Program-made: the position numbers and the translations under genes
The notes under the pieces: generated by a model
Seen by the model: only the letters and a program-made list of their open reading frames with translations
Told to the model about the DNA's origin: nothing
The model's database searches: none
Source: a virus
Strand: one strand, 5' to 3'
Virus record (IMG/VR): IMGVR_UViG_3300050821_006746
Coordinates: 45,142-109,141 of that record
DNA: 64,000 bases
Shown: one piece after another, positions 1 through 64,000 of the stretch
Numbering within the stretch: position 1 is the first letter of the stretch
How the letters are laid out: every line of letters begins with the position of its first letter

Positions 1-4
1 TACC

Positions 5-106
5 ATGCAATACATCCTGTGGCCAAACGGAAACGATGCCATATTCACATCTCGTGACGACGCCATAGAGGCTTGTAAACAATTCGAGGAGACGAAAACA
101 AAATGA
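5..106 (+). CDS. Small hypothetical protein (33 aa), possibly 5'-truncated
   Basis: Open frame from an ATG at base 5 to a TGA that overlaps the next gene's start (ATGA). The product begins MQYILWPNG and is not recognised. The window begins too close to judge a ribosome site, so the true start may lie upstream. The overlap puts it in the same operon as the following genes. Confidence 0.5.
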   Translation: MQYILWPNGNDAIFTSRDDAIEACKQFEETKTK

Positions 107-390
107 GCGAAGAGAGACAAATTGAAATTCGCCCTTTTGGCCAAATTGTTTGTCATCGCACGCCGTCTAACCCGAAGTTTATGCGAGACCAGCATGTGAT
201 ACGTCGCAACGCTACCGATGAGAGCAAGTTGGGCAACTTTGTAGCCTACTGCGAGGATGCGCGGCTTGCTTGGGTCTTCTGGGCAGGCGAGACTGAGGCA
301 AGGAAAGTGCTACTCTCGAATTTGGCATCTATCGAGGATTGGCGTGTTGCTCGTGAACAACAGGCTAACCTTGCGAATTATTGGAAATAG
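103..390 (+). CDS. Hypothetical protein (95 aa)
   Basis: Soluble mixed-charge protein without a recognisable domain; it has no membrane segment and no cysteine cluster. It starts at an ATGA overlap with the preceding gene and ends 10 bases before the deoxyribosyltransferase-like gene, so all three are probably co-transcribed. Confidence 0.7.
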   Translation: MSEERQIEIRPFGQIVCHRTPSNPKFMRDQHVIRRNATDESKLGNFVAYCEDARLAWVFWAGETEARKVLLSNLASIEDWRVAREQQANLANYWK

Positions 391-400
391 GAGCATCAAC

Positions 401-724
401 ATGGAAAAACCGACTATTGTCTGTCTCTGCGGTTCCACTCGCTTCTCAGATGCATTTCACGAAGCCAACTTACGCGAAACCCTGGCAGGCCGCATTGTCT
501 TATCCATCGGTTGCGATTTCAAGAGTGACACCGACCTTTTGCTAGCCGGTGAACTCACTACGGCAGACAAACATCGCCTAGACGAGCTGCACCTGCGTAA
601 GATCGATTTAGCCGATGAGGTGCTTGTGCTCAACGTTGGCGGATACATCGGACAATCGACAAGCAACGAGATTGCCTACGCCCAAAACCACAACAAGCCT
701 ATTCGTTGGCTGGAAGCTTTGTAG
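401..724 (+). CDS. Nucleoside 2-deoxyribosyltransferase-like / SLOG-type small protein (107 aa)
   Basis: Starts at the ATG after TAGGAGCATCAAC; an in-frame upstream ATG at 257 would overlap the previous gene and is not preferred. The N-terminus VCLCGSTRF is the nucleotide-binding beta-strand/loop of phage nucleoside 2-deoxyribosyltransferase-like proteins, and DEVLVLNVGGYIGQST near residue 80 matches their second conserved block. Family members exchange bases on deoxynucleosides or act on related nucleotides. The sequence supports the fold, not the substrate. Possible roles are nucleotide salvage or modification of a nucleotide signal. Catalytic residues are not certain from one sequence. Confidence 0.75.
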   Translation: MEKPTIVCLCGSTRFSDAFHEANLRETLAGRIVLSIGCDFKSDTDLLLAGELTTADKHRLDELHLRKIDLADEVLVLNVGGYIGQSTSNEIAYAQNHNKPIRWLEAL

Positions 725-761
725 TTCGTATTTTACTCCTTCAGTGACAGGAGAACACATC

Positions 762-1133
762 ATGTACACACTCGAAGAACGAGACGGCGCATTATACGCC
801 AAAGAAACGAGCATTAACGAATGGCTTCCGCGCCAGGACGAAAACTGGTACTTGCTCGCCACCCCTTACCGAAATTTCGTTTCGTGGTTTGCTTCTGAGG
901 AAGCAGCTCGCCAACTTCTCGGCATGGAAATCCGTGCTACCATCAACAATCCTGCGGTGGTTTTCCGAAATCACTTAGGTTGGCTTTTCCATCGGGCCGA
1001 CGCCAGTTCTAAACCCGCCTATACCGAATCTACCCCCATACCTTCGCCAAAGATCAAAGGTCGCTGCAAGGTTGTGTGGCACAAAGGCGCATGGCACAAG
1101 GAAACCGTGAAGGGATTGGTGAAAGTCGCATGA
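762..1133 (+). CDS. Hypothetical protein (123 aa)
   Basis: Starts at the ATG after CAGTGACAGGAGAACACATC, a strong ribosome site whose surroundings recur upstream of the genes at 3175 and 16888. The product is rich in Trp and aromatic residues (ENWYLLATPYRNFVSWF) with a basic tail. No family recognised. Its stop overlaps the next start (ATGA). Confidence 0.75.
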   Translation: MYTLEERDGALYAKETSINEWLPRQDENWYLLATPYRNFVSWFASEEAARQLLGMEIRATINNPAVVFRNHLGWLFHRADASSKPAYTESTPIPSPKIKGRCKVVWHKGAWHKETVKGLVKVA

Positions 1134-1327
1134 AACCAAGCCTCAAACTACTCTACTACTCGCTAGAACGAGCGAGCATGACCTACGCCGAAACAGGCTC
1201 ACCCTATGCTCAGCAACGCGCAATTGAACTCATCGGAGAATTGCACCAATGTCTAGACGATGTTGAACAAATCATCCTCTCAGAAGAGCGCACGCCCACT
1301 ACAGGCGAATCGGAGGCGCAAGGATGA
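1130..1327 (+). CDS. Hypothetical helical protein (65 aa)
   Basis: The ATGA overlap with the preceding gene favours the start at 1130 over an in-frame ATG 54 bases upstream. The product is predicted helical and acidic toward the C-terminus, with no known domain. It ends by overlapping the response-regulator start (ATGA), so regulator translation is coupled to it. Confidence 0.7.
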   Translation: MKPSLKLLYYSLERASMTYAETGSPYAQQRAIELIGELHQCLDDVEQIILSEERTPTTGESEAQG

Positions 1328-2016
1328 AAGTTCTTATCGTAGATGAAAATTCTAATATGGTCCACATGCTCTCTGGCCTGCTCAAGCATCAAGTGGGTAT
1401 CGATGTACTGGAGGCCAGTTCTCTCAGGCAAGTCGAGCAAGGCTGGCAGTGGAAACCTGATCTTGTACTCATTGACCCTCTAGACGATACGGGCATCGAC
1501 TTTTGCACCCAACTGCGCAAGAAACATGACCCGCTCATCCTGGCAATGAGCAGAGACAGAGCAAACGAAGCGCCCTATCTCGAAAACGGCGCTGATGCTT
1601 ACATTCAGAAGCCGTTCCTGCCTGAGAAAGTTCTTGCGCATATCCATGCTCTTGCTCGTAGACCACGTTCGCAAGCCAGTATCAATAGCGGCATTATGCG
1701 CATAGGCAACCTGACTATTGACTCAGTGCGCAACCAGGCTCAAGCACAAGACTCTACGATTGCGCTGACTACCATAGAGTGCCGATTGCTCTGGTATCTC
1801 GCCAACAATGCACCGCGTATTTGCTCATATGCTTTGCTAGTCGATTATGCATGGAATATCAATATCCCTTGTGTCCGAGAAAAAACGGACACCAACTTGC
1901 TCAAAGTGTTCATGTTCCATTTGCGCAAGAAACTGGCAACACTTGGCCGCATGGGAACAGTCGAGAATGTTGTAGGCACTGGATATCAATTTATCCCAGC
2001 AGAGGAGCAATCATGA
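1324..2016 (+). CDS. OmpR/PhoB-type response regulator (230 aa)
   Basis: N-terminal receiver domain (about 1-115) keeps the family's key residues: acidic pair D7/E8, phospho-acceptor D51 in LVLIDP, S76 at the Thr/Ser switch and K96 in YIQKPF. C-terminal winged-helix DNA-binding domain (about 130-228) has LTTIECRLLWYLANN and the wing VVGTGYQF. A functional phosphorylatable transcription factor is therefore expected. No histidine kinase gene is seen nearby, so it would take phosphate from a host kinase or a small donor, or work unphosphorylated. It sits in an early operon with ATGA overlaps on both sides. Acquisition from a bacterium is likely; the target promoters are unknown. Confidence 0.93.
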   Translation: MKVLIVDENSNMVHMLSGLLKHQVGIDVLEASSLRQVEQGWQWKPDLVLIDPLDDTGIDFCTQLRKKHDPLILAMSRDRANEAPYLENGADAYIQKPFLPEKVLAHIHALARRPRSQASINSGIMRIGNLTIDSVRNQAQAQDSTIALTTIECRLLWYLANNAPRICSYALLVDYAWNINIPCVREKTDTNLLKVFMFHLRKKLATLGRMGTVENVVGTGYQFIPAEEQS

Positions 2017-2375
2017 GCGACAACGACCTACATCTTGAGATTAACGATAAATGCATCGATAAGGGAACGCCTGTTTTATTGGGCAAAAACACAGTCTTTC
2101 ACTTTTCGCCGCCGCTCAACGAGGATTACTGGATATTCCGTGTCATGCTACACAAAGATCAGGCAGTTGTGGGATTTCCGAAGTACTCAGGAATAGGCAT
2201 TGGCTTTGCTCAAGAGGAGCACTACAACGTTAACCTGCCATACAGGTGCAATGCTGCAATGGTCTACGATCACATCGAAGAGAACAAGCGCTACGATGAG
2301 ATCACCAAAGAGCAGTGCATACAGGCAATACACCTGATCCAAGAAGCAGCAGAACGGTACCAGCAATCACAATGA
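2013..2375 (+). CDS. Hypothetical protein (120 aa)
   Basis: Overlaps the response regulator stop (ATGA), so it is translationally coupled to it. It is beta-rich in the first 80 residues and has a helical, charged C-terminus (QEAAERYQQSQ). No family recognised. Confidence 0.75.
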   Translation: MSDNDLHLEINDKCIDKGTPVLLGKNTVFHFSPPLNEDYWIFRVMLHKDQAVVGFPKYSGIGIGFAQEEHYNVNLPYRCNAAMVYDHIEENKRYDEITKEQCIQAIHLIQEAAERYQQSQ

Positions 2376-2485
2376 CCAGAGACCATCTTTGGCTCGCACT
2401 CAGCGGCGCTCTGCTCGTGGCGTTCGCGCTTGCCGCTATTTGGCTGTTTAGTGCGCATTATTCGCTATTATTTGTTTCGTTTTAG
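2372..2485 (+). CDS. Small single-pass membrane protein (37 aa)
   Basis: ATGA overlap with the preceding gene. The product begins MTRDHLWLAL and has one long hydrophobic stretch (about residues 6-24) followed by a second hydrophobic tail, as in phage mini membrane proteins. The next gene's ribosome site TAGGAGCA contains its stop codon. Function unknown. Confidence 0.55.
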   Translation: MTRDHLWLALSGALLVAFALAAIWLFSAHYSLLFVSF

Positions 2486-2494
2486 GAGCATTTT

Positions 2495-2941
2495 ATGAGT
2501 AAAAGTGGTGGATACCTTGATGTGGTTAATGACGATCTTATCTCTCGACGTGGCTTGACGCTCAGACCACACCCAAAGCAGGTTGTGCTTGAAGGCATCC
2601 AATCTGTGGAGGATAATCGCTTTCCAGATGGTCGTGCCCTGGCACCAATAATTAGCAAACACGAATGTGCGTGCTGGGTATGCCATCCTGAGATGTTTCC
2701 TGATGGTGAAGTTGAGGAAGGGACTGTGAGCGTGCGCAAATGGCTTACACCACGTTTCTGGAAAACGACTCTCGATGGACAACCATGCGGGTTTGTCAAA
2801 GAGGCAAAACCAGGACGACAGGGTCATGTGTGGGTATCACGAACGCCGCCACATGCCTGCTCTTGTGGTAGTCACTATTCTTGCACAATGATGTTGCATG
2901 GCAACGTAACGGTCACACCTGACGGAGATGATTACAAATGA
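2495..2941 (+). CDS. Putative zinc-binding hypothetical protein (148 aa)
   Basis: Strong ribosome site AGGAGCA before the ATG. Two Cys/His groups, CACWVCHP near residue 60 and CSCGSHYSC near 122, look like two halves of one zinc site. A conserved-looking Trp/Arg-rich middle (KWLTPRFWK) lies between. No family recognised. Overlaps the next gene by ATGA. Confidence 0.75.
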   Translation: MSKSGGYLDVVNDDLISRRGLTLRPHPKQVVLEGIQSVEDNRFPDGRALAPIISKHECACWVCHPEMFPDGEVEEGTVSVRKWLTPRFWKTTLDGQPCGFVKEAKPGRQGHVWVSRTPPHACSCGSHYSCTMMLHGNVTVTPDGDDYK

Positions 2942-3138
2942 TTGTACAGCAACCCATCACAGCACAGCAAAAAGCCGAGATGAAGACCCTGGCAAAGCAG
3001 TGCAAGGCAAAGGTCTCATTCAGTGGGCCACACATCGCACTCACAACCAAGTGCTTCTCAGGGCGCTATCCCAACAACATGGACGGCTATAGCGCCGCAC
3101 TGGCAATACTTGAGAAGTTAACGCCGAAACAATCGTAG
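2938..3138 (+). CDS. Hypothetical protein (66 aa)
   Basis: Coupled to the upstream gene by ATGA. Small basic protein without recognised domain. Last gene before a 36-base gap that carries the ribosome site of the methyltransferase. Confidence 0.65.
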   Translation: MIVQQPITAQQKAEMKTLAKQCKAKVSFSGPHIALTTKCFSGRYPNNMDGYSAALAILEKLTPKQS

Positions 3139-3174
3139 TGCATCACTTATCCCGTCAGTGATCGGGAGGACATC

Positions 3175-3786
3175 ATGAATACGCTTATACCCATTGATCC
3201 AATAGAGAATAATTTGTTAGGCAAAAGCAATGAATGGTACACACCATCTCGCTATATCGAAGCCGCAAAGGAAGTCATGGGCGGCATTGATCTTGACCCT
3301 GCTTCGAGTGAAGTAGCCAACAAAACCGTTAAGGCAGCAAGGTACTACACCATCAAGGATAACGGACTCCTGCAGGATTGGCGTGGTCGCATATGGCTCA
3401 ATCCCCCCTATGGACGCACGACTAAAATGCAGGGTCAGCACAAAAGCACCATCTATTTGTTCACCGAAAAGCTTATCAAATCCTATGAGAGCGGAGAAGT
3501 TGAGCAAGCTATCATTTTGGCAACCACTGAGGTAAATGCGCGGTGGTTTTATCCGCTCTGGAAATATCCCATATGCATACCTGACCATCGCGTCCATTTT
3601 ATGGTTGATGAGAAGCTAGAAAAATATTGCCAGATGTTTGGCACCTGCTTTGCTTACCTCGGACCTAACGAAGCTCATTTTACAGAAGTCTTTTCTAGGT
3701 TTGGGCATGTTGTCAAAACCGTTGGACGGCCAGCGCCAAAGCCAATAGCACTAGACCTGTGGACACCAACAAGCGTGGCACCGTAA
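3175..3786 (+). CDS. Phage DNA N6-adenine methyltransferase, Dam-like (203 aa)
   Basis: Matches the phage N-6-adenine methyltransferase family: N-terminal NEWYTPSRYIEAAKEVMGG, then IDLDPASS, and the catalytic NPPYG (class amino-methyltransferase DPPY/NPPY motif) near residue 79, followed by LATTEVNARWF. It would transfer a methyl group from S-adenosylmethionine to adenine N6, probably to protect phage DNA or mark replication or packaging sites. A paralogue with the same block order lies at 34502-35077. Start chosen after GGGAGGACATC. Confidence 0.93.
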   Translation: MNTLIPIDPIENNLLGKSNEWYTPSRYIEAAKEVMGGIDLDPASSEVANKTVKAARYYTIKDNGLLQDWRGRIWLNPPYGRTTKMQGQHKSTIYLFTEKLIKSYESGEVEQAIILATTEVNARWFYPLWKYPICIPDHRVHFMVDEKLEKYCQMFGTCFAYLGPNEAHFTEVFSRFGHVVKTVGRPAPKPIALDLWTPTSVAP

Positions 3787-3936
3787 CGCGTTCCTTAGCC
3801 TCTCAGCACGAGGTGACCCATGACATCATTCAGCGCCTATGCGCTTACTAATAGATACAGATTCACCAACAATAGTTGCAGATTCTTGCAATCACTTGCA
3901 TTTCACGGCAAATTCGTATATCCTAGTACTGACACG

Positions 3937-3971
3937 TTGACTTCGTTAGATCAGTGTGTTATCATGATAAC
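3937..3971 (+). promoter_or_regulatory. Sigma70 promoter with 14-bp palindromic operator
   Basis: TTGACT (3937-3942), 17-bp spacer, TATCAT (3960-3965). The -10 lies inside the perfect palindrome GTTATCATGATAAC (3958-3971), so a dimeric repressor bound there would block polymerase. It drives the small HTH gene at 3992, which may autoregulate. Bases 3787-3936 contain no credible gene. Confidence 0.8.
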
Positions 3972-3991
3972 GAGCGAACAGGAGAACCAAC

Positions 3992-4192
3992 ATGTTTATG
4001 GCAGAAATAGCGTACACGCCAGAGGAGGTAGCAAAGAGGCTCAGCATCACGCCGCGCATGGCAACAGAGTATCTACGAACGGGCAAAATACCGGGTGGGT
4101 ACAAGGTAGCTGGTCAGTGGAGAATAGACGAGCCAGACCTCACGAACTTTATAACAGAGCAGAAGCGCAAGGCTTCACAAAAGGACTCATAG
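3992..4192 (+). CDS. Excisionase-like / MerR-type HTH DNA-binding protein (66 aa)
   Basis: Short helix-turn-helix domain of the helix_turn_helix_17 (excisionase) type: YTPEEVAKRLSITPRMATEYLRTGKIPG, then the typical KVAGQWRIDEPDL wing-like end. Such proteins act as excisionases or small transcription regulators. It follows its own promoter-operator (3937-3971). A second protein of this type is at 20439. Start at 3992 after GGAGAACCAAC; the ATG six bases on is an alternative. Confidence 0.85.
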   Translation: MFMAEIAYTPEEVAKRLSITPRMATEYLRTGKIPGGYKVAGQWRIDEPDLTNFITEQKRKASQKDS

Positions 4193-4412
4193 GGGTTATC
4201 CCCAAAAACGACATTGAGCCACCTAAACTTTGGCGAGTAGCAGGTGGCCCATGAACAAAGATCTCAGCAGAACGTTTAATGCGTTCTGACGAGCGACTTT
4301 GTGTCCATTCACTGGACAAATTAACTATACACTATCCGGCAAGCCGCGTCAAGGTGAAACACCAACGACGACTTGAAACAGCGAGACACATACAAGCGAA
4401 AGAAGGAGAGCG
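4193..4412. promoter_or_regulatory. Non-coding gap with two inverted repeats
   Basis: No gene seen. CAGAACG (4268-4274) pairs with CGTTCTG (4282-4288), a possible terminator stem without a T-run. TGTCCA (4302-4307) and TGGACA (4313-4318) form an operator-like inverted repeat just upstream of an AT-rich TTAACTATACAC, probably the promoter region of the next operon. A clear -35/-10 pair could not be fixed. Confidence 0.45.
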
Positions 4413-4718
4413 ATGAGCACACAACCAACGCCATTGATGATTAAAACTCTAGAGCAAATTGGGAACGACACCGTAACTGGATGGGGCTACAACAACAACC
4501 CGAATGGACAGCGCAACCTCAATGCCAACATAACCCACGCATTGATTAAACGTGGACTGCTAGAGCCTGCTGGTGAAATGTCATGGAGTGGGCAGAACAC
4601 GCCTGTGTACCGTCTCTCTGAGTCAGGGAAGCAAGCATTGAGTGCTGCACTACCGCCCACGACACCGAAAGATGAGTCTTGGAAATTAGTGTTTGCGAGA
4701 GGTGAACAATGGGCATAA
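4413..4718 (+). CDS. Hypothetical protein, possibly winged helix (101 aa)
   Basis: Good ribosome site AGAAGGAGAGCG. The central block THALIKRGLLEP followed by a variable loop and PVYRLSESGKQAL resembles the recognition helix and wing of small winged-helix proteins. The next gene shares this style, so both may be DNA-binding. No specific family recognised. Confidence 0.7.
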   Translation: MSTQPTPLMIKTLEQIGNDTVTGWGYNNNPNGQRNLNANITHALIKRGLLEPAGEMSWSGQNTPVYRLSESGKQALSAALPPTTPKDESWKLVFARGEQWA

Positions 4719-5131
4719 CAAAAATCACGTCAGCGCAACAGCAGATCCTCAACCAAATGCGCAGAGGCTATGCGCTCATTTCTCATATGGACACCAAATA
4801 CCGTTCATTCAACATGCCTGCTGAGCATGGCGGATACCTGCTCAACACAGCGTCTTGTGCCATGAAGCCCGTTCTTCTCTCGACAATTAAAGCCATGCTT
4901 GGTAAAAATCTGATTGCCGAGGAAAAGCGCTATGTCTCATCAGATGGCTTCTGTGGTGAACACCAGACGGAGAGGTGGCGCATTCACTACAAACTCAACC
5001 TGTGCATTCACTGCTATGAGCAGCCTGCTAGCGATCAGTTCAATGGCATGTTCTGCGCTGCATGCGCCAATGAGATGGGTGAGCAGTGGGAAACCGAACA
5101 AAACGAGCGTGTGAAGGAGATGGCGCAATGA
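4709..5131 (+). CDS. Winged-helix plus zinc-ribbon hypothetical protein (140 aa)
   Basis: N-terminal two-thirds resembles a winged-helix fold (LLSTIKAMLGKNLIAEEKRY, then RWRIHY). It is followed by a short zinc ribbon made of CIHC near residue 98 and CAAC near 115. A DNA- or RNA-binding regulator is plausible. Overlaps its neighbour upstream by ten bases and the next gene by ATGA. Confidence 0.72.
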   Translation: MGITKITSAQQQILNQMRRGYALISHMDTKYRSFNMPAEHGGYLLNTASCAMKPVLLSTIKAMLGKNLIAEEKRYVSSDGFCGEHQTERWRIHYKLNLCIHCYEQPASDQFNGMFCAACANEMGEQWETEQNERVKEMAQ

Positions 5132-5325
5132 ACAAAAGAATGATCACGGCTATTACACCCAGGTCTGATTTTGTTGAGGTCGATCTAGCCTGTGGGCACA
5201 CAATACGGTGGTTCCCGTTTAGCGAACAAACCCCTCAGCAATTGGCAGAGCACATGCAAAACCTAACACCCAAGCCAATACAAGTAGGCAAGACAAAGTT
5301 AAATTGCAAGGAGTGCACACAATGA
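5128..5325 (+). CDS. Hypothetical protein with single CxxC (65 aa)
   Basis: ATGA overlap fixes the start (an upstream in-frame ATG at 5086 would lie inside the previous gene). The product has a CGH element near residue 25 and a C-terminal NCKECTQ, together a possible zinc site. Function unknown. Confidence 0.65.
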   Translation: MNKRMITAITPRSDFVEVDLACGHTIRWFPFSEQTPQQLAEHMQNLTPKPIQVGKTKLNCKECTQ

Positions 5326-5624
5326 GCAACGAAGAACGACAAGTATCGTGGATTGGCACACTCCACGTCACGTACAAAGCAGGCGATACCGGTATGATTA
5401 TCCCCGAATATATCCTTGCCCGCATGACACCAGAACTGGTAGCAAGCGAATTGGAAAGCATCGCACGACAAATCAGAGACGGTCAAGTACCGGATCAAGT
5501 CAAGCCGATCGATGAGGTTGATATTCTCCACCTGCGGCAAATTGCAGAGTGGCTAGAGCAACGCTATGGCACATCCAAGGAAACCATCGCGCTCCAGCCA
5601 CAAGCGAAAGGACAACAACAATGA
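5322..5624 (+). CDS. Hypothetical protein (100 aa)
   Basis: ATGA-coupled to the genes on both sides. Predicted mostly helical after residue 30, with an acidic middle and a Gln-rich tail. No domain recognised. Confidence 0.68.
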   Translation: MSNEERQVSWIGTLHVTYKAGDTGMIIPEYILARMTPELVASELESIARQIRDGQVPDQVKPIDEVDILHLRQIAEWLEQRYGTSKETIALQPQAKGQQQ

Positions 5625-5818
5625 TTACTGACGAGGCGATACTACAAGCAATCGAATACAGGATGGATCAGTTAAACGCAACATTCAGCCTTGAGGATGG
5701 GCACATTTGCAGCAATAACGCTGATCTAGGAACCATTTCAAAAGTGTATCATCTTCCACTTCATTGTCTTGCCCAACTAATCTGGAAAAGTAAGGAAGAG
5801 GCAGAGGTGAAAGCATGA
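5621..5818 (+). CDS. Hypothetical protein (65 aa)
   Basis: Coupled by ATGA at both ends. The arrangement ILQAIEYRMDQ... ISKVYHLPLHCLAQLIW could be a small HTH, but this is weak. No family recognised. Confidence 0.65.
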   Translation: MITDEAILQAIEYRMDQLNATFSLEDGHICSNNADLGTISKVYHLPLHCLAQLIWKSKEEAEVKA

Positions 5819-6126
5819 CACCAATCACAGCCGCCGCCACTATCCAGCGCATTGCTGACAGTGGACTCGATATCAGCACTGAGGATTATCGGGCACTGGT
5901 AGAGGTTGCCCAATGGCTAGCGACGTTGCAAGAGCCAGTGAGCACGGAACTTGACGACATAATTGACACACTCGACGAAACAATTGATGAGATTGTAGAT
6001 ACCATCCTTGACGACAACAATGTTGACACCCTCAACGATGAAGAAAGAGTTTCGCCAGAAACGTGGCTTTCTGCAAAAACAGAAATTTTGGCATTGTTGG
6101 CTCAGCGCAAGGAGAAGGCACAATGA
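5815..6126 (+). CDS. Very acidic hypothetical protein (103 aa)
   Basis: The middle is strikingly acidic with near-repeats (DDIIDTLDETIDEIVDTILDD). This could mimic DNA or bind a basic partner, although such runs also occur in ordinary helical linkers. ATGA overlaps with both neighbours. Confidence 0.68.
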   Translation: MTPITAAATIQRIADSGLDISTEDYRALVEVAQWLATLQEPVSTELDDIIDTLDETIDEIVDTILDDNNVDTLNDEERVSPETWLSAKTEILALLAQRKEKAQ

Positions 6127-6371
6127 GCAAACTCAGTTTCGCTTGTGGTCACACCGAAGAGCAAGAGCACGCACTGGTCAATGAGTTCTTTGACGGCTTG
6201 CGCGCTTACATGAAACAGTGTGGGCGCTTCATGGGCAAGCCGATTGCCGAGAACTGGCAAACACTCGACGAGCAAGCAAAAGATCACCACATTAATGTTC
6301 TGTTTGTGCGCCATGCGGTTACGCTCACAAAGTTGGCACACGACGCGATACACGAGGCGACAAAAGCATGA
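6123..6371 (+). CDS. Hypothetical protein (82 aa)
   Basis: Starts at an ATGA overlap; begins MSKLSFACGHTEEQE. Helical, with several His residues. No recognised domain. Confidence 0.65.
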   Translation: MSKLSFACGHTEEQEHALVNEFFDGLRAYMKQCGRFMGKPIAENWQTLDEQAKDHHINVLFVRHAVTLTKLAHDAIHEATKA

Positions 6372-6715
6372 ACCACGAAGGCAAGCACTACATACACACC
6401 ACTAAAGCGTGGTACTACGCTGATTGGGCACCACAGGAGTGGCAAGACGAAATTCGCTTTTTCACAGAGGGATCGGGAGCAATGTACATGCGCTGGTATG
6501 CTCGTCCCAACTTAACATCACGTTTAGAGGTGAACATAGGCGAGATGTATGCACTGACGACACAAACGGAACTACTTTCAACGTTGGCTCACATTGCTGT
6601 GAGCGGCGAGAAAATGGCACCCGATGATTTTCGCGAGATCCTTGAGGAATGTGGTTTTGTGGATAGCACGCCTCTTACACAAAAAGGGCACCCCAACGAG
6701 GAGACACAATCATGA
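6368..6715 (+). CDS. Hypothetical protein (115 aa)
   Basis: Aromatic-rich N-terminal half (WYYADWAPQEWQ) and an acidic helical second half. ATGA overlaps on both sides place it in the same translationally coupled chain. No family recognised. Confidence 0.68.
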   Translation: MNHEGKHYIHTTKAWYYADWAPQEWQDEIRFFTEGSGAMYMRWYARPNLTSRLEVNIGEMYALTTQTELLSTLAHIAVSGEKMAPDDFREILEECGFVDSTPLTQKGHPNEETQS

Positions 6716-6969
6716 TAGGGTTATCAGACATCGCAGAACAGGGCGAAGAATCGGGAAGAGAAGAAGCGGCATGTGATTATCCGTTCCTTCCTGATCCTCT
6801 AGATTATCGAGAATTGCGTCAATATGGGCGTGGTCGTGCGCAAGGCTTATACCGATTACGCGGCAAAGCAGCACGTGTGTTTGCGCACAACTGGTCTATA
6901 GGCTACATAGCTGAGTGCAATTTATATAAACTGGTTTGCTCAGCAGAATTGCAGGAGGCGCAATCATGA
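6712..6969 (+). CDS. Hypothetical protein (85 aa)
   Basis: Begins MIGLSDIAEQGEESGREEAA and has the compact basic segment RQYGRGRAQGLYRLRGKAA. No domain recognised. Coupled at both ends. Confidence 0.65.
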   Translation: MIGLSDIAEQGEESGREEAACDYPFLPDPLDYRELRQYGRGRAQGLYRLRGKAARVFAHNWSIGYIAECNLYKLVCSAELQEAQS

Positions 6970-7184
6970 TAACACTCACCACAGGTGCACATCTCGCCAG
7001 TGTGCGAGAACGCCTCACAGCGCCGCTAGACGAGCAAAGCTATAACGACCTGGCAGTGGTAGCGCTCTTCTACTCGACGCACGCCACGACTGAGCAGCGT
7101 GTTGAGGCGGCATTGCTCTATGTGGAGGTGGTTCGCAAGGCGGCAGAGGCGAGACGAGCAACGCGACAAGATGATATAGCATGA
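6966..7184 (+). CDS. Hypothetical helical protein (72 aa)
   Basis: The start at 6966 is set by overlap with the previous stop. The product is helical with a basic C-terminus rich in Ala, Arg and Lys. Function unknown. Confidence 0.62.
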   Translation: MITLTTGAHLASVRERLTAPLDEQSYNDLAVVALFYSTHATTEQRVEAALLYVEVVRKAAEARRATRQDDIA

Positions 7185-7229
7185 CACGTTGACATAATGT
7201 TGAGACAAGCGAGCAGTAAGGATAGCAAC

Positions 7230-7439
7230 ATGGAACAAGAGAAGCCACTCACAATCGAGCAGCGCATTACTCGTATCCGCCAATGTATGCAGGCTGCGGG
7301 CGAGGATTGCGTAGCATTGGGTAATCAGTGGAGCGAGTTTGGCGATTGGAACAATGGGCCACGCTTCTCTGTTCGCAGTCAGATAATGCCTGAGAATATG
7401 CAGGAAGCCACAAAGGAGACGCCACAAAATGCAATTTGA
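7230..7439 (+). CDS. Hypothetical protein (69 aa)
   Basis: The ATG at 7230 follows GTAAGGATAGCAAC, a plausible ribosome site; an in-frame ATG at 7197 would add 11 residues. Helical N-terminus, then a Trp/Gly segment. It overlaps the next gene by 11 bases. Confidence 0.6.
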   Translation: MEQEKPLTIEQRITRIRQCMQAAGEDCVALGNQWSEFGDWNNGPRFSVRSQIMPENMQEATKETPQNAI

Positions 7440-7638
7440 GCAAGCAACCAAGAACCTGACAGATCGCACTGACTGCAACCCGAATGATTATGAGGCAATT
7501 CAATACTTCCTCATCGAGTTTGCGGAGCACATTCTTATGCATACTACACCTGCGGCAGGGAGCACGATCAAGAAGTATCAGGGGATGTCTGTAGAGCAAA
7601 TCGTGGTGGCTCTTCCCGATATGCCAGAAATGGAGTGA
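7429..7638 (+). CDS. Hypothetical protein (69 aa)
   Basis: Acidic helical protein starting inside the 3' end of its neighbour. No recognised domain. It is followed after three bases by the YopX-family gene. Confidence 0.62.
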   Translation: MQFEQATKNLTDRTDCNPNDYEAIQYFLIEFAEHILMHTTPAAGSTIKKYQGMSVEQIVVALPDMPEME

Positions 7639-7641
7639 CCT

Positions 7642-8067
7642 ATGAGCAGAGAACTACTTTTCCGCGCCTGGACTGGCAAGACGATGATGTACCAAGATCG
7701 GCAATACTTGGGATCATTCATCCGTCGCGTGGTCATACAAGTCTTGATGGATCACGATTTTCCCGAAGCGATGAAGCGCAAAAGCTACTTGCCCAAAGGG
7801 ACCAAAATTGACGATTATCTCATGCAATACATCAACAATGAGGATATCTGCGGCAAAAAAATCTACGACGAGGACATTGTGATGCTACGTGGTAGCAACT
7901 ACCCGACGCGCTATCAAGTGTACTGGAATGTGGATCAGTGGGACGTGAAAGATGCTCAGGGCAATGGCTATGATCGTGGCTACTACGAGAGTGGCTCTAT
8001 TAACTGGAGAAGTGGCTTGGAAGTTATCGGCAATATGCGCGAAACCCCTAACTTACTCAACAATTAG
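7642..8067 (+). CDS. YopX-family protein (141 aa)
   Basis: Matches the YopX family common in phages of Firmicutes and others: N-terminal MSRELLFRAWTGKTMMY, central NEDICGKKIYDEDIVML, the strand YQVYWN, and the C-terminal LEVIGNMRETPNLL. The family forms a beta-barrel of unknown function and usually sits among early phage genes, as here. Length is normal for the family. Last gene of the first operon; a 130-base regulatory gap follows. Confidence 0.9.
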   Translation: MSRELLFRAWTGKTMMYQDRQYLGSFIRRVVIQVLMDHDFPEAMKRKSYLPKGTKIDDYLMQYINNEDICGKKIYDEDIVMLRGSNYPTRYQVYWNVDQWDVKDAQGNGYDRGYYESGSINWRSGLEVIGNMRETPNLLNN

Positions 8068-8145
8068 CCTGCCCTACGGCAGTGTACATAGAGGTGTCCA
8101 GTGACCACCAACATCAGCGCCCAGCGCGCATATGATACAATCGAC

Positions 8146-8188
8146 TTGACATTAGCCAACAGATCAAGTAAAATGGCATTAGCCAACA
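8146..8188 (+). promoter_or_regulatory. Sigma70 promoter with repeated operator CATTAGCCAACA
   Basis: TTGACA (8146-8151), exact 17-bp spacer, TAAAAT (8169-8174). The 12-mer CATTAGCCAACA occurs at 8150-8161 and again at 8177-8188, 27 bp apart, straddling the -10. An inverted partial copy (TGGCTAATG) is at 8429-8437, just past the gene it controls. This looks like a negatively controlled autoregulatory promoter. Confidence 0.8.
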
Positions 8189-8197
8189 AGGAGAATA

Positions 8198-8425
8198 ATG
8201 GATTTGGAAGCAGTAAAGGAGATCATCTCTTCGCAGGGATGGACACCGCAGGAAAGGAAGAAGCAGAGAGGGACGCTCTATTTGTACGCTGCCAAATGGG
8301 ATGTAGAGGAACAAAAAACCATGTGGCGATACATTTGTGCGATATCCCAGGCGGAATATCTCACAGAGGAGCAAATACTAGCAACACTCAGCAGACCACC
8401 GAGAACAAAAAGAAAGCCAGCTTAG
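8198..8425 (+). CDS. Small putative regulator (75 aa)
   Basis: Starts after AAGGAGAATA. Begins MDLEAVKEIISSQGW and ends in a strongly basic tail (RPPRTKRKPA), consistent with nucleic-acid binding; no family recognised. Its own promoter carries duplicated 12-bp operators and a further inverted site lies downstream, so autoregulation is likely. Confidence 0.7.
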   Translation: MDLEAVKEIISSQGWTPQERKKQRGTLYLYAAKWDVEEQKTMWRYICAISQAEYLTEEQILATLSRPPRTKRKPA

Positions 8426-8643
8426 CGCTGGCTAATGATAACAGCGACCCGCCATTGGTTGGCACCCTACGCGGGCCGTAAAACAAACTGAACCGCCAGG
8501 CAACGTGTTCAGCGTTGTCTAGAGGCTACGTGCGCCTTGTGATAGGCACATTGTTCATTTTACCTGATTGAACAAAGGAATGCAAGGATGGTAGCGAAAT
8601 CGTGACGAATATTCCAGCAAATCAAAAATCATTGTCTTACCCC
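8426..8643. other. Non-coding gap
   Basis: No convincing gene. It contains TGGCTAATG (8429-8437), TTGTTCA (8551-8557) paired with TGAACAA (8569-8575), and GCAAGGATGGTAGCG (8582-8596), a 15-mer that recurs at 10017-10031 and resembles the 3' end of the gene ending at 8994. This may be debris of duplicated coding sequence. Confidence 0.5.
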
Positions 8644-8677
8644 TTGACATTTGCGTTCGTATCGAATACAATACGAA
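8644..8677 (+). promoter_or_regulatory. Near-consensus sigma70 promoter with inverted-repeat operator
   Basis: TTGACA (8644-8649), 17-bp spacer, TACAAT (8667-8672). TTCGTAT (8656-8662) and ATACGAA (8671-8677) form an inverted repeat over the spacer and -10, so repressor control is likely. Drives the gene at 8713 and probably the methyltransferase and replication genes beyond. Confidence 0.82.
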
Positions 8678-8712
8678 TATCAAGTAGTAAACAAACACAA
8701 AGGAGAAAGACA

Positions 8713-8994
8713 ATGAACGATCAAGTATACACACAGATGCTTAAAGATGTCACCACAGAGGTCAATTTTGAGAAGGCTTGCGAGATGCTAACGCAGATCC
8801 ATCAGGAGTGTGATTGTCGCACCACTGAGTACTACGGTGGCAAACGCACACAACGCTCCATCAAGAGCCGCGCCTTTGTCTGTGCCGCAAACACTGTGCG
8901 CTGGAATTTCCATAAGTTCGTCACGATGTCAAAAAATGGCCGCTACGAAGTGAACGAGCGCAATCAGCGCATTCAAGACAGGCAGGGATGGTAA
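8713..8994 (+). CDS. Hypothetical protein (93 aa)
   Basis: Starts after AAGGAGAAAGACA, downstream of a strong promoter. Helical N-terminus, a CDC element near residue 35 and a basic segment (KRTQRSIKSR). It ends QGW-stop, like short frames at 8578 and 9979. TAATG overlap with the next gene. Confidence 0.72.
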   Translation: MNDQVYTQMLKDVTTEVNFEKACEMLTQIHQECDCRTTEYYGGKRTQRSIKSRAFVCAANTVRWNFHKFVTMSKNGRYEVNERNQRIQDRQGW

Positions 8995-9191
8995 TGGAAA
9001 AGAAACGCGGTGGACAGGAAGGCAACAAGAACGCTAAGCGGGCAAAACATCCCCGCTTAGCAGTCAGTTATTCGGGTGATCTCCTCGATTTAGCCTATGA
9101 AAAGTTGGCAGATCAAGGGAATACTGCACCTACAGAGGATCAAATAAAGGATTTTATCCGCGCAATGACAAGGAAGGGATTGGAGCAATGA
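8994..9191 (+). CDS. Hypothetical basic protein (65 aa)
   Basis: The ATG at 8994 overlaps the previous stop (TAATG); an ATG six bases upstream is the alternative. The N-terminus KRGGQEGNKNAKRAKH resembles the GxxKGNKNA head seen on phage DNA-associated proteins. Coupled by ATGA to the cytosine methyltransferase, so possibly a partner of it. Confidence 0.65.
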   Translation: MEKKRGGQEGNKNAKRAKHPRLAVSYSGDLLDLAYEKLADQGNTAPTEDQIKDFIRAMTRKGLEQ

Positions 9192-9946
9192 AACCATTCA
9201 CCTTTGGCTCACTTTTCTCTGGCGTTGGTGGTATTGATTTAGGCTTGGAGCGGGCTGGTATGCAGTGCGCTTGGCAGGTGGAGATAGATGATTATGCAAC
9301 AAAAGTACTTGAAAAACAGTGGCCCAATGTTACCCGGTTTCGAGACGTGCGAACCGTTGGAAAACGCAACCTGCCAACAGTTGACCTTCTGGCAGGTGGA
9401 TTCCCCTGCCAACCTCATAGTCTCAATGGCAAAAGAAAAGCCAGCGAAGACGAACGCGATCTCTGGCCAGAATTTCGCCGGCTTATTTGCGAGCTTAAAC
9501 CCGCTTGGGTGTTGGCTGAAAACGTCATGGGGCTACTTAGTTCAGAAAATGGTCACTTCTTCGGCGGCATTCTCAGGGACTTGGCCGCGCTCAGGTATGA
9601 TGCACAATGGCAAGTGCTACCAGCTTCCTCCTTTGGCGCACCACACCGAAGAGAAAGAGTCTTCATTGTGGCCTACCCTCAGAGCCTCTATGTGGAAAAA
9701 TCGCAAATGGTCCAATCACAGAAAAGACCACCATTTCAATTTGGAAGAATATCTTCCAACGATTTATCCAGAAATCAATGGAAAACCAATCAACCCTCAT
9801 TTTCTGGAATGGATGATGGGATTCCCTATTGGGTGGACAGAAGTAAGGGACTCGGAAACGCAGTTGTTCCACAAATAGCAGAGAGCATTGCTTATCGCAT
9901 TCTCATGGCAGATGCAGCAAGCAAGGATGAAACGGAAGTAGCATAA
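9188..9946 (+). CDS. DNA C5-cytosine methyltransferase (252 aa)
   Basis: All main motifs are present in order: I (FSGVGGIDLGLERAG, 10-24), IV with catalytic C74 in PCQPHS, VI ENV at 111-113, VIII (PASSFGAPHRRER, 145-157), a short target-recognition region (about 165-220) and motif X (GLGNAVVPQIAE). It would methylate cytosine C5 from S-adenosylmethionine, probably protecting the phage from restriction. The recognition region is short, typical of compact phage enzymes; no restriction partner is nearby. Another long frame (9327-9878) overlaps it on the same strand and is listed separately. Confidence 0.95.
   Translation: MKPFTFGSLFSGVGGIDLGLERAGMQCAWQVEIDDYATKVLEKQWPNVTRFRDVRTVGKRNLPTVDLLAGGFPCQPHSLNGKRKASEDERDLWPEFRRLICELKPAWVLAENVMGLLSSENGHFFGGILRDLAALRYDAQWQVLPASSFGAPHRRERVFIVAYPQSLYVEKSQMVQSQKRPPFQFGRISSNDLSRNQWKTNQPSFSGMDDGIPYWVDRSKGLGNAVVPQIAESIAYRILMADAASKDETEVA
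9327..9878 (+). CDS. Overlapping frame inside the cytosine methyltransferase gene (183 aa)
   Basis: Uninterrupted frame wholly inside the methyltransferase gene, same strand. The product starts MLPGFETCEPLE and contains GTWPRSGMMHNGKCYQLPPL, SSLWPT and a C-terminal NPHFLEWMMGFPIGWTE. From memory these blocks match a phage protein often found next to, or fused with, C5 methyltransferases. The block near WPRSGMM is the alternate reading of motif VIII. Either this is true dual coding or the family itself reflects out-of-frame reading of methyltransferase genes. A start at 9288 is also possible. No clear ribosome site. Confidence 0.45.
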   Translation: MLPGFETCEPLENATCQQLTFWQVDSPANLIVSMAKEKPAKTNAISGQNFAGLFASLNPLGCWLKTSWGYLVQKMVTSSAAFSGTWPRSGMMHNGKCYQLPPLAHHTEEKESSLWPTLRASMWKNRKWSNHRKDHHFNLEEYLPTIYPEINGKPINPHFLEWMMGFPIGWTEVRDSETQLFHK

Positions 9947-9978
9947 CCTGGCAGTGCCAGTAATATAGAGGTTTGATT

Positions 9979-10029
9979 ATGGCACAAGTAGCACGACCAC
10001 AAGAGGGCAAAGAAAAGCAAGGATGGTAG
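9979..10029 (+). CDS. Possible leader peptide (16 aa)
   Basis: ATG after TAGAGGTTTGATT; the product ends KQGW-stop. It lies between the methyltransferase and the HNH gene, and its 3' end is the 15-mer repeated at 8582. It may be a translational leader for the HNH gene or a remnant. Confidence 0.3.
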   Translation: MAQVARPQEGKEKQGW

Positions 10030-10032
10030 CGC

Positions 10033-10659
10033 ATGTACGAGAAATCTTACCAAGCCTGGAAAGAGTTTAAGGAAAAGCTCTATGGAAAATCTAAGGAGCA
10101 ATTCGAGGATGCAACGCCAGAAGAAAAGCGGGCGTTGCTAGACAAGATGAATGCTTCTGACGATGAACAGATACAGCAGAAAGAGATAGAGCTAAATGAG
10201 CTATTTAGCAAAATGCAAGATCTTACTCAGGAAATAGCTCGTTTAACGGAATATTCAACAGGACATCAAGTTAGGATCATTCAACACGCCACAAGTGCTC
10301 TCAATAATTTTGTTCGCAATGGCATCCCCGATATGTTCCATTTTCCACGAGAAGACATGGACAAAATTATTCGCGCCATAGAGCAGGATCGTCGTACTCA
10401 GGCGCAAAGAGAAACGCTTGAGGGAATGCCGTATGATGCCTATCTGAAAACAGAGGCATGGCAAATAAGGCGTTCACAGGCTCTCAAAGACGCCAAGAAT
10501 AGGTGTCAGTTATGTTACAGTACAAAACTTCTCAATGTCCACCACAAGACCTATGAGCGGCGCGGACACGAACTGCCAGAGGATTTGATTGTACTCTGCA
10601 ACGATTGTCACGCAAAACATCACGACAAAATTGGCAAAAAGAATTCATGGAATTTTTAG
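10033..10659 (+). CDS. HNH endonuclease with coiled-coil N-terminus (208 aa)
   Basis: Residues 1-90 are highly charged and predicted coiled coil (QQKEIELNELFSKMQDLTQEI). The C-terminal 75 residues form an HNH/zinc unit: CQLC, then LNVHHKTYERRGHE with the catalytic His pair, LIVLCNDCH and KHHDK. It resembles phage HNH proteins of the EAWQIRRSQAL type. Position between methyltransferase and initiator suggests a free-standing nuclease rather than a packaging HNH, which would sit beside terminase. It lacks the leader RNA seen on other nuclease genes here. Confidence 0.85.
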   Translation: MYEKSYQAWKEFKEKLYGKSKEQFEDATPEEKRALLDKMNASDDEQIQQKEIELNELFSKMQDLTQEIARLTEYSTGHQVRIIQHATSALNNFVRNGIPDMFHFPREDMDKIIRAIEQDRRTQAQRETLEGMPYDAYLKTEAWQIRRSQALKDAKNRCQLCYSTKLLNVHHKTYERRGHELPEDLIVLCNDCHAKHHDKIGKKNSWNF

Positions 10660-10677
10660 ATAGATTTTCGAGGTAGC

Positions 10678-12318
10678 ATGATGGCAAACGCAGTTAGCCC
10701 ACAGGATGAGCAGAAGATCAGCGAAAAGCAAAACACACCCTGGCGTGTGAAATTTACCTGCGACAAGAAAAACCCATCCTATCAAGAAATCCGCAAGGAT
10801 CTTTTTGTTGCCTGTTGGGGCAATGCCAAGATGGTAGAGGTGCTATTTCACTTCCTGAATACTGGTAGTTGGAAAGCGCATCACAACCACATGGACGAAA
10901 ACACACGTGTGATTGTCCTCCAAGAAAAGCACTCTGAGATTTTAGCTAAAGTTAAACTTAAAGTCTCAGAGCCTACGCTTATCACATTCCTCAAGATGTT
11001 TGCTCAAGTTGGCTATGTTCGCAAAGCAGCCCGCAAGGGAGCACAAGAGATCAACTTTGAGGCCGTAGAGAAAGCATTCACAAACCCGCCTGAGAAGCCG
11101 GTTATCAGCAAGGATTTAAACTTAAATTTAAGTTTAAATAGTGAGCGGTCAAATGAGGTGGATAACCTACGTCAAGAGGTCGTCAATTTGCGCGAACAAG
11201 TGCAGGATTTAAGTTTAACTTTAGTTGGATTTAAGTCACTGTACGCTCAATTTGAGCACGAATTTAAGTTTAACTTTAGCTCGCGAACTAAAGAATTTAA
11301 CTTAAATGAATCGCCTGAGAGCACACAGGAAGCCAGCTCAGACCCACTTTTTTTTCCTAAGAATCCTTCTTTAGATATAAGAGATAGAGAAGAAGATGAA
11401 GAGAGTAAGAAGGACGATTGCGCTATCGCGCCGCTCGCACCTACATTTTTCGCTTTGCTTCCCTGGCTTTGGTCGGATGGGCTGGAAACACCCACAAGGT
11501 TACTTGTGGAATTAAACTCCACTATGCCAGTTGGTGAACAACAAAGGCGCTTATGGGCCACTGAGCAGTACAAGCAGGAATTAGCTTCTAAAGGTTGCCC
11601 TGTGATGGTAGAGATGGTTTCAGAGCCTCCACAGAACGCCATTGATGCTGCTGCTACTCCTGAGTGGATTCTGGTTCTCATGGAGCCAGCACAACCCAAA
11701 CAAGTATACGCTTCATATAGCCAGGAGTCACCTACACCCCCAGAGCAAAGTATAAAAGATACGGAGGTTGGTGCGGCGCGTGGCTATATGCAAAGTACAG
11801 ATGCAAATATACCTTCTGAGCAGAATAAGTCCACAAAGCGCACACGTGGCAAGAAAGCAGAGAAGGTTGAACAGTCAAGCCTCCCTTTTGACAAGGGCAT
11901 CGCGCTAAACGAGGATGAACAGCGCATTTCTGATTGGTTCTGCAAGTTCTGGTTTATCAAAATCCCGCCAACAGTAAACGCATTGTACAAAAAACATTGT
12001 GGAACTTTAGTGCCTTTTGTCCATTCTTGGGAAGAAATGCAGAGTTTAGAGAAAGTGGCGCGAGTTTGGTTGCAAAGCCAACTTAAACCAGGGACAAAGG
12101 TTGGTGGATTGCATCTAGGTAATTTCACAAACACCAATGTTTTGAATAATTGGCAGCCAGATTTACCAGACAATATTGTCGCTATCGACTCAAAACAACG
12201 ATCTGGGGTTGATACCTTTGCGCATGTACCAGCCTTTGGAGGGAAAACCGAAGAGCAATTAGATGCTGAGTTGCCGGAGACTCTTGAGTTTCTTCGTGCG
12301 AGAGGCATAGCCATCTAG
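10678..12318 (+). CDS. Replication initiator-like protein (546 aa)
   Basis: Assigned mainly by position (directly before the DnaC-like loader) and architecture. Residues about 30-130 look like a winged-helix DNA-binding region (ITFLKMFAQVGYVRKAARKG). Residues 150-235 alternate Leu/Asn/Ser because the DNA carries AT-rich repeats (DLNLNLSLN, DLSLTL, EFKFNF). There is an acidic, disordered middle, a Lys-rich stretch near 385, and a globular C-terminal 150 residues. Carrying an origin within the initiator gene is known for lambda O and relatives. No specific family recognised. Frame is intact, ATG at 10678 with a second ATG three bases on. Confidence 0.7.
   Translation: MMANAVSPQDEQKISEKQNTPWRVKFTCDKKNPSYQEIRKDLFVACWGNAKMVEVLFHFLNTGSWKAHHNHMDENTRVIVLQEKHSEILAKVKLKVSEPTLITFLKMFAQVGYVRKAARKGAQEINFEAVEKAFTNPPEKPVISKDLNLNLSLNSERSNEVDNLRQEVVNLREQVQDLSLTLVGFKSLYAQFEHEFKFNFSSRTKEFNLNESPESTQEASSDPLFFPKNPSLDIRDREEDEESKKDDCAIAPLAPTFFALLPWLWSDGLETPTRLLVELNSTMPVGEQQRRLWATEQYKQELASKGCPVMVEMVSEPPQNAIDAAATPEWILVLMEPAQPKQVYASYSQESPTPPEQSIKDTEVGAARGYMQSTDANIPSEQNKSTKRTRGKKAEKVEQSSLPFDKGIALNEDEQRISDWFCKFWFIKIPPTVNALYKKHCGTLVPFVHSWEEMQSLEKVARVWLQSQLKPGTKVGGLHLGNFTNTNVLNNWQPDLPDNIVAIDSKQRSGVDTFAHVPAFGGKTEEQLDAELPETLEFLRARGIAI
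10944..11310. repeat. AT-rich iteron-like array, candidate replication origin
   Basis: Variants of TTTAAGTTTAA(C/A)TTTA occur at about 10944-10963, 11114-11139, 11205-11237 and 11262-11310, in both orientations, inside the initiator-like gene. The copy at 11114-11139 is a perfect 26-bp palindrome of only A/T plus one C and one G. The last cluster contains an inverted pair around CTCGCGAA. Together with the neighbouring helicase loader this suggests initiator-binding sites and the unwinding region of the phage origin. Confidence 0.6.
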
Positions 12319-12332
12319 AAAGGGTAACGGTT

Positions 12333-13289
12333 ATGGATAAGAAAGCAAAAGAGCGTATGCAACAAGCCATTGAGGATGCCAAGCGCAGACGAGAGCACAT
12401 CTGTGATGATCCACAACCTCTAGGCAACCTGCTTCCAACATTGCCCAAAATTGTTGCCTTGACGGGTGTATACCCTGAATTTTTGTTTGAGACGCAGCCG
12501 AGCAATTATAGCCGCAATCCAGATGATCTCATGTATCTTTGTCCAACGTGTGGACAATGTTTCGGTGTAATCAGAAAGTCAAATGGCTATCGGCGGCGTC
12601 CTTGTCAGTGTATGCAAGACGAATACGACCGTCAGGATAGACTACGCTTTCAGGAGAGTGTGCGCCAAGAGCGCCTGGCAGTGCCAGTCAAGGAGCGAGT
12701 GACTTACACCTGGCTTGGTATGGACTATAGCGCGTTGGCAGAGCACTCACTGTCCAATTTTGAGATGCAGTATCAGCGCAACGCTTTTACGTTGGTTGCT
12801 GGCTACGTCAAGCAAAATTTAGCCCGTAGTGCCGAAAAGGATAACCTCTTGATTTATGGCGAGAAGGCAGGCTTGGGTAAGACTCATCTTGCGGCGGCAT
12901 TACTTAATCTCTGCTACGAGGATGGCTATTCTTGTTTGTTCATGCTCGCAAAGGATTACTTCGATGCGCTATGGGCATCTGACTTCAAGGACCGCTTGGC
13001 ATTGCGTCAACGAGCGAGCAAGGCTGATTTCTTGCTCATAGACGACATTGACAAAGCTGAGCAAAAAGATACGAGCGCTCAAAAGTCAGAATTTTTTCAA
13101 TTGCTCAATTTGCGTTATGAGGCTGGTCGTCCAACATTCTTCACGGCAAACTCTGCTGATCTTTCTAGGTGGTTCAATGAGTGGACAATAAGCCGGGTAC
13201 AAGAGCGCTTATTGAGGATACCCGTTGCTGGTAAAGATTATCGAGAGATTCGCGCTGAACGTGCAAGGCAAGGGATAAACGCAGGCTAG
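12333..13289 (+). CDS. DnaC/IstB-like AAA+ helicase loader (318 aa)
   Basis: N-terminal region with a zinc ribbon (C70, C73, C76, C91, C93), then a AAA+ ATPase: Walker A GEKAGLGKT (176-184), Walker B LLIDDID (234-240), sensor TANS (271-274) and an Arg-finger region SRVQERLLR. This is the layout of phage DnaC-like loaders, which deliver the host replicative helicase to an origin opened by the initiator encoded just upstream. Normal length. Followed by a GTG/ATG start of the next gene with almost no gap. Confidence 0.9.
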   Translation: MDKKAKERMQQAIEDAKRRREHICDDPQPLGNLLPTLPKIVALTGVYPEFLFETQPSNYSRNPDDLMYLCPTCGQCFGVIRKSNGYRRRPCQCMQDEYDRQDRLRFQESVRQERLAVPVKERVTYTWLGMDYSALAEHSLSNFEMQYQRNAFTLVAGYVKQNLARSAEKDNLLIYGEKAGLGKTHLAAALLNLCYEDGYSCLFMLAKDYFDALWASDFKDRLALRQRASKADFLLIDDIDKAEQKDTSAQKSEFFQLLNLRYEAGRPTFFTANSADLSRWFNEWTISRVQERLLRIPVAGKDYREIRAERARQGINAG

Positions 13290-13312
13290 TGTTAAGAAAG
13301 GATACACTCACC

Positions 13313-13948
13313 ATGAGTTACATGCCATTTAACGATGATAACCAACCATTATATGCTGATGAGAACGAAAATATTCTTTTACGTGTGAAAGACCTCAAAA
13401 AGTTGATTGAGGATGATGTGCATTTGTCCGTTATTGATTTGAAGTCGATGAGCGTAAACAGCGACCCTGAAAAACTGCAAGAACTATATCCTGCTCTTAT
13501 GCCAGATCGCGTGTGGTTTGTTTGGGCTACGTTTCAAGCACCAGAAGGTTTAAAAACCTCACGGGCCTTTGTCATGTTGAAGGATGGTCAACTTTCTCTT
13601 CCTCTTGGGATGTTTCTTCATCTGGAGACGTTTCTTGCTGCTCATCGAAAACAGGCAAAGCGAGATATACCTGATTTGACACTGGATTATATTGAGACGT
13701 TGGAATCGATCATTGCTGACGATTGGCGTTTCTGGCGTGATTTTGTATATTTCCTTGATCGTCACCATGCTCAGTTATTCGTTCAGGGAACACTCAAACC
13801 GCAATTTGAGAGACAGATCGTTGATTTGTATAAAAATTTTAGGTCAGTTAACTTTTTTTCAACGGAAAATGAGGCAATTGATCCATTCCCTGGCGGCAAG
13901 TTTAGTTTTGTGGAGAAGCGCGATATCGAACGCAAGAAGGAAGAATAA
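13313..13948 (+). CDS. Hypothetical protein (211 aa)
   Basis: The ATG at 13313 follows AAGAAAGGATACACTCACC; a GTG at 13289 overlapping the loader's stop is the alternative. Acidic, helical C-terminal half ending in a Lys/Glu-rich tail (KRDIERKKEE). No family recognised; position suggests a replication accessory role. Confidence 0.72.
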   Translation: MSYMPFNDDNQPLYADENENILLRVKDLKKLIEDDVHLSVIDLKSMSVNSDPEKLQELYPALMPDRVWFVWATFQAPEGLKTSRAFVMLKDGQLSLPLGMFLHLETFLAAHRKQAKRDIPDLTLDYIETLESIIADDWRFWRDFVYFLDRHHAQLFVQGTLKPQFERQIVDLYKNFRSVNFFSTENEAIDPFPGGKFSFVEKRDIERKKEE

Positions 13949-13950
13949 TC

Positions 13951-14349
13951 ATGGCACAATGTACAGCGCTCGCTTGTCCACGTTTGCACGCTGATCCCGA
14001 AGATCGCACAATGGCTATCGACTTCTCGTCTTCACTGGTTACGCGTGACGCGCTCGGCAATACGTGGTGCAACTATTGCATCAAACAATGTGAACTCATA
14101 AATTGGGGGAAGGCGCATAACTGGCCTGAAATCCATGTCACTGGAGAGCGAGGTAGATATGCCATAGCACAAGGTCAATGGCATTGGCTGACGAGCGTGA
14201 TGGGAAGTAACCAGGATGCGATAGACGCCTACCATGCCGCTGTGATAGCTGGGAACGAGGCTATGGAGCAGGAGATCGCGGAGAGTGTGGAGCGGGCGCA
14301 TGATGCGAGGTTGCAGGCGAGGCGCGAACGTTGGTTGCACACGAGATAG
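13951..14349 (+). CDS. Putative zinc-binding hypothetical protein (132 aa)
   Basis: N-terminal cysteines (CTALACP) pair with CNYCIKQC near residue 42 as a likely zinc site. The C-terminal third is an Ala/Glu/Arg-rich helix. No family recognised. Confidence 0.7.
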   Translation: MAQCTALACPRLHADPEDRTMAIDFSSSLVTRDALGNTWCNYCIKQCELINWGKAHNWPEIHVTGERGRYAIAQGQWHWLTSVMGSNQDAIDAYHAAVIAGNEAMEQEIAESVERAHDARLQARRERWLHTR

Positions 14350-14397
14350 CCTTGTGCAACAATGATAATGGATGAGATAAGCCAGAGGAGAGATAGA

Positions 14398-14574
14398 ATG
14401 GATCAGTTAACCGTATATGCTGTGTTTTTCTATATGGATGATGACGTGCCCGATGTTTACTGTCTAGACGAAGCAGTTGCCAGGCAGATGGCTAGCAACT
14501 ATGAGTCTGGCGATTATATCCTGTTGCAGGTGAGTGAGCAGGAATGGATGAGCCTGTTGAGAGGAGAGCGATAG
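14398..14574 (+). CDS. Hypothetical protein (58 aa)
   Basis: Start after GAGGAGAGATAGA; upstream in-frame ATGs (14362) lack a ribosome site. Begins MDQLTVYAVFFY; the fold looks like an antiparallel sheet with one helix. Stop overlaps the next GTG start (TAGTG). Confidence 0.62.
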   Translation: MDQLTVYAVFFYMDDDVPDVYCLDEAVARQMASNYESGDYILLQVSEQEWMSLLRGER

Positions 14575-15002
14575 TGGGTTGGTATACAGATGTGGTTGTC
14601 CACGTATCCATTTTGGAAAACGACGATGAGCAGGATAATTTGCGCCTCTTGCCTGAATTGCAAGCCGTGGCGCGGTTATTTCCTGTGCCAGACTGCTCGC
14701 ATTTTTACGCTGGCACAACCAAAGGCTCTCACATTGATGTGATACTAAAGGGCATCGGTGCTATCAAGTGGGAATATCCCGAAGACGTGCAGGTGTGGTA
14801 CAAAGACGAGCACGACGAGACTTTCAGGCTTGTTATGGGTGTGGAAGAGCAGGATAAGCGGATTGTGGAGCGGGATAGATTGCTGTATGAGGCGTGGGAT
14901 TTGCTTATGGATGTGCAGGTATTTATACCACCTGAGAATTACGATTTGACTTGCGTGAAGAATTGGATTGAGAAATACAAACAGTTGAAGGGCGAAGAAT
15001 GA
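14574..15002 (+). CDS. Hypothetical protein (142 aa), GTG start
   Basis: The start is taken as GTG in TAGTG, preceded by GAGAGGAGAGCG. The upstream ATG at 14544 would overlap its neighbour. The first half has strand-like hydrophobic segments; the C-terminal half is helical and ends WIEKYKQLKGEE. Overlaps the DUF488 gene by ATGA. Confidence 0.68.
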   Translation: MGWYTDVVVHVSILENDDEQDNLRLLPELQAVARLFPVPDCSHFYAGTTKGSHIDVILKGIGAIKWEYPEDVQVWYKDEHDETFRLVMGVEEQDKRIVERDRLLYEAWDLLMDVQVFIPPENYDLTCVKNWIEKYKQLKGEE

Positions 15003-15463
15003 AAATAATCCCTGTGGGCTATGGCAACCCGAAGCACCGTGAACTTATCCCTGTGCTCATGCAAGATCCTGATGCCGTGCTAGTGAGTGCGTGCCACTCA
15101 GATCGTGCAGCGCTCTACACATGGAGTGTTGCCAATCTTATAAAGCGCTATGGTGAACAATTCAGGTGGATACCTCCACTTGGCAATATTCACTACAAAC
15201 ATCCTGAGTTTGGCATCCAGATTGCCGATCTCGACACCGGCTTATCTGATGTCTACGATTTGTTGTTGTTGGGTAAAACGGCGCTGATTATGTGTGGATG
15301 CGGAACGATGGAACCAACGAAGAAACATCCACACGGGTGTCATCGGCGCATTATTTGCGATGCGATGGCAGTGAGGTATGCAGATGTGGAGATTGTTCTA
15401 CCTGAGACGATCTCGCCAGACGGCACGATTAGCGCACGTCAGGCGGGCGTGATGACACGTTGA
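14999..15463 (+). CDS. DUF488-like protein (154 aa)
   Basis: Matches the DUF488 pattern: N-terminal VGYG strand, PLGNI in the position of the ELGG block, and the C-terminal LIMCGCGTMEP...GCHRRIICDAM, corresponding to the family's VLLC...P..CHR signature. The family has rhodanese-like conserved Cys/His residues and no settled activity. Here Cys-Gly-Cys and CHRR are retained. Possible nucleotide or redox role. Last gene before a promoter gap. Confidence 0.75.
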   Translation: MKIIPVGYGNPKHRELIPVLMQDPDAVLVSACHSDRAALYTWSVANLIKRYGEQFRWIPPLGNIHYKHPEFGIQIADLDTGLSDVYDLLLLGKTALIMCGCGTMEPTKKHPHGCHRRIICDAMAVRYADVEIVLPETISPDGTISARQAGVMTR

Positions 15464-15560
15464 CCGTGTTGGACGTGGGATTTTTATGTTGCGATTTGTG
15501 GGGCTTTTAACGTGGCTCTCAACGCGTTAAAATGGGTATAGCGAAAAGGAGCAAACAGAA
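15464..15560 (+). promoter_or_regulatory. Intergenic region with 8-bp inverted repeat
   Basis: TTTTAACG (15505-15512) and CGTTAAAA (15525-15532) are perfect inverted arms just upstream of GGGTATAGCG and the ribosome site AAAAGGAG. Likely operator/promoter of the 15561-16710 gene group; the exact -35 could not be assigned. Confidence 0.5.
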
Positions 15561-15947
15561 ATGATTAAGAATTGCCCACAATGTGGCGGATTGATCGGCT
15601 TGAATGCCGAAAAGATAGCGCGAACGTTGGAGAATACTTTTGTCTGTGAAGGGCACCCTCAGCCATCGCCACAAGATACGCAGTTTCGTCAATGGGCTAC
15701 TGCTGTCTGGGATAAACTGTTGGGCGATAGCCGCTACATCGACGTGTCAACGGGCATGGGCACTGAATTGGACACAGAGGACAGTGATCACAAGCCATAT
15801 ATCGATATCCTTGCGCGTGCAGGTTATGTGCTTGTAGAGCATACATTTACGGAATTTTGGAGCGGGGCAGACGCAGAGGTAGGGCATTATCCTGACATGG
15901 AATCTATCCCTGATTTGCCAGAGTTACCAGAGGAGAAGACAAGATGA
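15561..15947 (+). CDS. Hypothetical protein with zinc-like N-terminus (128 aa)
   Basis: Begins MIKNCPQCGGLIG and has a further Cys near residue 29 (FVCEGH), a likely zinc ribbon. The C-terminal segment LARAGYVLVEH...SIPDLPELPEEKTR is shared with the next gene, so the two are partial tandem duplicates. Confidence 0.7.
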   Translation: MIKNCPQCGGLIGLNAEKIARTLENTFVCEGHPQPSPQDTQFRQWATAVWDKLLGDSRYIDVSTGMGTELDTEDSDHKPYIDILARAGYVLVEHTFTEFWSGADAEVGHYPDMESIPDLPELPEEKTR

Positions 15948-16225
15948 ACAGGGATAATCAATTTGCCGGATCGGCAAAGGCGGTCTATGAGAAATTTGTG
16001 CGAAATGTTCTCTTGTCCGATAAGGGGATGGACATTGAAGCCTTTAAGCAAGAGCAAGAAACTATTCTTGCACGTGCTGGCTATGCTCTTGTGAAGCAAG
16101 CGATAGACGAAGCCCATTCAGTACTGAATGGGAATTGTACGGATTGCTACGAACACATCACCGCTTATGATGTTTTGCGTGACATACCAGATATGCCCAC
16201 ATTGCCAGAGGAGACGACAAAATGA
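15944..16225 (+). CDS. Hypothetical protein, partial duplicate of upstream neighbour (93 aa)
   Basis: The middle LARAGYALVKQ and the tail IPDMPTLPEETTK repeat the neighbour's C-terminus. A similar tail (IPDMTTWTEETSK) ends the gene at 44670. A CTDC element lies in the centre. ATGA overlaps at both ends. Function unknown. Confidence 0.7.
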   Translation: MNRDNQFAGSAKAVYEKFVRNVLLSDKGMDIEAFKQEQETILARAGYALVKQAIDEAHSVLNGNCTDCYEHITAYDVLRDIPDMPTLPEETTK

Positions 16226-16710
16226 GTATTGATAATCCCACTAAACACATCCTTGTAAAAGATGTACATCAGTTTGAATGGATGCTCTACCGGCGTGGCT
16301 GCACATCGTTTGCTTCGTGGAGTGATGTGCATGGAATGGTGTACGCGACGATGCTTGGTAATGAGGTATATCAGTTTCGAGAAGACTTTTTCTTGCACGA
16401 GACTGTAGAGATTGTTTCTCATCGTCTAGAGGTTATGATGGGCAACGGGATGCACTTTGTTTGGTGCAAGCAGTGCCACGAGCCATTGTTGAAAATAGAG
16501 ACAGGACATGCAGAATGGATTGAAACTGGTGGCGATGCGTATCAGATGTATGATAATGCGATTATGCTGATGCCAGGCGTTGCCTTTGAGATGACAATCG
16601 AATATCGTAGCGCGAAGGCTGGACCCGCTTCACCTGTGATCGAGTCTTGTGTAAATTGTGGCGTGTTGTTGGACGGGAACACTAGCGAGATCGAAGATTG
16701 CCAGGATTAG
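16222..16710 (+). CDS. Hypothetical protein with two CxxC motifs (162 aa)
   Basis: CKQC near residue 82 and CVNC near 141 could bind one zinc ion. The remainder is mixed alpha/beta. Coupled to its upstream neighbour. A terminator-like stem follows. Confidence 0.7.
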   Translation: MSIDNPTKHILVKDVHQFEWMLYRRGCTSFASWSDVHGMVYATMLGNEVYQFREDFFLHETVEIVSHRLEVMMGNGMHFVWCKQCHEPLLKIETGHAEWIETGGDAYQMYDNAIMLMPGVAFEMTIEYRSAKAGPASPVIESCVNCGVLLDGNTSEIEDCQD

Positions 16711-16752
16711 GCCCAAGAAAAAGAAATAGCCAGTGACCCAACGTACCAGAGA

Positions 16753-16796
16753 AGCGCACATGAGTATGCACCAGTTTGGTATCTCTCGTGTGCGCT
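16753..16796 (+). terminator. Possible intrinsic terminator
   Basis: AGCGCACA (16753-16760) pairs perfectly with TGTGCGCT (16789-16796), with GAG/CTC inside, followed by TTATATT. The T-run is weak. Confidence 0.5.
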
Positions 16797-16798
16797 TT

Positions 16799-16843
16799 AT
16801 ATTGCATTGCAATATATCAATACGCGGCAATTCGTGCTAGAAT
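16799..16843 (+). promoter_or_regulatory. Extended -10 promoter with 17-bp operator-like inverted repeat
   Basis: ATATTGCA (16799-16806) and TGCAATAT (16808-16815) form a perfect inverted repeat around one T. Extended -10 TGcTAGAAT has its hexamer at 16838-16843. It drives the gene at 16888. Confidence 0.6.
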
Positions 16844-16887
16844 GTGCTCAGAATTCCAATCCTTCACAGTGACGAGGAGACACCATC

Positions 16888-17247
16888 ATGAGCTTTCTAG
16901 ACCGTATCCGATTACAACGACCCACCTATGCCACAAAGATTATCGTGCCCGAAGAGATCAAGGCATTCGATCCCATTACGCCACTTCCTGAGCCACCAAC
17001 GCCGCTTGTCGTACAAGTGCAGACGTGCGGTTATTGTGGCGGTCCATGCGAGAGTGAGCCGCATCAGTTCACAAATGGTGATTTGTACTTGAAGCGGTTG
17101 CCTTTCTCTTTCTTGTGCAACTCTTGTTGGAAGATGCGTGAGGACTTGCGCACACGGCATAATGTGGCTAACACCAATACCCTTGTAGTGGGCAAGCCGC
17201 AGCGTATGCGCAAGGTAGAGGCGCGAGCAGAGGCAGAGCAGGCGTAG
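16888..17247 (+). CDS. Hypothetical zinc-ribbon protein (119 aa)
   Basis: CGYCGGPC near residue 48 and CNSCW near 78 form a probable zinc ribbon; Pro-rich linker before it and a basic tail after it. The ribosome site belongs to the CAGTGA...GGAGACA type seen at 740 and 3155. Ends at a convergent terminator. Confidence 0.72.
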   Translation: MSFLDRIRLQRPTYATKIIVPEEIKAFDPITPLPEPPTPLVVQVQTCGYCGGPCESEPHQFTNGDLYLKRLPFSFLCNSCWKMREDLRTRHNVANTNTLVVGKPQRMRKVEARAEAEQA

Positions 17248-17257
17248 GGCAAAGAGA

Positions 17258-17284
17258 GAGGCTAGCGTTGGTTGCGCTAGCCTC
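17258..17284. terminator. Convergent bidirectional stem-loop
   Basis: GAGGCTAGCG (17258-17267) and CGCTAGCCTC (17275-17284), a perfect 10-bp stem with 7-base loop between the + strand gene ending at 17247 and the - strand gene ending at 17295. T-runs are poor on both sides but the position is right. Confidence 0.65.
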
Positions 17285-17294
17285 GTGGGATTGA

Positions 17295-17672
17295 CTAGAG
17301 GTCACTGTAGTGTTCCCACGGCCAAGTACCATCATCGTACATCCACTGCCACTCTGCTGTGCTAAATGTTTGCAGGTGCTTATCGTGCTGATAGACGTGG
17401 ATAATTTCTGAATCGTTCTCATCCTCCTTGAGCGTGATATGGCAATCCTCAAGTGCGTTGGTCAAGACGCCTGCTTGATCCATCTCGAAACACGATGTTG
17501 CGTTGTCGTCGCCTGCTGCATCAGAGTTGTTCTCGTGTGAGTAGATAGCCTCTACAGCGGCGCGCACCACGTAGACCTCGCTGAGCAGAGCGCTTAGGTG
17601 CTTGTGTAGGCGCTGGTTCTCTTTGCGTAGCGCTTCCAGTTCGGTTAGGGGCTGTTGTGGTTGGTCGTGCAT
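17295..17672 (-). CDS. Hypothetical protein with leucine-rich coiled coil (125 aa)
   Basis: Residues 8-45 form a heptad-like helix (LTELEALRKENQRLHKHL), then an acidic, Asp-rich C-terminal region. Possible dimeric scaffold or DNA-binding partner; no family recognised. Last gene of the minus operon that begins at 20218. Confidence 0.7.
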   Translation of the reverse strand: MHDQPQQPLTELEALRKENQRLHKHLSALLSEVYVVRAAVEAIYSHENNSDAAGDDNATSCFEMDQAGVLTNALEDCHITLKEDENDSEIIHVYQHDKHLQTFSTAEWQWMYDDGTWPWEHYSDL

Positions 17673-17686
17673 GTGCTATTCTCCTT

Positions 17687-17935
17687 CTAACCAAAGTGTG
17701 GTATGTATTCCGGTTGAAACTCACGATCAATAAGTTGCTCTGCTTTTGCCTGTGCCTCTTCTTGCGTGGCTTCGGTTGCCTCAGTCACACTAAACGGCTT
17801 CTTGACGCGATAAAACCACATGCCGTCATCTGCTGGTTTAACGAATGCGCGAATGCCGTTTCTGTTGTCTCGATTGGCAAAAACGATGTGGAGTGTGTCG
17901 GTGTTATGGGCACGACGCCAGTAGTAGAATTTCAT
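17687..17935 (-). CDS. Hypothetical protein (82 aa)
   Basis: Begins MKFYYWRRAHNTD; beta-rich first half and an Ala/Glu helix. ATGA overlap with the upstream gene (start 17935, neighbour's stop 17932). Function unknown. Confidence 0.68.
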   Translation of the reverse strand: MKFYYWRRAHNTDTLHIVFANRDNRNGIRAFVKPADDGMWFYRVKKPFSVTEATEATQEEAQAKAEQLIDREFQPEYIPHFG

Positions 17936-18132
17936 GGTTGTTCTTCCTCTGTGACTTTGCTAAGTTTCCGTTTGAGTTCTCGTTTATGCTCACTCGATAG
18001 GTTGATAGCCTTCTCCAGATCGTCTAGAAGATCATCAGGTGCTTCCAAGATGAGCAAGAGCGTTCGCACAAAGAACTGTACGAGATAGTCGTGCGTTGAT
18101 TCGTATTCATGGCGTCGTTCCTGCGTTTTCAA
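17932..18132 (-). CDS. Hypothetical protein (66 aa)
   Basis: Helical protein with hydrophobic segment FFVRTLLLILE and a Lys/Glu-rich tail. It starts 26 bases inside the upstream gene. No domain recognised. Confidence 0.62.
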   Translation of the reverse strand: MKTQERRHEYESTHDYLVQFFVRTLLLILEAPDDLLDDLEKAINLSSEHKRELKRKLSKVTEEEQP

Positions 18133-18352
18133 AACAATCCTCCCATTTTCGTGATCTGCCTTGCGTCGAATAAACGCGCTTATCGTTTTCGTCGAGGATC
18201 ACATAATAGCCGCTGTACACCGTCGCATGATCCCAATTGGCCGCTTGCTGTGCCTCTTCTAGCGTCTCCCACGTTAGCGGTGGTGAGTGCCCGATTGCGC
18301 CGTGTGTGAGGACGTGGAAGCCCTCACAGCCACTATAAGCCATACGATACAT
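18107..18352 (-). CDS. Hypothetical protein (81 aa)
   Basis: Aromatic-rich; starts MYRMAYSGCEGFHV and contains WETLEEAQQAANWDHATVYS, the pattern of small phage proteins with a single strand-helix-strand unit. It shares 26 bases with the downstream gene. Confidence 0.65.
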   Translation of the reverse strand: MYRMAYSGCEGFHVLTHGAIGHSPPLTWETLEEAQQAANWDHATVYSGYYVILDENDKRVYSTQGRSRKWEDCFENAGTTP

Positions 18353-18353
18353 A

Positions 18354-18632
18354 CTAAAACCCCGCTATTTTCGTTGTATCTTTGCCCATACGGTTGAGCA
18401 TCCGATAGATGTTGTTTTGTGCCCACTCCGCAGCGAGCCAACAATCATCAACATAGAGGTACTGGATTTGTTGGATCTCCTCCAGTGTGATCGTTTTCCA
18501 CTCAGGCTCTCCCAAGCGGATGTACATTTCATCTAGCCAACTTGAGAGACGTGGAGCGCTCTGCTCGTAGTGTCGAACAGCTTCCGCAAGGAACTGCTTG
18601 AACTTTTCGACAGATAGAAACTGTTTAGGCAC
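18354..18632 (-). CDS. Hypothetical protein (92 aa), GTG start
   Basis: GTG start in TAGTG overlapping the stop of the upstream gene, with GGGAGAATCGATA before it. An in-frame ATG at 18668 would sit inside that gene. Helical, acidic protein (FKQFLAEAVRHYEQ). No family recognised. Confidence 0.65.
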   Translation of the reverse strand: MPKQFLSVEKFKQFLAEAVRHYEQSAPRLSSWLDEMYIRLGEPEWKTITLEEIQQIQYLYVDDCWLAAEWAQNNIYRMLNRMGKDTTKIAGF

Positions 18633-19093
18633 TATCGATTCTCCCTTATGGCTTGCAGGTGTTGGCACATGGTACGCCCGCCGTCGAATTTGGTAAACAT
18701 TGTGCTTAATGCCATCTCTAGTCCCTGATTGCCCTCCGCCATTTTCCAGATAGCCGCCTGCGCTGCATCGTCATTGGCGTCAAATGCCTGAGCGTACTCC
18801 ATCAGGTAATCGCGCTTGCCTGCGTTGATACGTTCTAGGCGGGCCTGTGCCGCCTCTCTAGCCAGGTCAAACACGTAGTCGTTATGCAGCGCCTTCATGA
18901 GGCTGAGCGCCGTGTTATAGCGTGCCAGAGCAGCGCGGCGCTCTCCTGAAAATTCCGGTGCGTACATCGCGTGACGGGCTTTATCGCCCGCTACCTCTGG
19001 GTTAATGGCTAGACGCTGGCATTCAGCGATGGAGGCGTCGAGTTCGCTCTGGCGTTGGGTGCCCAATGGGCTAGATTTGCAGTTCTTACACAT
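18632..19093 (-). CDS. Hypothetical helical protein with N-terminal CxxC (153 aa)
   Basis: Begins MCKNCKSS, then is almost entirely Ala/Glu/Arg-rich helix. A late Cys/His pair (MCQHL) could complete the zinc site. Function unknown. Confidence 0.7.
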   Translation of the reverse strand: MCKNCKSSPLGTQRQSELDASIAECQRLAINPEVAGDKARHAMYAPEFSGERRAALARYNTALSLMKALHNDYVFDLAREAAQARLERINAGKRDYLMEYAQAFDANDDAAQAAIWKMAEGNQGLEMALSTMFTKFDGGRTMCQHLQAIRENR

Positions 19094-19143
19094 GTTGTGC
19101 TCCTGACCGGGAATAACGCGCCCGGTCTCGCGTGTGGTGGTGG

Positions 19144-19650
19144 TTATTTATGTGTTTGCGTGCGTTCGTTTAACATTGCGGTTTCTGATTGATCGGCTTC
19201 ATCGCGCATGCGATCTAATTTGCGCAGGAGTTCCATTGCTATTCTTGCGAAATTTTTATTTCCATCATGGGCATCCATTTCAACGACTCCGCGTAAATAG
19301 AACAGTTCAGCGCGTGTCAATTTGGTCTCTGCCATCTCATTTCTCTTCCCCAGGCGGATTATCGCGCCGCCTGCCCGCGAACTAATCGATTGCCAATCTT
19401 CTTGTTGACGTCTTGCCACTGGTGCGCTGTACACGCGTTGGGTTACGAGATCAGCGGGTGATGGTTGGCGTGGCTCTGGCTTGACTGGCGTGCCATCTTC
19501 ATGGTGACGAATGAAGCACTGAATTTCATGATCCTCTGGGCGACGTACTGTGCGACCCCAAACCTTGCGAGCGGCTTTGCGTGCGCCGATTTGCGTGTTA
19601 GCCTCTACGGCAGCGGTGCGCGTGCCCCAAGTGCAGTCCCATACGAACAT
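19144..19650 (-). CDS. Hypothetical protein (168 aa)
   Basis: N-terminal basic region (GARKAARKVWGRTVRRPEDH), a Pro-rich linker (KPEPRQPSP) and a helical C-terminal half (ELFYLRGVVEMDAHDG). The second half may form a separate domain. No family recognised. Confidence 0.68.
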   Translation of the reverse strand: MFVWDCTWGTRTAAVEANTQIGARKAARKVWGRTVRRPEDHEIQCFIRHHEDGTPVKPEPRQPSPADLVTQRVYSAPVARRQQEDWQSISSRAGGAIIRLGKRNEMAETKLTRAELFYLRGVVEMDAHDGNKNFARIAMELLRKLDRMRDEADQSETAMLNERTQTHK

Positions 19651-19702
19651 TGTCTCTATCTCCTCTTGGGAGACCAGCGAACCAGCCTCCCGATAATCTC
19701 AA

Positions 19703-20218
19703 CTATGCGACTTTGAGCGGAACCATGCGTCCGCCTAGTTCAGCGATTGGAGCTACCACGAAGCCGCGTCCGGTCAATTGTGTGTTGCACTGTTTGGCGG
19801 CACGTCCATTGGCAACCTTTGCCTCAAACTTCGTGTGCAGTTCCTCTTTGTGTTGTGTGACCATCTGTGCCATAAAAGCCGTATCTCCCATGCGCTCTTT
19901 CACAACCGGCTTAGCAACGATCTTCTCCGCCTCAGCAACAGCCTCTTCTCCTTGTGCTTGTATCAGCTCGGCCTTTGCAATCAACACTTCTTGAACGGCT
20001 TTGATGTGACAGCACTCAGAGTAGCCCCAAAGGTGTGCGTCGCAATCACAGAAGAAGACGCGAGTACCGCCAACGACTTCAGAGCGAACCTGGTAGTATT
20101 GGCTGGAAGAATTGCTCTTTACGGACCAACCCAGCACTTTACCAGTCAGTTTGTCAATCGCGGTGGCGATAGAGGCGGCTTTGATGAGCGGCTTGGCGGT
20201 TTTCTGCTTGCGTGCCAT
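19703..20218 (-). CDS. SWIM-type zinc-finger protein (171 aa)
   Basis: Residues 40-75 contain a SWIM signature: a strand, then CDCDAHLWGYSECCHIKAV (CxC...CxH spacing). SWIM domains bind nucleic acids or proteins in bacterial and phage proteins. The C-terminal half is helical and basic. First gene of the minus operon; its leader carries an inverted repeat next to the ribosome site. Confidence 0.8.
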   Translation of the reverse strand: MARKQKTAKPLIKAASIATAIDKLTGKVLGWSVKSNSSSQYYQVRSEVVGGTRVFFCDCDAHLWGYSECCHIKAVQEVLIAKAELIQAQGEEAVAEAEKIVAKPVVKERMGDTAFMAQMVTQHKEELHTKFEAKVANGRAAKQCNTQLTGRGFVVAPIAELGGRMVPLKVA

Positions 20219-20234
20219 GTTATTATCTCCTTGT

Positions 20235-20271
20235 GATGAGGGCTAAGGCTGTCAAATCTGTAACCCTCATC
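20235..20271 (-). promoter_or_regulatory. Leader inverted repeat before the SWIM gene
   Basis: GATGAGGG (20235-20242) and CCCTCATC (20264-20271) are perfect arms within the minus-strand leader, ending just before the ACAAGGAG ribosome site. A stem here would sit against the initiation region and could modulate translation. Confidence 0.45.
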
Positions 20272-20280
20272 CGGTGAATG

Positions 20281-20308
20281 GCGCTTCGTAAGAGGCGCTT
20301 TTCTTTTT
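20281..20308 (+). terminator. Intrinsic terminator, + orientation, in divergent region
   Basis: GCGCTTC (20281-20287), loop GTAA, GAGGCGC (20292-20298), then TTTTCTTTTT. No + gene lies upstream for 3 kb, so it probably insulates the divergent promoters from antisense read-through. Confidence 0.6.
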
Positions 20309-20322
20309 GTTTCTATATCATA

Positions 20323-20352
20323 ATTATACACTACGTTGTTAATTAATTGCAA
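20323..20352 (-). promoter_or_regulatory. Promoter of the minus operon 20218-17295
   Basis: Read on the minus strand: TTGCAA (20352-20347), 18-bp spacer, TATAAT (20328-20323). Back-to-back with the + promoter at 20381. Confidence 0.65.
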
Positions 20353-20380
20353 GTGTTTTTGTGTGAGTTTTTGTGTTCCC

Positions 20381-20411
20381 TTGAAAATTGCAAGAACGTC
20401 GTTTATAATTA
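20381..20411 (+). promoter_or_regulatory. Sigma70 promoter with CGTCGTTTATAATTA operator
   Basis: TTGAAA (20381-20386), 17-bp spacer, TATAAT (20404-20409). The 15-mer CGTCGTTTATAATTA at 20397-20411 is repeated exactly over the next promoter (20664-20678). It drives the HTH gene at 20439. Confidence 0.82.
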
Positions 20412-20438
20412 GCAAAACATACCAGACAGGAGATAGAT

Positions 20439-20651
20439 ATGAGCGATATTGACTTGAAGAATAGCTTTCTTCCCGACGAAGCTGCTAAGTACCTGGGGAT
20501 TAACGTCCAGAAGCTCAATAGATTAAGGCGTTTAGGCCGTCTACATGGTACTCAGGTAGGAACAACCAATCTTTTTACATATACCTTGGACGATCTGAGA
20601 AAAGCAGATTTGTCTGAAAAGAAGCGAGGACCAAAACCACATGGCACTTGA
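20439..20651 (+). CDS. Excisionase-like HTH regulator (70 aa)
   Basis: HTH of the excisionase/MerR-like class: LPDEAAKYLGINVQKLNRLR, then a wing-like GTQVGTTNLFTYTLDDL and a basic tail. Its own promoter and the promoter of the next gene share an identical 15-bp site, so it is a good candidate for binding there. Such proteins can act as Xis for the integrase encoded at 26863-27798 or as a regulator. Start after ACAGGAGATAGAT. Confidence 0.82.
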   Translation: MSDIDLKNSFLPDEAAKYLGINVQKLNRLRRLGRLHGTQVGTTNLFTYTLDDLRKADLSEKKRGPKPHGT

Positions 20652-20712
20652 CTTTATTGATGTCGTCGTTTATAATTATTTTGTGAAAGACGCAGTGCAG
20701 TAATTATAAACG
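20648..20712 (+). promoter_or_regulatory. Sigma70 promoter with 12-bp inverted repeat
   Basis: TTGACT (20648-20653), 17-bp spacer, TATAAT (20671-20676). CGTTTATAATTA (20667-20678) covers the -10 and its exact inverse TAATTATAAACG lies at 20701-20712, touching the ribosome site CGGAGG. Protein bound at both arms would block transcription and initiation of the HNH gene. Confidence 0.82.
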
Positions 20713-20725
20713 GAGGTTTCCCTTT

Positions 20726-21361
20726 ATGAAGGAGAATGAGAAACGATGTTCTGTATGTAAAAAAGATTTACCTGCCACTCCAGAATTTTTTTATCGTAAG
20801 CGATCCCGTAAAGATGGTTTTAGTTCTAAGTGTAAGGGATGTGAAAACGAGAAAATCAAAGAACGCTTGTCATTGCCAGATGTTAGGGAGCGCAAATTGG
20901 CTTATGACAAAGCGTATGCTAGACGTTTAGAGGTGCGCGAGCATCGTAAGAAGTATTGCGATGTTTATTTTAGTGATCCAGAGGTCCAAAAACATGCTAC
21001 CGTTCGGCGCAAAGGTTATCGTCAACTTCCCAAAGTTCGGGGCAACAGGCGTGTTGCGGATCACACTCGTAGAATGCGAAAGAAAGCAATTTTAGGTGTA
21101 TTTACTTCTCGACAGATCCAAGAACAGTTAAAACGGCAACGCTACCGCTGTTACTATGCGGCGTGTGGTTATGCCAAATTTGAAAAATGTGACGGGAAAT
21201 ACATCTATCATATCGATCATACTTTTCCCGTTAGCCGCATTGCTGGTATGGATATCCCAGCAAATGATATCGGCTATTTGGTATTAGCGTGTCCTTCTTG
21301 CAATCACAAGAAAAGCAACAAATTCCCATGGGAATGGCCTGAAGGTGGAAGATTGCTATAG
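20726..21361 (+). CDS. HNH endonuclease with N-terminal zinc ribbon (211 aa)
   Basis: N-terminal zinc unit CSVCKKDLP...CKGCENEK is followed by a long basic helix (about 45-125). The C-terminal HNH core is HIDHTFPVSRIAGMDIPAND...LVLACPSCNHKKSNK ending FPWEWPEGGRLL. The same head and the same ending are found in the larger protein at 59086-60081, so they are relatives. Free-standing homing-type nuclease is the best reading. It has its own strongly controlled promoter. AT-richer than its neighbours, suggesting recent arrival. Confidence 0.88.
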   Translation: MKENEKRCSVCKKDLPATPEFFYRKRSRKDGFSSKCKGCENEKIKERLSLPDVRERKLAYDKAYARRLEVREHRKKYCDVYFSDPEVQKHATVRRKGYRQLPKVRGNRRVADHTRRMRKKAILGVFTSRQIQEQLKRQRYRCYYAACGYAKFEKCDGKYIYHIDHTFPVSRIAGMDIPANDIGYLVLACPSCNHKKSNKFPWEWPEGGRLL

Positions 21362-21418
21362 TTGAATTAACAATTAACATAGTGGGGCGGCTAATCCCGC
21401 CTCTGAGGAGAAACTGCA

Positions 21419-21757
21419 ATGAACGCACAGAACGCGCAATCAATCGGCTATGAGGATGGCAAGACCTACATTAGTGGTTTCCTTGCCAATCGCGAAATGA
21501 CGTTTGCCGAAGCAAGCAAACTGATGGATCTCGAATTTATTACTTTGCAGGCTGCACGCAATGTGGCAGAGCACACATATCGCGTACAGAGCAAGCGTAC
21601 TGTCGATTTGTATGTGCAGGGTGCGCATGATGCATGGGAGGCTTGTGTGGCAACGTCTCAACGTGAAGCCGAAGAATCGGCGCGGCGTGCTGCTGTGGAG
21701 CACAACCCGAATACGCGATTTTGCACGTGCGCGGCGTGTAGCGGTAAAGGAGAATAG
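21419..21757 (+). CDS. Hypothetical protein (112 aa)
   Basis: Good ribosome site TGAGGAGAAACTGCA. Helical protein ending CTCAACSGKGE, a possible metal-binding or rubredoxin-like knuckle. No family recognised. Confidence 0.7.
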   Translation: MNAQNAQSIGYEDGKTYISGFLANREMTFAEASKLMDLEFITLQAARNVAEHTYRVQSKRTVDLYVQGAHDAWEACVATSQREAEESARRAAVEHNPNTRFCTCAACSGKGE

Positions 21758-21758
21758 C

Positions 21759-21944
21759 ATGATAGGTTACTATGTTTGGTTTAATCATACGATCCATCGG
21801 TATGCGTTTACGCGTCAACATGTAAAGCCAACGAATGATCCGACGTGGGAATGGGTGGGACATACTGATCACGGTGTTTTCGCTCAGGCGTATCTGCAAG
21901 AAGGTGGACCTGACTACTACAAAGTTGGAGAGAAAATAGCATGA
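21759..21944 (+). CDS. Hypothetical protein (61 aa)
   Basis: The ATG at 21759 follows AAAGGAGAATAGC; the previous stop lies within that site. Aromatic-rich (MIGYYVWFNHTIHRYAF) and probably a small beta protein. ATGA overlap with the next gene. Confidence 0.65.
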   Translation: MIGYYVWFNHTIHRYAFTRQHVKPTNDPTWEWVGHTDHGVFAQAYLQEGGPDYYKVGEKIA

Positions 21945-22240
21945 ATGATAACCCCATGCGCGATGTTATCGAGCAGATGAAAGCCGCTGCTCAACGCGAA
22001 GGCAAGCAGCAGACTAGCTTACAGGCGAAGGCGGCAATGGAGCTAAACAGAATCGACATTGAGATGATTATCAGCCAATTGCTGATTGCTGGCATGGAAC
22101 AAGAGCGGATTGCTGAGAAGGTGAGGGTACCGGATGGCTATCTGGAAATGGCGCAGTACTTTCGGGATCTCTCGGCACGCATGAAAGCGTTTTGTGATGG
22201 GTCTAGTGCTGAGAAGTTTGTGCTGCGGGAAGGGGAATAG
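21941..22240 (+). CDS. Hypothetical helical protein (99 aa)
   Basis: Long amphipathic helices (VIEQMKAAAQREGKQQ) and a central Met-rich segment. Coupled to its neighbours. Function unknown. Confidence 0.68.
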   Translation: MNDNPMRDVIEQMKAAAQREGKQQTSLQAKAAMELNRIDIEMIISQLLIAGMEQERIAEKVRVPDGYLEMAQYFRDLSARMKAFCDGSSAEKFVLREGE

Positions 22241-22242
22241 AC

Positions 22243-22527
22243 ATGAGCGAATTGGCATGGAAAATTATCGCTGCCTTCTTTGTTGGTGAGGGGTTTAATC
22301 GTTTTACACAGGAAGGGATGTCGTGCTCTCTTGCGGGATGGACATTGAAAAAATTGTTAGATACTGACGAATCCATCGATGCCGCTCAAGTGCTGCATGG
22401 AAGCGAGTTAACGCAAAGTAAATGGGAGTGCGCATTGCGCGAGTTGGTGGATCTGGGATTGATCGAAGAGAACCCGAATTTGGGAGAACGCTGGCGATTG
22501 GTGGTAAAGACTTCTAAGCAGCAATAG
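22243..22527 (+). CDS. Hypothetical winged-helix-like protein (94 aa)
   Basis: SELTQSKWECALRELVDLGLIEENPN followed by a charged turn and RWRLVV fits the HTH plus wing of small replication or regulatory proteins. No specific family recognised. Confidence 0.68.
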   Translation: MSELAWKIIAAFFVGEGFNRFTQEGMSCSLAGWTLKKLLDTDESIDAAQVLHGSELTQSKWECALRELVDLGLIEENPNLGERWRLVVKTSKQQ

Positions 22528-22547
22528 CACACATCTACACAACATGC

Positions 22548-22553
22548 TATACT
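22548..22553 (+). promoter_or_regulatory. Extended -10 promoter TGcTATACT
   Basis: Extended -10 with TG at 22545-22546. It lies 14 bases before a strong terminator, so its transcript would be short unless antitermination or partial read-through feeds the next gene (22608). The -35 is poor. Confidence 0.45.
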
Positions 22554-22566
22554 CTTCCCAATGTTG

Positions 22567-22593
22567 GCGACTTGCTCAGCAGGTCGCTTTTTT
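22567..22593 (+). terminator. Intrinsic terminator
   Basis: GCGACTTGC (22567-22575), loop TCA, GCAGGTCGC (22579-22587), then six Ts. All nine pairs form, one being G-U. Ends the 21419-22527 operon or attenuates the next gene. Confidence 0.85.
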
Positions 22594-22607
22594 GTTTGGA
22601 GCACAAC

Positions 22608-23252
22608 ATGCCATTTCAGTCAATCGATTTGCTTAAAGACGCCTCTATAACCATAGGAGAGCATACCTATCCAATTACACACTTCGCCTCATCCACGTCA
22701 GAGATGATCGATCAGGTTGCACATTTTAGCCGCACGTGGGATGAACGGCGTGGCGATATCCATTTTGAAACGTACACGGATGTAGAGTTAACCCCCTATG
22801 GAAGAGCAGTTATACAAGAATACCTCTCTAATGGACAATGCTGCGATGTCACGATCAATTATGGTTATTCCCCTGTGGTAGCATCGTCTAGGCGACCGTG
22901 CCCACGCAACACCCGCATTCAGCGAGTGCAAGCCAAACGTAAGGCACTGTACCTGGGCCACAATGGCAAATGTTGCTCGCTACGCACTCGTAAAGCGTCG
23001 CTAGCACTCAGGAAGGCAGAGCAACGCTGGTATCTCGATATGAGCGCTGAGCAGCCTGTGGCGAGCGAATATGAGCGTGTGTCTCCACGAGTAGCTAGGA
23101 AGCAGGCGAGCGATGCGAGGCGGTTCTATCGGAGCTTTGGGCCACTAAAGAATGATCCCAACTATCTCGATTTGGGTGAATACTTCGATCGAGAGATTGC
23201 GTACGCATTTACTGTGCCTGACCATGAGATTGGAGAAACATATAATGGATGA
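22608..23252 (+). CDS. Hypothetical protein (214 aa)
   Basis: The ATG at 22608 follows TTTGGAGCACAAC, immediately after a terminator. The N-terminal 100 residues are mixed alpha/beta; the middle is strongly basic (RRPCPRNTRIQRVQAKRKAL...LRTRKASLALRKAEQRW) and could bind nucleic acid; acidic C-terminus. No family recognised. Confidence 0.72.
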   Translation: MPFQSIDLLKDASITIGEHTYPITHFASSTSEMIDQVAHFSRTWDERRGDIHFETYTDVELTPYGRAVIQEYLSNGQCCDVTINYGYSPVVASSRRPCPRNTRIQRVQAKRKALYLGHNGKCCSLRTRKASLALRKAEQRWYLDMSAEQPVASEYERVSPRVARKQASDARRFYRSFGPLKNDPNYLDLGEYFDREIAYAFTVPDHEIGETYNG

Positions 23253-23436
23253 GCACGAGATACTTGGTAAGATTGCCTACGAGGCGTATGAGCAAGCTTA
23301 CAGTTGGGTTCGTCGTGGGCTGCTTGGATGGGATAAGTTGAGAGAGGACGAGAAACAGCCGTGGATAGCCGTTGGGCAAGCCGTCGCTGAGCGGGTGATA
23401 GCAGATTTGCAAACAGCGGTGGAGGCTAGCGAATGA
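23245..23436 (+). CDS. Hypothetical protein (63 aa)
   Basis: Begins MDEHEILGKIAYEAYEQ and overlaps the previous gene by eight bases. Helical acidic protein resembling small phage proteins of the Gam/unknown class. Coupled by ATGA to the next gene. Confidence 0.65.
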   Translation: MDEHEILGKIAYEAYEQAYSWVRRGLLGWDKLREDEKQPWIAVGQAVAERVIADLQTAVEASE

Positions 23437-23636
23437 CTTTATATGTTTCCAAAGAGCAGGCCAGGAGTATGATGGTTGAGCACTGCTTGAGGTGCCACAA
23501 AGTACGTAGCCTGGGCTTTTATCAGCTAACTGAGCAAACACCTGTGATGATTTCCGTGAGCGAGGATCGACTGACGCAAGCAGTAAGTATACAAGAGTTT
23601 TGTGATTGTGACGAGCGAAAAGAGGCGAGTGAATGA
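23433..23636 (+). CDS. Small DUF5679-like zinc-binding protein (67 aa)
   Basis: CLRCHKVR near residue 18 and CDCDE near 57 could form one metal site, as in short phage proteins that begin with a CxxC plus Arg/Lys. The family name is tentative. ATGA overlap with the following frame. Confidence 0.6.
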   Translation: MTLYVSKEQARSMMVEHCLRCHKVRSLGFYQLTEQTPVMISVSEDRLTQAVSIQEFCDCDERKEASE

Positions 23637-23862
23637 CAGATGAGCAGTTACGTCTTATGGCTGAGATACTTGCTCGCTTGTTTTAGGCAGCGATTGGACT
23701 GTGCTATACAACGCGTGGGGTGCGAATGTGGGTCAGTGTCGCTATTGCGGTGCGGTTGGGGAAATCTACTATCCCGATATCCACTATAAGCACCAGGAGA
23801 AATGCCCCATTAATTTGTGTGTACAATTAAACCAGTCATTGCAGGTTAACGCCGCCCCATAA
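23633..23862 (+). pseudogene. Zinc-finger phage protein interrupted by a -1 frameshift
   Basis: An ATGA-coupled start gives MTDEQLRLMAEILARLF then a stop at 23684-23686. In the -1 frame the reading continues LGSDWTVLYNAWGANVGQC, then CRYCGA, a His at HYKHQEKCP and a stop at 23860-23862. The joined product is a typical phage CxxCG...HxxxC mini zinc protein. The junction TTGTTTTAG could be slippery, so programmed frameshifting, mutation or a sequencing error are all possible. Confidence 0.6.
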
Positions 23863-23865
23863 AAG

Positions 23866-23910
23866 AGATGGCAGGTAATCCGTACTTACATTCTGGATTA
23901 CCCACCATCT
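23866..23910. terminator. Strong convergent stem-loop
   Basis: AGATGG (23866-23871) with CCATCT (23905-23910) and GGTAATCC (23874-23881) with GGATTACC (23895-23902) form a 14-bp stem with an internal loop. It sits between the converging + (to 23862) and - (to 24055) gene groups. Bases 23911-24054 hold nothing else recognisable. Confidence 0.75.
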
Positions 23911-24054
23911 AAGCCTACTCGTTTGGTTATTCTAAAATTTGTGGCGTATTTGCGAGCCTGGATATCTGTTTATCCAAAGAGTATGCTATGAGTAGACGTG
24001 AGCAGAATAGCATATCTCGACATCCTGTGCAAGAGCAATCAGCCAAACAGGCTA

Positions 24055-24420
24055 CTACTCTAAATCTGGCAGCGGTATTGTGTTGCTGAGTTCCAGACAT
24101 TCTCGTACATCGTAGAGCGGTGTGATTATCGGCTTTTTGCCCATATAGGGGTTGTATATGTATGCCGATGGCTCTTGTGTAACTACACGATTGGTGGCTT
24201 CTACCTCTTCCTTGCGCATCAGCCATTGCGGTGCGGCGGCATGTGCAAAATAGCACACCTTGCCGAGACATTGCTCTGCGTTGGCGTCCGTTGCTCTGGT
24301 GAAAGTGAGCGTGCAGACAGTGCATCGGTATCTGAGCGTTGGCTTGCCGTAGATATTATCTACGTGTTCTCCCACGAGCTGATGTGCGAGGTGCGGTTTG
24401 CGGGTAAAGATTTTGAACAT
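24055..24420 (-). CDS. Hypothetical zinc-binding protein (121 aa)
   Basis: RCTVCTLTF near residue 32 and a downstream C...CYFAHA group suggest a treble-clef or ribbon zinc site. C-terminal half is Pro/Tyr-rich. Last gene of the integrase-side minus operon. Confidence 0.7.
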   Translation of the reverse strand: MFKIFTRKPHLAHQLVGEHVDNIYGKPTLRYRCTVCTLTFTRATDANAEQCLGKVCYFAHAAAPQWLMRKEEVEATNRVVTQEPSAYIYNPYMGKKPIITPLYDVRECLELSNTIPLPDLE

Positions 24421-24422
24421 GA

Positions 24423-24578
24423 TTATCTCCTGTACTCAGGTGGTGGCAATAGTATCTTACAGCCAGGGCACGCCCAAATTCTTGTGTCATTGGCGTAGTA
24501 CTCATACCATTGCTTGCGGAGCGGGTTTACTTCGGTGGGATCTAAGGCTGCTTGTTCTCTTTCCGTTGGCGTGCTCAT
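24423..24578 (-). CDS. Small CPGC protein (51 aa)
   Basis: The start at 24578 overlaps the upstream stop (ATGA); the frame extends further but lacks a ribosome site. Ends ACPGCKILLPPPEYRR; the single CPGC may bind metal as a dimer. Function unknown. Confidence 0.6.
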   Translation of the reverse strand: MSTPTEREQAALDPTEVNPLRKQWYEYYANDTRIWACPGCKILLPPPEYRR

Positions 24579-24784
24579 GCTTGCTCCCTCTTTTTCTGTT
24601 CTACCAGTGTGGTGCATCGTTCTGGAATACCTTCAACCATTGAAAGTATGTGAAGTGTATGTCCTTGTCGATCGCCTTCAGGAAAATACTTTTCTACGCT
24701 TTCTTTAATTTGAGCCAATGCCCCTGACAAGAATCGCATGTGGTTTATTATCTCTTCTTTATCGTCTGGCGTTATCTTACTCAT
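24575..24784 (-). CDS. Hypothetical helical protein (69 aa)
   Basis: Starts after AAGGAGCACTA, the GGAGCAC-type site repeated before most genes of this operon. Helical; begins MSKITPDDKEEI. No family recognised. Confidence 0.65.
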   Translation of the reverse strand: MSKITPDDKEEIINHMRFLSGALAQIKESVEKYFPEGDRQGHTLHILSMVEGIPERCTTLVEQKKREQA

Positions 24785-24972
24785 TAGTGCTCCTTCATTC
24801 TCCAGTGGATTGTCTCTTGCAACGCCTGATTAGGCGAGAAGCCTAACCGTCCATCCATGCGCTTATTGCGATAGCCGAAGTAACGGCATAAGAGGAGAAA
24901 TAGTGCATTTTCGTCGATGTCGAGTGCTTCTAGCACTTCAATATTTTCGCGGTCTTCGTCACTGAGTTTCAT
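24784..24972 (-). CDS. Hypothetical protein (62 aa)
   Basis: TAATG overlap with the upstream gene sets the start at 24972. The segment NALFLLLCRYFGYRNKRM is a hydrophobic then basic helix; possible membrane-peripheral or DNA-binding role, not determined. Confidence 0.65.
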   Translation of the reverse strand: MKLSDEDRENIEVLEALDIDENALFLLLCRYFGYRNKRMDGRLGFSPNQALQETIHWRMKEH

Positions 24973-25277
24973 TAGTGCTCCTCTTCTCGTCTTTGTGCAT
25001 CCATAGTCAATCTGGTCAAGTAGCGATGCCAGTCCCATTTACGATCCTCCGAATAAATCCAGCCTGGCAACACTACGCCGGGACCTATTTTGCTGTCTCT
25101 CGTGTCGTTGTTGTAGACAAGCGTGTCAATTGCCATCGCTAAGGCTGTGCGGTAGACACGCAACTCTTCCTCTGGGCTACTATAACCAGAATTGTATCTA
25201 TCACTCAGTTTCCACCGAAGATCAGCAAGATTTCTGTTTTGGTCTTCGGTGCCGTCTGTAAAAGAATTGTGAATCAT
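24972..25277 (-). CDS. Hypothetical protein (101 aa)
   Basis: Charged helical protein with Trp-rich C-terminal part (GWIYSEDRKWDWHRYL). Ribosome site AAGGAGCACAATC. Overlaps both neighbours. Confidence 0.66.
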   Translation of the reverse strand: MIHNSFTDGTEDQNRNLADLRWKLSDRYNSGYSSPEEELRVYRTALAMAIDTLVYNNDTRDSKIGPGVVLPGWIYSEDRKWDWHRYLTRLTMDAQRREEEH

Positions 25278-25540
25278 GATTGTGCTCCTTGCTCTGACTC
25301 AGGATCTATCTTTTCGCCCAAATACCGCATGAGCACCCAGTCCGCGCCCACTTTCCGTGTAGGGTCGTAGTCTTCGGGCGTGCCATTCCATTCCTCGATA
25401 GCCTTGAGCAGCGATTGTCGCTCTTTGTCGGGGAGAAAACTGAGATCAAAGTCATTGCACCCATGATTGCTATATTGATCGGATGCGAGATCAAGCAACA
25501 TTGCTATGAGTTTGCGTTCATAGGATTTGAGTCTTGCCAT
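25274..25540 (-). CDS. Hypothetical protein (88 aa)
   Basis: Begins MARLKSYERKLIAMLLDLAS; helical with an acidic second half ending DPESEQGAQS. Coupled to its neighbours by ATGA and TAATG overlaps. Confidence 0.66.
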   Translation of the reverse strand: MARLKSYERKLIAMLLDLASDQYSNHGCNDFDLSFLPDKERQSLLKAIEEWNGTPEDYDPTRKVGADWVLMRYLGEKIDPESEQGAQS

Positions 25541-25698
25541 TAATGTGTCCCTTTATTTGCTCTACGTTTCTTCTTCAACCCGAAATGATAAATCCATTGC
25601 TCAGTTTGTATGTGAAACCAGCAGTACACGCCACTATTCGGGCATATGGGCATCTCTTTGCCGGATTCCAGGCAGAGTGGACAAAGTTGCTTTTTCAT
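25540..25698 (-). CDS. Small double CxxC zinc protein (52 aa)
   Basis: The ATG at 25698 follows GGGAGCACATTG. CPLC near residue 6 and CPNSGVYCWFH near 19 form a compact zinc-ribbon, then a basic tail KKKRRANKGTH. Possible nucleic-acid binding. Confidence 0.65.
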   Translation of the reverse strand: MKKQLCPLCLESGKEMPICPNSGVYCWFHIQTEQWIYHFGLKKKRRANKGTH

Positions 25699-25711
25699 CA
25701 ATGTGCTCCCT

Positions 25712-25993
25712 TTAAACATGGACATGGTAGTTATCGCTACAGTCATACATGAGAGCGAACTCGCTTCCGTTGCAGTTTTCAATGTGATGCATTGCAATAT
25801 CTTTTAGCCCATCTAATTCGTAAAATTGGATGATACTTCGCGAAAGCGCAAGGTCAAAGCCTCTTTGCCGATTTGTTTTAAGTCTTGCGGCAATGACTGG
25901 CATTCGATCATGCACGCGATAAACGATGGTTATGGTAAAGTCGTGCTCTTCTATGAGTGTTGTGAGCGTTTGTATGATGTCCTCTTCATTCAT
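25712..25993 (-). CDS. Hypothetical protein (93 aa)
   Basis: Mixed alpha/beta (FTITIVYRVHDRMPVIAARL). Overlaps the upstream gene by eight bases. No domain recognised. Confidence 0.66.
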   Translation of the reverse strand: MNEEDIIQTLTTLIEEHDFTITIVYRVHDRMPVIAARLKTNRQRGFDLALSRSIIQFYELDGLKDIAMHHIENCNGSEFALMYDCSDNYHVHV

Positions 25994-26402
25994 GACGTGC
26001 TCCCTTTAGCCTCGCCTCAAGTTCTGCGATTTGCTTCTCGTACTTCTGTGCTCCCTCCTGATAAGTGAGCATGTTCTTGCATGCGCTCTCCGCTCGTTTT
26101 TGTGCATCTTGCAATTCGTGTTGCAGTTCTCTCAGGTTCTCCCAATCTGAACCGCTTTTCTTGATCCACTCTTCCAACGTGCCTTCGGGATCTCGCATGT
26201 ACTCAGCAATGTCTTTGGCGGCATTGGCTGCTACTTGTGACTGTGAGAGATCACCGCAATAATCACTGTACTCTCTGATAAAAGGTTGCTGGTCTTTGCG
26301 TGCAGGCGGATACGTGACAGTGCAATCTGTTTTGCTGTCACCATCATAGTTGCTGTGCGTGTAGATGATGTGGATATCAAATTCGTGTACTTCGGTTGGC
26401 AT
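25986..26402 (-). CDS. Hypothetical coiled-coil protein (138 aa)
   Basis: N-terminal beta segment (residues 1-45), then a long charged helix from about 85 (LRELQHELQDAQKRAESA, QIAELEARLKGARHE). Likely oligomer. Function unknown. Confidence 0.7.
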   Translation of the reverse strand: MPTEVHEFDIHIIYTHSNYDGDSKTDCTVTYPPARKDQQPFIREYSDYCGDLSQSQVAANAAKDIAEYMRDPEGTLEEWIKKSGSDWENLRELQHELQDAQKRAESACKNMLTYQEGAQKYEKQIAELEARLKGARHE

Positions 26403-26405
26403 GGG

Positions 26406-26756
26406 TTAATTCTCCTGTTTCAGTGCCATTCGCTCAATATAGCTGCGTGATGCCTCTCCCTCTGCTGTGGTAGCAGGGACAACTCGCACAGCCACAGCCA
26501 CGCTATTGTCATTATCCGAGTATGGTACCTGCCAATCCTCTGTTTGCATGGTGTTGTTAGCGTTATGGAATACATCTGTTACGATAAAGAGGAGTGGCGT
26601 TTGATGCGGCAAGTCCTCGCCCGTTGGGGTGCGTATATGAGCAGTGAGACGAAGCGAGATCTTTTCTCCAATGCGCGGAACAACGGGCGAGCGATACGCA
26701 CCAATCTCTACTATGACCCCGGTTCTGTCATTCACTGCCTCTAAATAAATATCCAT
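26406..26756 (-). CDS. Hypothetical beta-rich protein (116 aa)
   Basis: Ribosome site AAAGGAGCATATAC. Strand-rich with regular Val/Ile alternation, helical last 15 residues. No family recognised. Confidence 0.68.
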   Translation of the reverse strand: MDIYLEAVNDRTGVIVEIGAYRSPVVPRIGEKISLRLTAHIRTPTGEDLPHQTPLLFIVTDVFHNANNTMQTEDWQVPYSDNDNSVAVAVRVVPATTAEGEASRSYIERMALKQEN

Positions 26757-26768
26757 GTATATGCTCCT

Positions 26769-26900
26769 TTACTCTATGCCGAGCAATGCGGCCAATTGAT
26801 CGCCATGCTTGTTCTCTGCTCGTTTCAGACTTGCCAGATAGCGGCCTGTGGTTGCGAGTGATTTAATACATGTTATCCGTTTTACCGGCTTCCAGTTCAT
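26769..26900 (-). CDS. Small helical protein overlapping the integrase 3' end (43 aa)
   Basis: A frame that begins MNWKPVKRITCIKS inside the last 38 bases of the integrase gene and ends GDQLAALLGIE-stop at 26769. The amino-acid sequence is helix-like and unlike random translation. No ribosome site seen, so it could be translationally coupled, a remnant, or a frameshifted extension of the integrase. Confidence 0.4.
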   Translation of the reverse strand: MNWKPVKRITCIKSLATTGRYLASLKRAENKHGDQLAALLGIE

Positions 26901-27798
26901 CTAGTACATAATGGTCTACGGTTGTTTGTATTCTTTTGTGCCTTAAAGCTTTTTGGGCGAGTCTGATATCTTCTTTGGCTAAGATCGTGCCTACGAAGCG
27001 CCGAAAGTCATGCGGCTTAATATGCTCCAATTCACAACGACTGGCGTACTTTTGCACTGCATTCCAGATTGCTTGAGGTGTGATTGGTTTAAGGAGTATT
27101 TTTTCTCCTCTGCCCGTGAATGACGTAAAGATGTATTCGCATTCTATTGGACGTGCTATAAGCCATGCTGTTATGGATGTGTGCGCCTCTTTGCTCAGGA
27201 AGGCGCTTACTGGCTTGATCTCGTTCTTGCCGCGTACTTTCAGCACATAGCCACCTTCTTGCTCCTCTATCTGGCTTTGTTTGAGTGTTGCCAGTTCGCT
27301 AGCTCGTATGCCAGAACTGGCAAGGGTATGGAGTAGAGCGCGGTCACGCAATCCTACCAGTGTAGCCGTGTTTGGCATCTCGCAGAGACGGCGCATATCC
27401 TCTGGTTTGATGCGAGTTCTAGCGTGTGGTTTGAGTTTGTCAGGATCGATCTTGACGCCTTCAATGTCTCTGAACTCTTCATAGATGGACCTGTCAATGA
27501 GTTTTCGTTTTTGAGCCTCTTTTATTATGCGTTTGATTGCTGACATCATACGATTGATCGTGTTGCTACTTTTGAAGGTTCCATCCTCTTGAGGCGTTAG
27601 AAGCATCCAATCGCGCCACTCTCGCATGGTTTGCGCGTCCATAATGTCTAGCTCTTTCTCTGATGCGAAATGCTGATAACTAGAAATGGAGTACTTGTAC
27701 ATTTTAATAGAAGAGTCAGCCAGATCATAGGTGAGCCAGTTTTGTAAATTCTGGCTCACTGTATGGAGTGCGCTGTGTGGTACAAGTTGCCGATCCAT
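26863..27798 (-). CDS. int: Tyrosine recombinase / phage integrase (311 aa)
   Basis: N-terminal SAM-like core-binding domain (about 15-125) and C-terminal catalytic domain with SSGIRASELATLK (first catalytic Arg), a mid Lys, KPHDFRRFVGT (His-x-x-Arg), LRHKRIQTTVDHY (second His and the tyrosine nucleophile). It would integrate and, with an excisionase, excise the phage genome. Start by TAATG overlap with the endonuclease VII-like gene and the preceding AGGAGGAAG; an extension upstream to 27891 would lie inside that gene. Two excisionase-like proteins (3992, 20439) are candidates for Xis. The partial direction-of-transcription pattern fits a lysogeny-side operon. Confidence 0.95.
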   Translation of the reverse strand: MDRQLVPHSALHTVSQNLQNWLTYDLADSSIKMYKYSISSYQHFASEKELDIMDAQTMREWRDWMLLTPQEDGTFKSSNTINRMMSAIKRIIKEAQKRKLIDRSIYEEFRDIEGVKIDPDKLKPHARTRIKPEDMRRLCEMPNTATLVGLRDRALLHTLASSGIRASELATLKQSQIEEQEGGYVLKVRGKNEIKPVSAFLSKEAHTSITAWLIARPIECEYIFTSFTGRGEKILLKPITPQAIWNAVQKYASRCELEHIKPHDFRRFVGTILAKEDIRLAQKALRHKRIQTTVDHYVLDELEAGKTDNMY

Positions 27799-28277
27799 TA
27801 AACTTCCTCCTGTACGTAGCTCTCGATATACTGCAAAAGTGATTTTACTCTTTCCGGTTTTTCTTCCAGCAAACCAAGAGCCTGATTGCATGCACTACAT
27901 AGCAAGCCTCTGACTCTTCCTGTGGTATGGCAGTGATCGACATGGAGCATAGGAATACGGTTTATTGTGCGCTTGCTTCTACCCGCATTATTGGTTTCTG
28001 GTTTTCCACAACAAGCGCATACACCGCTCTGCCCTTCTAGCATCCTCTCGTAGTCCTCTAGGTTAATGCCATATGCAACTCGAAGTTGTGCATCCTTCAT
28101 TTTTCGGTAGTCGTATGATGCGTGTTTATGTGATGCAACGCAGACCTTACACCACGACTCTACCCCAAATGCTTTCTTGGGAGCAGGTGAATACTCAGAT
28201 AGATTTTTGTGTTCTTTGCATCTCGAACATAGTTTTCTTCCCAGAGCATCTAATTCAACGCGCTGACCTCTTGCCAT
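27798..28277 (-). CDS. Endonuclease VII-like HNH nuclease (159 aa)
   Basis: Recombination endonuclease VII family: N-terminal zinc head CSRCKEHKNLSEY, then YGINLEDYERMLEGQSGVC, CACCGKPE, catalytic LHVDHCHTTGRVRGLLCSACNQALGL. T4 endonuclease VII resolves Holliday junctions; small free-standing relatives in phages can behave like homing nucleases. It is read from its own strong promoter and its stop overlaps the integrase start (TAATG), so integrase expression depends on it. Confidence 0.9.
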   Translation of the reverse strand: MARGQRVELDALGRKLCSRCKEHKNLSEYSPAPKKAFGVESWCKVCVASHKHASYDYRKMKDAQLRVAYGINLEDYERMLEGQSGVCACCGKPETNNAGRSKRTINRIPMLHVDHCHTTGRVRGLLCSACNQALGLLEEKPERVKSLLQYIESYVQEEV

Positions 28278-28341
28278 GAAAATCTTCCTTTCAAAACCAT
28301 CACGGGCTAAATAGGCATTTAATCAACCTATCTTCTCCTTG

Positions 28342-28370
28342 ATTATAGCAGATCATACCCCACTTGTCCA
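28342..28370 (-). promoter_or_regulatory. Promoter of endonuclease VII-integrase operon
   Basis: Minus strand: TGGACA (28370-28365), 17-bp spacer, extended -10 TGcTATAAT (hexamer 28347-28342). The leader before the ATG at 28277 can form the stem ATAGG/CCTAT, then AAGGAAG as ribosome site. It probably drives all minus genes down to 24055. Confidence 0.85.
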
Positions 28371-28439
28371 CACTTTATCGATGCATATCAAATCGTCCTA
28401 TGCTACTCGACGTGTTCCAGGTTGGCACGTATTGCGAGT

Positions 28440-28468
28440 TTGCGATGCCTGGCAGAAAAGAGTATGAT
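28440..28468 (+). promoter_or_regulatory. Sigma70 promoter
   Basis: TTGCGA (28440-28445), 17-bp spacer, TATGAT (28463-28468), 24 bases before the ATG at 28493. Divergent from the integrase-side promoter. Confidence 0.7.
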
Positions 28469-28492
28469 AGGCGAAATAGCAGAGGAGTAAAT

Positions 28493-28771
28493 ATGCAAGA
28501 ATATTCAGACTTTATCGAGCAAATAGTAGCGGCAATGAAACCGCTCATTGGTAGCATCGAAACAAGCGAGGTCAGGAAGTACGGATTGGAAGCGGCTTCT
28601 GTTGTATATGATAGGCTGATCCCTCATTGGAATACTGGCGGCGGTTCTGGTATGCCTAACCCACAGGTAACGCCAAAGGAGGTGGCTGTAGCAGAGACGT
28701 TCACTAAGGCTTGCCACAAATTGCAACTTACCGTGGAGCATGAGGTGAACATGATGCACAAGGCTGGCTAA
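28493..28771 (+). CDS. Hypothetical protein (92 aa), monocistronic
   Basis: The start after AGAGGAGTAAAT is preferred over upstream in-frame ATGs that lie before the promoter. Helical protein with a Gly-rich turn (NTGGGSGMPNPQ) and C-terminal helix. It has its own promoter and terminator next to the integrase operon, so it could be a lysogeny-associated function; no family recognised. Confidence 0.68.
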   Translation: MQEYSDFIEQIVAAMKPLIGSIETSEVRKYGLEAASVVYDRLIPHWNTGGGSGMPNPQVTPKEVAVAETFTKACHKLQLTVEHEVNMMHKAG

Positions 28772-28794
28772 GGATTAACCTCTAGACAATACGA

Positions 28795-28827
28795 GAGCGC
28801 TGAGCAGGTAGCCAGCGCTCTTTGTTT
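28795..28827 (+). terminator. Intrinsic terminator
   Basis: GAGCGCTG (28795-28802) and CAGCGCTC (28813-28820), then TTTGTTT. Ends the 28493 gene. Confidence 0.85.
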
Positions 28828-28835
28828 GCTCGTTA

Positions 28836-29072
28836 TGCTATAATCGTCACGTGGTCCCCAATCCACGAAGCTAACAGTGAGGGATGTTGACGATAGATGC
28901 TCGTCCTGCAAGTTGAACATCAATCAGTCAACATCCTCGTCGGAATGGTTCACCATCGGCGTAAGAGGTACGGTATAGCCGCTAAGTATCTGGTACTCAC
29001 TCCAGTAAACCTCGCAAAAAGAGCACGACCTATGCATCCTTCGGGATAGCGGGTAACGCGCTCTTTTTGTTT
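28836..29072 (+). ncRNA. Predicted structured small RNA, about 220 nt
   Basis: Extended -10 TGcTATAAT (hexamer 28839-28844) is followed by no plausible reading frame but by ordered stems: CGTGG/CCACG (28850-28854 with 28863-28867) right at the expected 5' end; a long helix pairing 28879-28891 with 28927-28938 (12 pairs, one bulged G); ATCC-UUCG-GGAT (28036+1000 region, 29036-29047); and a terminator, AAAAAGAGC (29016-29024) with GCTCTTTTT (29060-29068). Promoter, internal stems, a stable UUCG loop and terminator together indicate a dedicated RNA gene. It is not 6S, tmRNA or RNase P as far as can be recognised. Confidence 0.7.
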
Positions 29073-29089
29073 GATTGACAGTCGTGATA

Positions 29090-29337
29090 GCATATATTTG
29101 GTTCACCTGTATGCAAATGGTAAGCATAGGGTCGCGCCCAAGATTGCAGGTTTCGATCCCTGGCAGGTGCATTGCTCACCTGCCATGTGCAGGAAGAGCA
29201 ACGGTGTCGCTACTAAGGGACAAGCGAAGTGTACATGCGCCCCAACCAACGACGCTAGCAAACGACCTCTTGTAGAGGGAAGTGCTCTCAGCAGAGTGAG
29301 AGGATAGCACCGGAGAATTAACTAGCTCCGGTGCTAT
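29090..29337 (+). ncRNA. Second predicted structured RNA with tRNA-like 5' part
   Basis: Bases about 29099-29174 resemble a decayed tRNA: acceptor-like CACCTG/CAGGTG, a D-arm ATGC-AAATGGTAA-GCAT and a T-arm-like AGG-TTTCGATC-CCT. The anticodon arm does not pair, so a translating tRNA is unlikely. Next come GGCAGGTG/CACCTGCC (competing with the acceptor stem), CATGT/ACATG enclosing TCGCT/AGCGA, CCTCTTGTAGAGG, CTCTC/GAGAG, and a perfect 12-bp terminator stem with T-run. No open frame fits. It may be a regulatory RNA or carry a tRNA-derived attachment site. Confidence 0.5.
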
Positions 29338-29348
29338 TTTTGTTTTTT
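29304..29348 (+). terminator. Strong intrinsic terminator
   Basis: ATAGCACCGGAG (29304-29315) and CTCCGGTGCTAT (29326-29337), 12 perfect pairs, followed by TTTTTGTTTTTTT. Confidence 0.95.
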
Positions 29349-29354
29349 TGCGTG

Positions 29355-29429
29355 TTACACAAGAATATTTCTTGGCTCAATGTTGAACCCCAACCAATCT
29401 GCCAAATCCATAAACTCTTGATGCGTCAT
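29355..29429 (-). CDS. Small frame or gene remnant (24 aa)
   Basis: Begins MTHQEFMDLADWLGF, protein-like, and starts in an ATGA overlap with the frame at 29426-29542. Probably the 3' part of a decayed minus-strand gene rather than a complete one. Confidence 0.35.
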   Translation of the reverse strand: MTHQEFMDLADWLGFNIEPRNILV

Positions 29430-29790
29430 TGTAATAGCGCAAGTATCATTGATGGGATTATCTGTGATTTGCAGACCTCTTTGGCAAAATCCGGCGATAT
29501 ATGCTTCACAGAAGCATCGGCGCAACATACTTCATAAACCATGTTGGTGCTGAATATACCCGCTCAGACCCCTTCCAGGCTTATCTGACGTGTATCAAAT
29601 TGAAAGAAAGCCAAGATATTCTTGGCTTTCTCAGACAGGCGGTTCTATTGAAAAGGTTGCTCGGACTGCGGCAAGATATGCATCACAGGGCCATTCTGAT
29701 ATATCCCACACAAACCAAAATACATCCTTTACAAGTGACCATTTTGGGCCTATAATACAAAGTGTTGTGACCGAAAATGGTCACTTATCA
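29426..29790 (-). pseudogene. Decayed minus-strand coding region
   Basis: No long frame, yet several adjoining pieces read like protein: KDVFWFVWDISEWPCDAYLA (ending about 29642), continuing after a frameshift as LSEKAKNILAFFQF, then a stop, then MVYEVCCADASVKHISPDF (29542-29426) joined by ATGA to MTHQEF. The simplest reading is one or two genes broken by frameshifts and stops. The region also contains ATGCTTC/GAAGCAT (29501-29507, 29511-29517). Confidence 0.45.
29728..29786 (+). promoter_or_regulatory. Sigma70 promoter enclosed by 13-bp inverted repeats
   Basis: TTTACA (29728-29733), 17-bp spacer, TATAAT (29751-29756). AAGTGACCATTTT (29733-29745) overlaps the spacer and its perfect inverse AAAATGGTCACTT (29774-29786) lies downstream of the start point. 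Two half-sites bound together would trap or loop the promoter; in RNA only the right arm is present. Confidence 0.85.
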
Positions 29791-29807
29791 AGAAAGGGAT
29801 ATGTGAT

Positions 29808-30305
29808 ATGACCCAAAAACAATGGCTGATGGAGCATGAGCATCTCTGGGATCTTGTGTTTGCTCTGGGAACAGAAATCGAGCGGATAAAGGCCAATGAT
29901 GGTGTTGACAGTCTGCATCTGAAAAAGCTGAAAAAACTCCGAGAGCTTTTTCAGGCCATGATCGAGAATGCCGAATGGGAGTACCACGAGGACACTGGAG
30001 AGCGTCACCGGCCCGCAGAGCGGGTGATGATCTCGCTCATCCCACATAGCGACGATTGGTGGTCCGATCCTTACGCTGTGGTCCCTGTTGCGGGCCAAAC
30101 GGCAACCATGGGCAAGCAGCGATGGGCAGTTCTCGAGAAAGGGGCAGGCCGCCCTGTGGGAGAGAAAACCTACTCTCAGAAGACCCACGCCTACCGCGCT
30201 TGTCGCAGGCTCAACGATGCGGCCCGGCAGGCATTTGAGGACAAGCGCGGATGGTTTCCGACTCCTGCCCTGGCTACTGAAGCGGAGAGCAGCCTGGCGC
30301 AGTGA
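29808..30305 (+). CDS. Hypothetical protein with tightly controlled promoter (165 aa)
   Basis: Start after AAGAAAGGGATATGTGAT. N-terminal helical part (MTQKQWLMEHEHLWDLVFALG, heptad LHLKKLKKLRELFQAM), Trp/Asp-rich middle (SDDWWSDPY) and basic C-terminal part with Ala/Arg helix. Higher GC than its surroundings. No family recognised. It stands alone between RNA genes and repeat clusters, so a regulator or a lysogenic-conversion gene is plausible. Confidence 0.75.
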   Translation: MTQKQWLMEHEHLWDLVFALGTEIERIKANDGVDSLHLKKLKKLRELFQAMIENAEWEYHEDTGERHRPAERVMISLIPHSDDWWSDPYAVVPVAGQTATMGKQRWAVLEKGAGRPVGEKTYSQKTHAYRACRRLNDAARQAFEDKRGWFPTPALATEAESSLAQ

Positions 30306-30646
30306 ATTTATGTGAAGCATCTAATGGCCCGTGAAGCATATTTTGGCAGTGAACATTCGGGACAAAAGCATCAAATGCTCTGAAAAGAGAACAAAATGAC
30401 TCACTGCTTCAATATGCTTCACAAATCAGAATCGCTGCCAACATATCCTACAGAAAACCTATTAGCTCGTTAGTGTCAAGCCGCTTCTGGCGTCAAGGCA
30501 CTGCCACGATATGGGTAATAGCCGTTGTCAGAATATGCATAAAATCACATTATCAGTGTTATCGGGGCAGCAGAGAATAGAGATGAAATCGTCGTTCTCC
30601 CTAAATTGCAACTCGCTATCAATGCCGCGTATTGACCATACTCCCA
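30306..30646. repeat. Non-coding region with GTGAAGCATA repeats
   Basis: GTGAAGCAT at 30312-30320 and 30331-30339 and its inverse TATGCTTCAC at 30413-30422; another TATGCTTCAC lies at 29500-29509 in an inverted pair. No convincing gene. Spaced, bidirectional copies suggest protein-binding sites. Other parts show nothing recognisable. Confidence 0.5.
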
Positions 30647-30988
30647 TTATGCCCTCTCTTTGTCGTCGCTTTTCTCAACATTTCGTATTGCCACATAGCC
30701 ATCTCGCCACCCTGCAATTTCCATCGGTTTTCCAGGGATATTCAGCGTCCACTTTGAATCGTTGTCTTCTTCTTGTGTGACCGCCTCCGTGATTTGCCGC
30801 AATCGCTCTACTCGCTGATCCTCTGGCAGTTCACGCAGCCAGAACAAGACCAGGCTTTGCATCTCATCATTGGTGAGCGGTGAGTACGAGAAGCCCCATT
30901 CGTCGCATCCTTGCCCTGTTTTTATCTCGATATCGTCGCAACAGTTTGTGATAACTGTAACCTCATCGGTGATTCTTTGCTGGCTCAT
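30647..30988 (-). CDS. Hypothetical acidic protein (113 aa)
   Basis: The start at 30988 is in an ATGA overlap with a short upstream frame (VEEQKKDRMWMRILEKHGKQPQ, GTG at about 31048). An in-frame GTG at 31027 is the alternative. Acidic, with CC near residue 16 and SLVLFWLRELPEDQRVERL helix. No family recognised. Confidence 0.65.
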   Translation of the reverse strand: MSQQRITDEVTVITNCCDDIEIKTGQGCDEWGFSYSPLTNDEMQSLVLFWLRELPEDQRVERLRQITEAVTQEEDNDSKWTLNIPGKPMEIAGWRDGYVAIRNVEKSDDKERA

Positions 30989-31062
30989 TGCGGCTGCTTC
31001 CCATGCTTTTCCAGAATGCGCATCCACATGCGATCTTTCTTCTGCTCTTCCACTGAGAGATG

Positions 31063-31215
31063 CTAGGGCAATGGGTGATCCACAATGTGACGATAATCGC
31101 CTAGTGCTATGCGTTTGCCGCAGATGCTACAAGGCACGCCTCTAATGAGAATTGACGCTGGAATGATACAGAGTAACAAGAGCACGATCATTGCTACAAG
31201 GAAAAAGTAAATCAT
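31063..31215 (-). CDS. Small membrane-anchored CxxC protein (50 aa)
   Basis: The ATG at 31215 follows CAGGAGGTTAAA, and the promoter lies just upstream. One N-terminal membrane helix (MIYFFLVAMIVLLLLCII), then CSICGKRIALGDYRHIVDH, a Cys pair plus His that could bind metal outside or inside the membrane. Possible superinfection-exclusion or lysogenic factor; this is a guess from size and position. Confidence 0.65.
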   Translation of the reverse strand: MIYFFLVAMIVLLLLCIIPASILIRGVPCSICGKRIALGDYRHIVDHPLP

Positions 31216-31236
31216 TTTAACCTCCTGATTCTCGCG

Positions 31237-31242
31237 ATTATA
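31237..31242 (-). promoter_or_regulatory. Extended -10 promoter TGgTATAAT
   Basis: Minus-strand TATAAT at 31242-31237 with TG three bases upstream. Transcribes the two small minus genes. Confidence 0.65.
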
Positions 31243-31401
31243 CCATAGTCGCCACAAAGCTAAAACAACCTGAAACAAGACGGACAACATGAAATGAACT
31301 GGCACGGTTGTATAGACAAGCGATATAGAGTACAATTGCTGTGGATAGTGGTTTTCGTTCTGCTTTGGAGTGGTCATTGTTGGTAGCTCTCCTTATCGCA
31401 A

Positions 31402-31432
31402 TTGAAACTGCCAATCCGGTGCGGTTGGCAGC
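31402..31432. other. Inverted repeat upstream of terminase
   Basis: CTGCCAA and TTGGCAG flank TCCGGTGCGG in the gap before the small terminase gene. Possibly a terminase or late-regulator site. No clear late promoter was found in 31216-31489. Confidence 0.35.
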
Positions 31433-31489
31433 GTGCTCTAGCCGATCATGTACGTGTGATTGGCGTTTTTGCATGTCTGGAGATCAGTG

Positions 31490-31984
31490 GTGAGCACCGA
31501 TGATACACCAGAGGAGAGCGCAAAGGCTTATCAGGCTTTTCTCGATTATCGTGACATGGGTGTGAATAGAAGCCTGGCGAAACTTAACGAGCGATACGGC
31601 AAAAAAGCGTCATATATACGTCAATTACAAAAGTGGTCTGCCTTGTATGATTGGCAGGCACGCATAAAGCAATTTGAGCAGGAACAAGCAGAGGAGCGAG
31701 CGGCCAAGATCCAAGCAGATCTTGATGAGATGAACGAGCGTCATGTGAAATTGGCGGTTGAGCAACAAGAGAAAGCCAGGAAGCAAATTGAGGATCTTAT
31801 CAATGCTAGGGCATTTGGGAGTCAGGCGGTTGTGCAGTTGCTCAAAATCGCAACGGACCTAGAACGGTTGGCGCGTGGTGCTCCAACTGAGCGAGAAGAA
31901 ATAACAGGTAGTATCAGCCATAAGGTTGTTTTTATGGTTCCACAGAAAGGGGAGAAGCGCAACAATGATAACGATGTCTCCTGA
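31490..31984 (+). CDS. terS: Terminase small subunit (164 aa)
   Basis: GTG start after CTGGAGATCAGTG. Residues 10-60 match the small-terminase HTH pattern: AYQAFLDYRDMGVNRSLAKL, then IRQLQKWSALYDWQARIKQFEQE. The C-terminal part is a long coiled-coil/oligomerisation helix. It recognises the packaging site and recruits the large subunit, whose gene overlaps its 3' end. Confidence 0.88.
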   Translation: MSTDDTPEESAKAYQAFLDYRDMGVNRSLAKLNERYGKKASYIRQLQKWSALYDWQARIKQFEQEQAEERAAKIQADLDEMNERHVKLAVEQQEKARKQIEDLINARAFGSQAVVQLLKIATDLERLARGAPTEREEITGSISHKVVFMVPQKGEKRNNDNDVS

Positions 31985-33512
31985 TGTGGAAATACAACCC
32001 GGTGATACTGTTATCAAGGCTCAAGAAGGACCACAAACCACATTTCTTGAGAATGATGCAGACATTTGTATTTATGGCGGGAGTGCAGGCGGCGGCAAGT
32101 CATGGGCATTGCTGCTTGACGCGCTCTACTATGCTGCACTAGATCCTGTTCCTGGCTTCGGCGCTGTTATTTTTCGTCGCACGTCTCCACAAATTACACA
32201 AGAAGGTGGTTTGTGGGATGAGGCGGCTAAATTGTATCCCCTCGCAGGTGGCATTCCTAAAACAACGCGCCTTGAGTATGTCTGGCCGCGCAATCAAACC
32301 AAAGTGCGCTTTGCCCACATGCAGTATGATAGCGACCGCTTTAACTGGCAGGGCGCACAAATTGCCTATATTGGATTTGATGAGCTTACCCATTTCACCG
32401 AAGAACAGTTCTTTTATATGCCAAGCCGCAACCGTAGCGTTTGTGGCGTTAAACCTCGCATGCGTGGGACCGTCAATCCTGATGCTGACTCATGGGTGAA
32501 ACGTTTCCTTGCTCCTTGGGTAGATGAGGAATGGCCAGTGGAGGATAGGGCGGTGTCTGGTGAGAAGCGCTGGTTTATTCGTGATGGTCGGCAAATTGTT
32601 TGGCTCAAAAAGGGCGAAATGCATCCTGATGCCAAGTCGGTTACGTTTATCAGGGCAAGTGTCTACGATAATAAGATTTTACTCCAGACCAATCCTGAGT
32701 ACCTAACTAACCTCAAGTCATTGCCGCTGATTGAGCGCGAACGTTTGCTTAACGGCAACTGGTCTATTCGTCCTGAAGGTGGTCAGTACTTCAAGAAACA
32801 TTGGTTTCCTGTCCTGAGTGTTCGTCCTGGGGATATCGAAGTAGAATGCCGTTATTGGGATAAAGCCGCTACTGAGATTGTACCGACTAGTAGTAAGAAG
32901 CAAGATCCTGACTATACCGCTTCTGTGCTCCTTGGCAGGCGCAAGGCAGGCGCTTATCCTCGCTACGTGGTGTTAGATGCCACATGGGATAGAAAGTCAC
33001 CAGGCGGCGTTGAGAAGCTTGTTAGACAAGTAGCAGAGCATGACGATGAGTGTTATGCAGACGAACAGGGCGCGTTGATTCACGGTAAATATGTTCGTGT
33101 GTGCATCGAAGAAGAAGCCGGGTCCTCTGGCAAGGATGACACCTATACCTTTGTGACAAAGGTCCTTGACGGGTTTGACGCTCACGGTATACGGGTGACA
33201 GGAAGCAAGGAAGTGCGCGCCAAGGCTCCATCAGCTCAGTCTGAGCAAGGGAACATAGCTCTACTTAAAGCATCGTGGAATGCTGCTTTTCTTGACTTCC
33301 TGGAAGCGTTTCCTAATCCGAAAGTACACGATGATCCTGTTGATGCCTTCGATGGTTCTTATGGCCAACTTAGCGTGTCACGCGTACCATTGGATGGTGA
33401 GCCTGAGATAGCAGAAGCGCAAGTAGAAGTGCCAATCCTGCAAGAAATCATCAAACAACAATCTGATCCATTTGGCTATTTTGATCGATTGCATGGGGAG
33501 GATTGGACGTGA
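31965..33512 (+). CDS. terL: Terminase large subunit (515 aa)
   Basis: ATPase domain with Walker A GGSAGGGKS (38-46), the coupling/Walker B strand AYIGFDELTHF, and C-terminal RNase H-like nuclease region ending KVHDDPVDAFDGSYGQ, as in Terminase_6/Terminase_3-like enzymes. It drives DNA into the procapsid and cuts it. The start at 31965 follows AAAGGGGAGAAGCGCAACA; an ATG at 31974 is possible. It overlaps the small subunit by 20 bases. Confidence 0.95.
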   Translation: MITMSPDVEIQPGDTVIKAQEGPQTTFLENDADICIYGGSAGGGKSWALLLDALYYAALDPVPGFGAVIFRRTSPQITQEGGLWDEAAKLYPLAGGIPKTTRLEYVWPRNQTKVRFAHMQYDSDRFNWQGAQIAYIGFDELTHFTEEQFFYMPSRNRSVCGVKPRMRGTVNPDADSWVKRFLAPWVDEEWPVEDRAVSGEKRWFIRDGRQIVWLKKGEMHPDAKSVTFIRASVYDNKILLQTNPEYLTNLKSLPLIERERLLNGNWSIRPEGGQYFKKHWFPVLSVRPGDIEVECRYWDKAATEIVPTSSKKQDPDYTASVLLGRRKAGAYPRYVVLDATWDRKSPGGVEKLVRQVAEHDDECYADEQGALIHGKYVRVCIEEEAGSSGKDDTYTFVTKVLDGFDAHGIRVTGSKEVRAKAPSAQSEQGNIALLKASWNAAFLDFLEAFPNPKVHDDPVDAFDGSYGQLSVSRVPLDGEPEIAEAQVEVPILQEIIKQQSDPFGYFDRLHGEDWT

Positions 33513-34024
33513 ATAACCATCTCTTCCACCACACAAAGCATCCGCATGCCGCTCGCAATGTGAATGAGATTCATGAAAGCCAAATGGGTATAGGGGCAAA
33601 GATTGCCGATGCGGTTACTGGCGTTATGGGGTCGTGGAAATTCATTATCATTCAAACGGTAATTGTCGCTTTCTGGATTACTGCGAATGTGTGGCTCTTA
33701 TCTCATCCCTTTGATCCATTTCCGCTAATTTTACTGAATCTCGTTTTCAGCACACAAGCGGCCTACGCGTCACCACTTATCCTGATGTCTCAAAACAGAC
33801 AGTCTATTAAGGACCGTATCACAGCAGACGAGACGTACAGGAATGCACAAAAGGGTGAAGAGGAAACTCGCGCCGTTATGGAGCATCTGACTTCACAAGA
33901 TACGGAGTTGCTTACGCAGACACGCGAGTTGTTGAAGCAAACTGATCTTCTTGAAGCACAAGCCGCACGAATTGAAAAGTTGCTCAAGCGCATCGATGCT
34001 GCAACAGGAAGAGGCGCGGCATGA
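33509..34024 (+). CDS. DUF1003 membrane protein (171 aa)
   Basis: GTG start overlapping the terminase stop. N-terminal NVNEIHESQMGIGAKIADAV leads into two membrane helices (SWKFIIIQTVIVAFWITANVW and LILLNLVFSTQAAYASPLIL), then NRQSIKDRITADETYR, which is the DUF1003 signature, and a C-terminal coiled coil. The family is common in bacterial chromosomes and its role is unknown. Between terminase and portal it is unusual; possible roles are membrane association of packaging, superinfection exclusion, or moron cargo. Confidence 0.85.
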   Translation: MNNHLFHHTKHPHAARNVNEIHESQMGIGAKIADAVTGVMGSWKFIIIQTVIVAFWITANVWLLSHPFDPFPLILLNLVFSTQAAYASPLILMSQNRQSIKDRITADETYRNAQKGEEETRAVMEHLTSQDTELLTQTRELLKQTDLLEAQAARIEKLLKRIDAATGRGAA

Positions 34025-34395
34025 TAGAACCAAACATCGATTTAGCCACGTTCAGGAAGAATCTACGCAATCTGTTGCATTGGAACCTAGATCCGCTCTC
34101 TACTGCTGAGATACTTAAATCTGGTGATGCTTTGCATTGTCCTGAGTGCAAGAAATTGCGATATGTGATGTTCAAAACTGCTACCACCGAAACGCCTTTG
34201 CTCTATTTCGGTGATTATTGCGTGTGTCCATCGCAAGAAGATGTACAAGAGTACGAGCAGGCTCTTGCGCTGGTTCGTGATTTCCCACCGATACGAGAAA
34301 TGGCAGAGGTGGCTGATGATCCAAATGCAGGCATCCTTACCCACGAAAAGATGACGACGTTCTTGGATGATTTGAAAAGTGGGAGGGTTGGCTGA
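34021..34395 (+). CDS. Hypothetical protein with zinc-like motif (124 aa)
   Basis: CPECKKLRY near residue 40 and a CVCPS near 68 may form a ribbon. Helical acidic C-terminus. Coupled by ATGA upstream and one-base overlap downstream. Confidence 0.68.
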   Translation: MIEPNIDLATFRKNLRNLLHWNLDPLSTAEILKSGDALHCPECKKLRYVMFKTATTETPLLYFGDYCVCPSQEDVQEYEQALALVRDFPPIREMAEVADDPNAGILTHEKMTTFLDDLKSGRVG

Positions 34396-34502
34396 TGAAC
34401 GCTGTTGCCGCTTCTGGACTGGCTATGCTCATCTCTATGGCGTTTGTGTGCGGGATTGTGGCGTATTTGATACGGGATACGGTTGTGGAGGGGAATAAGT
34501 GA
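34395..34502 (+). CDS. Small membrane protein (35 aa)
   Basis: Short frame with one membrane helix (GLAMLISMAFVCGIVAYLI) and a short acidic end. Its stop overlaps the methyltransferase ATG. Function unknown; size resembles the mini membrane protein at 2372. Confidence 0.5.
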   Translation: MNAVAASGLAMLISMAFVCGIVAYLIRDTVVEGNK

Positions 34503-35077
34503 TGGTTGCATTAGCGAAGCCTTTTGTTAGAACATCAACAAGCAATGAGTGGTACACGCCTTTCCAATATGTAGAGGCTGCTAGGTTGCTTATGGGCACA
34601 ATAGACCTCGATCCTGCCAGCAGTTCAGATGCCAATATGACTATCAGGGCTACGGTTTACTATGACGCTCAGGCCAATGGCCTGAGCGTCCCGTGGAGTG
34701 GCAGGGTGTGGCTCAATCCACCCTACGGCACAACAAATGGGCAAAGCAATCAGGGAATTTGGACACGACGCTGTATCTATGAGTATCAAGTCGGCAATGT
34801 AAAAGAAGCCATTTTGCTTATCACGGCAGCAACGGATATGAAGTGGTTTCAAGTGCTTTGGAACTACCCACTTTGTTTTGTCGATCATGGGATTTACTTC
34901 TATCGTCCTCAAGAAAATGACGAAATGAAGCATGGGCAAGGTTCTTGTGTTGCCTATTTGGGACATCAAGAAGGGCGTTTTACTGATATCTTTCGCAAGT
35001 TTGGCCCAATCATGCGCCGTGTCGATAAGCCTTGTGAGATTGCACCTCTCAGTTTATGGGAGGTGAGCAATGTCTAG
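34502..35077 (+). CDS. Second phage N6-adenine methyltransferase, Dam-like (191 aa)
   Basis: Paralogue of the protein at 3175-3786: NEWYTPFQYVEAARLLMG, IDLDPASSSD, catalytic NPPYG near residue 78, ITAATDMKWFQVLW and CFVDHG follow the same order. The two differ enough to have different specificity or to have been acquired separately. Lying between terminase and portal, it may be expressed late and methylate DNA just before packaging. Confidence 0.92.
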   Translation: MVALAKPFVRTSTSNEWYTPFQYVEAARLLMGTIDLDPASSSDANMTIRATVYYDAQANGLSVPWSGRVWLNPPYGTTNGQSNQGIWTRRCIYEYQVGNVKEAILLITAATDMKWFQVLWNYPLCFVDHGIYFYRPQENDEMKHGQGSCVAYLGHQEGRFTDIFRKFGPIMRRVDKPCEIAPLSLWEVSNV

Positions 35078-36791
35078 ACGCTACTCCTCTGCACAAAAAC
35101 AGGCTCAGGTATTACGTCGTCGTGTTGAGCGCCAAGAGAAAGTTAACCCTTTGTACGCGGGATATTCTGTAATATCTGATATGTCGCAACCGCGTACTAT
35201 GTCTCGTGATATACGAACTTACATCAATGAAGGTTACTGTGGCAATGATACCCTTAACAAAGTAATCGGGTATGGTATAACAAATGGTGCGGCTATACCT
35301 CCTGTGCTCTTTACAGACCGAACGATGAAAAAGCGGATTAATAATCATCCAATCCTCGATAAATTGGAAAATCCAAACTCTGAGATGGATGGTGTGTTTT
35401 ATCGAGAGTGTGTGCTTGGCTGGTTTCTGCTTGCAGGATCTAGTTTTATGTATATCAATCGTGTTGCCAAAGCAGGCCCACCCGATGAAATGTGGGTGCT
35501 TGAGTCAAACAAGGTCAAACCAATCCCTGATGAGAAGCGCGGCATTACAGGCTACGAGTATGCTGATTTTCCTGCTGAGAAAAACCCGATCAAGCCAAAT
35601 CTTATTGGTCATATGCGCAATTGGAATCCGCGAGATCCTTTCTTTGGCTTGTCTCCAATCACTGTAGCGGCAATTCTTGTTGACCAACAATCAGCAATCA
35701 GGAAGTGGAATTTAGCGCTCTTACAGAACTTTGCAAAGCCTCCTGGTGCGTGGGTAACTGATGCTATTCTTGCTCCAAACGATAGGGCAAAACTTGAGGC
35801 AAGAGTCAATGAGAAGTTAACCGGATTTCGCAACGCCGGTAAGACGCCAGTGCTAGACGGCGCTCTCAAGTGGATGCCATCGGCGGTTTCGCCCGCTGAT
35901 ATGGATTGGTTAGAGAGCACTAAGTACAATGCTGGTGCTATTGCAAATGTTTTTAACATGCCGCCCCAATTAATTGGTGATACATCATCCACAACATTTG
36001 ATAACATGCAGGAAGCCAAAGCCGCAAGTTACACAGAATACATTTTCCCGATGCTGGATAAAGAATACAGCACATTGCGTCGTTGGCTTGTGCCTATGTA
36101 CCCTGATCTGTGCGATAGAAGCGGCAAGCCAGTTGCTTATCTCTACTATGACAAAGAGAGTGTTGAGGTAGTCCAGGCTGTTATACAAGCACGTAAAACC
36201 GCTGCTTCCCAAAGGGCCAATCAGTCATGGTCACAAGGCGCGGCGTCCTCCTGTACGCTCAATGAAGCCAGAGAGATGCAAGGATTGCCGCCTGATCCTC
36301 AAGGCGATATCTACCGTATTGGCGGTGTGTACGTGCGAAAAACCGATCTGGACAAATACGCAGAGCAATCACTGACAGTTCCCGCAGCGCCGCCTATGCC
36401 TATCCCTGAGCCAATCGAGGATACTGGCAATCCGAGCAACCCAAGTAACCCGAATAATACACAAGACGACACGCAACCTGCGAACGGCACAAAGCCGACG
36501 CCTGGAAAGAAGCCCAATGCAACTAATCCTGGCGATAGCAATAGCGGTAATAGCAAGCCTGGCAATAAGCCTGCCGCTAAACCTGCTAGTAAGCCGAAGA
36601 GTCGTGAGATCGGAGATCCAGAAGCACTTGATCTTACGAGCAAGCAGGATAAGGACACCAACCGAGCGGTGGAAGTCGAGAGAGAGCGATGGACCGACGA
36701 CGCTTCCGAGCGCATAGACGTGGGAAGCAATGATGAGAAGCGTATCAAGCGAGAAAATTATAGAAAATTTATGGATGAGGTATTAGTATGA
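35070..36791 (+). CDS. Portal protein, HK97 type (573 aa)
   Basis: Central 400 residues match phage portal proteins: NHPILDKLENPN, GWFLLAGSSFMYINR, the wing with RNWNPRDPFFGLSPI, WMPSAVSPADMDWLES, FNMPPQLIG. The C-terminal 130 residues are a low-complexity Pro/Asn/Gly/Lys linker followed by a short charged helix, longer than in many portals. It forms the dodecameric vertex for packaging and tail attachment. Overlaps the methyltransferase by eight bases. Confidence 0.93.
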   Translation: MSRRYSSAQKQAQVLRRRVERQEKVNPLYAGYSVISDMSQPRTMSRDIRTYINEGYCGNDTLNKVIGYGITNGAAIPPVLFTDRTMKKRINNHPILDKLENPNSEMDGVFYRECVLGWFLLAGSSFMYINRVAKAGPPDEMWVLESNKVKPIPDEKRGITGYEYADFPAEKNPIKPNLIGHMRNWNPRDPFFGLSPITVAAILVDQQSAIRKWNLALLQNFAKPPGAWVTDAILAPNDRAKLEARVNEKLTGFRNAGKTPVLDGALKWMPSAVSPADMDWLESTKYNAGAIANVFNMPPQLIGDTSSTTFDNMQEAKAASYTEYIFPMLDKEYSTLRRWLVPMYPDLCDRSGKPVAYLYYDKESVEVVQAVIQARKTAASQRANQSWSQGAASSCTLNEAREMQGLPPDPQGDIYRIGGVYVRKTDLDKYAEQSLTVPAAPPMPIPEPIEDTGNPSNPSNPNNTQDDTQPANGTKPTPGKKPNATNPGDSNSGNSKPGNKPAAKPASKPKSREIGDPEALDLTSKQDKDTNRAVEVERERWTDDASERIDVGSNDEKRIKRENYRKFMDEVLV

Positions 36792-37174
36792 AGACGAATG
36801 CAGAGCTTTTTAATAGAGCAACGCATGCAGGCTATGACTATAAAAAAGTCTTTGGCGTATATCCCGAAAAGATTGGCATTGCATATGACCGCATGAAGCA
36901 CTTTCTCTATACAAGTGTTAATTTTCCTGAAATGGAAGATGCCACGATTGCATCCTTTTCTCTTGTTGACGAGAATTGGCCAACTGTCGGATTCCATACA
37001 GTCCCTTTTGTTCCTATTCTGGGAGATACCATTGATCCCGATGAAGTCTATCTGCCAGATCCGAAAATGGGCGACAAAGCTTTTAGTGGTTTGGCGCTTT
37101 GTCGCATGGTTGAGACAAATGGGGCTTTCTATGAAATGATGCTTTATCAAATGGCAAGAGAGGTATTGGTATGA
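36788..37174 (+). CDS. Hypothetical protein (128 aa)
   Basis: ATGA overlap with portal. Its last codons and the following start (GAGGTATTGGTATGA) repeat the portal's own end (GAGGTATTAGTATGA), a duplicated translational-coupling cassette. Aromatic, acidic protein without recognised domain. Confidence 0.7.
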   Translation: MKTNAELFNRATHAGYDYKKVFGVYPEKIGIAYDRMKHFLYTSVNFPEMEDATIASFSLVDENWPTVGFHTVPFVPILGDTIDPDEVYLPDPKMGDKAFSGLALCRMVETNGAFYEMMLYQMAREVLV

Positions 37175-37710
37175 GCATATTAAGATTCGTAAAGTGTGAA
37201 ATGTGCAAAAATACATTTCAATTGCCATTGGTATCATCTCTTGCCCCCTACGAGTTACCCGCTCTTTGGCTAACTCTTTACGAAGGCAACTCAGCAAATC
37301 ATGAAGGTAAGCATTTTTGCTCTGAGGAATGCCTGCGGCAATATTTTCAGATAGCGACTATGCCGCAAAAAACAGAGCTACCGTCGCTTGACGAAGATGA
37401 CGACCTACCACCAGATGAGTTCTTGCCATTCAGAGGCAAGTGTTTGCCTGATGGTCGCGTTGTGTCTTTGGCTGATGGGGCTATTTATATTCCAGAGCCA
37501 CAAGAGAATCCAGATTGCAAGGCGCGGCGCTTCCTTCTTGCAGATGGTGAGACAGCGGAGTTTACCGATGGTGTGAAGTGGGGCGATGGGAAGGTTTCCA
37601 TTGAAGCAAAAAATCAGAATGAAATATGGACATACGATGCATGGGATGATTTGAAAAAAGCGAATCAAGGCTCTGGCGTGCAATGGATCGATCAGGAGGT
37701 GAGCAAGTGA
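37171..37710 (+). CDS. MYM/TRASH-like zinc-finger protein (179 aa)
   Basis: N-terminal CEMCKNTF and GKHFCSEECLRQYF form a treble-clef of the TRASH/MYM style (CxxC...CxxxC). C-terminal part is beta-rich and acidic (DEDDDLPPDEF). Unknown role in an otherwise head-gene neighbourhood. Confidence 0.72.
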   Translation: MSILRFVKCEMCKNTFQLPLVSSLAPYELPALWLTLYEGNSANHEGKHFCSEECLRQYFQIATMPQKTELPSLDEDDDLPPDEFLPFRGKCLPDGRVVSLADGAIYIPEPQENPDCKARRFLLADGETAEFTDGVKWGDGKVSIEAKNQNEIWTYDAWDDLKKANQGSGVQWIDQEVSK

Positions 37711-38198
37711 GTATGCCGCCTAGTAAGATTGATATCTACATCGATGGGCAAAAACTTACCTACGGTTTGTTGCTTGATAAGCCGCAAGAGGGACGCCGCG
37801 CCATTTTCTTGCTTGCTCAAAGTTATGGTAAGCATGAGCATCATAGCGTTGCTGATTTGGAATGCGGGAATATTGCCAGGGTTTTGGATGGACGCCAGAC
37901 AGCATTGAGAGAAGCTGCTGCTAATCGCTTTCCTGAAGATCCACGATCTACAAGAATACATGCTTTGCATTATAAGGCTGTAGAGAAAACACCAAACTAT
38001 CTTGCATGGAAATATGTGTGGCGAAATATCCAGCAAAAGCATATAGATTGGCTCTATCAATTGCGTGGTTGCGGCTTTATCAGTGGGCTTATTGTTGACT
38101 ACGATTCTGAGTATCAAGGTGACATCATCCCACCTGGTCAAATGGCGATTGTTGGCGAAGCTGGTAACGATGAAATCGTGTATGGAGGTACTGAGTGA
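37707..38198 (+). CDS. Hypothetical protein ending in VGEAGNDEIV motif (163 aa)
   Basis: GTG start after GGAGGTGAGCAA; an ATG at 37713 is possible. The body (residues 8-140) is of unknown fold. The C-terminal GQMAIVGEAGNDEIVYGG is encoded by a 36-bp stretch (38148-38183) identical to 45900-45935 and resembles the tape-measure ending AVVGEYGPELVHLP at about 54943. It looks like a transplanted structural-protein motif. Confidence 0.7.
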   Translation: MSMPPSKIDIYIDGQKLTYGLLLDKPQEGRRAIFLLAQSYGKHEHHSVADLECGNIARVLDGRQTALREAAANRFPEDPRSTRIHALHYKAVEKTPNYLAWKYVWRNIQQKHIDWLYQLRGCGFISGLIVDYDSEYQGDIIPPGQMAIVGEAGNDEIVYGGTE

Positions 38199-39907
38199 GC
38201 AACAGTTTGACAGCAACACAGAATAACAAATCTATTCGAGAAGAAAAGACGATCCAATTTAAGATTGAAGCCAAAGGCATTTCCACAAATGCGCAAGGGC
38301 AACAGGTTGGCAAGATAGAAGCATTTGGGGCAATGTACAACAACGTTGACGATGGGGGAGATAAGATCTTGCCGACAGCTTTCTCTCGCACTGTCAAAAA
38401 TAGCAAAACGCGTGCCGAATCGAGAAACAAGCCCTACTTGCTCAAGATGTTGTGGCAGCATAAAACCGATGAGGTTATTGGCGGCTGGTATGATGTCGAT
38501 CCTAACGATCCCGAAGGGCTGCGCTGCAAGGGAGATATTTTGCTTTCTACCCAGCGAGGGCAAGAGTATTACGATCTGGCAATTGCCGAAATGATGGATG
38601 AGTTTTCAATCATCTATGAAGTAATGCCTGGTGGTTCTACCTGGACCAAAGATGGTGTGCGCGAATTGTCTGAATTACGCCTTTTCTCTGTAGATCCTGT
38701 TACCTGGGGCATGAACGACAAAACATACACGGTTGGTATTAAATCAATGGATACAGAGCAAAAAACCGCATGTGGCAGTACATCCGGTCCAATCGGGCCA
38801 CGTGACGAATCGTGGAGTGGGAGCGCCGCCGAAAAGTGGATATGGGGCAAGGCACTAGGCGATGACGACAAAGTAAAATCTGCCATTGCCAAGAAATACT
38901 TCATGAAACTTGACGGAGATCCAACGCTTAAAGGCTCATACGGGTATCCATTTTGGATCAACGACCATATCAGCGTTGGTGGCGTTAAGGCAGTTGCGGG
39001 CGCTCTCTCAGGTGCCAGAAACGCCGATGCTGGTGGGGATACAGCAGGCATGAAGAAGAAAGTGGAAACACTTTATCGGCGCATAAATTCTAAGTATCCC
39101 GAAGCAGATCCGCTTACGCCGCCGTGGAAAGACGACGATGGTAAGTCTGGAGGAAGAGATATGCAACTTAAGACTCTCATGGAGCACTACAATCAGCAAA
39201 TGGCCTGTGATTTGCTGAGGGACTGGTCAGATGTTTACCTGGCTTCACTTACTCAGGCTATCTTTGACGCCTTTACCGTTGGGGATGTCGATAGCGATGT
39301 ATCACAGGCGCTTGACGACTTCAAGGCGCTCATTTTGGGTAAGTTTGTGCAGCAAGCAGAAGACGTGGATCTATGCGGCTATCTTGCCGACAACTCCTAT
39401 TCCTATACACCTGGTCTATCTGCCATGCAGAATGGCTCAGGAGGTTATGGATACATGTCTCGTTCTAGCCAGATGGACCAGAAGGCAGGTAAGCCAATCA
39501 GCGCCGCCAATCAGAAGATCATTGATGACCATGTGAAGGCTATGAAGTCTATGGCGAAACAAGCCAAAGCTGATATGCAAACGCATGTCGATTCAATGAA
39601 CGATACCGTTGACAGTATGTCTGGTAGCAGTAGCGATAGTGGCAAATCTCTTGGCACTCTTGCCCAAAAAGCAGGACGCCCCTTGAGTGCAACTAACGCT
39701 AATGCACTGCACGATATGGCTGATAAGGCTATGTCGATTATGCAGGATCACACGAAGGCACTCAGCAAAGCCGCCAATGGATTAGCTGATGCTGTGACGC
39801 CACCTGTGAGTGATACCGATGGTGAAGATCCTATGGATGACCAGGATGAACAGGTAGAAAAGAGCCTGAGAGATGGCTTGCTAGAACTCAAGGCACTCTC
39901 AGCATAG
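38195..39907 (+). CDS. Prohead protease with long C-terminal extension (570 aa)
   Basis: N-terminal 190 residues are an HK97-type prohead protease: AFGAMYNNVDDGGDKILPTAF, catalytic H89 in LWQHKTDEVIGGW and S138 in MDEFSIIYEV. Residues 205-310 form a second domain (AEKWIWGKALGDDD, GSYGYPFWINDHISVGGVKA) often appended to phage proteases or scaffolds. The last 200 residues, helical with Ser/Asp-rich parts, probably serve as scaffold removed on maturation. Capsid gene follows. ATGA overlap upstream. Confidence 0.9.
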   Translation: MSNSLTATQNNKSIREEKTIQFKIEAKGISTNAQGQQVGKIEAFGAMYNNVDDGGDKILPTAFSRTVKNSKTRAESRNKPYLLKMLWQHKTDEVIGGWYDVDPNDPEGLRCKGDILLSTQRGQEYYDLAIAEMMDEFSIIYEVMPGGSTWTKDGVRELSELRLFSVDPVTWGMNDKTYTVGIKSMDTEQKTACGSTSGPIGPRDESWSGSAAEKWIWGKALGDDDKVKSAIAKKYFMKLDGDPTLKGSYGYPFWINDHISVGGVKAVAGALSGARNADAGGDTAGMKKKVETLYRRINSKYPEADPLTPPWKDDDGKSGGRDMQLKTLMEHYNQQMACDLLRDWSDVYLASLTQAIFDAFTVGDVDSDVSQALDDFKALILGKFVQQAEDVDLCGYLADNSYSYTPGLSAMQNGSGGYGYMSRSSQMDQKAGKPISAANQKIIDDHVKAMKSMAKQAKADMQTHVDSMNDTVDSMSGSSSDSGKSLGTLAQKAGRPLSATNANALHDMADKAMSIMQDHTKALSKAANGLADAVTPPVSDTDGEDPMDDQDEQVEKSLRDGLLELKALSA

Positions 39908-40076
39908 AAATAACAAACAGACAGAAGGAACCACAGACAGCGTTCTGAAGTTCGCCCGTGAGTGTCCGCGCAATACTCACACCGAGCAAAGTACACCCGC
40001 CTGAGAAGCACTGTACAGAGAAGATCGACTGCACTACGTACCGGAGTCGCATGAAAAACGACAAAGGACTAAGTAC
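39908..40076. other. Leader of the capsid gene
   Basis: No gene. GTGAGT/ACTCAC (about 39958-39981) forms a small stem; AAAGGACTAAGTAC is the capsid ribosome site. A separate promoter was not identified. Confidence 0.4.
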
Positions 40077-41396
40077 ATGTCAGTTTCAGCTTTAGAAGTT
40101 AAAGAGTTGGTGGACGAGACGAAATCTCTCCACGCAAAACTCATGCAGCGTGTGGATGAATCCGACAAAGAGCGGAAAGAAGCACACGAAAGCCTGACCA
40201 GTCAGACCGCCAAGATGTTTGGCGAAGCAACGGCAACCATCGAGCGCATTAACGCTGAGTTTGCCAAGTTGCAGGAAAAGTACGATGCACTTGACCGTGA
40301 GCGCAAAGAGGCACAACTTGCCGCTAATCGCCCACCGTTCCACGGAGTCGAGTTTGGCAAGAAGCAGCGATCCGATGCCCACAAGGCATGGATGAAGGCT
40401 ATCAAGACTCGTGACAACGGCCTTCACCTGACATCAGAAGAGAAGTCGCTGATTATCCCTGCCTACATGCCAATGGAGCAGAAAGCTCTGTACGCTGCCG
40501 ACGCGACCACAGGTGGCTACTTTGCTGCTACGGATTTCTTGGACGAACTGCTCGCCTATCGCTTGCTGATCTCGCCTATGCGCTCGATTTGCCGTGTGCA
40601 GGCTACTTCGGGTGAAAAGGTTCAGATGCCCTCTCTGGCAAACGATACCACGGTCTTCTGGGCTGCTGAGCAAGCGGCGTTCCAGAACTCGCAAGATCCA
40701 TCCACGAGCATGGTTGAGATCCCTGTGCATGAGATCCGTGCATTACTCAAAATCTCTCAGCAGAACTTGGAAGATAGCCAGTTCAATCTGGAAGATTTTA
40801 TGAAACAAAGGATGATGCTCGGTTTCGCAAAAAAAGAAGGTTCTGCATTTGTTGCTGGTAGCGGCAATGGACAGCCCCAAGGCATCATGACCTTCCCGAC
40901 GAAGGCTACTACATCCTACGCAGGTGGAAGTGCTGGTAAAAACAATGTTACCGATGCTATCCCATACGTGCTTTCTGGCGGCGCTGCTGGCAACATCATT
41001 CAGGAAGACATCACCAATGTGCTGATGGACCTGAAAGCCGATTACGACAACGCCAACACGGCATACATCTTCACTCGTGGAACACTCAACACGATCAGAC
41101 TCTTCAAGGACTCCATCGGTCGTCCTCTGTGGATTCCCTTTGGCGCTGATGTCCCCTCCACGGTTAACAATCGCAAATATGTCGAGATGCCTGATATGCC
41201 TGAAATTGCGAGCGGAAACTTCCCAATTGCGGTTGGCGATTTCAGCAACTACATGATCGTTGATCGTGTGAACCTGGCTATTCGCGAGCTTGACGAGTTG
41301 TTTGCTGTTTCCGGTCTCGTAGGCTTTATTGCCCGTATGCGAGTTGGCGGCCAATGCTTGCTTCCCGAAAGTTTTCGTGAGCTTAAAATCAACTAG
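40077..41396 (+). CDS. Major capsid protein, HK97 fold (439 aa)
   Basis: N-terminal coiled-coil delta/scaffold domain (1-95; VKELVDETKSLHAKLMQRVD), then the HK97 fold: LYAADATTGGYFAATDFL, RSICRVQATSGEKVQMP, VHEIRALLKISQQNLEDS, GSAFVAGSGNGQPQGIM, and the P-domain end LVGFIARMRVGGQCL. Typical length before protease cleavage near residue 95. It builds the icosahedral shell. Confidence 0.95.
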   Translation: MSVSALEVKELVDETKSLHAKLMQRVDESDKERKEAHESLTSQTAKMFGEATATIERINAEFAKLQEKYDALDRERKEAQLAANRPPFHGVEFGKKQRSDAHKAWMKAIKTRDNGLHLTSEEKSLIIPAYMPMEQKALYAADATTGGYFAATDFLDELLAYRLLISPMRSICRVQATSGEKVQMPSLANDTTVFWAAEQAAFQNSQDPSTSMVEIPVHEIRALLKISQQNLEDSQFNLEDFMKQRMMLGFAKKEGSAFVAGSGNGQPQGIMTFPTKATTSYAGGSAGKNNVTDAIPYVLSGGAAGNIIQEDITNVLMDLKADYDNANTAYIFTRGTLNTIRLFKDSIGRPLWIPFGADVPSTVNNRKYVEMPDMPEIASGNFPIAVGDFSNYMIVDRVNLAIRELDELFAVSGLVGFIARMRVGGQCLLPESFRELKIN

Positions 41397-41422
41397 TGTA
41401 AAAGTACATAGGAGATAAATAA

Positions 41423-41941
41423 ATGCGTGATATTGTATCTGAGGTTGGTACGTTTTACACAGGCTTAACGGCTTGCCCGACCATCTCTAGCACACAGACA
41501 TCCGCTGGCGTGGCGTTGTCAGGCTTCGATGGAGCTATGGTTTATATCCTCAATCCCACGGCCACGAGCGCTGGTACCATGACACCTGTTATCCAGGTCA
41601 CAAACGACAACGCGGGATCGCCAAACTCGTCTAACTGGACAAACGTCGCTGCTACTGACCTTGTATGCTGGAACGCTACGAGCAACAGCGTCTACACGCC
41701 GGCTAAGGTCAATGATGCTAATGGCTTGCCTACTGGCAACAGTCAGCCTACGGTACTCAATTCCAGTACAGCGATTAACCAGCGTATTGGCTACATTGGC
41801 ACGAACTTTACCACAGGCGGTGGTACCACCCTCGAAGCTGATTGGATTCGCGTTGTGTCTACCGTCGCATCGTCCTGGTCGGCGCCGTATGACGTGATTA
41901 TCTGCCTGGGACGTGCTCGTGTGAAGCCTAGTGCGGTATAG
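41423..41941 (+). CDS. Putative virion structural / decoration protein (172 aa)
   Basis: Ser/Thr/Ala/Gly-rich, beta-sandwich-like sequence with almost no charged residues, placed right after the capsid gene. Paralogous in style with the next gene. Head decoration is the best guess; no family recognised. Confidence 0.65.
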   Translation: MRDIVSEVGTFYTGLTACPTISSTQTSAGVALSGFDGAMVYILNPTATSAGTMTPVIQVTNDNAGSPNSSNWTNVAATDLVCWNATSNSVYTPAKVNDANGLPTGNSQPTVLNSSTAINQRIGYIGTNFTTGGGTTLEADWIRVVSTVASSWSAPYDVIICLGRARVKPSAV

Positions 41942-41958
41942 AGAAGGAGCAATAAATC

Positions 41959-42519
41959 ATGGCTTATCCTACTGTTCCTACTCAGCCGTCGTTGCAATCC
42001 GCGCCGCTTGATGGACAAAAAGCGACCTATTCGGCATCTGCGCTCAAGCTTGGTGTTGCAACGGGCGCGAATGTGGTTTTTACGCTGACAGGTAGCGCTA
42101 CGAAAACCGTTCGTGTCACGCGCATTGAGATGTCAGGCACATGTGCGACTACTGCCAAAGACATCAACTTTTTCATTGCAAAGTACTCAACTGCTGCTAC
42201 AGGCGGCACTACTGGTACTGCTCCAACGATTGCGCCTCACGACGCCAATAGTGCGGCGGCATCGGCGGCGGTTGCTGTTTACACAGCCGATCCTACCGCT
42301 GGTACATCTGTCGGAACTATCCGCTCAGGCAACCTGTTTATGGCGGTTACTGGAGGCACTGTTGCAACTGGCATGTATGCCGCTAACTTTGGTGATCGCC
42401 CATCACAAGATCTCGTGTTGCGCGGCATTGCTCAGCAGCTCGCTATCAGTCTTAATGGCGAAAATACTGCTACATCGGTCATGGATATAGTGGTTGAATG
42501 GGTAGAAGACAATAGCTAA
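41959..42519 (+). CDS. Putative virion structural / decoration protein (186 aa)
   Basis: Beta-rich, low-charge protein (TVRVTRIEMSGTCATTAKDI, LSLN repeats of strands). Resembles phage capsid-surface or BppU-like N-terminal proteins. Good ribosome site AGAAGGAGCAATAAATC. Confidence 0.65.
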   Translation: MAYPTVPTQPSLQSAPLDGQKATYSASALKLGVATGANVVFTLTGSATKTVRVTRIEMSGTCATTAKDINFFIAKYSTAATGGTTGTAPTIAPHDANSAAASAAVAVYTADPTAGTSVGTIRSGNLFMAVTGGTVATGMYAANFGDRPSQDLVLRGIAQQLAISLNGENTATSVMDIVVEWVEDNS

Positions 42520-42593
42520 ATGAACGCTGTTCTGGGAAGCGAAAGAAGCATTTCTCCTCGCTTCCCAGACGGATATGCCAGGAGGGCATCTAA

Positions 42594-43289
42594 GTGGCTG
42601 GAACTGTACTCGGATCAGAGGGCTTTATCGTCCTAACACCGCCAAGTGTTGAGCCTATCACACTAAGCGATGTGAAGGATTGGATCAACGTCGATTTTAG
42701 CGACAAAGACGCACTGATAAGCAAGCTTATCACACGTGCGAGGCGTCGTGCTGAGACGCTGACAGGTAGAGCACTCGCTTCTCAGCAGATCCAGTGTACT
42801 TTTCCGATCACTAGGTCGCAAGGTGGGGAGTTGAGCGGGCCAATTGACCACGGACCAGACTGGTATCAATTTAACGAACAATTGGGCGCAAATCCGTTTG
42901 GAGCGGCAATGTTCTATTTTGACCTACCAATGGCACCAATAGATGTAAATCAGGCAGTATTGATAGAAACAAAAGTAACGGCCTTTGAGAATTGGTCAAC
43001 GTTTGCTTCTGGCCTACCTTCGGCGCTCACAGCGAACGTGTGGATTGACAACAATCAAGAACCGGCAAGGATGTATTTCTCTGATCCTGTTACAAGCAAT
43101 TTCTGGCGATTTACGTACTATGCTGGCTATGGCTCTAATACCTTTCCATTGCCCGAAGATCTGGCAGAAGCACTTTTTGAACTCGTAGCGGTGTGGTACG
43201 ACTGGCGAGATGGTAGCGCTCCTGCTACACAGATTCAGCAAATCGAGAGCAAGTTTTTGTCTAGACGCATATCAACGGCATGGATATAG
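42594..43289 (+). CDS. Head-tail connector protein, gp6-like (231 aa)
   Basis: GTG start after AGGAGGGCATCTAA. N-terminal LTPPSVEPITLSDVKDWINVD followed by LISKLITRARRRAETLTGRAL is the signature of phage connector (phi E125 gp8/HK97 gp6) proteins. The C-terminal LPEDLAEALFELVAVWYDWRD also fits. It would form the adaptor ring under the portal. A larger insertion than usual lies in the middle. Confidence 0.88.
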   Translation: MAGTVLGSEGFIVLTPPSVEPITLSDVKDWINVDFSDKDALISKLITRARRRAETLTGRALASQQIQCTFPITRSQGGELSGPIDHGPDWYQFNEQLGANPFGAAMFYFDLPMAPIDVNQAVLIETKVTAFENWSTFASGLPSALTANVWIDNNQEPARMYFSDPVTSNFWRFTYYAGYGSNTFPLPEDLAEALFELVAVWYDWRDGSAPATQIQQIESKFLSRRISTAWI

Positions 43290-43296
43290 GAGGATT

Positions 43297-43665
43297 ATGG
43301 AAGAGAAAAACAAGCATGCAACTGAGAATGATGTGCTTGCATGGTGTCGTGAGCATGGGGTATCAATTCGGTTCCTGAAAGGCTCGGTACGGATTGAGGC
43401 AGATCCTAAAGGGCTTCTTTTGGGTAAAGGAGAAACGCTCTTACATGCGTTTCAGGATCTTCAGGAGAAACACAATCCTGAACGCCTGGCTCTGATTGAT
43501 GTTGCGCATCAAGCGTACTATGGATTGCTTATGGCGAATCCGCAAGATGCTTCTGCATATGATGAAGCATATGGTGACAATGAGCGATGGGCGTTAGTGG
43601 TCAAAGCTATTGTCCGTTATCTCAAGTCTCACGGAATTCCATCCTGCTTTATGGGTGAGGATTAA
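43297..43665 (+). CDS. Hypothetical protein (122 aa)
   Basis: Ribosome site TAGGAGGATT. Begins MEEKNKHATENDVLAWC; the N-terminal part resembles small phage proteins of the AWCREHG...SIRF type, then an acidic helical half. Function unknown. Confidence 0.7.
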   Translation: MEEKNKHATENDVLAWCREHGVSIRFLKGSVRIEADPKGLLLGKGETLLHAFQDLQEKHNPERLALIDVAHQAYYGLLMANPQDASAYDEAYGDNERWALVVKAIVRYLKSHGIPSCFMGED

Positions 43666-43812
43666 ATGTTAGCAAAGAAGCCAAAACGACAACCGAAGAA
43701 GAAGCCTGAAAAGCCCGTTGAGCAGGCTGTAGTGAGCGTGCCTGAGAGCAAGGAAACGGTTGTTGAGTTTGATTTCTTTTTGCCATATTGCGGCATCAGG
43801 AGAGCGAAATGA
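43666..43812 (+). CDS. Small basic protein (48 aa)
   Basis: Starts MLAKKPKRQPKKKPEKP, strongly basic, then a short hydrophobic/acidic tail. ATGA overlap with the next gene. Function unknown. Confidence 0.5.
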   Translation: MLAKKPKRQPKKKPEKPVEQAVVSVPESKETVVEFDFFLPYCGIRRAK

Positions 43813-43997
43813 CCAAGCATGAGGAAAGTAACAAGGAAGAGGCGTCGAGTAGCATTCCACCCACTGTAGAGCAAGCATTGGCGGGACAGGCCGATTGGGT
43901 ACGGGCAATTGTGCGCGAGGAAATAGCCAAGTGGGAGAAGCGGCAACTTCACGAGCGCCGATTTGGTGTGCCGTATCCGCCAAAAGAAGTCAAATAG
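43809..43997 (+). CDS. Hypothetical protein (62 aa)
   Basis: Coupled by ATGA. Acidic Ser-rich N-terminus, one amphipathic helix, and a C-terminal RRFGVPYPPKEV. No domain recognised. Confidence 0.6.
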   Translation: MTKHEESNKEEASSSIPPTVEQALAGQADWVRAIVREEIAKWEKRQLHERRFGVPYPPKEVK

Positions 43998-44010
43998 CAG
44001 AGGCGCAATC

Positions 44011-44145
44011 ATGGATGATCGATACAAGACGTTTCAGATCGTGATGTGGGGCCAAATTGTGACGATAGAGACAGCCAAGATGATTGCGCTGGTTACGAGA
44101 ATAGAACAATGGATATGGAGGCTTAGGAGAAGATATGGACGATAA
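44011..44145 (+). CDS. Small amphipathic/membrane-associated protein (44 aa)
   Basis: MDDRYKTFQIVMWGQIVTIE then a basic end WIWRLRRRYGR. Ribosome site AGAGGCGCAATC. Its 3' end overlaps the next gene by 11 bases. Confidence 0.5.
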   Translation: MDDRYKTFQIVMWGQIVTIETAKMIALVTRIEQWIWRLRRRYGR

Positions 44146-44458
44146 GGAAGATGCAGTATGCCCGCATCCACAAGAGTTTCAGGCGAAGATGCTGAGTCTT
44201 GGTTGGGACTCAAGGACATGGGTGCCAACGCCCGGTGTCACGGATGAGGCAACAGAGTTCTACGTCACGCTTGGTAATCGCCACATCCATATTATAAGCA
44301 TTGCCGAAGCTATGGCGCTCTCAGATGATGAGTTGCGTACTCGCATAGAGCAAGCTGCTGGAATGAGTAAACATGACCTATGTGAGCAATACGGTGCTAA
44401 TAGTGCCGAAGAGTGGCGAGAACGGTACGGCAATCTTGAGCAAGAGGTAATTCTATGA
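44135..44458 (+). CDS. Hypothetical protein (107 aa)
   Basis: Acidic; begins MDDKEDAVCPHPQEF. Helical C-terminal half. ATGA overlap with the next gene. No family recognised. Confidence 0.66.
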   Translation: MDDKEDAVCPHPQEFQAKMLSLGWDSRTWVPTPGVTDEATEFYVTLGNRHIHIISIAEAMALSDDELRTRIEQAAGMSKHDLCEQYGANSAEEWRERYGNLEQEVIL

Positions 44459-44673
44459 ATGATAAGGAAGAGCAGCAAACTACGCACATCTATCTTGATG
44501 GCATGGCTATTTCGAGGGAGTTGGGTGAAGAATTGGTATTTGTGCCTGCGGGATCAAAGCTCAAGGAAGCGTTAACTGAGGCTGATTTAATGTGGCTTAC
44601 TGACGAGATTGGCAAGAGGCTAGCAAATCGTATGAGAAGCAGCATGATAAGCCATATGGGTATAAGGGCATGA
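44455..44673 (+). CDS. Hypothetical protein (72 aa)
   Basis: Begins MNDKEEQQTTHIYLDG, similar in opening to its upstream neighbour. Short alpha/beta protein. Coupled on both sides. Confidence 0.62.
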   Translation: MNDKEEQQTTHIYLDGMAISRELGEELVFVPAGSKLKEALTEADLMWLTDEIGKRLANRMRSSMISHMGIRA

Positions 44674-44969
44674 GCGACGAAGCAGCAACACAACCGCTAC
44701 AAGAGCCTGAGCAAGCACAGGACCAACAGATGGTGAGCAAAGACACGCAATTTGCAGGTTTTGCCGAATTGCTGCTCGAAGAGCTGTTGAACAAACGCGA
44801 CGGTATGATAGACACATCGGATTGGTGGAAAGAGCAGGCAAAAGTTACTATTGCCCGGCGTGTCTATGATCTTGCTTGTCATGTTTCCACCCAAACACTG
44901 CTGATAGCACATGGCGATATGAGCAAGATACCGGATATGACTACGTGGACAGAGGAGACGAGCAAGTGA
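44670..44969 (+). CDS. Hypothetical protein (99 aa)
   Basis: Gln/Glu-rich N-terminus, central helix ELLLEELLNKRDG, and a C-terminal SKIPDMTTWTEETSK that matches the tails of the 15561 and 15944 proteins. Function unknown. Confidence 0.64.
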   Translation: MSDEAATQPLQEPEQAQDQQMVSKDTQFAGFAELLLEELLNKRDGMIDTSDWWKEQAKVTIARRVYDLACHVSTQTLLIAHGDMSKIPDMTTWTEETSK

Positions 44970-45157
44970 GCGAACGGCGCAAGATCAAAATTGTCACTGA
45001 TGCTGTGGGGATACCTCATGTGTATGTGATTGGGACAGACATAGAACTCGACGGCGTGCTCTCCTGCAATGTGGTTGTCAAGCCAACGGATGTCCCTGTT
45101 GTTCAGATAGAGATCATGGAGCCGGAAGTCGAAATAAAACCAGTGTCTAGAAAGTAG
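44966..45157 (+). CDS. Hypothetical beta-rich protein (63 aa), GTG start
   Basis: GTG overlapping the upstream stop (GTGA). Sequence is alternating strand-like (IKIVTDAVGIPHVYVIG). No family recognised. Confidence 0.6.
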   Translation: MSERRKIKIVTDAVGIPHVYVIGTDIELDGVLSCNVVVKPTDVPVVQIEIMEPEVEIKPVSRK

Positions 45158-45167
45158 GGACAACAGG

Positions 45168-45395
45168 ATGGATGACAGAAAACAGGGGCTAGTAGATCGG
45201 ATCAACAACGACTTCGTGTATCATCAGCCGAAGCCAGGTCAAGCAGAGCGCTATGTCCAGTTACGAGATAAGGCAAAGGAACTAGCCTTGCTCATTGTTG
45301 ATCTGACGCCAATCTCACGTGAGCAGTCGTTAGCATTGACTGAACTGGAGAAGTCAATCTTTTTCGCAAACGCATCTATTGCTCGCAACGAGTAG
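45168..45395 (+). CDS. Acb2/Tad1-like cyclic-nucleotide sponge (75 aa)
   Basis: Two-helix hairpin protein: DFVYHQPKPGQAERYVQLRD, AKELALLIVDL, then SREQSLALTELEKSIFFANA and IARNE. From memory this order and spacing match the Acb2/Tad1 hairpin family. Acb2 forms hexamers that soak up cyclic di- and trinucleotides, blocking CBASS; Tad1 sequesters gcADPR, blocking Thoeris. The length (about 70-90 aa) is right. Placed among small accessory genes between head and tail genes. Assignment rests on pattern recall, not a search. Confidence 0.8.
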   Translation: MDDRKQGLVDRINNDFVYHQPKPGQAERYVQLRDKAKELALLIVDLTPISREQSLALTELEKSIFFANASIARNE

Positions 45396-45404
45396 GAGTG
45401 TGAT

Positions 45405-45455
45405 ATGAAATATCGCTGGTCTCATCCACCGAAGATCAAGCCACTTGCAATATAG
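45405..45455 (+). CDS. Possible micro-ORF (16 aa)
   Basis: MKYRWSHPPKIKPLAI after TAGGAGTGTGAT, a good ribosome site. May be a leader peptide for the next gene or a random frame. Confidence 0.3.
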   Translation: MKYRWSHPPKIKPLAI

Positions 45456-45479
45456 TGGCGATCGGAAAGGTGAGTATGC

Positions 45480-45632
45480 ATGAGAAAGATGCTCAAGAGG
45501 AAAAGCAAATCATTATGTGTAATGTGCAAATACTACAAGACCAATGGCGGGTGTAGGTGGACAGACAAAGAGAGAGATGCAATTAAACGATTTGCGAGAG
45601 CAGTCAAAGAACAACGATGCGAAGATTTGTAA
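45480..45632 (+). CDS. Small zinc-knuckle protein (50 aa)
   Basis: Basic protein with CVMCKYYKTNGGCRW near residues 13-27 and a late Cys (RCEDL), probably one zinc site. Ribosome site GGAAAGGTGAGTATGC. Not recognised. Confidence 0.55.
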   Translation: MRKMLKRKSKSLCVMCKYYKTNGGCRWTDKERDAIKRFARAVKEQRCEDL

Positions 45633-45644
45633 GGAAGGGCAATC

Positions 45645-45977
45645 ATGTTCACGCCATATAAGAACCACACCACGAGGCTAGCCGCTACCATGTACGCGCC
45701 ATGTGCAAGCGTTGGCTGTATTGAGCACGCCAAGCCTGAGAACGCCATAGAGGCAAAACTAGACATCTTTGGCTCTCCACTGGTGCATGTGTGCTTCTGT
45801 GATGGTCATTATGGTTTTCTGATGGGCGATACAGCGGAGCATGAGATTATACCGGATATTGCGGTAGAGGAGAAACCACTACACACAGGCGGCATTGCCA
45901 TTGTTGGCGAAGCTGGTAACGATGAAATCGTGTATCTGCCACAAGGCAGTAGCGTTTATCCAGTGGCTAAGGAGTAG
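45645..45977 (+). CDS. Small protein ending in tape-measure-like VGEAGNDEIVYLP motif (110 aa)
   Basis: N-terminal 75 residues are Cys/His-containing and of unknown fold. The end IAIVGEAGNDEIVYLPQGSS then VYP is the motif found at the C-terminal end of many tape-measure proteins. The 36 bases 45900-45935 are identical to 38148-38183. This implies module shuffling. The motif may be a tail or capsid docking peptide. Confidence 0.7.
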   Translation: MFTPYKNHTTRLAATMYAPCASVGCIEHAKPENAIEAKLDIFGSPLVHVCFCDGHYGFLMGDTAEHEIIPDIAVEEKPLHTGGIAIVGEAGNDEIVYLPQGSSVYPVAKE

Positions 45978-45979
45978 GT

Positions 45980-46258
45980 ATGGGGCAAGGCATCATCTCA
46001 GTAAGCAGCGCAATGTTTGAGGAGCGAGAGCAACCGCGAACATTGGCAGAATGGCATGCATTGCTGATGTTGCCAGTGGAGTACAGAGTGCTTGAGGCGA
46101 AGGCTGATGCTATGTATCCGCTCTGGCTTATCACTGTGGAGAATGATGCTATTCCAGTGGTCAAGGGTAAGAAGTTGTCGAAAGGGTATTATCTTGAGCG
46201 TATCGAGATCGACAAGCCAAAGAAACGTGTAATTTGGTCACGAGAGGAGCAAGCATAA
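45980..46258 (+). CDS. Hypothetical protein (92 aa)
   Basis: Mixed alpha/beta with a Lys-rich C-terminal strand pair. Two bases after the previous stop, one base before the next start. Function unknown; in a head-tail joining context. Confidence 0.66.
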   Translation: MGQGIISVSSAMFEEREQPRTLAEWHALLMLPVEYRVLEAKADAMYPLWLITVENDAIPVVKGKKLSKGYYLERIEIDKPKKRVIWSREEQA

Positions 46259-46648
46259 ATGGCGCGAGATGTGCATATTGACGCTGGCTACTTTAACAAG
46301 CCAATCCAGTTCCAGTCCGAGCAAACTACTCCTGATGGATCAGGTGGTAGTACAGCAACGGGATGGACAACTGCTTATAAGTGCATGGCTCATATCGATA
46401 ATCTTACCGATTCGACAACAGCGATTAGACGCATAGCAACACGGCCATTTCAGTTCATGCAGCTCTATCCTCAGATGGACGCATTGATGTCTATACGCTA
46501 TCAAGCAAGCACGGCGCTTACACCAGCAATGACCATACTTTATAGAAATCGACGATATCAAATTATTGATTTGATTACTCCACATGAGGAGTTAGTTGCG
46601 ATTGTAATACCCGTAGTGCTCTATCAAGCGCCTGGTACACCGGGATAA
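46259..46648 (+). CDS. Head closure / head-tail joining protein (129 aa)
   Basis: Matches phage head-tail joining proteins (SPP1 gp16/HK97 gp7 type): FNKPIQFQSEQTTPDGSGGS, WTTAYKCMAHIDNL, MSIRYQ, then TILYRNRRYQIIDLITPHEE. Small beta-barrel that closes the connector. Order relative to the connector gene fits the HK97 layout, although thirteen or so accessory genes are inserted between them. Confidence 0.88.
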   Translation: MARDVHIDAGYFNKPIQFQSEQTTPDGSGGSTATGWTTAYKCMAHIDNLTDSTTAIRRIATRPFQFMQLYPQMDALMSIRYQASTALTPAMTILYRNRRYQIIDLITPHEELVAIVIPVVLYQAPGTPG

Positions 46649-46657
46649 GGGGGTAGT

Positions 46658-47083
46658 ATGACGATTGTAGGCGGATCATCGCTGCTTCCAACACAGGAGG
46701 CGGTCTACACGGTACTCACTGGCAATGCAGGCTTTACTAGCATCTGCGCAGGTCCTTTCGATCCAGCCCCGATAAATCAGGCGTTTCCTTATAGTGCGTT
46801 TGGGGCACATACCGAGTCCGCTTGGTATCAATTCCAGAAAACCAGCAAGCAGATTGATTTCGTTATTCATGTTTATAGCAAGCAACCAACATTTGCAGAA
46901 GCGATGACCATCTTGAATGTGATTAATGGCTTGATCGAGGGACAAACGCTGAGTTTAACAAGCGGGAATTACACCAACGCTGAGAATGGTGTGCTATTTG
47001 TTAGTGCTCGCAAGGTTGAGGAGCCTGATGGACTCACACGACATCTCGAATGTAGATGGCATATCTATAACAATGCCAACTAG
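46658..47083 (+). CDS. Tail terminator, DUF3168 family (141 aa)
   Basis: LPTQEAVYTVLTGNAGFTSI, FPYSAFGAHTES, QIDFVIHVYSKQPTFAEAMTI and CRWHIYNN match the DUF3168 pattern, which caps the tail tube and joins it to the head. Normal length. Confidence 0.85.
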   Translation: MTIVGGSSLLPTQEAVYTVLTGNAGFTSICAGPFDPAPINQAFPYSAFGAHTESAWYQFQKTSKQIDFVIHVYSKQPTFAEAMTILNVINGLIEGQTLSLTSGNYTNAENGVLFVSARKVEEPDGLTRHLECRWHIYNNAN

Positions 47084-47096
47084 GAGGCGTGACGCA

Positions 47097-47300
47097 ATGA
47101 CACCAGAACAAGAACAGGCACTCACTGACAAGATGGCTGGTATCGGCTACCCAGATTTCGATGTGATGCCAGGCGAAGAGAGTGTGCTCATGCTCCATGT
47201 ACAGAGTAAGCTGATTGGTGGCACGCTCTATGCATTGGGATTGCCAGATGAGCAGTTGAAGGCACTGATTGATGAGACGGTGGCAGGAGGACAAAGCTGA
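47097..47300 (+). CDS. Hypothetical protein (67 aa)
   Basis: The ATG at 47097 follows TAGGAGGCGTGACGCA. Helical start (EQEQALTDKMAGIG) and end. Function unknown. One-base overlap with the next gene. Confidence 0.64.
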   Translation: MTPEQEQALTDKMAGIGYPDFDVMPGEESVLMLHVQSKLIGGTLYALGLPDEQLKALIDETVAGGQS

Positions 47301-47626
47301 TGGGCGCAATCCGATTGGAGCACGCAAAGGGTAGGAATTTCACTGCTGAGGAGTTGGTTGGGCGACAAATCAGGATTGAAGGGCCAGTTCCTAAGAGGGG
47401 AACGCAGCCTATTGGGTACAACATGCTGATCGTTGCCGATGATGAGAGTATCGATAATGCGTGCAAGCTTGAGTTGAGCATAGAGCCTGATGCTGTAATT
47501 GAAGCAAGGGTGACGCTCTATCGCTTTGACTTGGCAACCGCAGAAGAACGTGTGCCGACTGAGGTGGTTACGCTGAGGGATAACATCGAAGTGTCGTTCT
47601 CTGCTATCGTATCGGAGGTGGAATGA
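47300..47626 (+). CDS. Hypothetical protein (108 aa)
   Basis: Beta-rich protein of unknown family among the neck genes. Coupled to the gp10-like gene by ATGA. Confidence 0.68.
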   Translation: MGAIRLEHAKGRNFTAEELVGRQIRIEGPVPKRGTQPIGYNMLIVADDESIDNACKLELSIEPDAVIEARVTLYRFDLATAEERVPTEVVTLRDNIEVSFSAIVSEVE

Positions 47627-48030
47627 TGGGCGCAAGAGTCATTATCGAATGGGATGGGTTGGAGCAGGTAATCTCCAATCTCGCGGATCTTGGGGAGAAA
47701 GCACCGCAGAACCTTGAGCATCAGATGGCAGAACTGGCAAGCGCAACGGAGGATGCATGGAAAGAGAGCACGCCGCGACGAACGGGCAGGCTGCAAGAAG
47801 CAGATATCGTGGAGACGGGTGGCATGTCATTTACGCTGAATAATGCTACCCGGTACTACGATTGGGTAGATCGGGGGCACATGACTCCAGCAGGTTGGCG
47901 TACCAGACATGGCTATCGTCCCGCCAAACGCCGGTCTCATGTTGAGGGGCAAGAGATGACTGATAAGGCTGTTCAGTTTATTGAGGAGAATATTGAGGAT
48001 TATCTCTCGAAGTTCTTGGATAACATATAG
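47623..48030 (+). CDS. HK97 gp10-like neck/tail-completion protein (135 aa)
   Basis: VIIEWDGLEQVISNLADLGE, TPRRTGRLQEA, YYDWVDRGH and the final helix match the HK97 gp10 family. It acts at the head-tail interface. An ATG three bases on is equally placed from the ribosome site ATCGGA. Confidence 0.86.
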   Translation: MMGARVIIEWDGLEQVISNLADLGEKAPQNLEHQMAELASATEDAWKESTPRRTGRLQEADIVETGGMSFTLNNATRYYDWVDRGHMTPAGWRTRHGYRPAKRRSHVEGQEMTDKAVQFIEENIEDYLSKFLDNI

Positions 48031-48038
48031 GTGTTGCA

Positions 48039-48236
48039 ATGGAGAATTCAGTAAAAATACATTGCGAAACAACAGGGAAGCTCCTTGCGCGCCGTGATGA
48101 GAATGGCGTTTATTTATGGTGCAAAGAATGTAAGGTTGAGCATTTTATTTCGTGGGTTCCCAAAGATAACAAGAGTGAGGAAAATGCCGATAAAGTAGTT
48201 TCTGGAGAGGTTTTATGCTATAATCTGAGTATATAA
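48039..48236 (+). CDS. Com-like zinc-finger protein (65 aa)
   Basis: IHCETTGKLLARRDENGVY followed by LWCKECKVEHFI has the Cys spacing and wording of Com-type phage zinc fingers. Mu Com is a translational activator of mom; here no mom-like gene is seen. The last codons contain the promoter of the following nuclease gene. Confidence 0.7.
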   Translation: MENSVKIHCETTGKLLARRDENGVYLWCKECKVEHFISWVPKDNKSEENADKVVSGEVLCYNLSI

Positions 48237-48335
48237 ATTGTGTGCCTCTGCAAGTGCGCTAACACTCCAGAGGCCGACCCTGAGTGTAAGTTCAAGGCAA
48301 GGTTATTATACCTTGTTAGGAAAGGGGTTTCTACC
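48216..48335 (+). promoter_or_regulatory. Extended -10 promoter and conserved stem-loop leader of nuclease gene (copy C)
   Basis: TGcTATAAT (hexamer 48219-48224) lies in the end of the upstream gene. Outer stem GCCTCTG/CAGAGGC (48244-48250, 48268-48274), inner stem AGTG/CACT (48253-48256, 48263-48266) with loop CGCTAA. A further stem CAAGG/CCTTG precedes the ribosome site AGGAAAGGGG. The inner and outer stems match copies at 51272 and 60108 by structure with compensating base changes. Confidence 0.75.
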
Positions 48336-49061
48336 ATGTCTGGGCCAAAAGGCAACAAGAATGCTTTGGGATATCGACACACTGAGGAGGCAAAGAAACA
48401 TCTAGCGGATATCGCAAGAGGTAAGGAGGGATCAGAGAAACAGCGGCAAACTGTAATTGCTCTAAACAAATCAAGATCGGGCCAACCTGGACATCTCCAC
48501 ACAGAGGAGTCACGTCGAAAAATAGCAGAAGCCCATCGAGCACGCTGGAATGATCCCGAATGGAGAGCTAAAAGAGCCAAACAACTAAGGGAGGCTTTTG
48601 AGCAACCTGAAGCGATAGAGAAGATGAGAGAAGGCGTCACTGCCCATTGGTCAACCATTAGTTACGAAGAGAGACTAGAGCGCAATGCTGCAGGGCGAAA
48701 GGCTTCTCTGGAAGCAAATCCAACGAGCATTGAAATAAAGGTAAGTCAATACTTAGAAAATCTTGGCATTCAATTTATTGAGCAAAAGCAGGAAGGCCCA
48801 TACTTTCTAGACTTTTATCTTCCTGTAAAGAGGGTCATTGTAGAGGCGATGGGATGCTATTTTCATTCTTGTGCTGTTTGTGGGAAGCAAAATGCTTACA
48901 AGCCCGATGCTCCTGCTTATGACGCAAGGCGTAAGAATTATCTAGAAAAGAGGGGGTATCACGTCATTTGGATATGGGAACATGATATTAACAGGGATGT
49001 TGAGTTTGTACTTCGCCCTCTCTTGGAAAAATGTGGGGCGATAGAATACCCTACGGGGTAA
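48336..49061 (+). CDS. Vsr-like homing endonuclease with NUMOD3 motifs (241 aa)
   Basis: N-terminal NUMOD3-type DNA-binding repeats (GPKGNKNALGYRHTEEAKKH; GHLHTEESRRKIAEAHRARW) and a basic helix region. The C-terminal Vsr-like nuclease core is SIEIKVSQYLENLGIQFIEQ, YFLDFYLPVKRVIVEAMGCY, FHSC, and YLEKRGYHVIWIWEHDI. The fold resembles the EDxHD/Vsr homing nucleases described in phages. The gene has its own promoter, leader and terminator and lies between neck and tail-tube genes, so it is a free-standing mobile gene. Confidence 0.87.
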   Translation: MSGPKGNKNALGYRHTEEAKKHLADIARGKEGSEKQRQTVIALNKSRSGQPGHLHTEESRRKIAEAHRARWNDPEWRAKRAKQLREAFEQPEAIEKMREGVTAHWSTISYEERLERNAAGRKASLEANPTSIEIKVSQYLENLGIQFIEQKQEGPYFLDFYLPVKRVIVEAMGCYFHSCAVCGKQNAYKPDAPAYDARRKNYLEKRGYHVIWIWEHDINRDVEFVLRPLLEKCGAIEYPTG

Positions 49062-49105
49062 CGCAAAATTAGAGTTTTGTCAGAACAATAGAAAACGCAA
49101 AAGAG

Positions 49106-49173
49106 CCTTGAGCCACGGAACTGAGCATATCAGTATCGTGGCTTTTTTGATAAGTAGCCTTGAGCCTTGAGCC
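49106..49173. repeat. Three copies of CCTTGAGCC around the nuclease/tail-tube junction
   Basis: CCTTGAGCC at 49106-49114, 49158-49166 and 49165-49173 (the last two overlapping). One copy is before the terminator and two form the 5' end of the tail gene. They may mark the edge of the mobile-gene insertion. Confidence 0.6.
49112..49148 (+). terminator. Intrinsic terminator of the Vsr-like gene
   Basis: GCCACG (49112-49117) with CGTGGC (49137-49142), an internal CTGA/TCAG pairing, then six Ts. It lies only 11 bases before the first tail-tube start, so it isolates the mobile gene from the tail operon. Confidence 0.85.
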
Positions 49174-49600
49174 TTTTGACTACCAGTATCTTTTGGTAAG
49201 AAAGGCAGAAAAGGCATTGACAGCTTTAGCAGGAATCGGCGCGTCGGTCCAAGAATCTAGCACGGCCTTTACTGATTCAAGTAAATGGACTCTATCCCTC
49301 AAAAACGCCACCAAAGATGTCACCCCATTCGGGGCATCTGGCAGTTGGGCTATAAACATCCCCACGATCAACTCATGGACCGCAAAGGTATCTGTGTTCA
49401 TTGATCCTAGCGACACAGCACAATCAAACCTCAACGCACTGCTTGGGACAGTCGTATCACTCACGCTCAATGTGAGTGGTACGCCTCATGGCTGGACAGG
49501 TAGCGCAATCCTCGCAGGCATCGATCCTAGTGTGGACGCCCAGAGTGCGGAAACATGCGATTACTCCTTTACTGGAAGCGGATCGATCGCTTATTCCTGA
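49160..49600 (+). CDS. Tail-tube-like protein 1 (146 aa), non-AUG start
   Basis: No ATG is available at the 5' end: TTG at 49160 or TTG at 49217 (after AAGAAAGGCAGAAAAGGCA) must serve. The core KWTLSLKNATKDVTPFGASG, NSWTAKVSVFIDPSD is shared with the next gene (KAATKDVTPFQASG...KSWTFSVDCF) and fits siphovirus tube proteins. The nuclease inserted upstream may have displaced the original start. Confidence 0.75.
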   Translation: MSLEPFDYQYLLVRKAEKALTALAGIGASVQESSTAFTDSSKWTLSLKNATKDVTPFGASGSWAINIPTINSWTAKVSVFIDPSDTAQSNLNALLGTVVSLTLNVSGTPHGWTGSAILAGIDPSVDAQSAETCDYSFTGSGSIAYS

Positions 49601-49632
49601 GCTTAAAAACAAACGGAGAGGAGGTAACCGCC

Positions 49633-50331
49633 ATTAGCGCATATGCAGGCATAAATGGGGATGTTTGGCTTTCCACGTCACCCCCAACGGCACTTGGCTC
49701 ACCCGAATCAGTCGCTGACTCAGGTGATCATATTCATTACTTCACAGCAACACATCCGGCGTGGGATTGGACAAAGACGTTGACTGTCCAGTGCTCACCA
49801 AATGGCTCGTCAGGCTGGGCAACCGTGACTGACTACATCTTTTTCTGGCCAGCCGGTGAAGTTGTGTTTAACACGGCGCGCGTACCTGGCACGAATAACT
49901 TCGTGCGCCTATCTGCTGGCAGTTACTTCACACTCTCTGCTCTGGGGGGCGCGCACATGTGGAAAGCGACTGGAAAGGCTGCCACCAAAGATGTGACGCC
50001 GTTCCAGGCCAGCGGTCATTATCAGCAAAACATAGCGACCATCAAATCGTGGACGTTCTCTGTGGACTGCTTCTCTCAGGATGCCAGAATCATGAACGAA
50101 ATGGTCACGGGAATGAGCGGCATCAACACCTCTGGGGGAGTGATCGTTTGCCAGTTGTGGTGGGACGAGACGAATGGCAGGCGCTATCAGTTTTTCGCGC
50201 TCCCAACACAACTGGACACAACTGTTGTGTCCAGCGACGTGGACAAGCAGACGGTGCAAATGACAGTCACCGGGCCACTCTATCAGATCACATCGAACAC
50301 ATTCACGACAGCAACTGTCACACGGATGTAG
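49633..50331 (+). CDS. Tail-tube-like protein 2 (232 aa), apparent ATT start
   Basis: A full Shine-Dalgarno AGGAGGT (49619-49625) is followed seven bases later by ATT, the only initiation-capable codon in frame at correct spacing; the ATG at 49642 is out of frame and stops after three codons. N-terminal 120 residues form an Ig-like/beta region (DVWLSTSPPTALGSP); the C-terminal half matches the preceding tube protein. Perhaps the major tube protein with a surface domain. Confidence 0.78.
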   Translation: MSAYAGINGDVWLSTSPPTALGSPESVADSGDHIHYFTATHPAWDWTKTLTVQCSPNGSSGWATVTDYIFFWPAGEVVFNTARVPGTNNFVRLSAGSYFTLSALGGAHMWKATGKAATKDVTPFQASGHYQQNIATIKSWTFSVDCFSQDARIMNEMVTGMSGINTSGGVIVCQLWWDETNGRRYQFFALPTQLDTTVVSSDVDKQTVQMTVTGPLYQITSNTFTTATVTRM

Positions 50332-50342
50332 AAAGCACATAC

Positions 50343-50819
50343 ATGGCAAAGATAGTAGAACTGGACACAACACAGGAAAAAGCGTCGCCAAACGGCCATG
50401 ACGATACATGGCAGAGTTTTGATAGCGACATTGCACTGCTGCAACACATTCTCTCGAAGAAGCCTGCTGAGAAGCTAGTAGACGTACCAGAGTGGAACGT
50501 GCGTGTGCTTTGTCGTGCGCTCACCGCTGAGCACCGCATTGATGTGGAGACAAGGGCATACAACGCGGAAACAAAGAGAACCAATTACAGCGTTGTCTCG
50601 CACCTGATCTTGATGTATGGCTGCTATAACCCAAGCACCGGCAATCCCGTTTTCTATGGTCTAGACGATAGCGAGGCTGCGCGAAAGCAAAAAGAAGCCA
50701 CCATGAAGACGGTACTCATGCGAGAACAAGACGGCGGCGCTATTGAGCGCCTGTCGTTTGCCATCTTGCGTCTCTCTCGCATGCTGTTCAACGATGCTGA
50801 AAACGCGAAAAAAAACTAG
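50343..50819 (+). CDS. Tail assembly chaperone G (158 aa)
   Basis: Position between tube and tape measure and the slippery end identify the lambda gpG-type chaperone. Acidic, helical; LVDVPEWNVRVLCRALTAEH and a terminal NDAENAKKN. Stops at 50817-50819 directly after the slippery heptamer A AAA AAC. Confidence 0.88.
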   Translation: MAKIVELDTTQEKASPNGHDDTWQSFDSDIALLQHILSKKPAEKLVDVPEWNVRVLCRALTAEHRIDVETRAYNAETKRTNYSVVSHLILMYGCYNPSTGNPVFYGLDDSEAARKQKEATMKTVLMREQDGGAIERLSFAILRLSRMLFNDAENAKKN

Positions 50820-51166
50820 AAATTCGGTCTTTCTATGACGCTTATAGGCTCACTGAGCGGCTTGGCTATCGGCACATTGAGGATCTCCTGCAAGAGATGA
50901 CGAGCGCGGAGCTGACCGGATGGCTTGCCTACTTGCAGGTGGATGACGAGGTACAGGTACAGCGTCTGGCTTATGCCATTGTCAAAGCGTTCAATGGCGA
51001 TCAAAAAGGGCCGACGAAGAAGCCAGCGAAGCGCATAGAAGAGGATGAGGAAGTCATAGACACGACCGATCCTAAATTCGCTGAGCAATTTCAAGGCTTT
51101 ACGTATGCGAAGCCACAGCCACGCGTGCCAACTAGGCAGAGCAGCACGGAAATACTTTTCGGGTGA
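50343..51166 (+). CDS. GT fusion chaperone by -1 frameshift
   Basis: Slipping one base back at 50810-50816 gives codon CTA at 50816 and reading continues LEIRSFYDAYRLTERLGYRH to a stop at 51166. The extension has the Asp/Glu- and Lys-rich tail typical of gpGT, which binds the tape measure while G coats it. Reading from the ATG at 50897 alone would give only the T part and has no ribosome site. Confidence 0.86.
50810..50816 (+). other. -1 ribosomal frameshift heptamer AAAAAAC
   Basis: In the zero frame it reads A-AAA-AAC, the classic X-XXY-YYZ phase, followed at once by TAG. Efficient slipping is expected, as in the lambda G/T gene. Confidence 0.9.
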
Positions 51167-51241
51167 GAAAGAAATACGGTATAAATGACGATATTGGCAG
51201 TTGATACAAAGTGGCATAAGTTGGCTTGTAGAGCCAATCTA

Positions 51242-51328
51242 TGGTATAATATGGGTACAAAAAAGATGTTCGCTCTGGCGGTGCTGGAACACCCCAGAGC
51301 TGATGACAAGAAAGGAACTCTCGTCATG
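51242..51328 (+). promoter_or_regulatory. Extended -10 promoter and conserved stem-loop leader of nuclease gene (copy A)
   Basis: TGgTATAAT (hexamer 51245-51250). Outer stem GCTCTGG/CCAGAGC (51272-51278, 51294-51300), inner stem GGTG/CACC (51280-51283, 51290-51293), loop CTGGAA. A second hairpin ATGAC/GTCAT (51303-51307, 51323-51327) holds the ribosome site AAGGAAC in its loop and pairs part of the start codon. Confidence 0.8.
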
Positions 51329-52051
51329 TCCTCAAGTATACCACGCCCTAAAAAGCCTGCCCTGGAACGTTTCCTCTCGTTTGTTGCCGTGCAAGAAGAC
51401 GGTTGTTGGCTGTGGACGGGATGCATAACTAAAGGTGGATATGGAAGTTTTAGAAATGAACACGGGAAAACCGAAAATAGCCATAAATGGGCTTACAAGG
51501 TCTTTATTGGACCTGTCCCTGAGGGGTTAGAACTCGACCACCTTTGCCGAAATCGTGCCTGCGTAAATCCAAATCATCTAGAACCTGTTACTCGTTCCCA
51601 GAATACTGTTCGTGGACTAAAGGGAATACTTAAACCAGGCAAAATATCTAAATATGTAGGCGTGTATTGGACCGAACGCCTACATAAGTGGCGATCCACC
51701 ACGAAAATCAATGGCAAAAGTTACTATCTGGGGCATTTTTCCAGCGAAGAAGAGGCGCATCAAGCATATGTACAGGCTTGTAAATCTTATGAAGCAGATG
51801 GAACAATCCCGGTAAAACTACTTACAGCAAAGAAAACATCTCGCTATCCAGGGGTATCATGGCACAAACGTAAAGAGAAATGGGGGGCATCAGTACGCAT
51901 AAATGGCAAACAATGTTACATTGGCTACTTTGTGTCTGAGGAAGAGGCATATCAGGCATATGTAACCGCCAAAACGAACTTTGAACAATATGGCATTCTC
52001 CCTCAACCAAGATCGTATGCAAGGAAGTTGCAAGAGAGAGGGGGTGATTGA
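51326..52051 (+). CDS. HNH homing endonuclease with two AP2 domains (241 aa)
   Basis: HNH core at about 25-95: CWLWTGCITKGGYGSF, LELDHLCRNRACVNPNHLEP. It is followed by two AP2 DNA-binding domains (KYVGVYWTERLHKWRSTTKI...YLGHFSSEEEAHQAYV and RYPGVSWHKRKEKWGASVRI...YIGYFVSEEEAYQAYV). This is the usual HNH-AP2 homing nuclease layout. It lies between the GT gene and tape measure and its stop overlaps the tape-measure GTG start. Confidence 0.95.
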   Translation: MSSSIPRPKKPALERFLSFVAVQEDGCWLWTGCITKGGYGSFRNEHGKTENSHKWAYKVFIGPVPEGLELDHLCRNRACVNPNHLEPVTRSQNTVRGLKGILKPGKISKYVGVYWTERLHKWRSTTKINGKSYYLGHFSSEEEAHQAYVQACKSYEADGTIPVKLLTAKKTSRYPGVSWHKRKEKWGASVRINGKQCYIGYFVSEEEAYQAYVTAKTNFEQYGILPQPRSYARKLQERGGD

Positions 52052-55000
52052 TATCAGCGACATTGGCGAAATAAAAGCTCGTGTGACCATCTCTTATGAC
52101 GGCGCGGGGATCGACGAAGCAAAGAAAGACCTCTCAAGCCTCTCGGATATCGTCGGCGGTGGACTGACAGAGAATGTAGGCACCGCGAATGAAGCACTGG
52201 CGTCGCTTGACGAGCAAATGGGCAAGAATGCGGGAAGTGCCAGCGATCTCGTCTCCTCTGTTGGCGCGATCGAAAAACCTATGCAGGCCAGCGCTGATGC
52301 CGTCTCCTCTGTCAATGAAGTCCTGGGTGAGCAGCAAGCGGCGGTAGAAAATGCTGGTACGGCACTGGAGGGCATGCAAAAGCCACTCGAAGATACGACG
52401 ACGCTCATGCAAAATGCCGCACCTCCTATGAAAACCGTTGTCGAGAATGCGACGGCAATGCAGGCACCTCTGGACGCCGCCAACACCGGCTTCGTTCAGA
52501 TGTCCGAAAGCCTCAACAACGCTGTGCCACTTATGCCTCAAATGGCGTCGGGCATAAGTGGCGTTGCTGAGGCACTTGATCCTAAAGCGCTCGGACTCAG
52601 CGCGGCCACCGATAATCTTGCGGTTTTTCAGGATGCGCTGAGCAATCCTCAGCCGTACCAACTAATCGGTGCGCATCTCGACAGCACCGGACAGAGTTGG
52701 GGTGATTTCTTCTCCTCTGTTGGAACCACCAGTGCCACATTTTCACAACAGATGATTGACAATGCTAAGGCGTCCCAGGCGTCGTTCGGCACTATATCAT
52801 CTGGTGCTCAAAGCGCAGAACAGTCATTTTATGTGGTAGGGAATCAAACCAATGCACTAAGCCAATCCATTGCCGGTATCAACACCTCTGGCGGCGTAGG
52901 AACTGCGCTTTACGGACCAGCAGATTCATGGAGCAAACTAAATGCTGGCCTGGCGAGCACGGAAGAGGGGATCAATAAACTCGGTGGCGTGGGGGCAAAT
53001 CTCTATGGCCCAGAAGTGCCCATCAATCTGGGTAGCATGTTTGATGATATATCGGGGAGCATGGGTAAAGGTTTTGGGGGCTTCGTACAGAGCTTCGATA
53101 GCTTTATGAGGCCATTGATGTACCTCCAAATGGCCGGTATGATGGTTGGCGCGGTTTCAACTGGAATTTATAATATGGCGGCTCTGGCAGAGGGGCCAGC
53201 CGCGCACTCGATCGGGTCCTTCACCGGGGCTATTGATGTGATGGGGCAGCAAGCGCAACAGACGGGGCAACAATTCTCAGAGGGTCTAGGTCAAGGCATC
53301 CTGCCGATGATCAATGCGATGAATAATGTCAGCGGCAACAGCAAAAATACTGACTTTTGGGGTGCCGTGGGTACGGGCATTGGTCAAGTGGGTAGCTTGC
53401 TCGGAACGGTTGGACAAGTTGCTGCTGGTGCGATTATGGATCTGCCGTGGCTTGCCTTTACGCCGAGCACGAATATCTCGTCTATGCCAGGCAATAACTT
53501 GATGCAGCAAGGATGGGAGGGACTGCAAAACCTCTGGGCGCAAATCACAGGAGGAAAAGAACCCTTTCCAACCCCTGGTACACCTGGATCACAGGTATCG
53601 TCAGTCCAAGCGTCAATCAATGCAGGCATCCCCGCTATGTATGCGCAAGCGAATGATCCAGGGTACCTGGCCGCTCAGGCGTACGCAAGCAGTCAGATGG
53701 GCTACGCGACACTAGGACAAACTCGCTACGATGTGTCACATCTCAGCGGTTTTGATACTGCCCCCTGGTATCAAGGCGTACCTACAGCAGCAGCGGGTCC
53801 ACTTAACTATGCACCGCAAGCGTATCAACAATCCTTAATGCCACAGATCCTCGCAACTGGTGGTGCCGGGTCCGGTCTTGACGCTGTGGACCTGAACCGG
53901 CTGTACTTTGAAGCGGCGGACGCGCGGGCTGCACTGGTTGCGCCAGAAACCCCTGGTTGTTTCCCTGCTGGCACTCCTGTCTTGCTCGCTGATGGCACTG
54001 AGAAGGCCATTGAAACTCTGCACAGTGGAGATCGAGCGCTTGCCCACGATGGCACCAAACAGGTCACTACAACGATTTTAGCACTTATCAAGCCGCCTCC
54101 AAAGCTCGTTTACAAACTGGCTTTTGACGATGGCAATACATTAACGCTGACTGATTCTCATCCTGTATCGACGGATCGGGGTTGGAAATCACTCTCACCT
54201 GATGCAACGCGAAAAGAGAATCCTGATTTTGCCGTAACAGTATTGCAGATCGGGGATCGCATCCACACGGTTGGCGGCACCTGCACACTGCTGGCAATAC
54301 AGCCATGCGAGATCGTCCAAGTCTACAACATCACGGTTGGCGAGCAGCACACGTTCTATGCTGGTGGTATCCTCGTCCACAACAAAATATCAATGACTGG
54401 TACGCAAGTTATGCAAAACGTGGCGAATACCACCGTGCCTGACATGGACATGAAGAATACCAATCTCATCCAAAGCCTGGCAAGCAACTTTACCGGAGCC
54501 GATATCTCACACACGTTCACAGCGTCGGTCAATTGGGCAGCAACAGGCGACTTAGCGCATACCTTTCAGGGTTCTCCAGGCTGGGCAACAGTCGGTGAGT
54601 TGGCACATATATTTCTGGGTGCTCCTGATTGGGCAACAGTCGGTGAGTTAGCCCACACATTTCAGGGCATTGCTAATTGGGTGGCAACGGGTGGCTTGCA
54701 ACACTCCTTTGAGGGGATTCTCAACTGGGTAGTTCCACCAGAGATTCAACACACGTTCGAGGGTATTGCTAATTGGGTGACATCGGGCGAAATGGCCCAC
54801 ACATTTCAGGGATGGGCGTCGTGGGTTGGACAGGAACTCACCCACACATTCACTGCCGTCGCGAATTGGGTGGTATCTGGGCTCTCGCAAACAGCTTCTG
54901 TGCCTGGATTCGCTGCTGGTGTTCAAAATTTCGGCGGCGGTCTCGCTGTCGTGGGTGAGTACGGGCCTGAGCTGGTGCATCTACCTCAAGGCACCAGCGT

Positions 55001-55178
55001 GTACCCGCAATCAGCAACAGGCGGCTTTTCTGGCCTCAACATGGGCAGTATCGGTGATAGTGGGCAACTCAATCTTACCATCAATCACACAACGATGCTC
55101 AATGGCAAGGTCATGGCACAAGAGACGATCCCTTTGATTGCTCCAATCCTTAGAAGCCAGATGGCGGTGCGCCGATGA
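52044..55178 (+). CDS. Tape measure protein with inserted Hint domain (1044 aa)
   Basis: GTG start overlapping the homing nuclease stop. N-terminal half is Ala/Met/Ser-rich helix with two hydrophobic stretches (LMYLQMAGMMVGAV; AAGAIMDLPWLAF). Residues 639-780 form a Hint domain: C639 in CFPAGTPVLLADGT, the SHPVSTDRGW block, and the end FYAGGILVHN with N780. Residue +1 is Lys. After it come about eight 18-residue repeats with regular W and F (ELAHTFQGIANWVATG type, about 805-950) and the terminal AVVGEYGPELVHLPQGTSVY. It sets tail length and probably enters the host membrane. Confidence 0.9.
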   Translation: MIDISDIGEIKARVTISYDGAGIDEAKKDLSSLSDIVGGGLTENVGTANEALASLDEQMGKNAGSASDLVSSVGAIEKPMQASADAVSSVNEVLGEQQAAVENAGTALEGMQKPLEDTTTLMQNAAPPMKTVVENATAMQAPLDAANTGFVQMSESLNNAVPLMPQMASGISGVAEALDPKALGLSAATDNLAVFQDALSNPQPYQLIGAHLDSTGQSWGDFFSSVGTTSATFSQQMIDNAKASQASFGTISSGAQSAEQSFYVVGNQTNALSQSIAGINTSGGVGTALYGPADSWSKLNAGLASTEEGINKLGGVGANLYGPEVPINLGSMFDDISGSMGKGFGGFVQSFDSFMRPLMYLQMAGMMVGAVSTGIYNMAALAEGPAAHSIGSFTGAIDVMGQQAQQTGQQFSEGLGQGILPMINAMNNVSGNSKNTDFWGAVGTGIGQVGSLLGTVGQVAAGAIMDLPWLAFTPSTNISSMPGNNLMQQGWEGLQNLWAQITGGKEPFPTPGTPGSQVSSVQASINAGIPAMYAQANDPGYLAAQAYASSQMGYATLGQTRYDVSHLSGFDTAPWYQGVPTAAAGPLNYAPQAYQQSLMPQILATGGAGSGLDAVDLNRLYFEAADARAALVAPETPGCFPAGTPVLLADGTEKAIETLHSGDRALAHDGTKQVTTTILALIKPPPKLVYKLAFDDGNTLTLTDSHPVSTDRGWKSLSPDATRKENPDFAVTVLQIGDRIHTVGGTCTLLAIQPCEIVQVYNITVGEQHTFYAGGILVHNKISMTGTQVMQNVANTTVPDMDMKNTNLIQSLASNFTGADISHTFTASVNWAATGDLAHTFQGSPGWATVGELAHIFLGAPDWATVGELAHTFQGIANWVATGGLQHSFEGILNWVVPPEIQHTFEGIANWVTSGEMAHTFQGWASWVGQELTHTFTAVANWVVSGLSQTASVPGFAAGVQNFGGGLAVVGEYGPELVHLPQGTSVYPQSATGGFSGLNMGSIGDSGQLNLTINHTTMLNGKVMAQETIPLIAPILRSQMAVRR
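53958..54383 (+). other. Hint (hedgehog/intein) domain within the tape measure
   Basis: Codons for C639 to N780 (142 aa). Keeps the N-terminal nucleophile Cys, a TxxH-like block at DSHPVS and the C-terminal His-Asn. The residue after Asn is Lys rather than Cys, Ser or Thr, so canonical splicing is not expected; cleavage as in BIL or pre-toxin Hint domains is more likely. No endonuclease domain is inserted. Confidence 0.85.
54520..54890 (+). repeat. Tandem tryptophan repeats in tape measure
   Basis: Codes for about eight consecutive copies of an 18-residue unit of the form (E/D)LAHTF(Q/E)GIANWVATG. At DNA level the copies around 54561, 54609, 54657 and 54753 share stretches such as CACACATTTCAGGG and AATTGGGTG. 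Such W/F repeats are a common tape-measure feature. Confidence 0.75.
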
Positions 55179-58100
55179 GCATCACATGCACCATCAGCGG
55201 CGTCTCTGTCACGGTTGGCAACGCTTCATTTAGCTTGCAAGACCCGCTTGAGAACAGATCCATCCTCACGTTTACCGTGTTGGACTCAGCAGGCACCGCA
55301 ATATACACGCGTGGACAGCCGGTCACGTTCTCAGATCCCGGCATCCTGAGTTACGTTGGCTATGTCCAATCCGACGCGCCAACCAAAGACGGTTTGGTAC
55401 TGCCGTATGTCGAACACATCGTCACCTGCATGGATGGTCAATATCTGCTCGATAAGCGCTCAAACTCAGTAAATTACCTCAACTGGATAGCGGGCAACAT
55501 CGTCGTTGACTTTGTGCGCAGAGACCTCGCGAATGAGGGCATAACGATTAGCGCTGCAATGCGTCACGACACAACAGTTAGTGACTTCAATCAGGGCAAT
55601 CTCGACGGGACGGTGGGAGCAATCAATACTACTCCTGCCACTACGCTGAATGGGGTTATAAGCACTACAGATGACGGAGATCTAGAGATAGCGGGAGCTG
55701 GTAGTAATCTCACCATTTCCGAATCAACGACAGCACAATTTGCCGCTGGTACGCTCACTAACGTTGCTGCATCGAACAATGCGCTCTCACCATCAACGGT
55801 AAGCGCCTTGTCATTCACAGCGACTTTGCCGGTGGCACTCGCCACAAACAACCTCTATATGGAAATCTGGTCGGGATCTCAGGTTGTGGGCACCAATGAC
55901 ACGCTCAATTATGACATCTGGATCAGTTCAACGTCACCAGCGTTCAATGCAGGTGTCGATCTCAATTTCAGTGATAGCACCAGCCTTAACACTTACGTGG
56001 GTCCAACCGATGACAACACCCTGGCAGCCTCGCCTACAACCGATCTTTCAGGGTACGCCAAAGACACATGGTACACGCGCTCTATCGCACTCGGCACTGT
56101 CATCAATGGCAAAACGGTCAATAGCGTGTGTGTAGCCGTGGCTGGCAACAGCGCCGGGACGTACAACATTTTCTTTAAGAATATCTATCTCGGCTCGCAC
56201 TCAGGTAGTCCATTCTTTTCGACGAGTGCCACTGCTACCCAGGTCAACCCGTCCACAGTGTTCTCTAACGCGACCTACCCCGGAACGTTGGCATCAACAA
56301 GCGTGGTACAGGCGATCAGCTCGAATACTGTGAACCGGGTTTCGTCTGCCTATTCTATCGACGCCGTGAAGCTAACAAACTCTACCTTTATCACATGGGA
56401 TTCAACCTCCCCATCCAACTCACTTGTGCAAATGTCCGTGTCCTACGATGGCAACGCATTCTTGCTCTGTACGAATGGCGCGCCGCTACCGGGTCTACCT
56501 GCCGGGTCAAACGTGGCTGGAACATCGCTCTACCTGCAAGAGATCTTCGTCACGGGTATCACACCGACCGCGTTTCCGTCCCTCTCAGCGGTGACGGTGA
56601 CGCTTACAACGGCACCCAATGCCACGAAGAGTGATGTCACAACCAGTTACGGCACCTCTGCACAGTGGAACGCAGGGACGCTCACTGGTGTGGCACCCAA
56701 CGCAAACGGGGATCTGACTTTACTCAATTCAGTACGCACATGGAACGATAACCTGATCACTAATCAGACATTTTTTCCATCGTCTGGCGGTTCGCCCACT
56801 CAGTCGGCCAGCGGTGGTACATATAACCAGATTATCCCAGGCAACGGGAGCTTCCCAGGCTTCTGGGCGCTCTCACGGATGGACTTTATTGCGGCAAGGG
56901 CGGATTTCTCCCTTGATGTTGATACAACCTTTGCCTTTTCCGGCTCAGGAACGCCCGTAGGGAAGATAGGCATTGTCTACCGTGGCACAGGGTGGTCTTC
57001 GGCTGACCAGAACTACGCCTATGTCGTGCTTGTCACCTGGACAAGCAGCCCAACCATCGAGATTGGTTACGGATCGAATAGTAGCGGAGGTTCGACTGGC
57101 ACCTACACGCTGGTCAAGAACGCCTCAGTCGCGCTTGGTACCGGCTCGAATCATCTCAAGATTGTCGTAAGTGGCAAAACGCATCAAGTCTTCTGGGCGG
57201 GATCGTCAAGCCCGATTCTCACCGCAACCGACTCAACCTATATGAGTGCGGGTCAGTTCGGCATTATCACCTACGGCGACGATGTAAGCGCGACTGAAAC
57301 ATTGACTGGCAAGTATGACAATCTGGTGGTTTCCTCGAATATCGGCACGTGGCAATCGGGTTCTGTCTCCCTGGCTGCGCTCACAACCATCGAGGGAAGT
57401 AACATCTCCTGGCTGGAAACGCTGGCTACAGGTGTCCCATCGGCCACGGCCATCGTCTCAACGAGTATCGACGGTGGCACGACTTGGAAGCCATGCACGA
57501 ACAATGCACCCATTCCCCAACTGCTAGAGGGAACAAACGTGTCGTCCCTCTCACTGATTGCGCGCATCATCTTGTTCAGTGCGACTTATGCCGCCAACCC
57601 CGTCATCGGTGGCTTGAACTGGCGCGTACTGGGCGCATTCCCAACGGTGACAGGCACGCGGGACACGGCACCGTTGGGCAATGATATGCAGATCACGCGT
57701 ACGGTCGGTAGCGGCTGGGGCAATGCGTTTGATAGCCAAACCTGGACACAGGCAGGCACAGGCGCTACAGCAGTGGCGACAGGCGAAGCGACGATCACCA
57801 ACACGACCGGGACCGTCTATATGCGGCTCGGTACGCGCACCGGGACCAACATCCAGGGCACGCACCGCTTCTCTCTCTCGTCCAGCGCGGAGACGGCGGG
57901 AATCTTTCTGCGTTACGTGGACACCAACAACTACTACGCGCTCGCTGCCACGACGAGCACAACCTCCATTCTTAAGAGACTGGCAGGCGTAACCACGACA
58001 TTGGCAAGTGTGAGTATGGCGCTGAGCATCAATACTCCGTACCAGATGCACTTTTTGACAGCAAACTCTGGGCCAGTCTCGCTCTTTGGCAATATGTGGG

Positions 58101-58180
58101 CGGATGGAAGCCTAGAACCAACGGTAAATTCACTAGGCCAGTGGAATGATAGCCTCTGGGTTATCACAGCACTTGATTAG
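55175..58180 (+). CDS. Large tail-tip / distal tail protein (1001 aa)
   Basis: ATGA overlap with tape measure. The N-terminal 140 residues (SITCTISGVSVTVGNASFSL; a hub-like beta domain with YVGYVQSDAPTKDG and DGQYLLDKRS) resemble baseplate hub or distal-tail proteins. The rest is a chain of beta-sandwich modules rich in Ser/Thr/Asn/Gly, including a jelly-roll carbohydrate-binding-like unit (FIAARADFSLDVDTTFAFSG, about 565-720) and a related one near 910-1000. Probable host-binding tail-tip component. No peptidase or glycosidase motif seen. Confidence 0.78.
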   Translation: MSITCTISGVSVTVGNASFSLQDPLENRSILTFTVLDSAGTAIYTRGQPVTFSDPGILSYVGYVQSDAPTKDGLVLPYVEHIVTCMDGQYLLDKRSNSVNYLNWIAGNIVVDFVRRDLANEGITISAAMRHDTTVSDFNQGNLDGTVGAINTTPATTLNGVISTTDDGDLEIAGAGSNLTISESTTAQFAAGTLTNVAASNNALSPSTVSALSFTATLPVALATNNLYMEIWSGSQVVGTNDTLNYDIWISSTSPAFNAGVDLNFSDSTSLNTYVGPTDDNTLAASPTTDLSGYAKDTWYTRSIALGTVINGKTVNSVCVAVAGNSAGTYNIFFKNIYLGSHSGSPFFSTSATATQVNPSTVFSNATYPGTLASTSVVQAISSNTVNRVSSAYSIDAVKLTNSTFITWDSTSPSNSLVQMSVSYDGNAFLLCTNGAPLPGLPAGSNVAGTSLYLQEIFVTGITPTAFPSLSAVTVTLTTAPNATKSDVTTSYGTSAQWNAGTLTGVAPNANGDLTLLNSVRTWNDNLITNQTFFPSSGGSPTQSASGGTYNQIIPGNGSFPGFWALSRMDFIAARADFSLDVDTTFAFSGSGTPVGKIGIVYRGTGWSSADQNYAYVVLVTWTSSPTIEIGYGSNSSGGSTGTYTLVKNASVALGTGSNHLKIVVSGKTHQVFWAGSSSPILTATDSTYMSAGQFGIITYGDDVSATETLTGKYDNLVVSSNIGTWQSGSVSLAALTTIEGSNISWLETLATGVPSATAIVSTSIDGGTTWKPCTNNAPIPQLLEGTNVSSLSLIARIILFSATYAANPVIGGLNWRVLGAFPTVTGTRDTAPLGNDMQITRTVGSGWGNAFDSQTWTQAGTGATAVATGEATITNTTGTVYMRLGTRTGTNIQGTHRFSLSSSAETAGIFLRYVDTNNYYALAATTSTTSILKRLAGVTTTLASVSMALSINTPYQMHFLTANSGPVSLFGNMWADGSLEPTVNSLGQWNDSLWVITALD

Positions 58181-58200
58181 ATCGAAAGGACATATCACTT

Positions 58201-58722
58201 ATGGGAGCAGCGACAGTTTTGGCCGAAGCGGGGACAGGAGCATCAGTCTCCTGGGCCACCGCAGAGGGCGGCGTTACCTGGAATCTGGCGGATAGTATCA
58301 CCGCGACGACGCCAGTTGCGATCCCGACAGCGACCGGGACCAATTTTTCATGGATCAAAAATCTCGTCTTGTACGTGACGGTTGCCGGTACCACGGCCTT
58401 TACCAACCGCACCGTCAAGGAATCGAGCAGTCTATCAACTGGCCTCGCGTTCTTCTTCAAAGATGTGGCCGTTGCTTCCTATGCTCAATCCGCGTCAGGC
58501 AACAGGCCGGCATCGTCAGGATCAAATGGGGCAACGCCAGCAGGTTATACAGCTATGACAACTACGGCACAGCAATGGGACAACACAAGCCACTCTTCGG
58601 GCAGCACAGGGCCAAACGGGGATATATGCGTAATCGTGGCAGGAGTAGACAATACTTACGTCGGTGGTGCAGGAAACGCAATTTCAATGAATAATGTGAT
58701 CCTATCCTACGATGAGGCATAG
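58201..58722 (+). CDS. Putative tail / virion surface protein (173 aa)
   Basis: Starts after GAAAGGACATATCACTT. Ser/Thr/Ala-rich beta protein with few charges, typical of tail appendages. No family recognised. Directly followed by the next start. Confidence 0.65.
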   Translation: MGAATVLAEAGTGASVSWATAEGGVTWNLADSITATTPVAIPTATGTNFSWIKNLVLYVTVAGTTAFTNRTVKESSSLSTGLAFFFKDVAVASYAQSASGNRPASSGSNGATPAGYTAMTTTAQQWDNTSHSSGSTGPNGDICVIVAGVDNTYVGGAGNAISMNNVILSYDEA

Positions 58723-59055
58723 ATGAAAAAAGATGTATATGCGTGGGCTGTTCTGTATCACGACGGCTCGTCCATTCAGGAATACGATCGCCCCGATGGA
58801 CACGGATTTGCCGTCGTTGACAGCGCACAAGTCAGGCGCCTCACGCTGACATCCCCTGACTGCTCACATTCCGTGGTGGTGCCCACCGGGGCTATGCCCG
58901 TCTTTTTTCGACGCAGGAGCATCGCATTGCAGCCAGGCGGTGATCCGATTCCGACTGTGCATTGCATCGGGTGGAAGCGCGAGGACAAGGCTGTTTATCT
59001 CTTCATTTCTGAGGATGGATCAACGCTGGCTACGGAAAATCTACAGGCGGTGTAA
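58723..59055 (+). CDS. Hypothetical tail-module protein (110 aa)
   Basis: Begins MKKDVYAWAVLYHDGSSIQEYD; two beta-rich halves with a Pro/Arg turn. Ends ALATENLQAV. Similar small proteins sit among tail-fibre genes in many phages. No function assigned. Confidence 0.68.
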   Translation: MKKDVYAWAVLYHDGSSIQEYDRPDGHGFAVVDSAQVRRLTLTSPDCSHSVVVPTGAMPVFFRRRSIALQPGGDPIPTVHCIGWKREDKAVYLFISEDGSTLATENLQAV

Positions 59056-59085
59056 ATTGTCACACCGCCTGTTAAAAGTTATCGA

Positions 59086-60081
59086 TCAGAATAATCGCCC
59101 GCCTTCGGGCCATTCATGGGGTAATTTGACATGTTTTCGGTAATTACATGTCGGGCATGCAAGCACCAGATTATCAGGCCAATTAGTACCGCCTCTAGAA
59201 AGTGGTATTACATGGTCAATATGATATTGTTCCAAATGTTTTTGACAGTAGTAACACTTGGATTTTTGGGCTTGCAACTTATGTTGAATATCCTGTGCGG
59301 TGTATCTTCCTGGAGCAGCAAGATAGCGAGCGCGCCTAATATGACTCGCTATTCTGACTCGTATTTTTACATCCTCTCGCTGGAAATATCGCGATCTGTA
59401 GGCTTGGTATTGCTCAGTTTCCCTCCATGCGCGATGTTTTTCTCTATAATATTCTGCTCGTTCTCTTCTGTATTGGCGAGCGTATGCTCTACTATGTTGC
59501 TTATAATGCTCAGTTGCACGCTGCTTCTTGCGCGAAAGTACCGCACGCTCAGGATTTTCTTTTCGCCAACGAGCATTCTTTGCTCGCTCTTTCGCGAGTG
59601 CATTTGGGTTGTTCCGACGAAGTTTACGATTGTATTTATTCATGCAGTCTTTGCACTTTATATACAATCCAGTTGGAGAATAACTATTCTTGCCAAAGTA
59701 TTCCAATGTTGCAGGCTTGTTTATACCACACTCAACACAAGTGAGAGTAGGAGGAGGCTCAACTTTTTGGGTTTTACGCATAAGGTCATAGTTTTTGATG
59801 CACTCTTTGCACCAGGATGTAACTCCATAAAGCCCTCGCTTGCTTTTACTGAAGTTCTCAATAGGGAAGATAAGTTTGCATTGAGTGCATCGCTTATGCC
59901 CAAGTGGAAAATTTTCAGGCGTTTTTCTAATGCGTCGATCCCTATGATACTTGTTGATACAATCTTTCCTGCAAAGATTAAAACCATCTTTTCTATGCCC
60001 ATCACGAGGGAAAAACTCAGAGGTGAGTGGCTTAAACTGCTCACACTTAGTGCAATACTTTTGGGGTATACTGGTATCCAT
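59086..60081 (-). CDS. Antisense HNH endonuclease with three zinc ribbons (331 aa)
   Basis: Three successive N-terminal zinc heads of the CxxC...CxxxC/CxxC kind (CTKCEQFKPLT; CTQCKLIFPIENF; CVECGINKPATLEYF), a long Arg/Tyr-rich basic helix (about 150-255) and a C-terminal HNH core (CYYCQKHLEQYHIDHVIPLS, LACPTCNYRKHVKLP, ending EWPEGGRLF). The ending equals that of the 20726 protein. It opposes the tail genes and is AT-richer than them. Free-standing homing-type nuclease. Confidence 0.9.
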   Translation of the reverse strand: MDTSIPQKYCTKCEQFKPLTSEFFPRDGHRKDGFNLCRKDCINKYHRDRRIRKTPENFPLGHKRCTQCKLIFPIENFSKSKRGLYGVTSWCKECIKNYDLMRKTQKVEPPPTLTCVECGINKPATLEYFGKNSYSPTGLYIKCKDCMNKYNRKLRRNNPNALAKERAKNARWRKENPERAVLSRKKQRATEHYKQHSRAYARQYRRERAEYYREKHRAWRETEQYQAYRSRYFQREDVKIRVRIASHIRRARYLAAPGRYTAQDIQHKLQAQKSKCYYCQKHLEQYHIDHVIPLSRGGTNWPDNLVLACPTCNYRKHVKLPHEWPEGGRLF

Positions 60082-60166
60082 AGTAAGGCTCCAATCCTTG
60101 CTATCAGCCAGGGGGTGTTACCAGCACCGCTCTGGTACCACATTATTACCCCTCAATTATACCATG
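60079..60166 (-). promoter_or_regulatory. Extended -10 promoter and conserved stem-loop leader of nuclease gene (copy B)
   Basis: Minus strand TGgTATAAT (hexamer 60161-60156). Outer stem CCAGAG/CCCTGG (60135-60130 with 60113-60108, one mismatch), inner GGTG/CACC with loop CTGGTAA. A second hairpin ATAG-c-AAGG...CCTT-a-CTAT encloses the ribosome site TTGGAG and covers the AUG. Same architecture as copy A. Confidence 0.8.
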
Positions 60167-60200
60167 AAGCAGCCTCTAGAGCAAGTTTAGGGGGTGTTTT

Positions 60201-63200
60201 GTGACAATTTTCTATGGCTCGTCGATTGCGAATGGCACCATTACCACGGCCAATACTGCCTCTACCACTACGGGTGGCACCGAGACCAGTAAGACAAGCA
60301 CGTGGTCCGGTGGCAATCACTTTGCCGAAGTATGGTCACAGGGCGGATCGTCTACACCTGCAACGTCTATCCCGGCAACACCTGACGGGCATGGGTGGGT
60401 CACGGCTGCTCCTGGCGCGGGATCATTTGCGAACGCCAACTGGTCCGCATCTATCGCCCTCGCTCTCTCCAGCAGCTCCACCGTTTCGTGGACGGTGCGC
60501 TTTTTCAAATATAGTTCTGGCACCTATACCTCTATAGGAACGATTGCCACCTCTGCTGCCAGCCTGGGCACCTCGCGTACCGTTATTTCTTTCGCAGCAA
60601 CCTCAATGGCACTGACTACCTTTGGGGCAGCCGATCTGCTGTATGTGGATCTATGGATGCAAGACACGACCGGGGCGGGCGGAGATAACGCGATTGTGTA
60701 CGAGTCGAACAGCGCAACTCAGGGGGTAGCCAATGATGTGCAAATCACCACGAGCACATTTACCCCATCTGGCACTACCAATAGCCGCACTGTTCCCGCT
60801 ACTGCTGCGTTGCTGCAAACCAGTTCACGCACCGTGCCCGCTACCGCTGCCCTCCAAGCAACAAACTCGCGGACTGTACCTGCAACGGTCGCATTGCTCC
60901 AAACCAGTAGCAGAACCGTGCCCGCTACGGCTGCCCTGGCCAACACATTCAGTAGGACCGTTCCCGCTACTATCGCGCTCGACCAGCCTAGCAGCCGAAC
61001 GGTTCCCGCTACTATCGCGCTTTCAGGAACGTTTAGCCGAACGGTTCCCGCTGTTGTTGCTCTCACTCACACGAGCACGCGAACGGTCCCAGCCAGCATC
61101 GCTCTCTCAACGACTGGACATCGGACTATTCCAGCCAGTATGGCGCTGACCATCGAGATTGCCAGTGGCGGATTCGGCGTGTTCGCAAGCGGACCAAACA
61201 CGGTTTCTTTCGACCATCTGAGATTTACCGAGTATCCTGATCCTGCTCTATGCCTCGCGCCTGTGTTGCCGCGTTTGGGTAGCACCACCGTTGCATGGGA
61301 TGAGGCTATCCCGACGAACGGAGCATGCACAGTCAAAACAAGCCTGGATGGGGTCAACTGGACGGCGATTCCTACACCAACGGCCATGAAATTTGATGGC
61401 ACGAGCGGCTATATCAGCCTGCCAACAACGGGACTACCAACTGGGGCTGCAGCGTGGAGTATGGAGTGCTGGTGTCAGATGCCAAATCCGCTACCAACGA
61501 CAGGGACCGGATTCAACACGACTATGAGCATGGGTACGCCTGGCGTCTCAAACGAGTTTGCATACATCTACTACCGCACAACCGCGACTGCATTTCGTAT
61601 TGACGTGGTAAGCACAAGCATTCAAAGCTCGGTAGTTGTTCCAGGTGGCATCTATCACTTGGTTGCTACCTATGATGGCACAACGCTCAAATTTTTTATG
61701 AACGACATATTGCAGGGAAGCGCAACCGTCACGCTCAACATCACTGCCAGCATTGCGCAAATTGGCAATGACAATTCAGGAGACTTCTGGGCAGGAGTTG
61801 AGCAGGCCAGCGCGTTCTACTCTACCGCGCTCTCTGCCGCCCAAGTCAGCAATCACTTCGCAGCCGGGCTAGTTCCCAATACCTACAACGCGGTAGTGCT
61901 TGCTGACTCGCCAATTCGCTTCTACCTGCTCAATGATGCCGGTACGACAGTCGTCGATAGCGGATCACAGGCGCAAAATGGCACAACACATGGCACAATC
62001 TTGGCGAACGTTCCAGGGATCATTGCCAGCACCAACAGTAACACCAACACGATACCGGGCCTGACTGGGCAGCCTGATCCAACCATCGATATTTTTACAG
62101 TAAACTCGTCAGCAAATTATACGAATACAGCCAAATCAGGCGGTAGCGTGTCCACGGTGGCGTATGACACAGCAAACAGCCGCATAACGCTTTCAGGCGG
62201 CTCCGGTGGTCTCTATCTCTATACTGCCATCAACGACAATGATGTGGATTTGATTGCTGATATGGACGAGTCGGACGCAGGCGGCCTCGTGTGGCGATTT
62301 GTTGATACCAACAACTACTACGAGTTGGGCGCATACGATGATAGCTCGTCCAGCGGCTTTACAAATCAGCTGCGCTTGTACAAGGTTGTGGCTGGTACTC
62401 GCTCACTGATCGGAAGTGCTTCTGTCATCTCATGGCCACGTTCAACGCCTGGCAGTAGCCCATACAAGAGAATCCGAGTAACGATGCTCGGAACCACGAT
62501 CACCGTGTATTTTGATGGCACAGTCATGCAAACCGCGACGGATAGCACGTTCGCGAGTGGTCAGATGGGACTACGCAACGACGGGGGCACATCACGCTAC
62601 TATCAGCTTCGATTGCAGGCGGTTGGGGATTATGTGAGCGGCACACCTGCTGGGGATATCGTGACGAGTGATTTTGTCTACACACAAGTAACACTCTCGA
62701 CGACCGATCCCACCGTCAACCCGCGAATCCAAGACTTGACCACAACGGCAAATAGCCCATCCGTTGGCAACGGCCTGGTCATCCCGCAGTTGCATGATCC
62801 AACCAAACCGTTCGCGGCATTCTACAACGCTGAGATGGACTCACTCGCACAATCGAGTGGAGATTTCTATTGGGCTGTTAACAGCAATGCACTTTCCTTT
62901 GTGGGTCGTCAGGCAGTACCCGCGCCCTGGTGTCTTCACAGTGCAGATTTGTTGTTTACCCCAACCGTGAAGCCGACATTCAGCGCGGATCTCTACCGCA
63001 ACCGCATGAAGATCACCAACTGCCTGGGCACAGTCACCATCACTGGCGAGCAGAAGATAGCCGATGGGACAGCTTCTTCGTGGCAGATGGCCTATCCGCT
63101 CTACAGTGAGCCGAGCATAAACGTGCAGGGTGTTTTCAAGACGGTCGGCGTGCAGGGCGGTACTGTTATAGCTGATTTCTACTGGCAAGCGGCATCAAAC

Positions 63201-63659
63201 AGCATTAGCCAAGACCCAAGCGCGGCAAAGATCCCATCGGGCTATGTAATCAGCGTCGATTATACCGGCCAATTTCCGACAACAGTCGTACGTGACAATT
63301 TGCCAGAGCAGGAGGCGCGCAAATCCGTTGAGAACAACACCGGCATTATAGAGATGATCGAGGATGGCAAGCAGATGCTCGTGAGCGCGGCGCAGATCTA
63401 CGCTGATGGCTTGCTTGCCCGCAATGCAAACAACAATACGGTAGAAATCGTGGTCACAACACAAAGGAGCGGATTACAGAAGGGGCAAGTAGTCCCTGTA
63501 TTCTTAGAGGAATTTAACATCAATAATGCGCAACTGCTGATCACGAATGTGGCCACGATCGGAGAGCAACGGGCAGATGGGACAATTTTGTATCAGTGGA
63601 CGATAACAGCAACGAACGGCCCGAACCTTTCTAAGTGGTCATCGTCATTAGGTTTATGA
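60201..63659 (+). CDS. Giant tail fibre / tip protein with RTVPA repeats and LamG-like domain (1152 aa)
   Basis: GTG start after TTTAGGGGGTGTTTT. Residues 1-190: beta domain. Residues about 195-315: nine tandem 13-14 residue repeats of the RTVPATAAL type. Residues 395-560: concanavalin/LamG-like domain (WSMECWCQMPN, YHLVATYDGTTLKFFMND, GDFWAGVEQASAFYS). Residues 620-790: a second jelly-roll. The C-terminal 350 residues resemble the distal hub part of siphovirus tail-tip proteins (QEARKSVENNTGIIEMIEDG, YADGLLARNANNNTVEIVV). Probable receptor-binding and tail-tip protein. Confidence 0.82.
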   Translation: MTIFYGSSIANGTITTANTASTTTGGTETSKTSTWSGGNHFAEVWSQGGSSTPATSIPATPDGHGWVTAAPGAGSFANANWSASIALALSSSSTVSWTVRFFKYSSGTYTSIGTIATSAASLGTSRTVISFAATSMALTTFGAADLLYVDLWMQDTTGAGGDNAIVYESNSATQGVANDVQITTSTFTPSGTTNSRTVPATAALLQTSSRTVPATAALQATNSRTVPATVALLQTSSRTVPATAALANTFSRTVPATIALDQPSSRTVPATIALSGTFSRTVPAVVALTHTSTRTVPASIALSTTGHRTIPASMALTIEIASGGFGVFASGPNTVSFDHLRFTEYPDPALCLAPVLPRLGSTTVAWDEAIPTNGACTVKTSLDGVNWTAIPTPTAMKFDGTSGYISLPTTGLPTGAAAWSMECWCQMPNPLPTTGTGFNTTMSMGTPGVSNEFAYIYYRTTATAFRIDVVSTSIQSSVVVPGGIYHLVATYDGTTLKFFMNDILQGSATVTLNITASIAQIGNDNSGDFWAGVEQASAFYSTALSAAQVSNHFAAGLVPNTYNAVVLADSPIRFYLLNDAGTTVVDSGSQAQNGTTHGTILANVPGIIASTNSNTNTIPGLTGQPDPTIDIFTVNSSANYTNTAKSGGSVSTVAYDTANSRITLSGGSGGLYLYTAINDNDVDLIADMDESDAGGLVWRFVDTNNYYELGAYDDSSSSGFTNQLRLYKVVAGTRSLIGSASVISWPRSTPGSSPYKRIRVTMLGTTITVYFDGTVMQTATDSTFASGQMGLRNDGGTSRYYQLRLQAVGDYVSGTPAGDIVTSDFVYTQVTLSTTDPTVNPRIQDLTTTANSPSVGNGLVIPQLHDPTKPFAAFYNAEMDSLAQSSGDFYWAVNSNALSFVGRQAVPAPWCLHSADLLFTPTVKPTFSADLYRNRMKITNCLGTVTITGEQKIADGTASSWQMAYPLYSEPSINVQGVFKTVGVQGGTVIADFYWQAASNSISQDPSAAKIPSGYVISVDYTGQFPTTVVRDNLPEQEARKSVENNTGIIEMIEDGKQMLVSAAQIYADGLLARNANNNTVEIVVTTQRSGLQKGQVVPVFLEEFNINNAQLLITNVATIGEQRADGTILYQWTITATNGPNLSKWSSSLGL
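60781..61146 (+). repeat. Tandem repeats coding RTVPATxAL
   Basis: Nine units of 39-42 bases, each coding xSRTVPA(T/S)xAL. Units differ by many silent changes, so the protein sequence is under selection. Likely a stalk or spacer in the tail fibre. Confidence 0.85.
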
Positions 63660-63692
63660 GTGGCATTACGCATAACAAGGAAAGAGGCAATT

Positions 63693-63926
63693 ATGAACTG
63701 GTTAAGTGTTTTTACTACGCTTTTTGATATTGTATGGCTTATAGTGCTGCTCTCCGTTTTATGGCGCATTATGCGAAGTTCAGAACGCAACTCAAAGGCC
63801 AATCAAATCATTGCCGAGACGCTGATTGGCACGTCTGCAAGCAACGCTCAGAGCGCAAAAGAAGCGGTCAAAGTGGCACAAGACGCAATTGATTTGCTAA
63901 AGGGACAATTACATGGGGCTAAATAA
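63693..63926 (+). CDS. Membrane-anchored coiled-coil protein (77 aa)
   Basis: The ATG at 63693 follows AAGGAAAGAGGCAATT; a GTG at 63660 is the alternative. One membrane helix (LSVFTTLFDIVWLIVLLSVLW), then a charged helix (SAKEAVKVAQDAIDLLKGQL). The layout recalls hemolysin XhlA or Rz/i-spanin-like lysis accessories, and position after the tail genes fits a lysis cassette. No firm family. Confidence 0.7.
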   Translation: MNWLSVFTTLFDIVWLIVLLSVLWRIMRSSERNSKANQIIAETLIGTSASNAQSAKEAVKVAQDAIDLLKGQLHGAK

Positions 63927-64000
63927 TCCAAATGTATTTCTGCCAATTATCAGTATTGTTGTCTCTATCCTTGTGGTAGCAGGCGGATTTGCAGCATTCA
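63913..64000 (+). CDS. Truncated membrane protein, holin candidate
   Basis: Starts inside the previous gene's end (MGLNNPNVFLPII) and continues as a hydrophobic segment (SIVVSILVVAGGFAAF) to the window edge. Hydrophobic start plus position suggest a holin; the rest is outside the window. Confidence 0.5.
   Translation, partial: MGLNNPNVFLPIISIVVSILVVAGGFAAF

Follow-up and report, generated by a model that had tools for sequence, protein, structure and literature searches.

An orphan candidate for a stand-alone non-coding RNA gene in a large temperate phage

In the window analysed here, a 64,000-nucleotide stretch that forms part of a 109,141-base IMG/VR virus record, positions 28836-29072 may constitute a stand-alone gene for a non-coding RNA in a large temperate phage, an orphan candidate for which we regard the case as evenly balanced. 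An extended -10 promoter, a 5' hairpin, a long hairpin and a terminator stem follow one another in this order, and a stand-alone RNA gene is the best fit to such a succession of promoter, structured stretch without coding signal and terminator. The promoter-like site, the hairpin, the terminator and the lack of coding signal can be read from the window directly, and we infer transcription of 28850-29072. The fold and the function of the candidate RNA are not confirmable from sequence, with no relative in the searched collections. The features considered below are the following (window positions unless stated otherwise):

28836-28844, plus strand: extended -10 promoter TGCTATAAT, identified by sequence; predicted transcription start at about 28850
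28850-28867, plus strand: 5' hairpin CGTGG-TCCCCAAT-CCACG, with a 5-bp stem (28850-28854/28863-28867) of mean pair probability 0.97
28879-28891 with 28927-28938, plus strand: long hairpin GAGGGATGTTGAC/GTCAACATCCTC, with 12 outer pairs, one bulge and 10 inner pairs
28938-29013, plus strand: small hairpins and an alternative closing stem; stability at chance (z = -0.2)
29014-29072, plus strand: terminator-like stem with a UUCG tip, then TTTTTGTTT; z = -4.9, pair probability 0.86-0.99
29098-29345, plus strand: another short non-coding unit, comprising a tRNA-like 5' part and a terminator hairpin and preceded by a promoter-like site; relation to the candidate uncertain
28493-28771, plus strand: upstream gene of 92 aa, codon score +0.18, with a terminator (28794-28821) at its end
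26863-28277, minus strand: endonuclease VII and tyrosine integrase operon (Pfam and PHROGs); promoter near 28350 with 11/12 matches
Record positions 9489-10469 and 8573-9337, outside the window: ParA-type ATPase and divergent GntR/UTRA regulator

The preliminary description of this locus had proposed a promoter at its start, and TGCTATAAT is indeed found there as an extended -10. As the predicted promoter of an intrinsically terminated small-RNA gene, it would consist of the extended -10 and no -35; because no acceptable -35 accompanies it, the site was missing from the list of a sigma-70 two-hexamer scan. The promoter is believable all the same, judging from its sequence, because the same form, TGNTATAAT, stands before other genes of the record, at 28350 (-), 31245 (-) and 48216 (+). 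Across the window, extended -10 sites of this form occur at 28350 (-), 28836 (+), 31245 (-), 48216 (+), 51242 (+) and 60164 (-), several of them directly before genes, and TGNTATAAT is apparently the usual host-type promoter of the phage. The 5' hairpin has its first pair right at the predicted start (about 28850), and its 5-bp stem agrees with the 5' terminal stem described earlier.

At the other end, the terminator stem (29014-29024/29060-29070, pair probability 0.99) ends in TTTTTGTTT. Both a stem and a T run, the usual marks of a terminator, are thus found at 29014-29070 and just after, as had been claimed, and a simple terminator scanner did not list this stem. The UUCG tetraloop hairpin, described before as an element of its own, is present at 29036-29047 as the tip of the terminator stem. 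From the predicted start to the terminator at about 29072, the length comes to the approximately 220 nt originally estimated.

The fold of 28847-29072 is more stable than that of every shuffled sequence (z = -5.4, 0/200; in a second run z = -4.7, 0/500), which supports the candidate. About half of this excess stability is that of the terminator: 29013-29072 alone gives z = -4.9, and the transcript without the terminator gives z = -2.8, with 2 of 500 shuffles as stable. What is left is modest and is owed to the long hairpin alone (28876-28941, z = -3.6), since 28938-29012 is at chance. The 12-pair long-range helix reported previously is present, with one bulged base, and continues inward: the core (28881-28891/28927-28937) is extended by 3+4+3 pairs with pair probabilities of 0.93-1.0, and 28904-28913 forms the apical loop. 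In the full transcript, the middle part adopts two conformations (about 0.7 versus 0.3): a stem 28965-28969/29009-29013 with a probability of about 0.68, and an alternative closing stem, AGTGAG (28876-28881) with CTCACT (28996-29001), with a probability of about 0.28. The strong closing stem seen when the terminator is left out was set aside, as folding the full transcript shows that it came in part from truncating the sequence at 29012. In other words, the notion of a dedicated structured RNA was put too strongly: one hairpin and the terminator are stable; the rest is at chance, and its middle has two competing conformations.

Two open frames cross the region, one of 50 aa on the plus strand (28897-29049) and one of 82 aa on the minus strand (28924-29172), so the earlier statement that there is no reading frame is accurate only in the sense that both have non-coding codon usage. 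Scored against the codon usage of 26 long frames of the same record, they reach -0.11 and -0.13 bits per codon, respectively, and lie among the non-coding values (median -0.08; coding sequence has a median of +0.15). Coding scores are obtained for the 92-aa gene upstream (+0.18) and for the 165-aa gene at 29808. However, the well-supported endonuclease VII gene also scores low (-0.09), and the codon test is therefore not conclusive for short frames.

Searches for relatives and known classes of the candidate returned none. Rfam (release 15, including tRNA, tmRNA, 6S, ROOL, GOLLD, raiA and group I intron) gave no match at the gathering cut-off and, at E up to 5, three implausible chance-level hits to eukaryotic or archaeal families far below it, in line with the earlier failure to recognise a known class. 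No relative of the candidate was detected by BLAST against phage and plasmid records, or by DNA searches of 400 genomes of the presumed host phylum and of 47 genomes of one class, the presumed host class, to which two of the four best genomes by integrase match belong (51% and 41%). Three exact patterns had no matches in IMG/VR. The comparative search with a structure model that had been suggested as a check found no relative when run on the 47 genomes and on nine further virus records; the single-sequence covariance model matched only the candidate itself and its own palindromic reverse strand. Terminase, portal and integrase, used as neighbour-protein probes, led only to loci that are 32-51% identical, and the closest phages found (32-51% identity in single proteins) have no counterpart of the RNA; for the 92-aa and 165-aa neighbour proteins no relatives were found. 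The phage nearest in this neighbourhood, IMGVR_UViG_3300044658_000141 (103 kb), also has endonuclease VII and integrase genes as a pair (49% and 51% identical), and the 4 kb upstream of this pair hold other genes and no RNA counterpart. In the same phage, a domain is about 71% identical over 160 residues to a 608-aa protein near the left end of the record. The empty searches mostly reflect the absence of close relatives, and they neither support nor refute the RNA. As to retron or DGR RNAs, there is no reverse transcriptase among the scanned neighbours and no second copy of the candidate sequence in its own record.

Terminase large and small subunits, portal, tyrosine integrase and endonuclease VII are encoded near the candidate (Pfam, PHROGs), and a ParA-type ATPase, a GntR/UTRA regulator and a UvrD-like helicase elsewhere in the record. 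This gene set is consistent with a large temperate phage that shares features with plasmids, and the element may be a phage-plasmid, given that the ParA-type ATPase and the GntR/UTRA regulator share the record with integrase, terminase and portal. The host is probably a member of Chloroflexota, since the integrase relatives found lie in that phylum (42% identity in a Caldilineaceae MAG, up to 51% in other genomes of the phylum). The candidate had been placed beside the integrase operon; in fact, the divergent gene at 28493-28771, which has no Pfam or PHROG match, and its own terminator (28794-28821) stand in between. The scan lists this terminator-like hairpin for the minus strand, a T run is found on the plus strand as well, and the hairpin would insulate the candidate RNA from the upstream gene. 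The assignment to a lysogeny region keeps a single basis, the integrase about 1 kb away: repressor families are matched by none of the 10 neighbours scanned in PHROGs and by none of those scanned in Pfam. Overall, the preliminary description rests on real features, and the picture it gave is reasonable, though too confident.

Several repeats were noticed around the 165-aa gene. An operator-like 22-base inverted repeat, AAGTGACCATTTT...AAAATGGTCACTT, lies just upstream of it (29727-29792). The sequence ATGCTTCAC or its complement occurs four times within 29498-30422 and five times in the whole 109-kb record, against 0.8 expected, two copies sitting in a 22-base inverted repeat (30331-30352/30401-30422); these copies could possibly be an operator or iteron cluster around the gene. 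A 12-mer, AAATGGTCACTT, shared with 9547, was rejected as a regulatory link, as that copy is inside a long DNA methylase-like open frame.

The candidate shares one 583-base gap with the second unit (29098-29345). The latter is immediately preceded by a promoter-like site (29071-29098) and carries a terminator hairpin of 12 perfect base pairs (29304-29337); without this terminator, its fold is no more stable than chance (z = -0.5), and it has no Rfam match. Its predicted transcript would start at about the first base of a tRNA-like element (29104-29172), in which we noted a 7-bp acceptor CACCTGT/GCAGGTG, a D-loop AATGGTA and a T-loop TTTCGATC. The element has a possible anticodon CGC.

An ordinary spacer between transcription units, with a minor promoter, a chance hairpin, a two-way terminator and no functional RNA product, strikes us as somewhat unlikely. 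It would agree with the chance-level structure outside the hairpin and the terminator, with the lack of conservation in the 400 phylum and 47 class genomes, and with our own arithmetic, by which about two perfect 10-bp helices with such loops are expected per 64 kb by chance. Nor is 28836-29072 unique within the record, where z falls below -5 in about 20 windows of 160 nt and 28 gaps between genes are longer than 250 nt, so that gaps of similar size and equally stable windows are many. However, a random spacer would not need so much order as an extended -10 exactly before a 5' hairpin with a strong terminator some 220 nt on, and the succession of two such units in one gap shifts the balance somewhat from an idle spacer towards an RNA locus.

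If both units are taken together, they might be a stable-RNA locus, the remnant of a phage tRNA cluster or a divergent one, whose second unit holds a degenerate tRNA. The combination of acceptor stem, D-loop and T-loop is rare, occurring a single time in the 109-kb record and a single time among 150 randomised ones, and ROOL and GOLLD are often near tRNA islands (PMC12286853). We nevertheless consider this reading improbable: the geometry of the scan (4-bp T stem, 8-nt loop) was fitted to the element itself, which two stricter versions did not find; the element has a poor anticodon stem and lacks an encoded CCA; neither ARAGORN nor Rfam accepts it as a tRNA, the likeness being partial; tRNA and tmRNA hits at relaxed ARAGORN thresholds are as frequent in shuffles and amount to noise; and the record has no other tRNA gene. 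Bolder still, and very improbable in our estimate, is a new class of phage non-coding RNA in a Chloroflexota phage-plasmid, with two neighbouring RNAs, each with its own start and terminator (one with several hairpins, the other with a tRNA-like head), acting on host translation or defence. The least probable reading is a DNA site, either attP or a protein-binding region, with the inverted repeat GTTGAC...GTCAAC or the tRNA-like 3' half recognised by the integrase or a regulator. The integrase gene is about 1 kb away, and tRNA 3' halves commonly serve as attachment sites. However, none of the 47 genomes from the presumed host class contains the tRNA-like 3' half (24 nt, up to three mismatches), GTTGAC is no more frequent in the record than expected (50 occurrences against 53), and the skew extremes are located elsewhere.

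If the stand-alone RNA gene is real, host RNA polymerase would start at about 28850 from the extended -10 promoter and stop at the terminator near 29072, and the resulting transcript of about 220 nt would be protected by hairpins at both ends. It would most likely be a regulatory RNA, and its function is a speculative guess: the exposed apical loop (28904-28913) and the single-stranded 28868-28878 might pair with phage or host RNA, or bind a protein. Pairing with phage gene starts was not beyond that of shuffles (10 of 40 as good). A match of the apical loop region (28895-28910) to 29830-29845, 81% complementary over 16 positions, was discarded as chance, being one of 41 such pairs in 4.5 kb.

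For now, this is a candidate without family or target, and of modest interest as long as neither a transcript nor a relative has turned up. Should it prove to be transcribed, a phage that its nearest relatives link to Chloroflexota would have a small-RNA gene, from which one could begin to ask how phages of this kind control lysogeny; the phages of this phylum are, to our knowledge, little studied. Among known systems, the phage-plasmids P1, P7 and N15 have c4-type antisense RNAs. These RNAs resemble the candidate as small RNAs whose phage has a ParA-type partition gene as well, whereas the candidate is without a strong complementary partner nearby, the inverted matches within 4.5 kb being short and imperfect. 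ROOL and GOLLD, two large phage RNAs whose function is unknown and which are often found close to tRNA islands (PMC12286853), are likewise structured; however, they far exceed the candidate in size (over 800 nt for many GOLLD, against about 220 nt) and are ornate and conserved, and the candidate has no Rfam family. The usual size of prokaryotic sRNAs is 50-550 nt, and phage-encoded small regulatory RNAs include PreS of lambda and VpdS of VP882 (PMC12197685). For these two, transcripts and Hfq binding have been shown, whereas the candidate is known from sequence alone and the pairing search was negative; what it has in common with them is that they are phage-encoded small RNA genes, the known general kind to which the candidate would belong.
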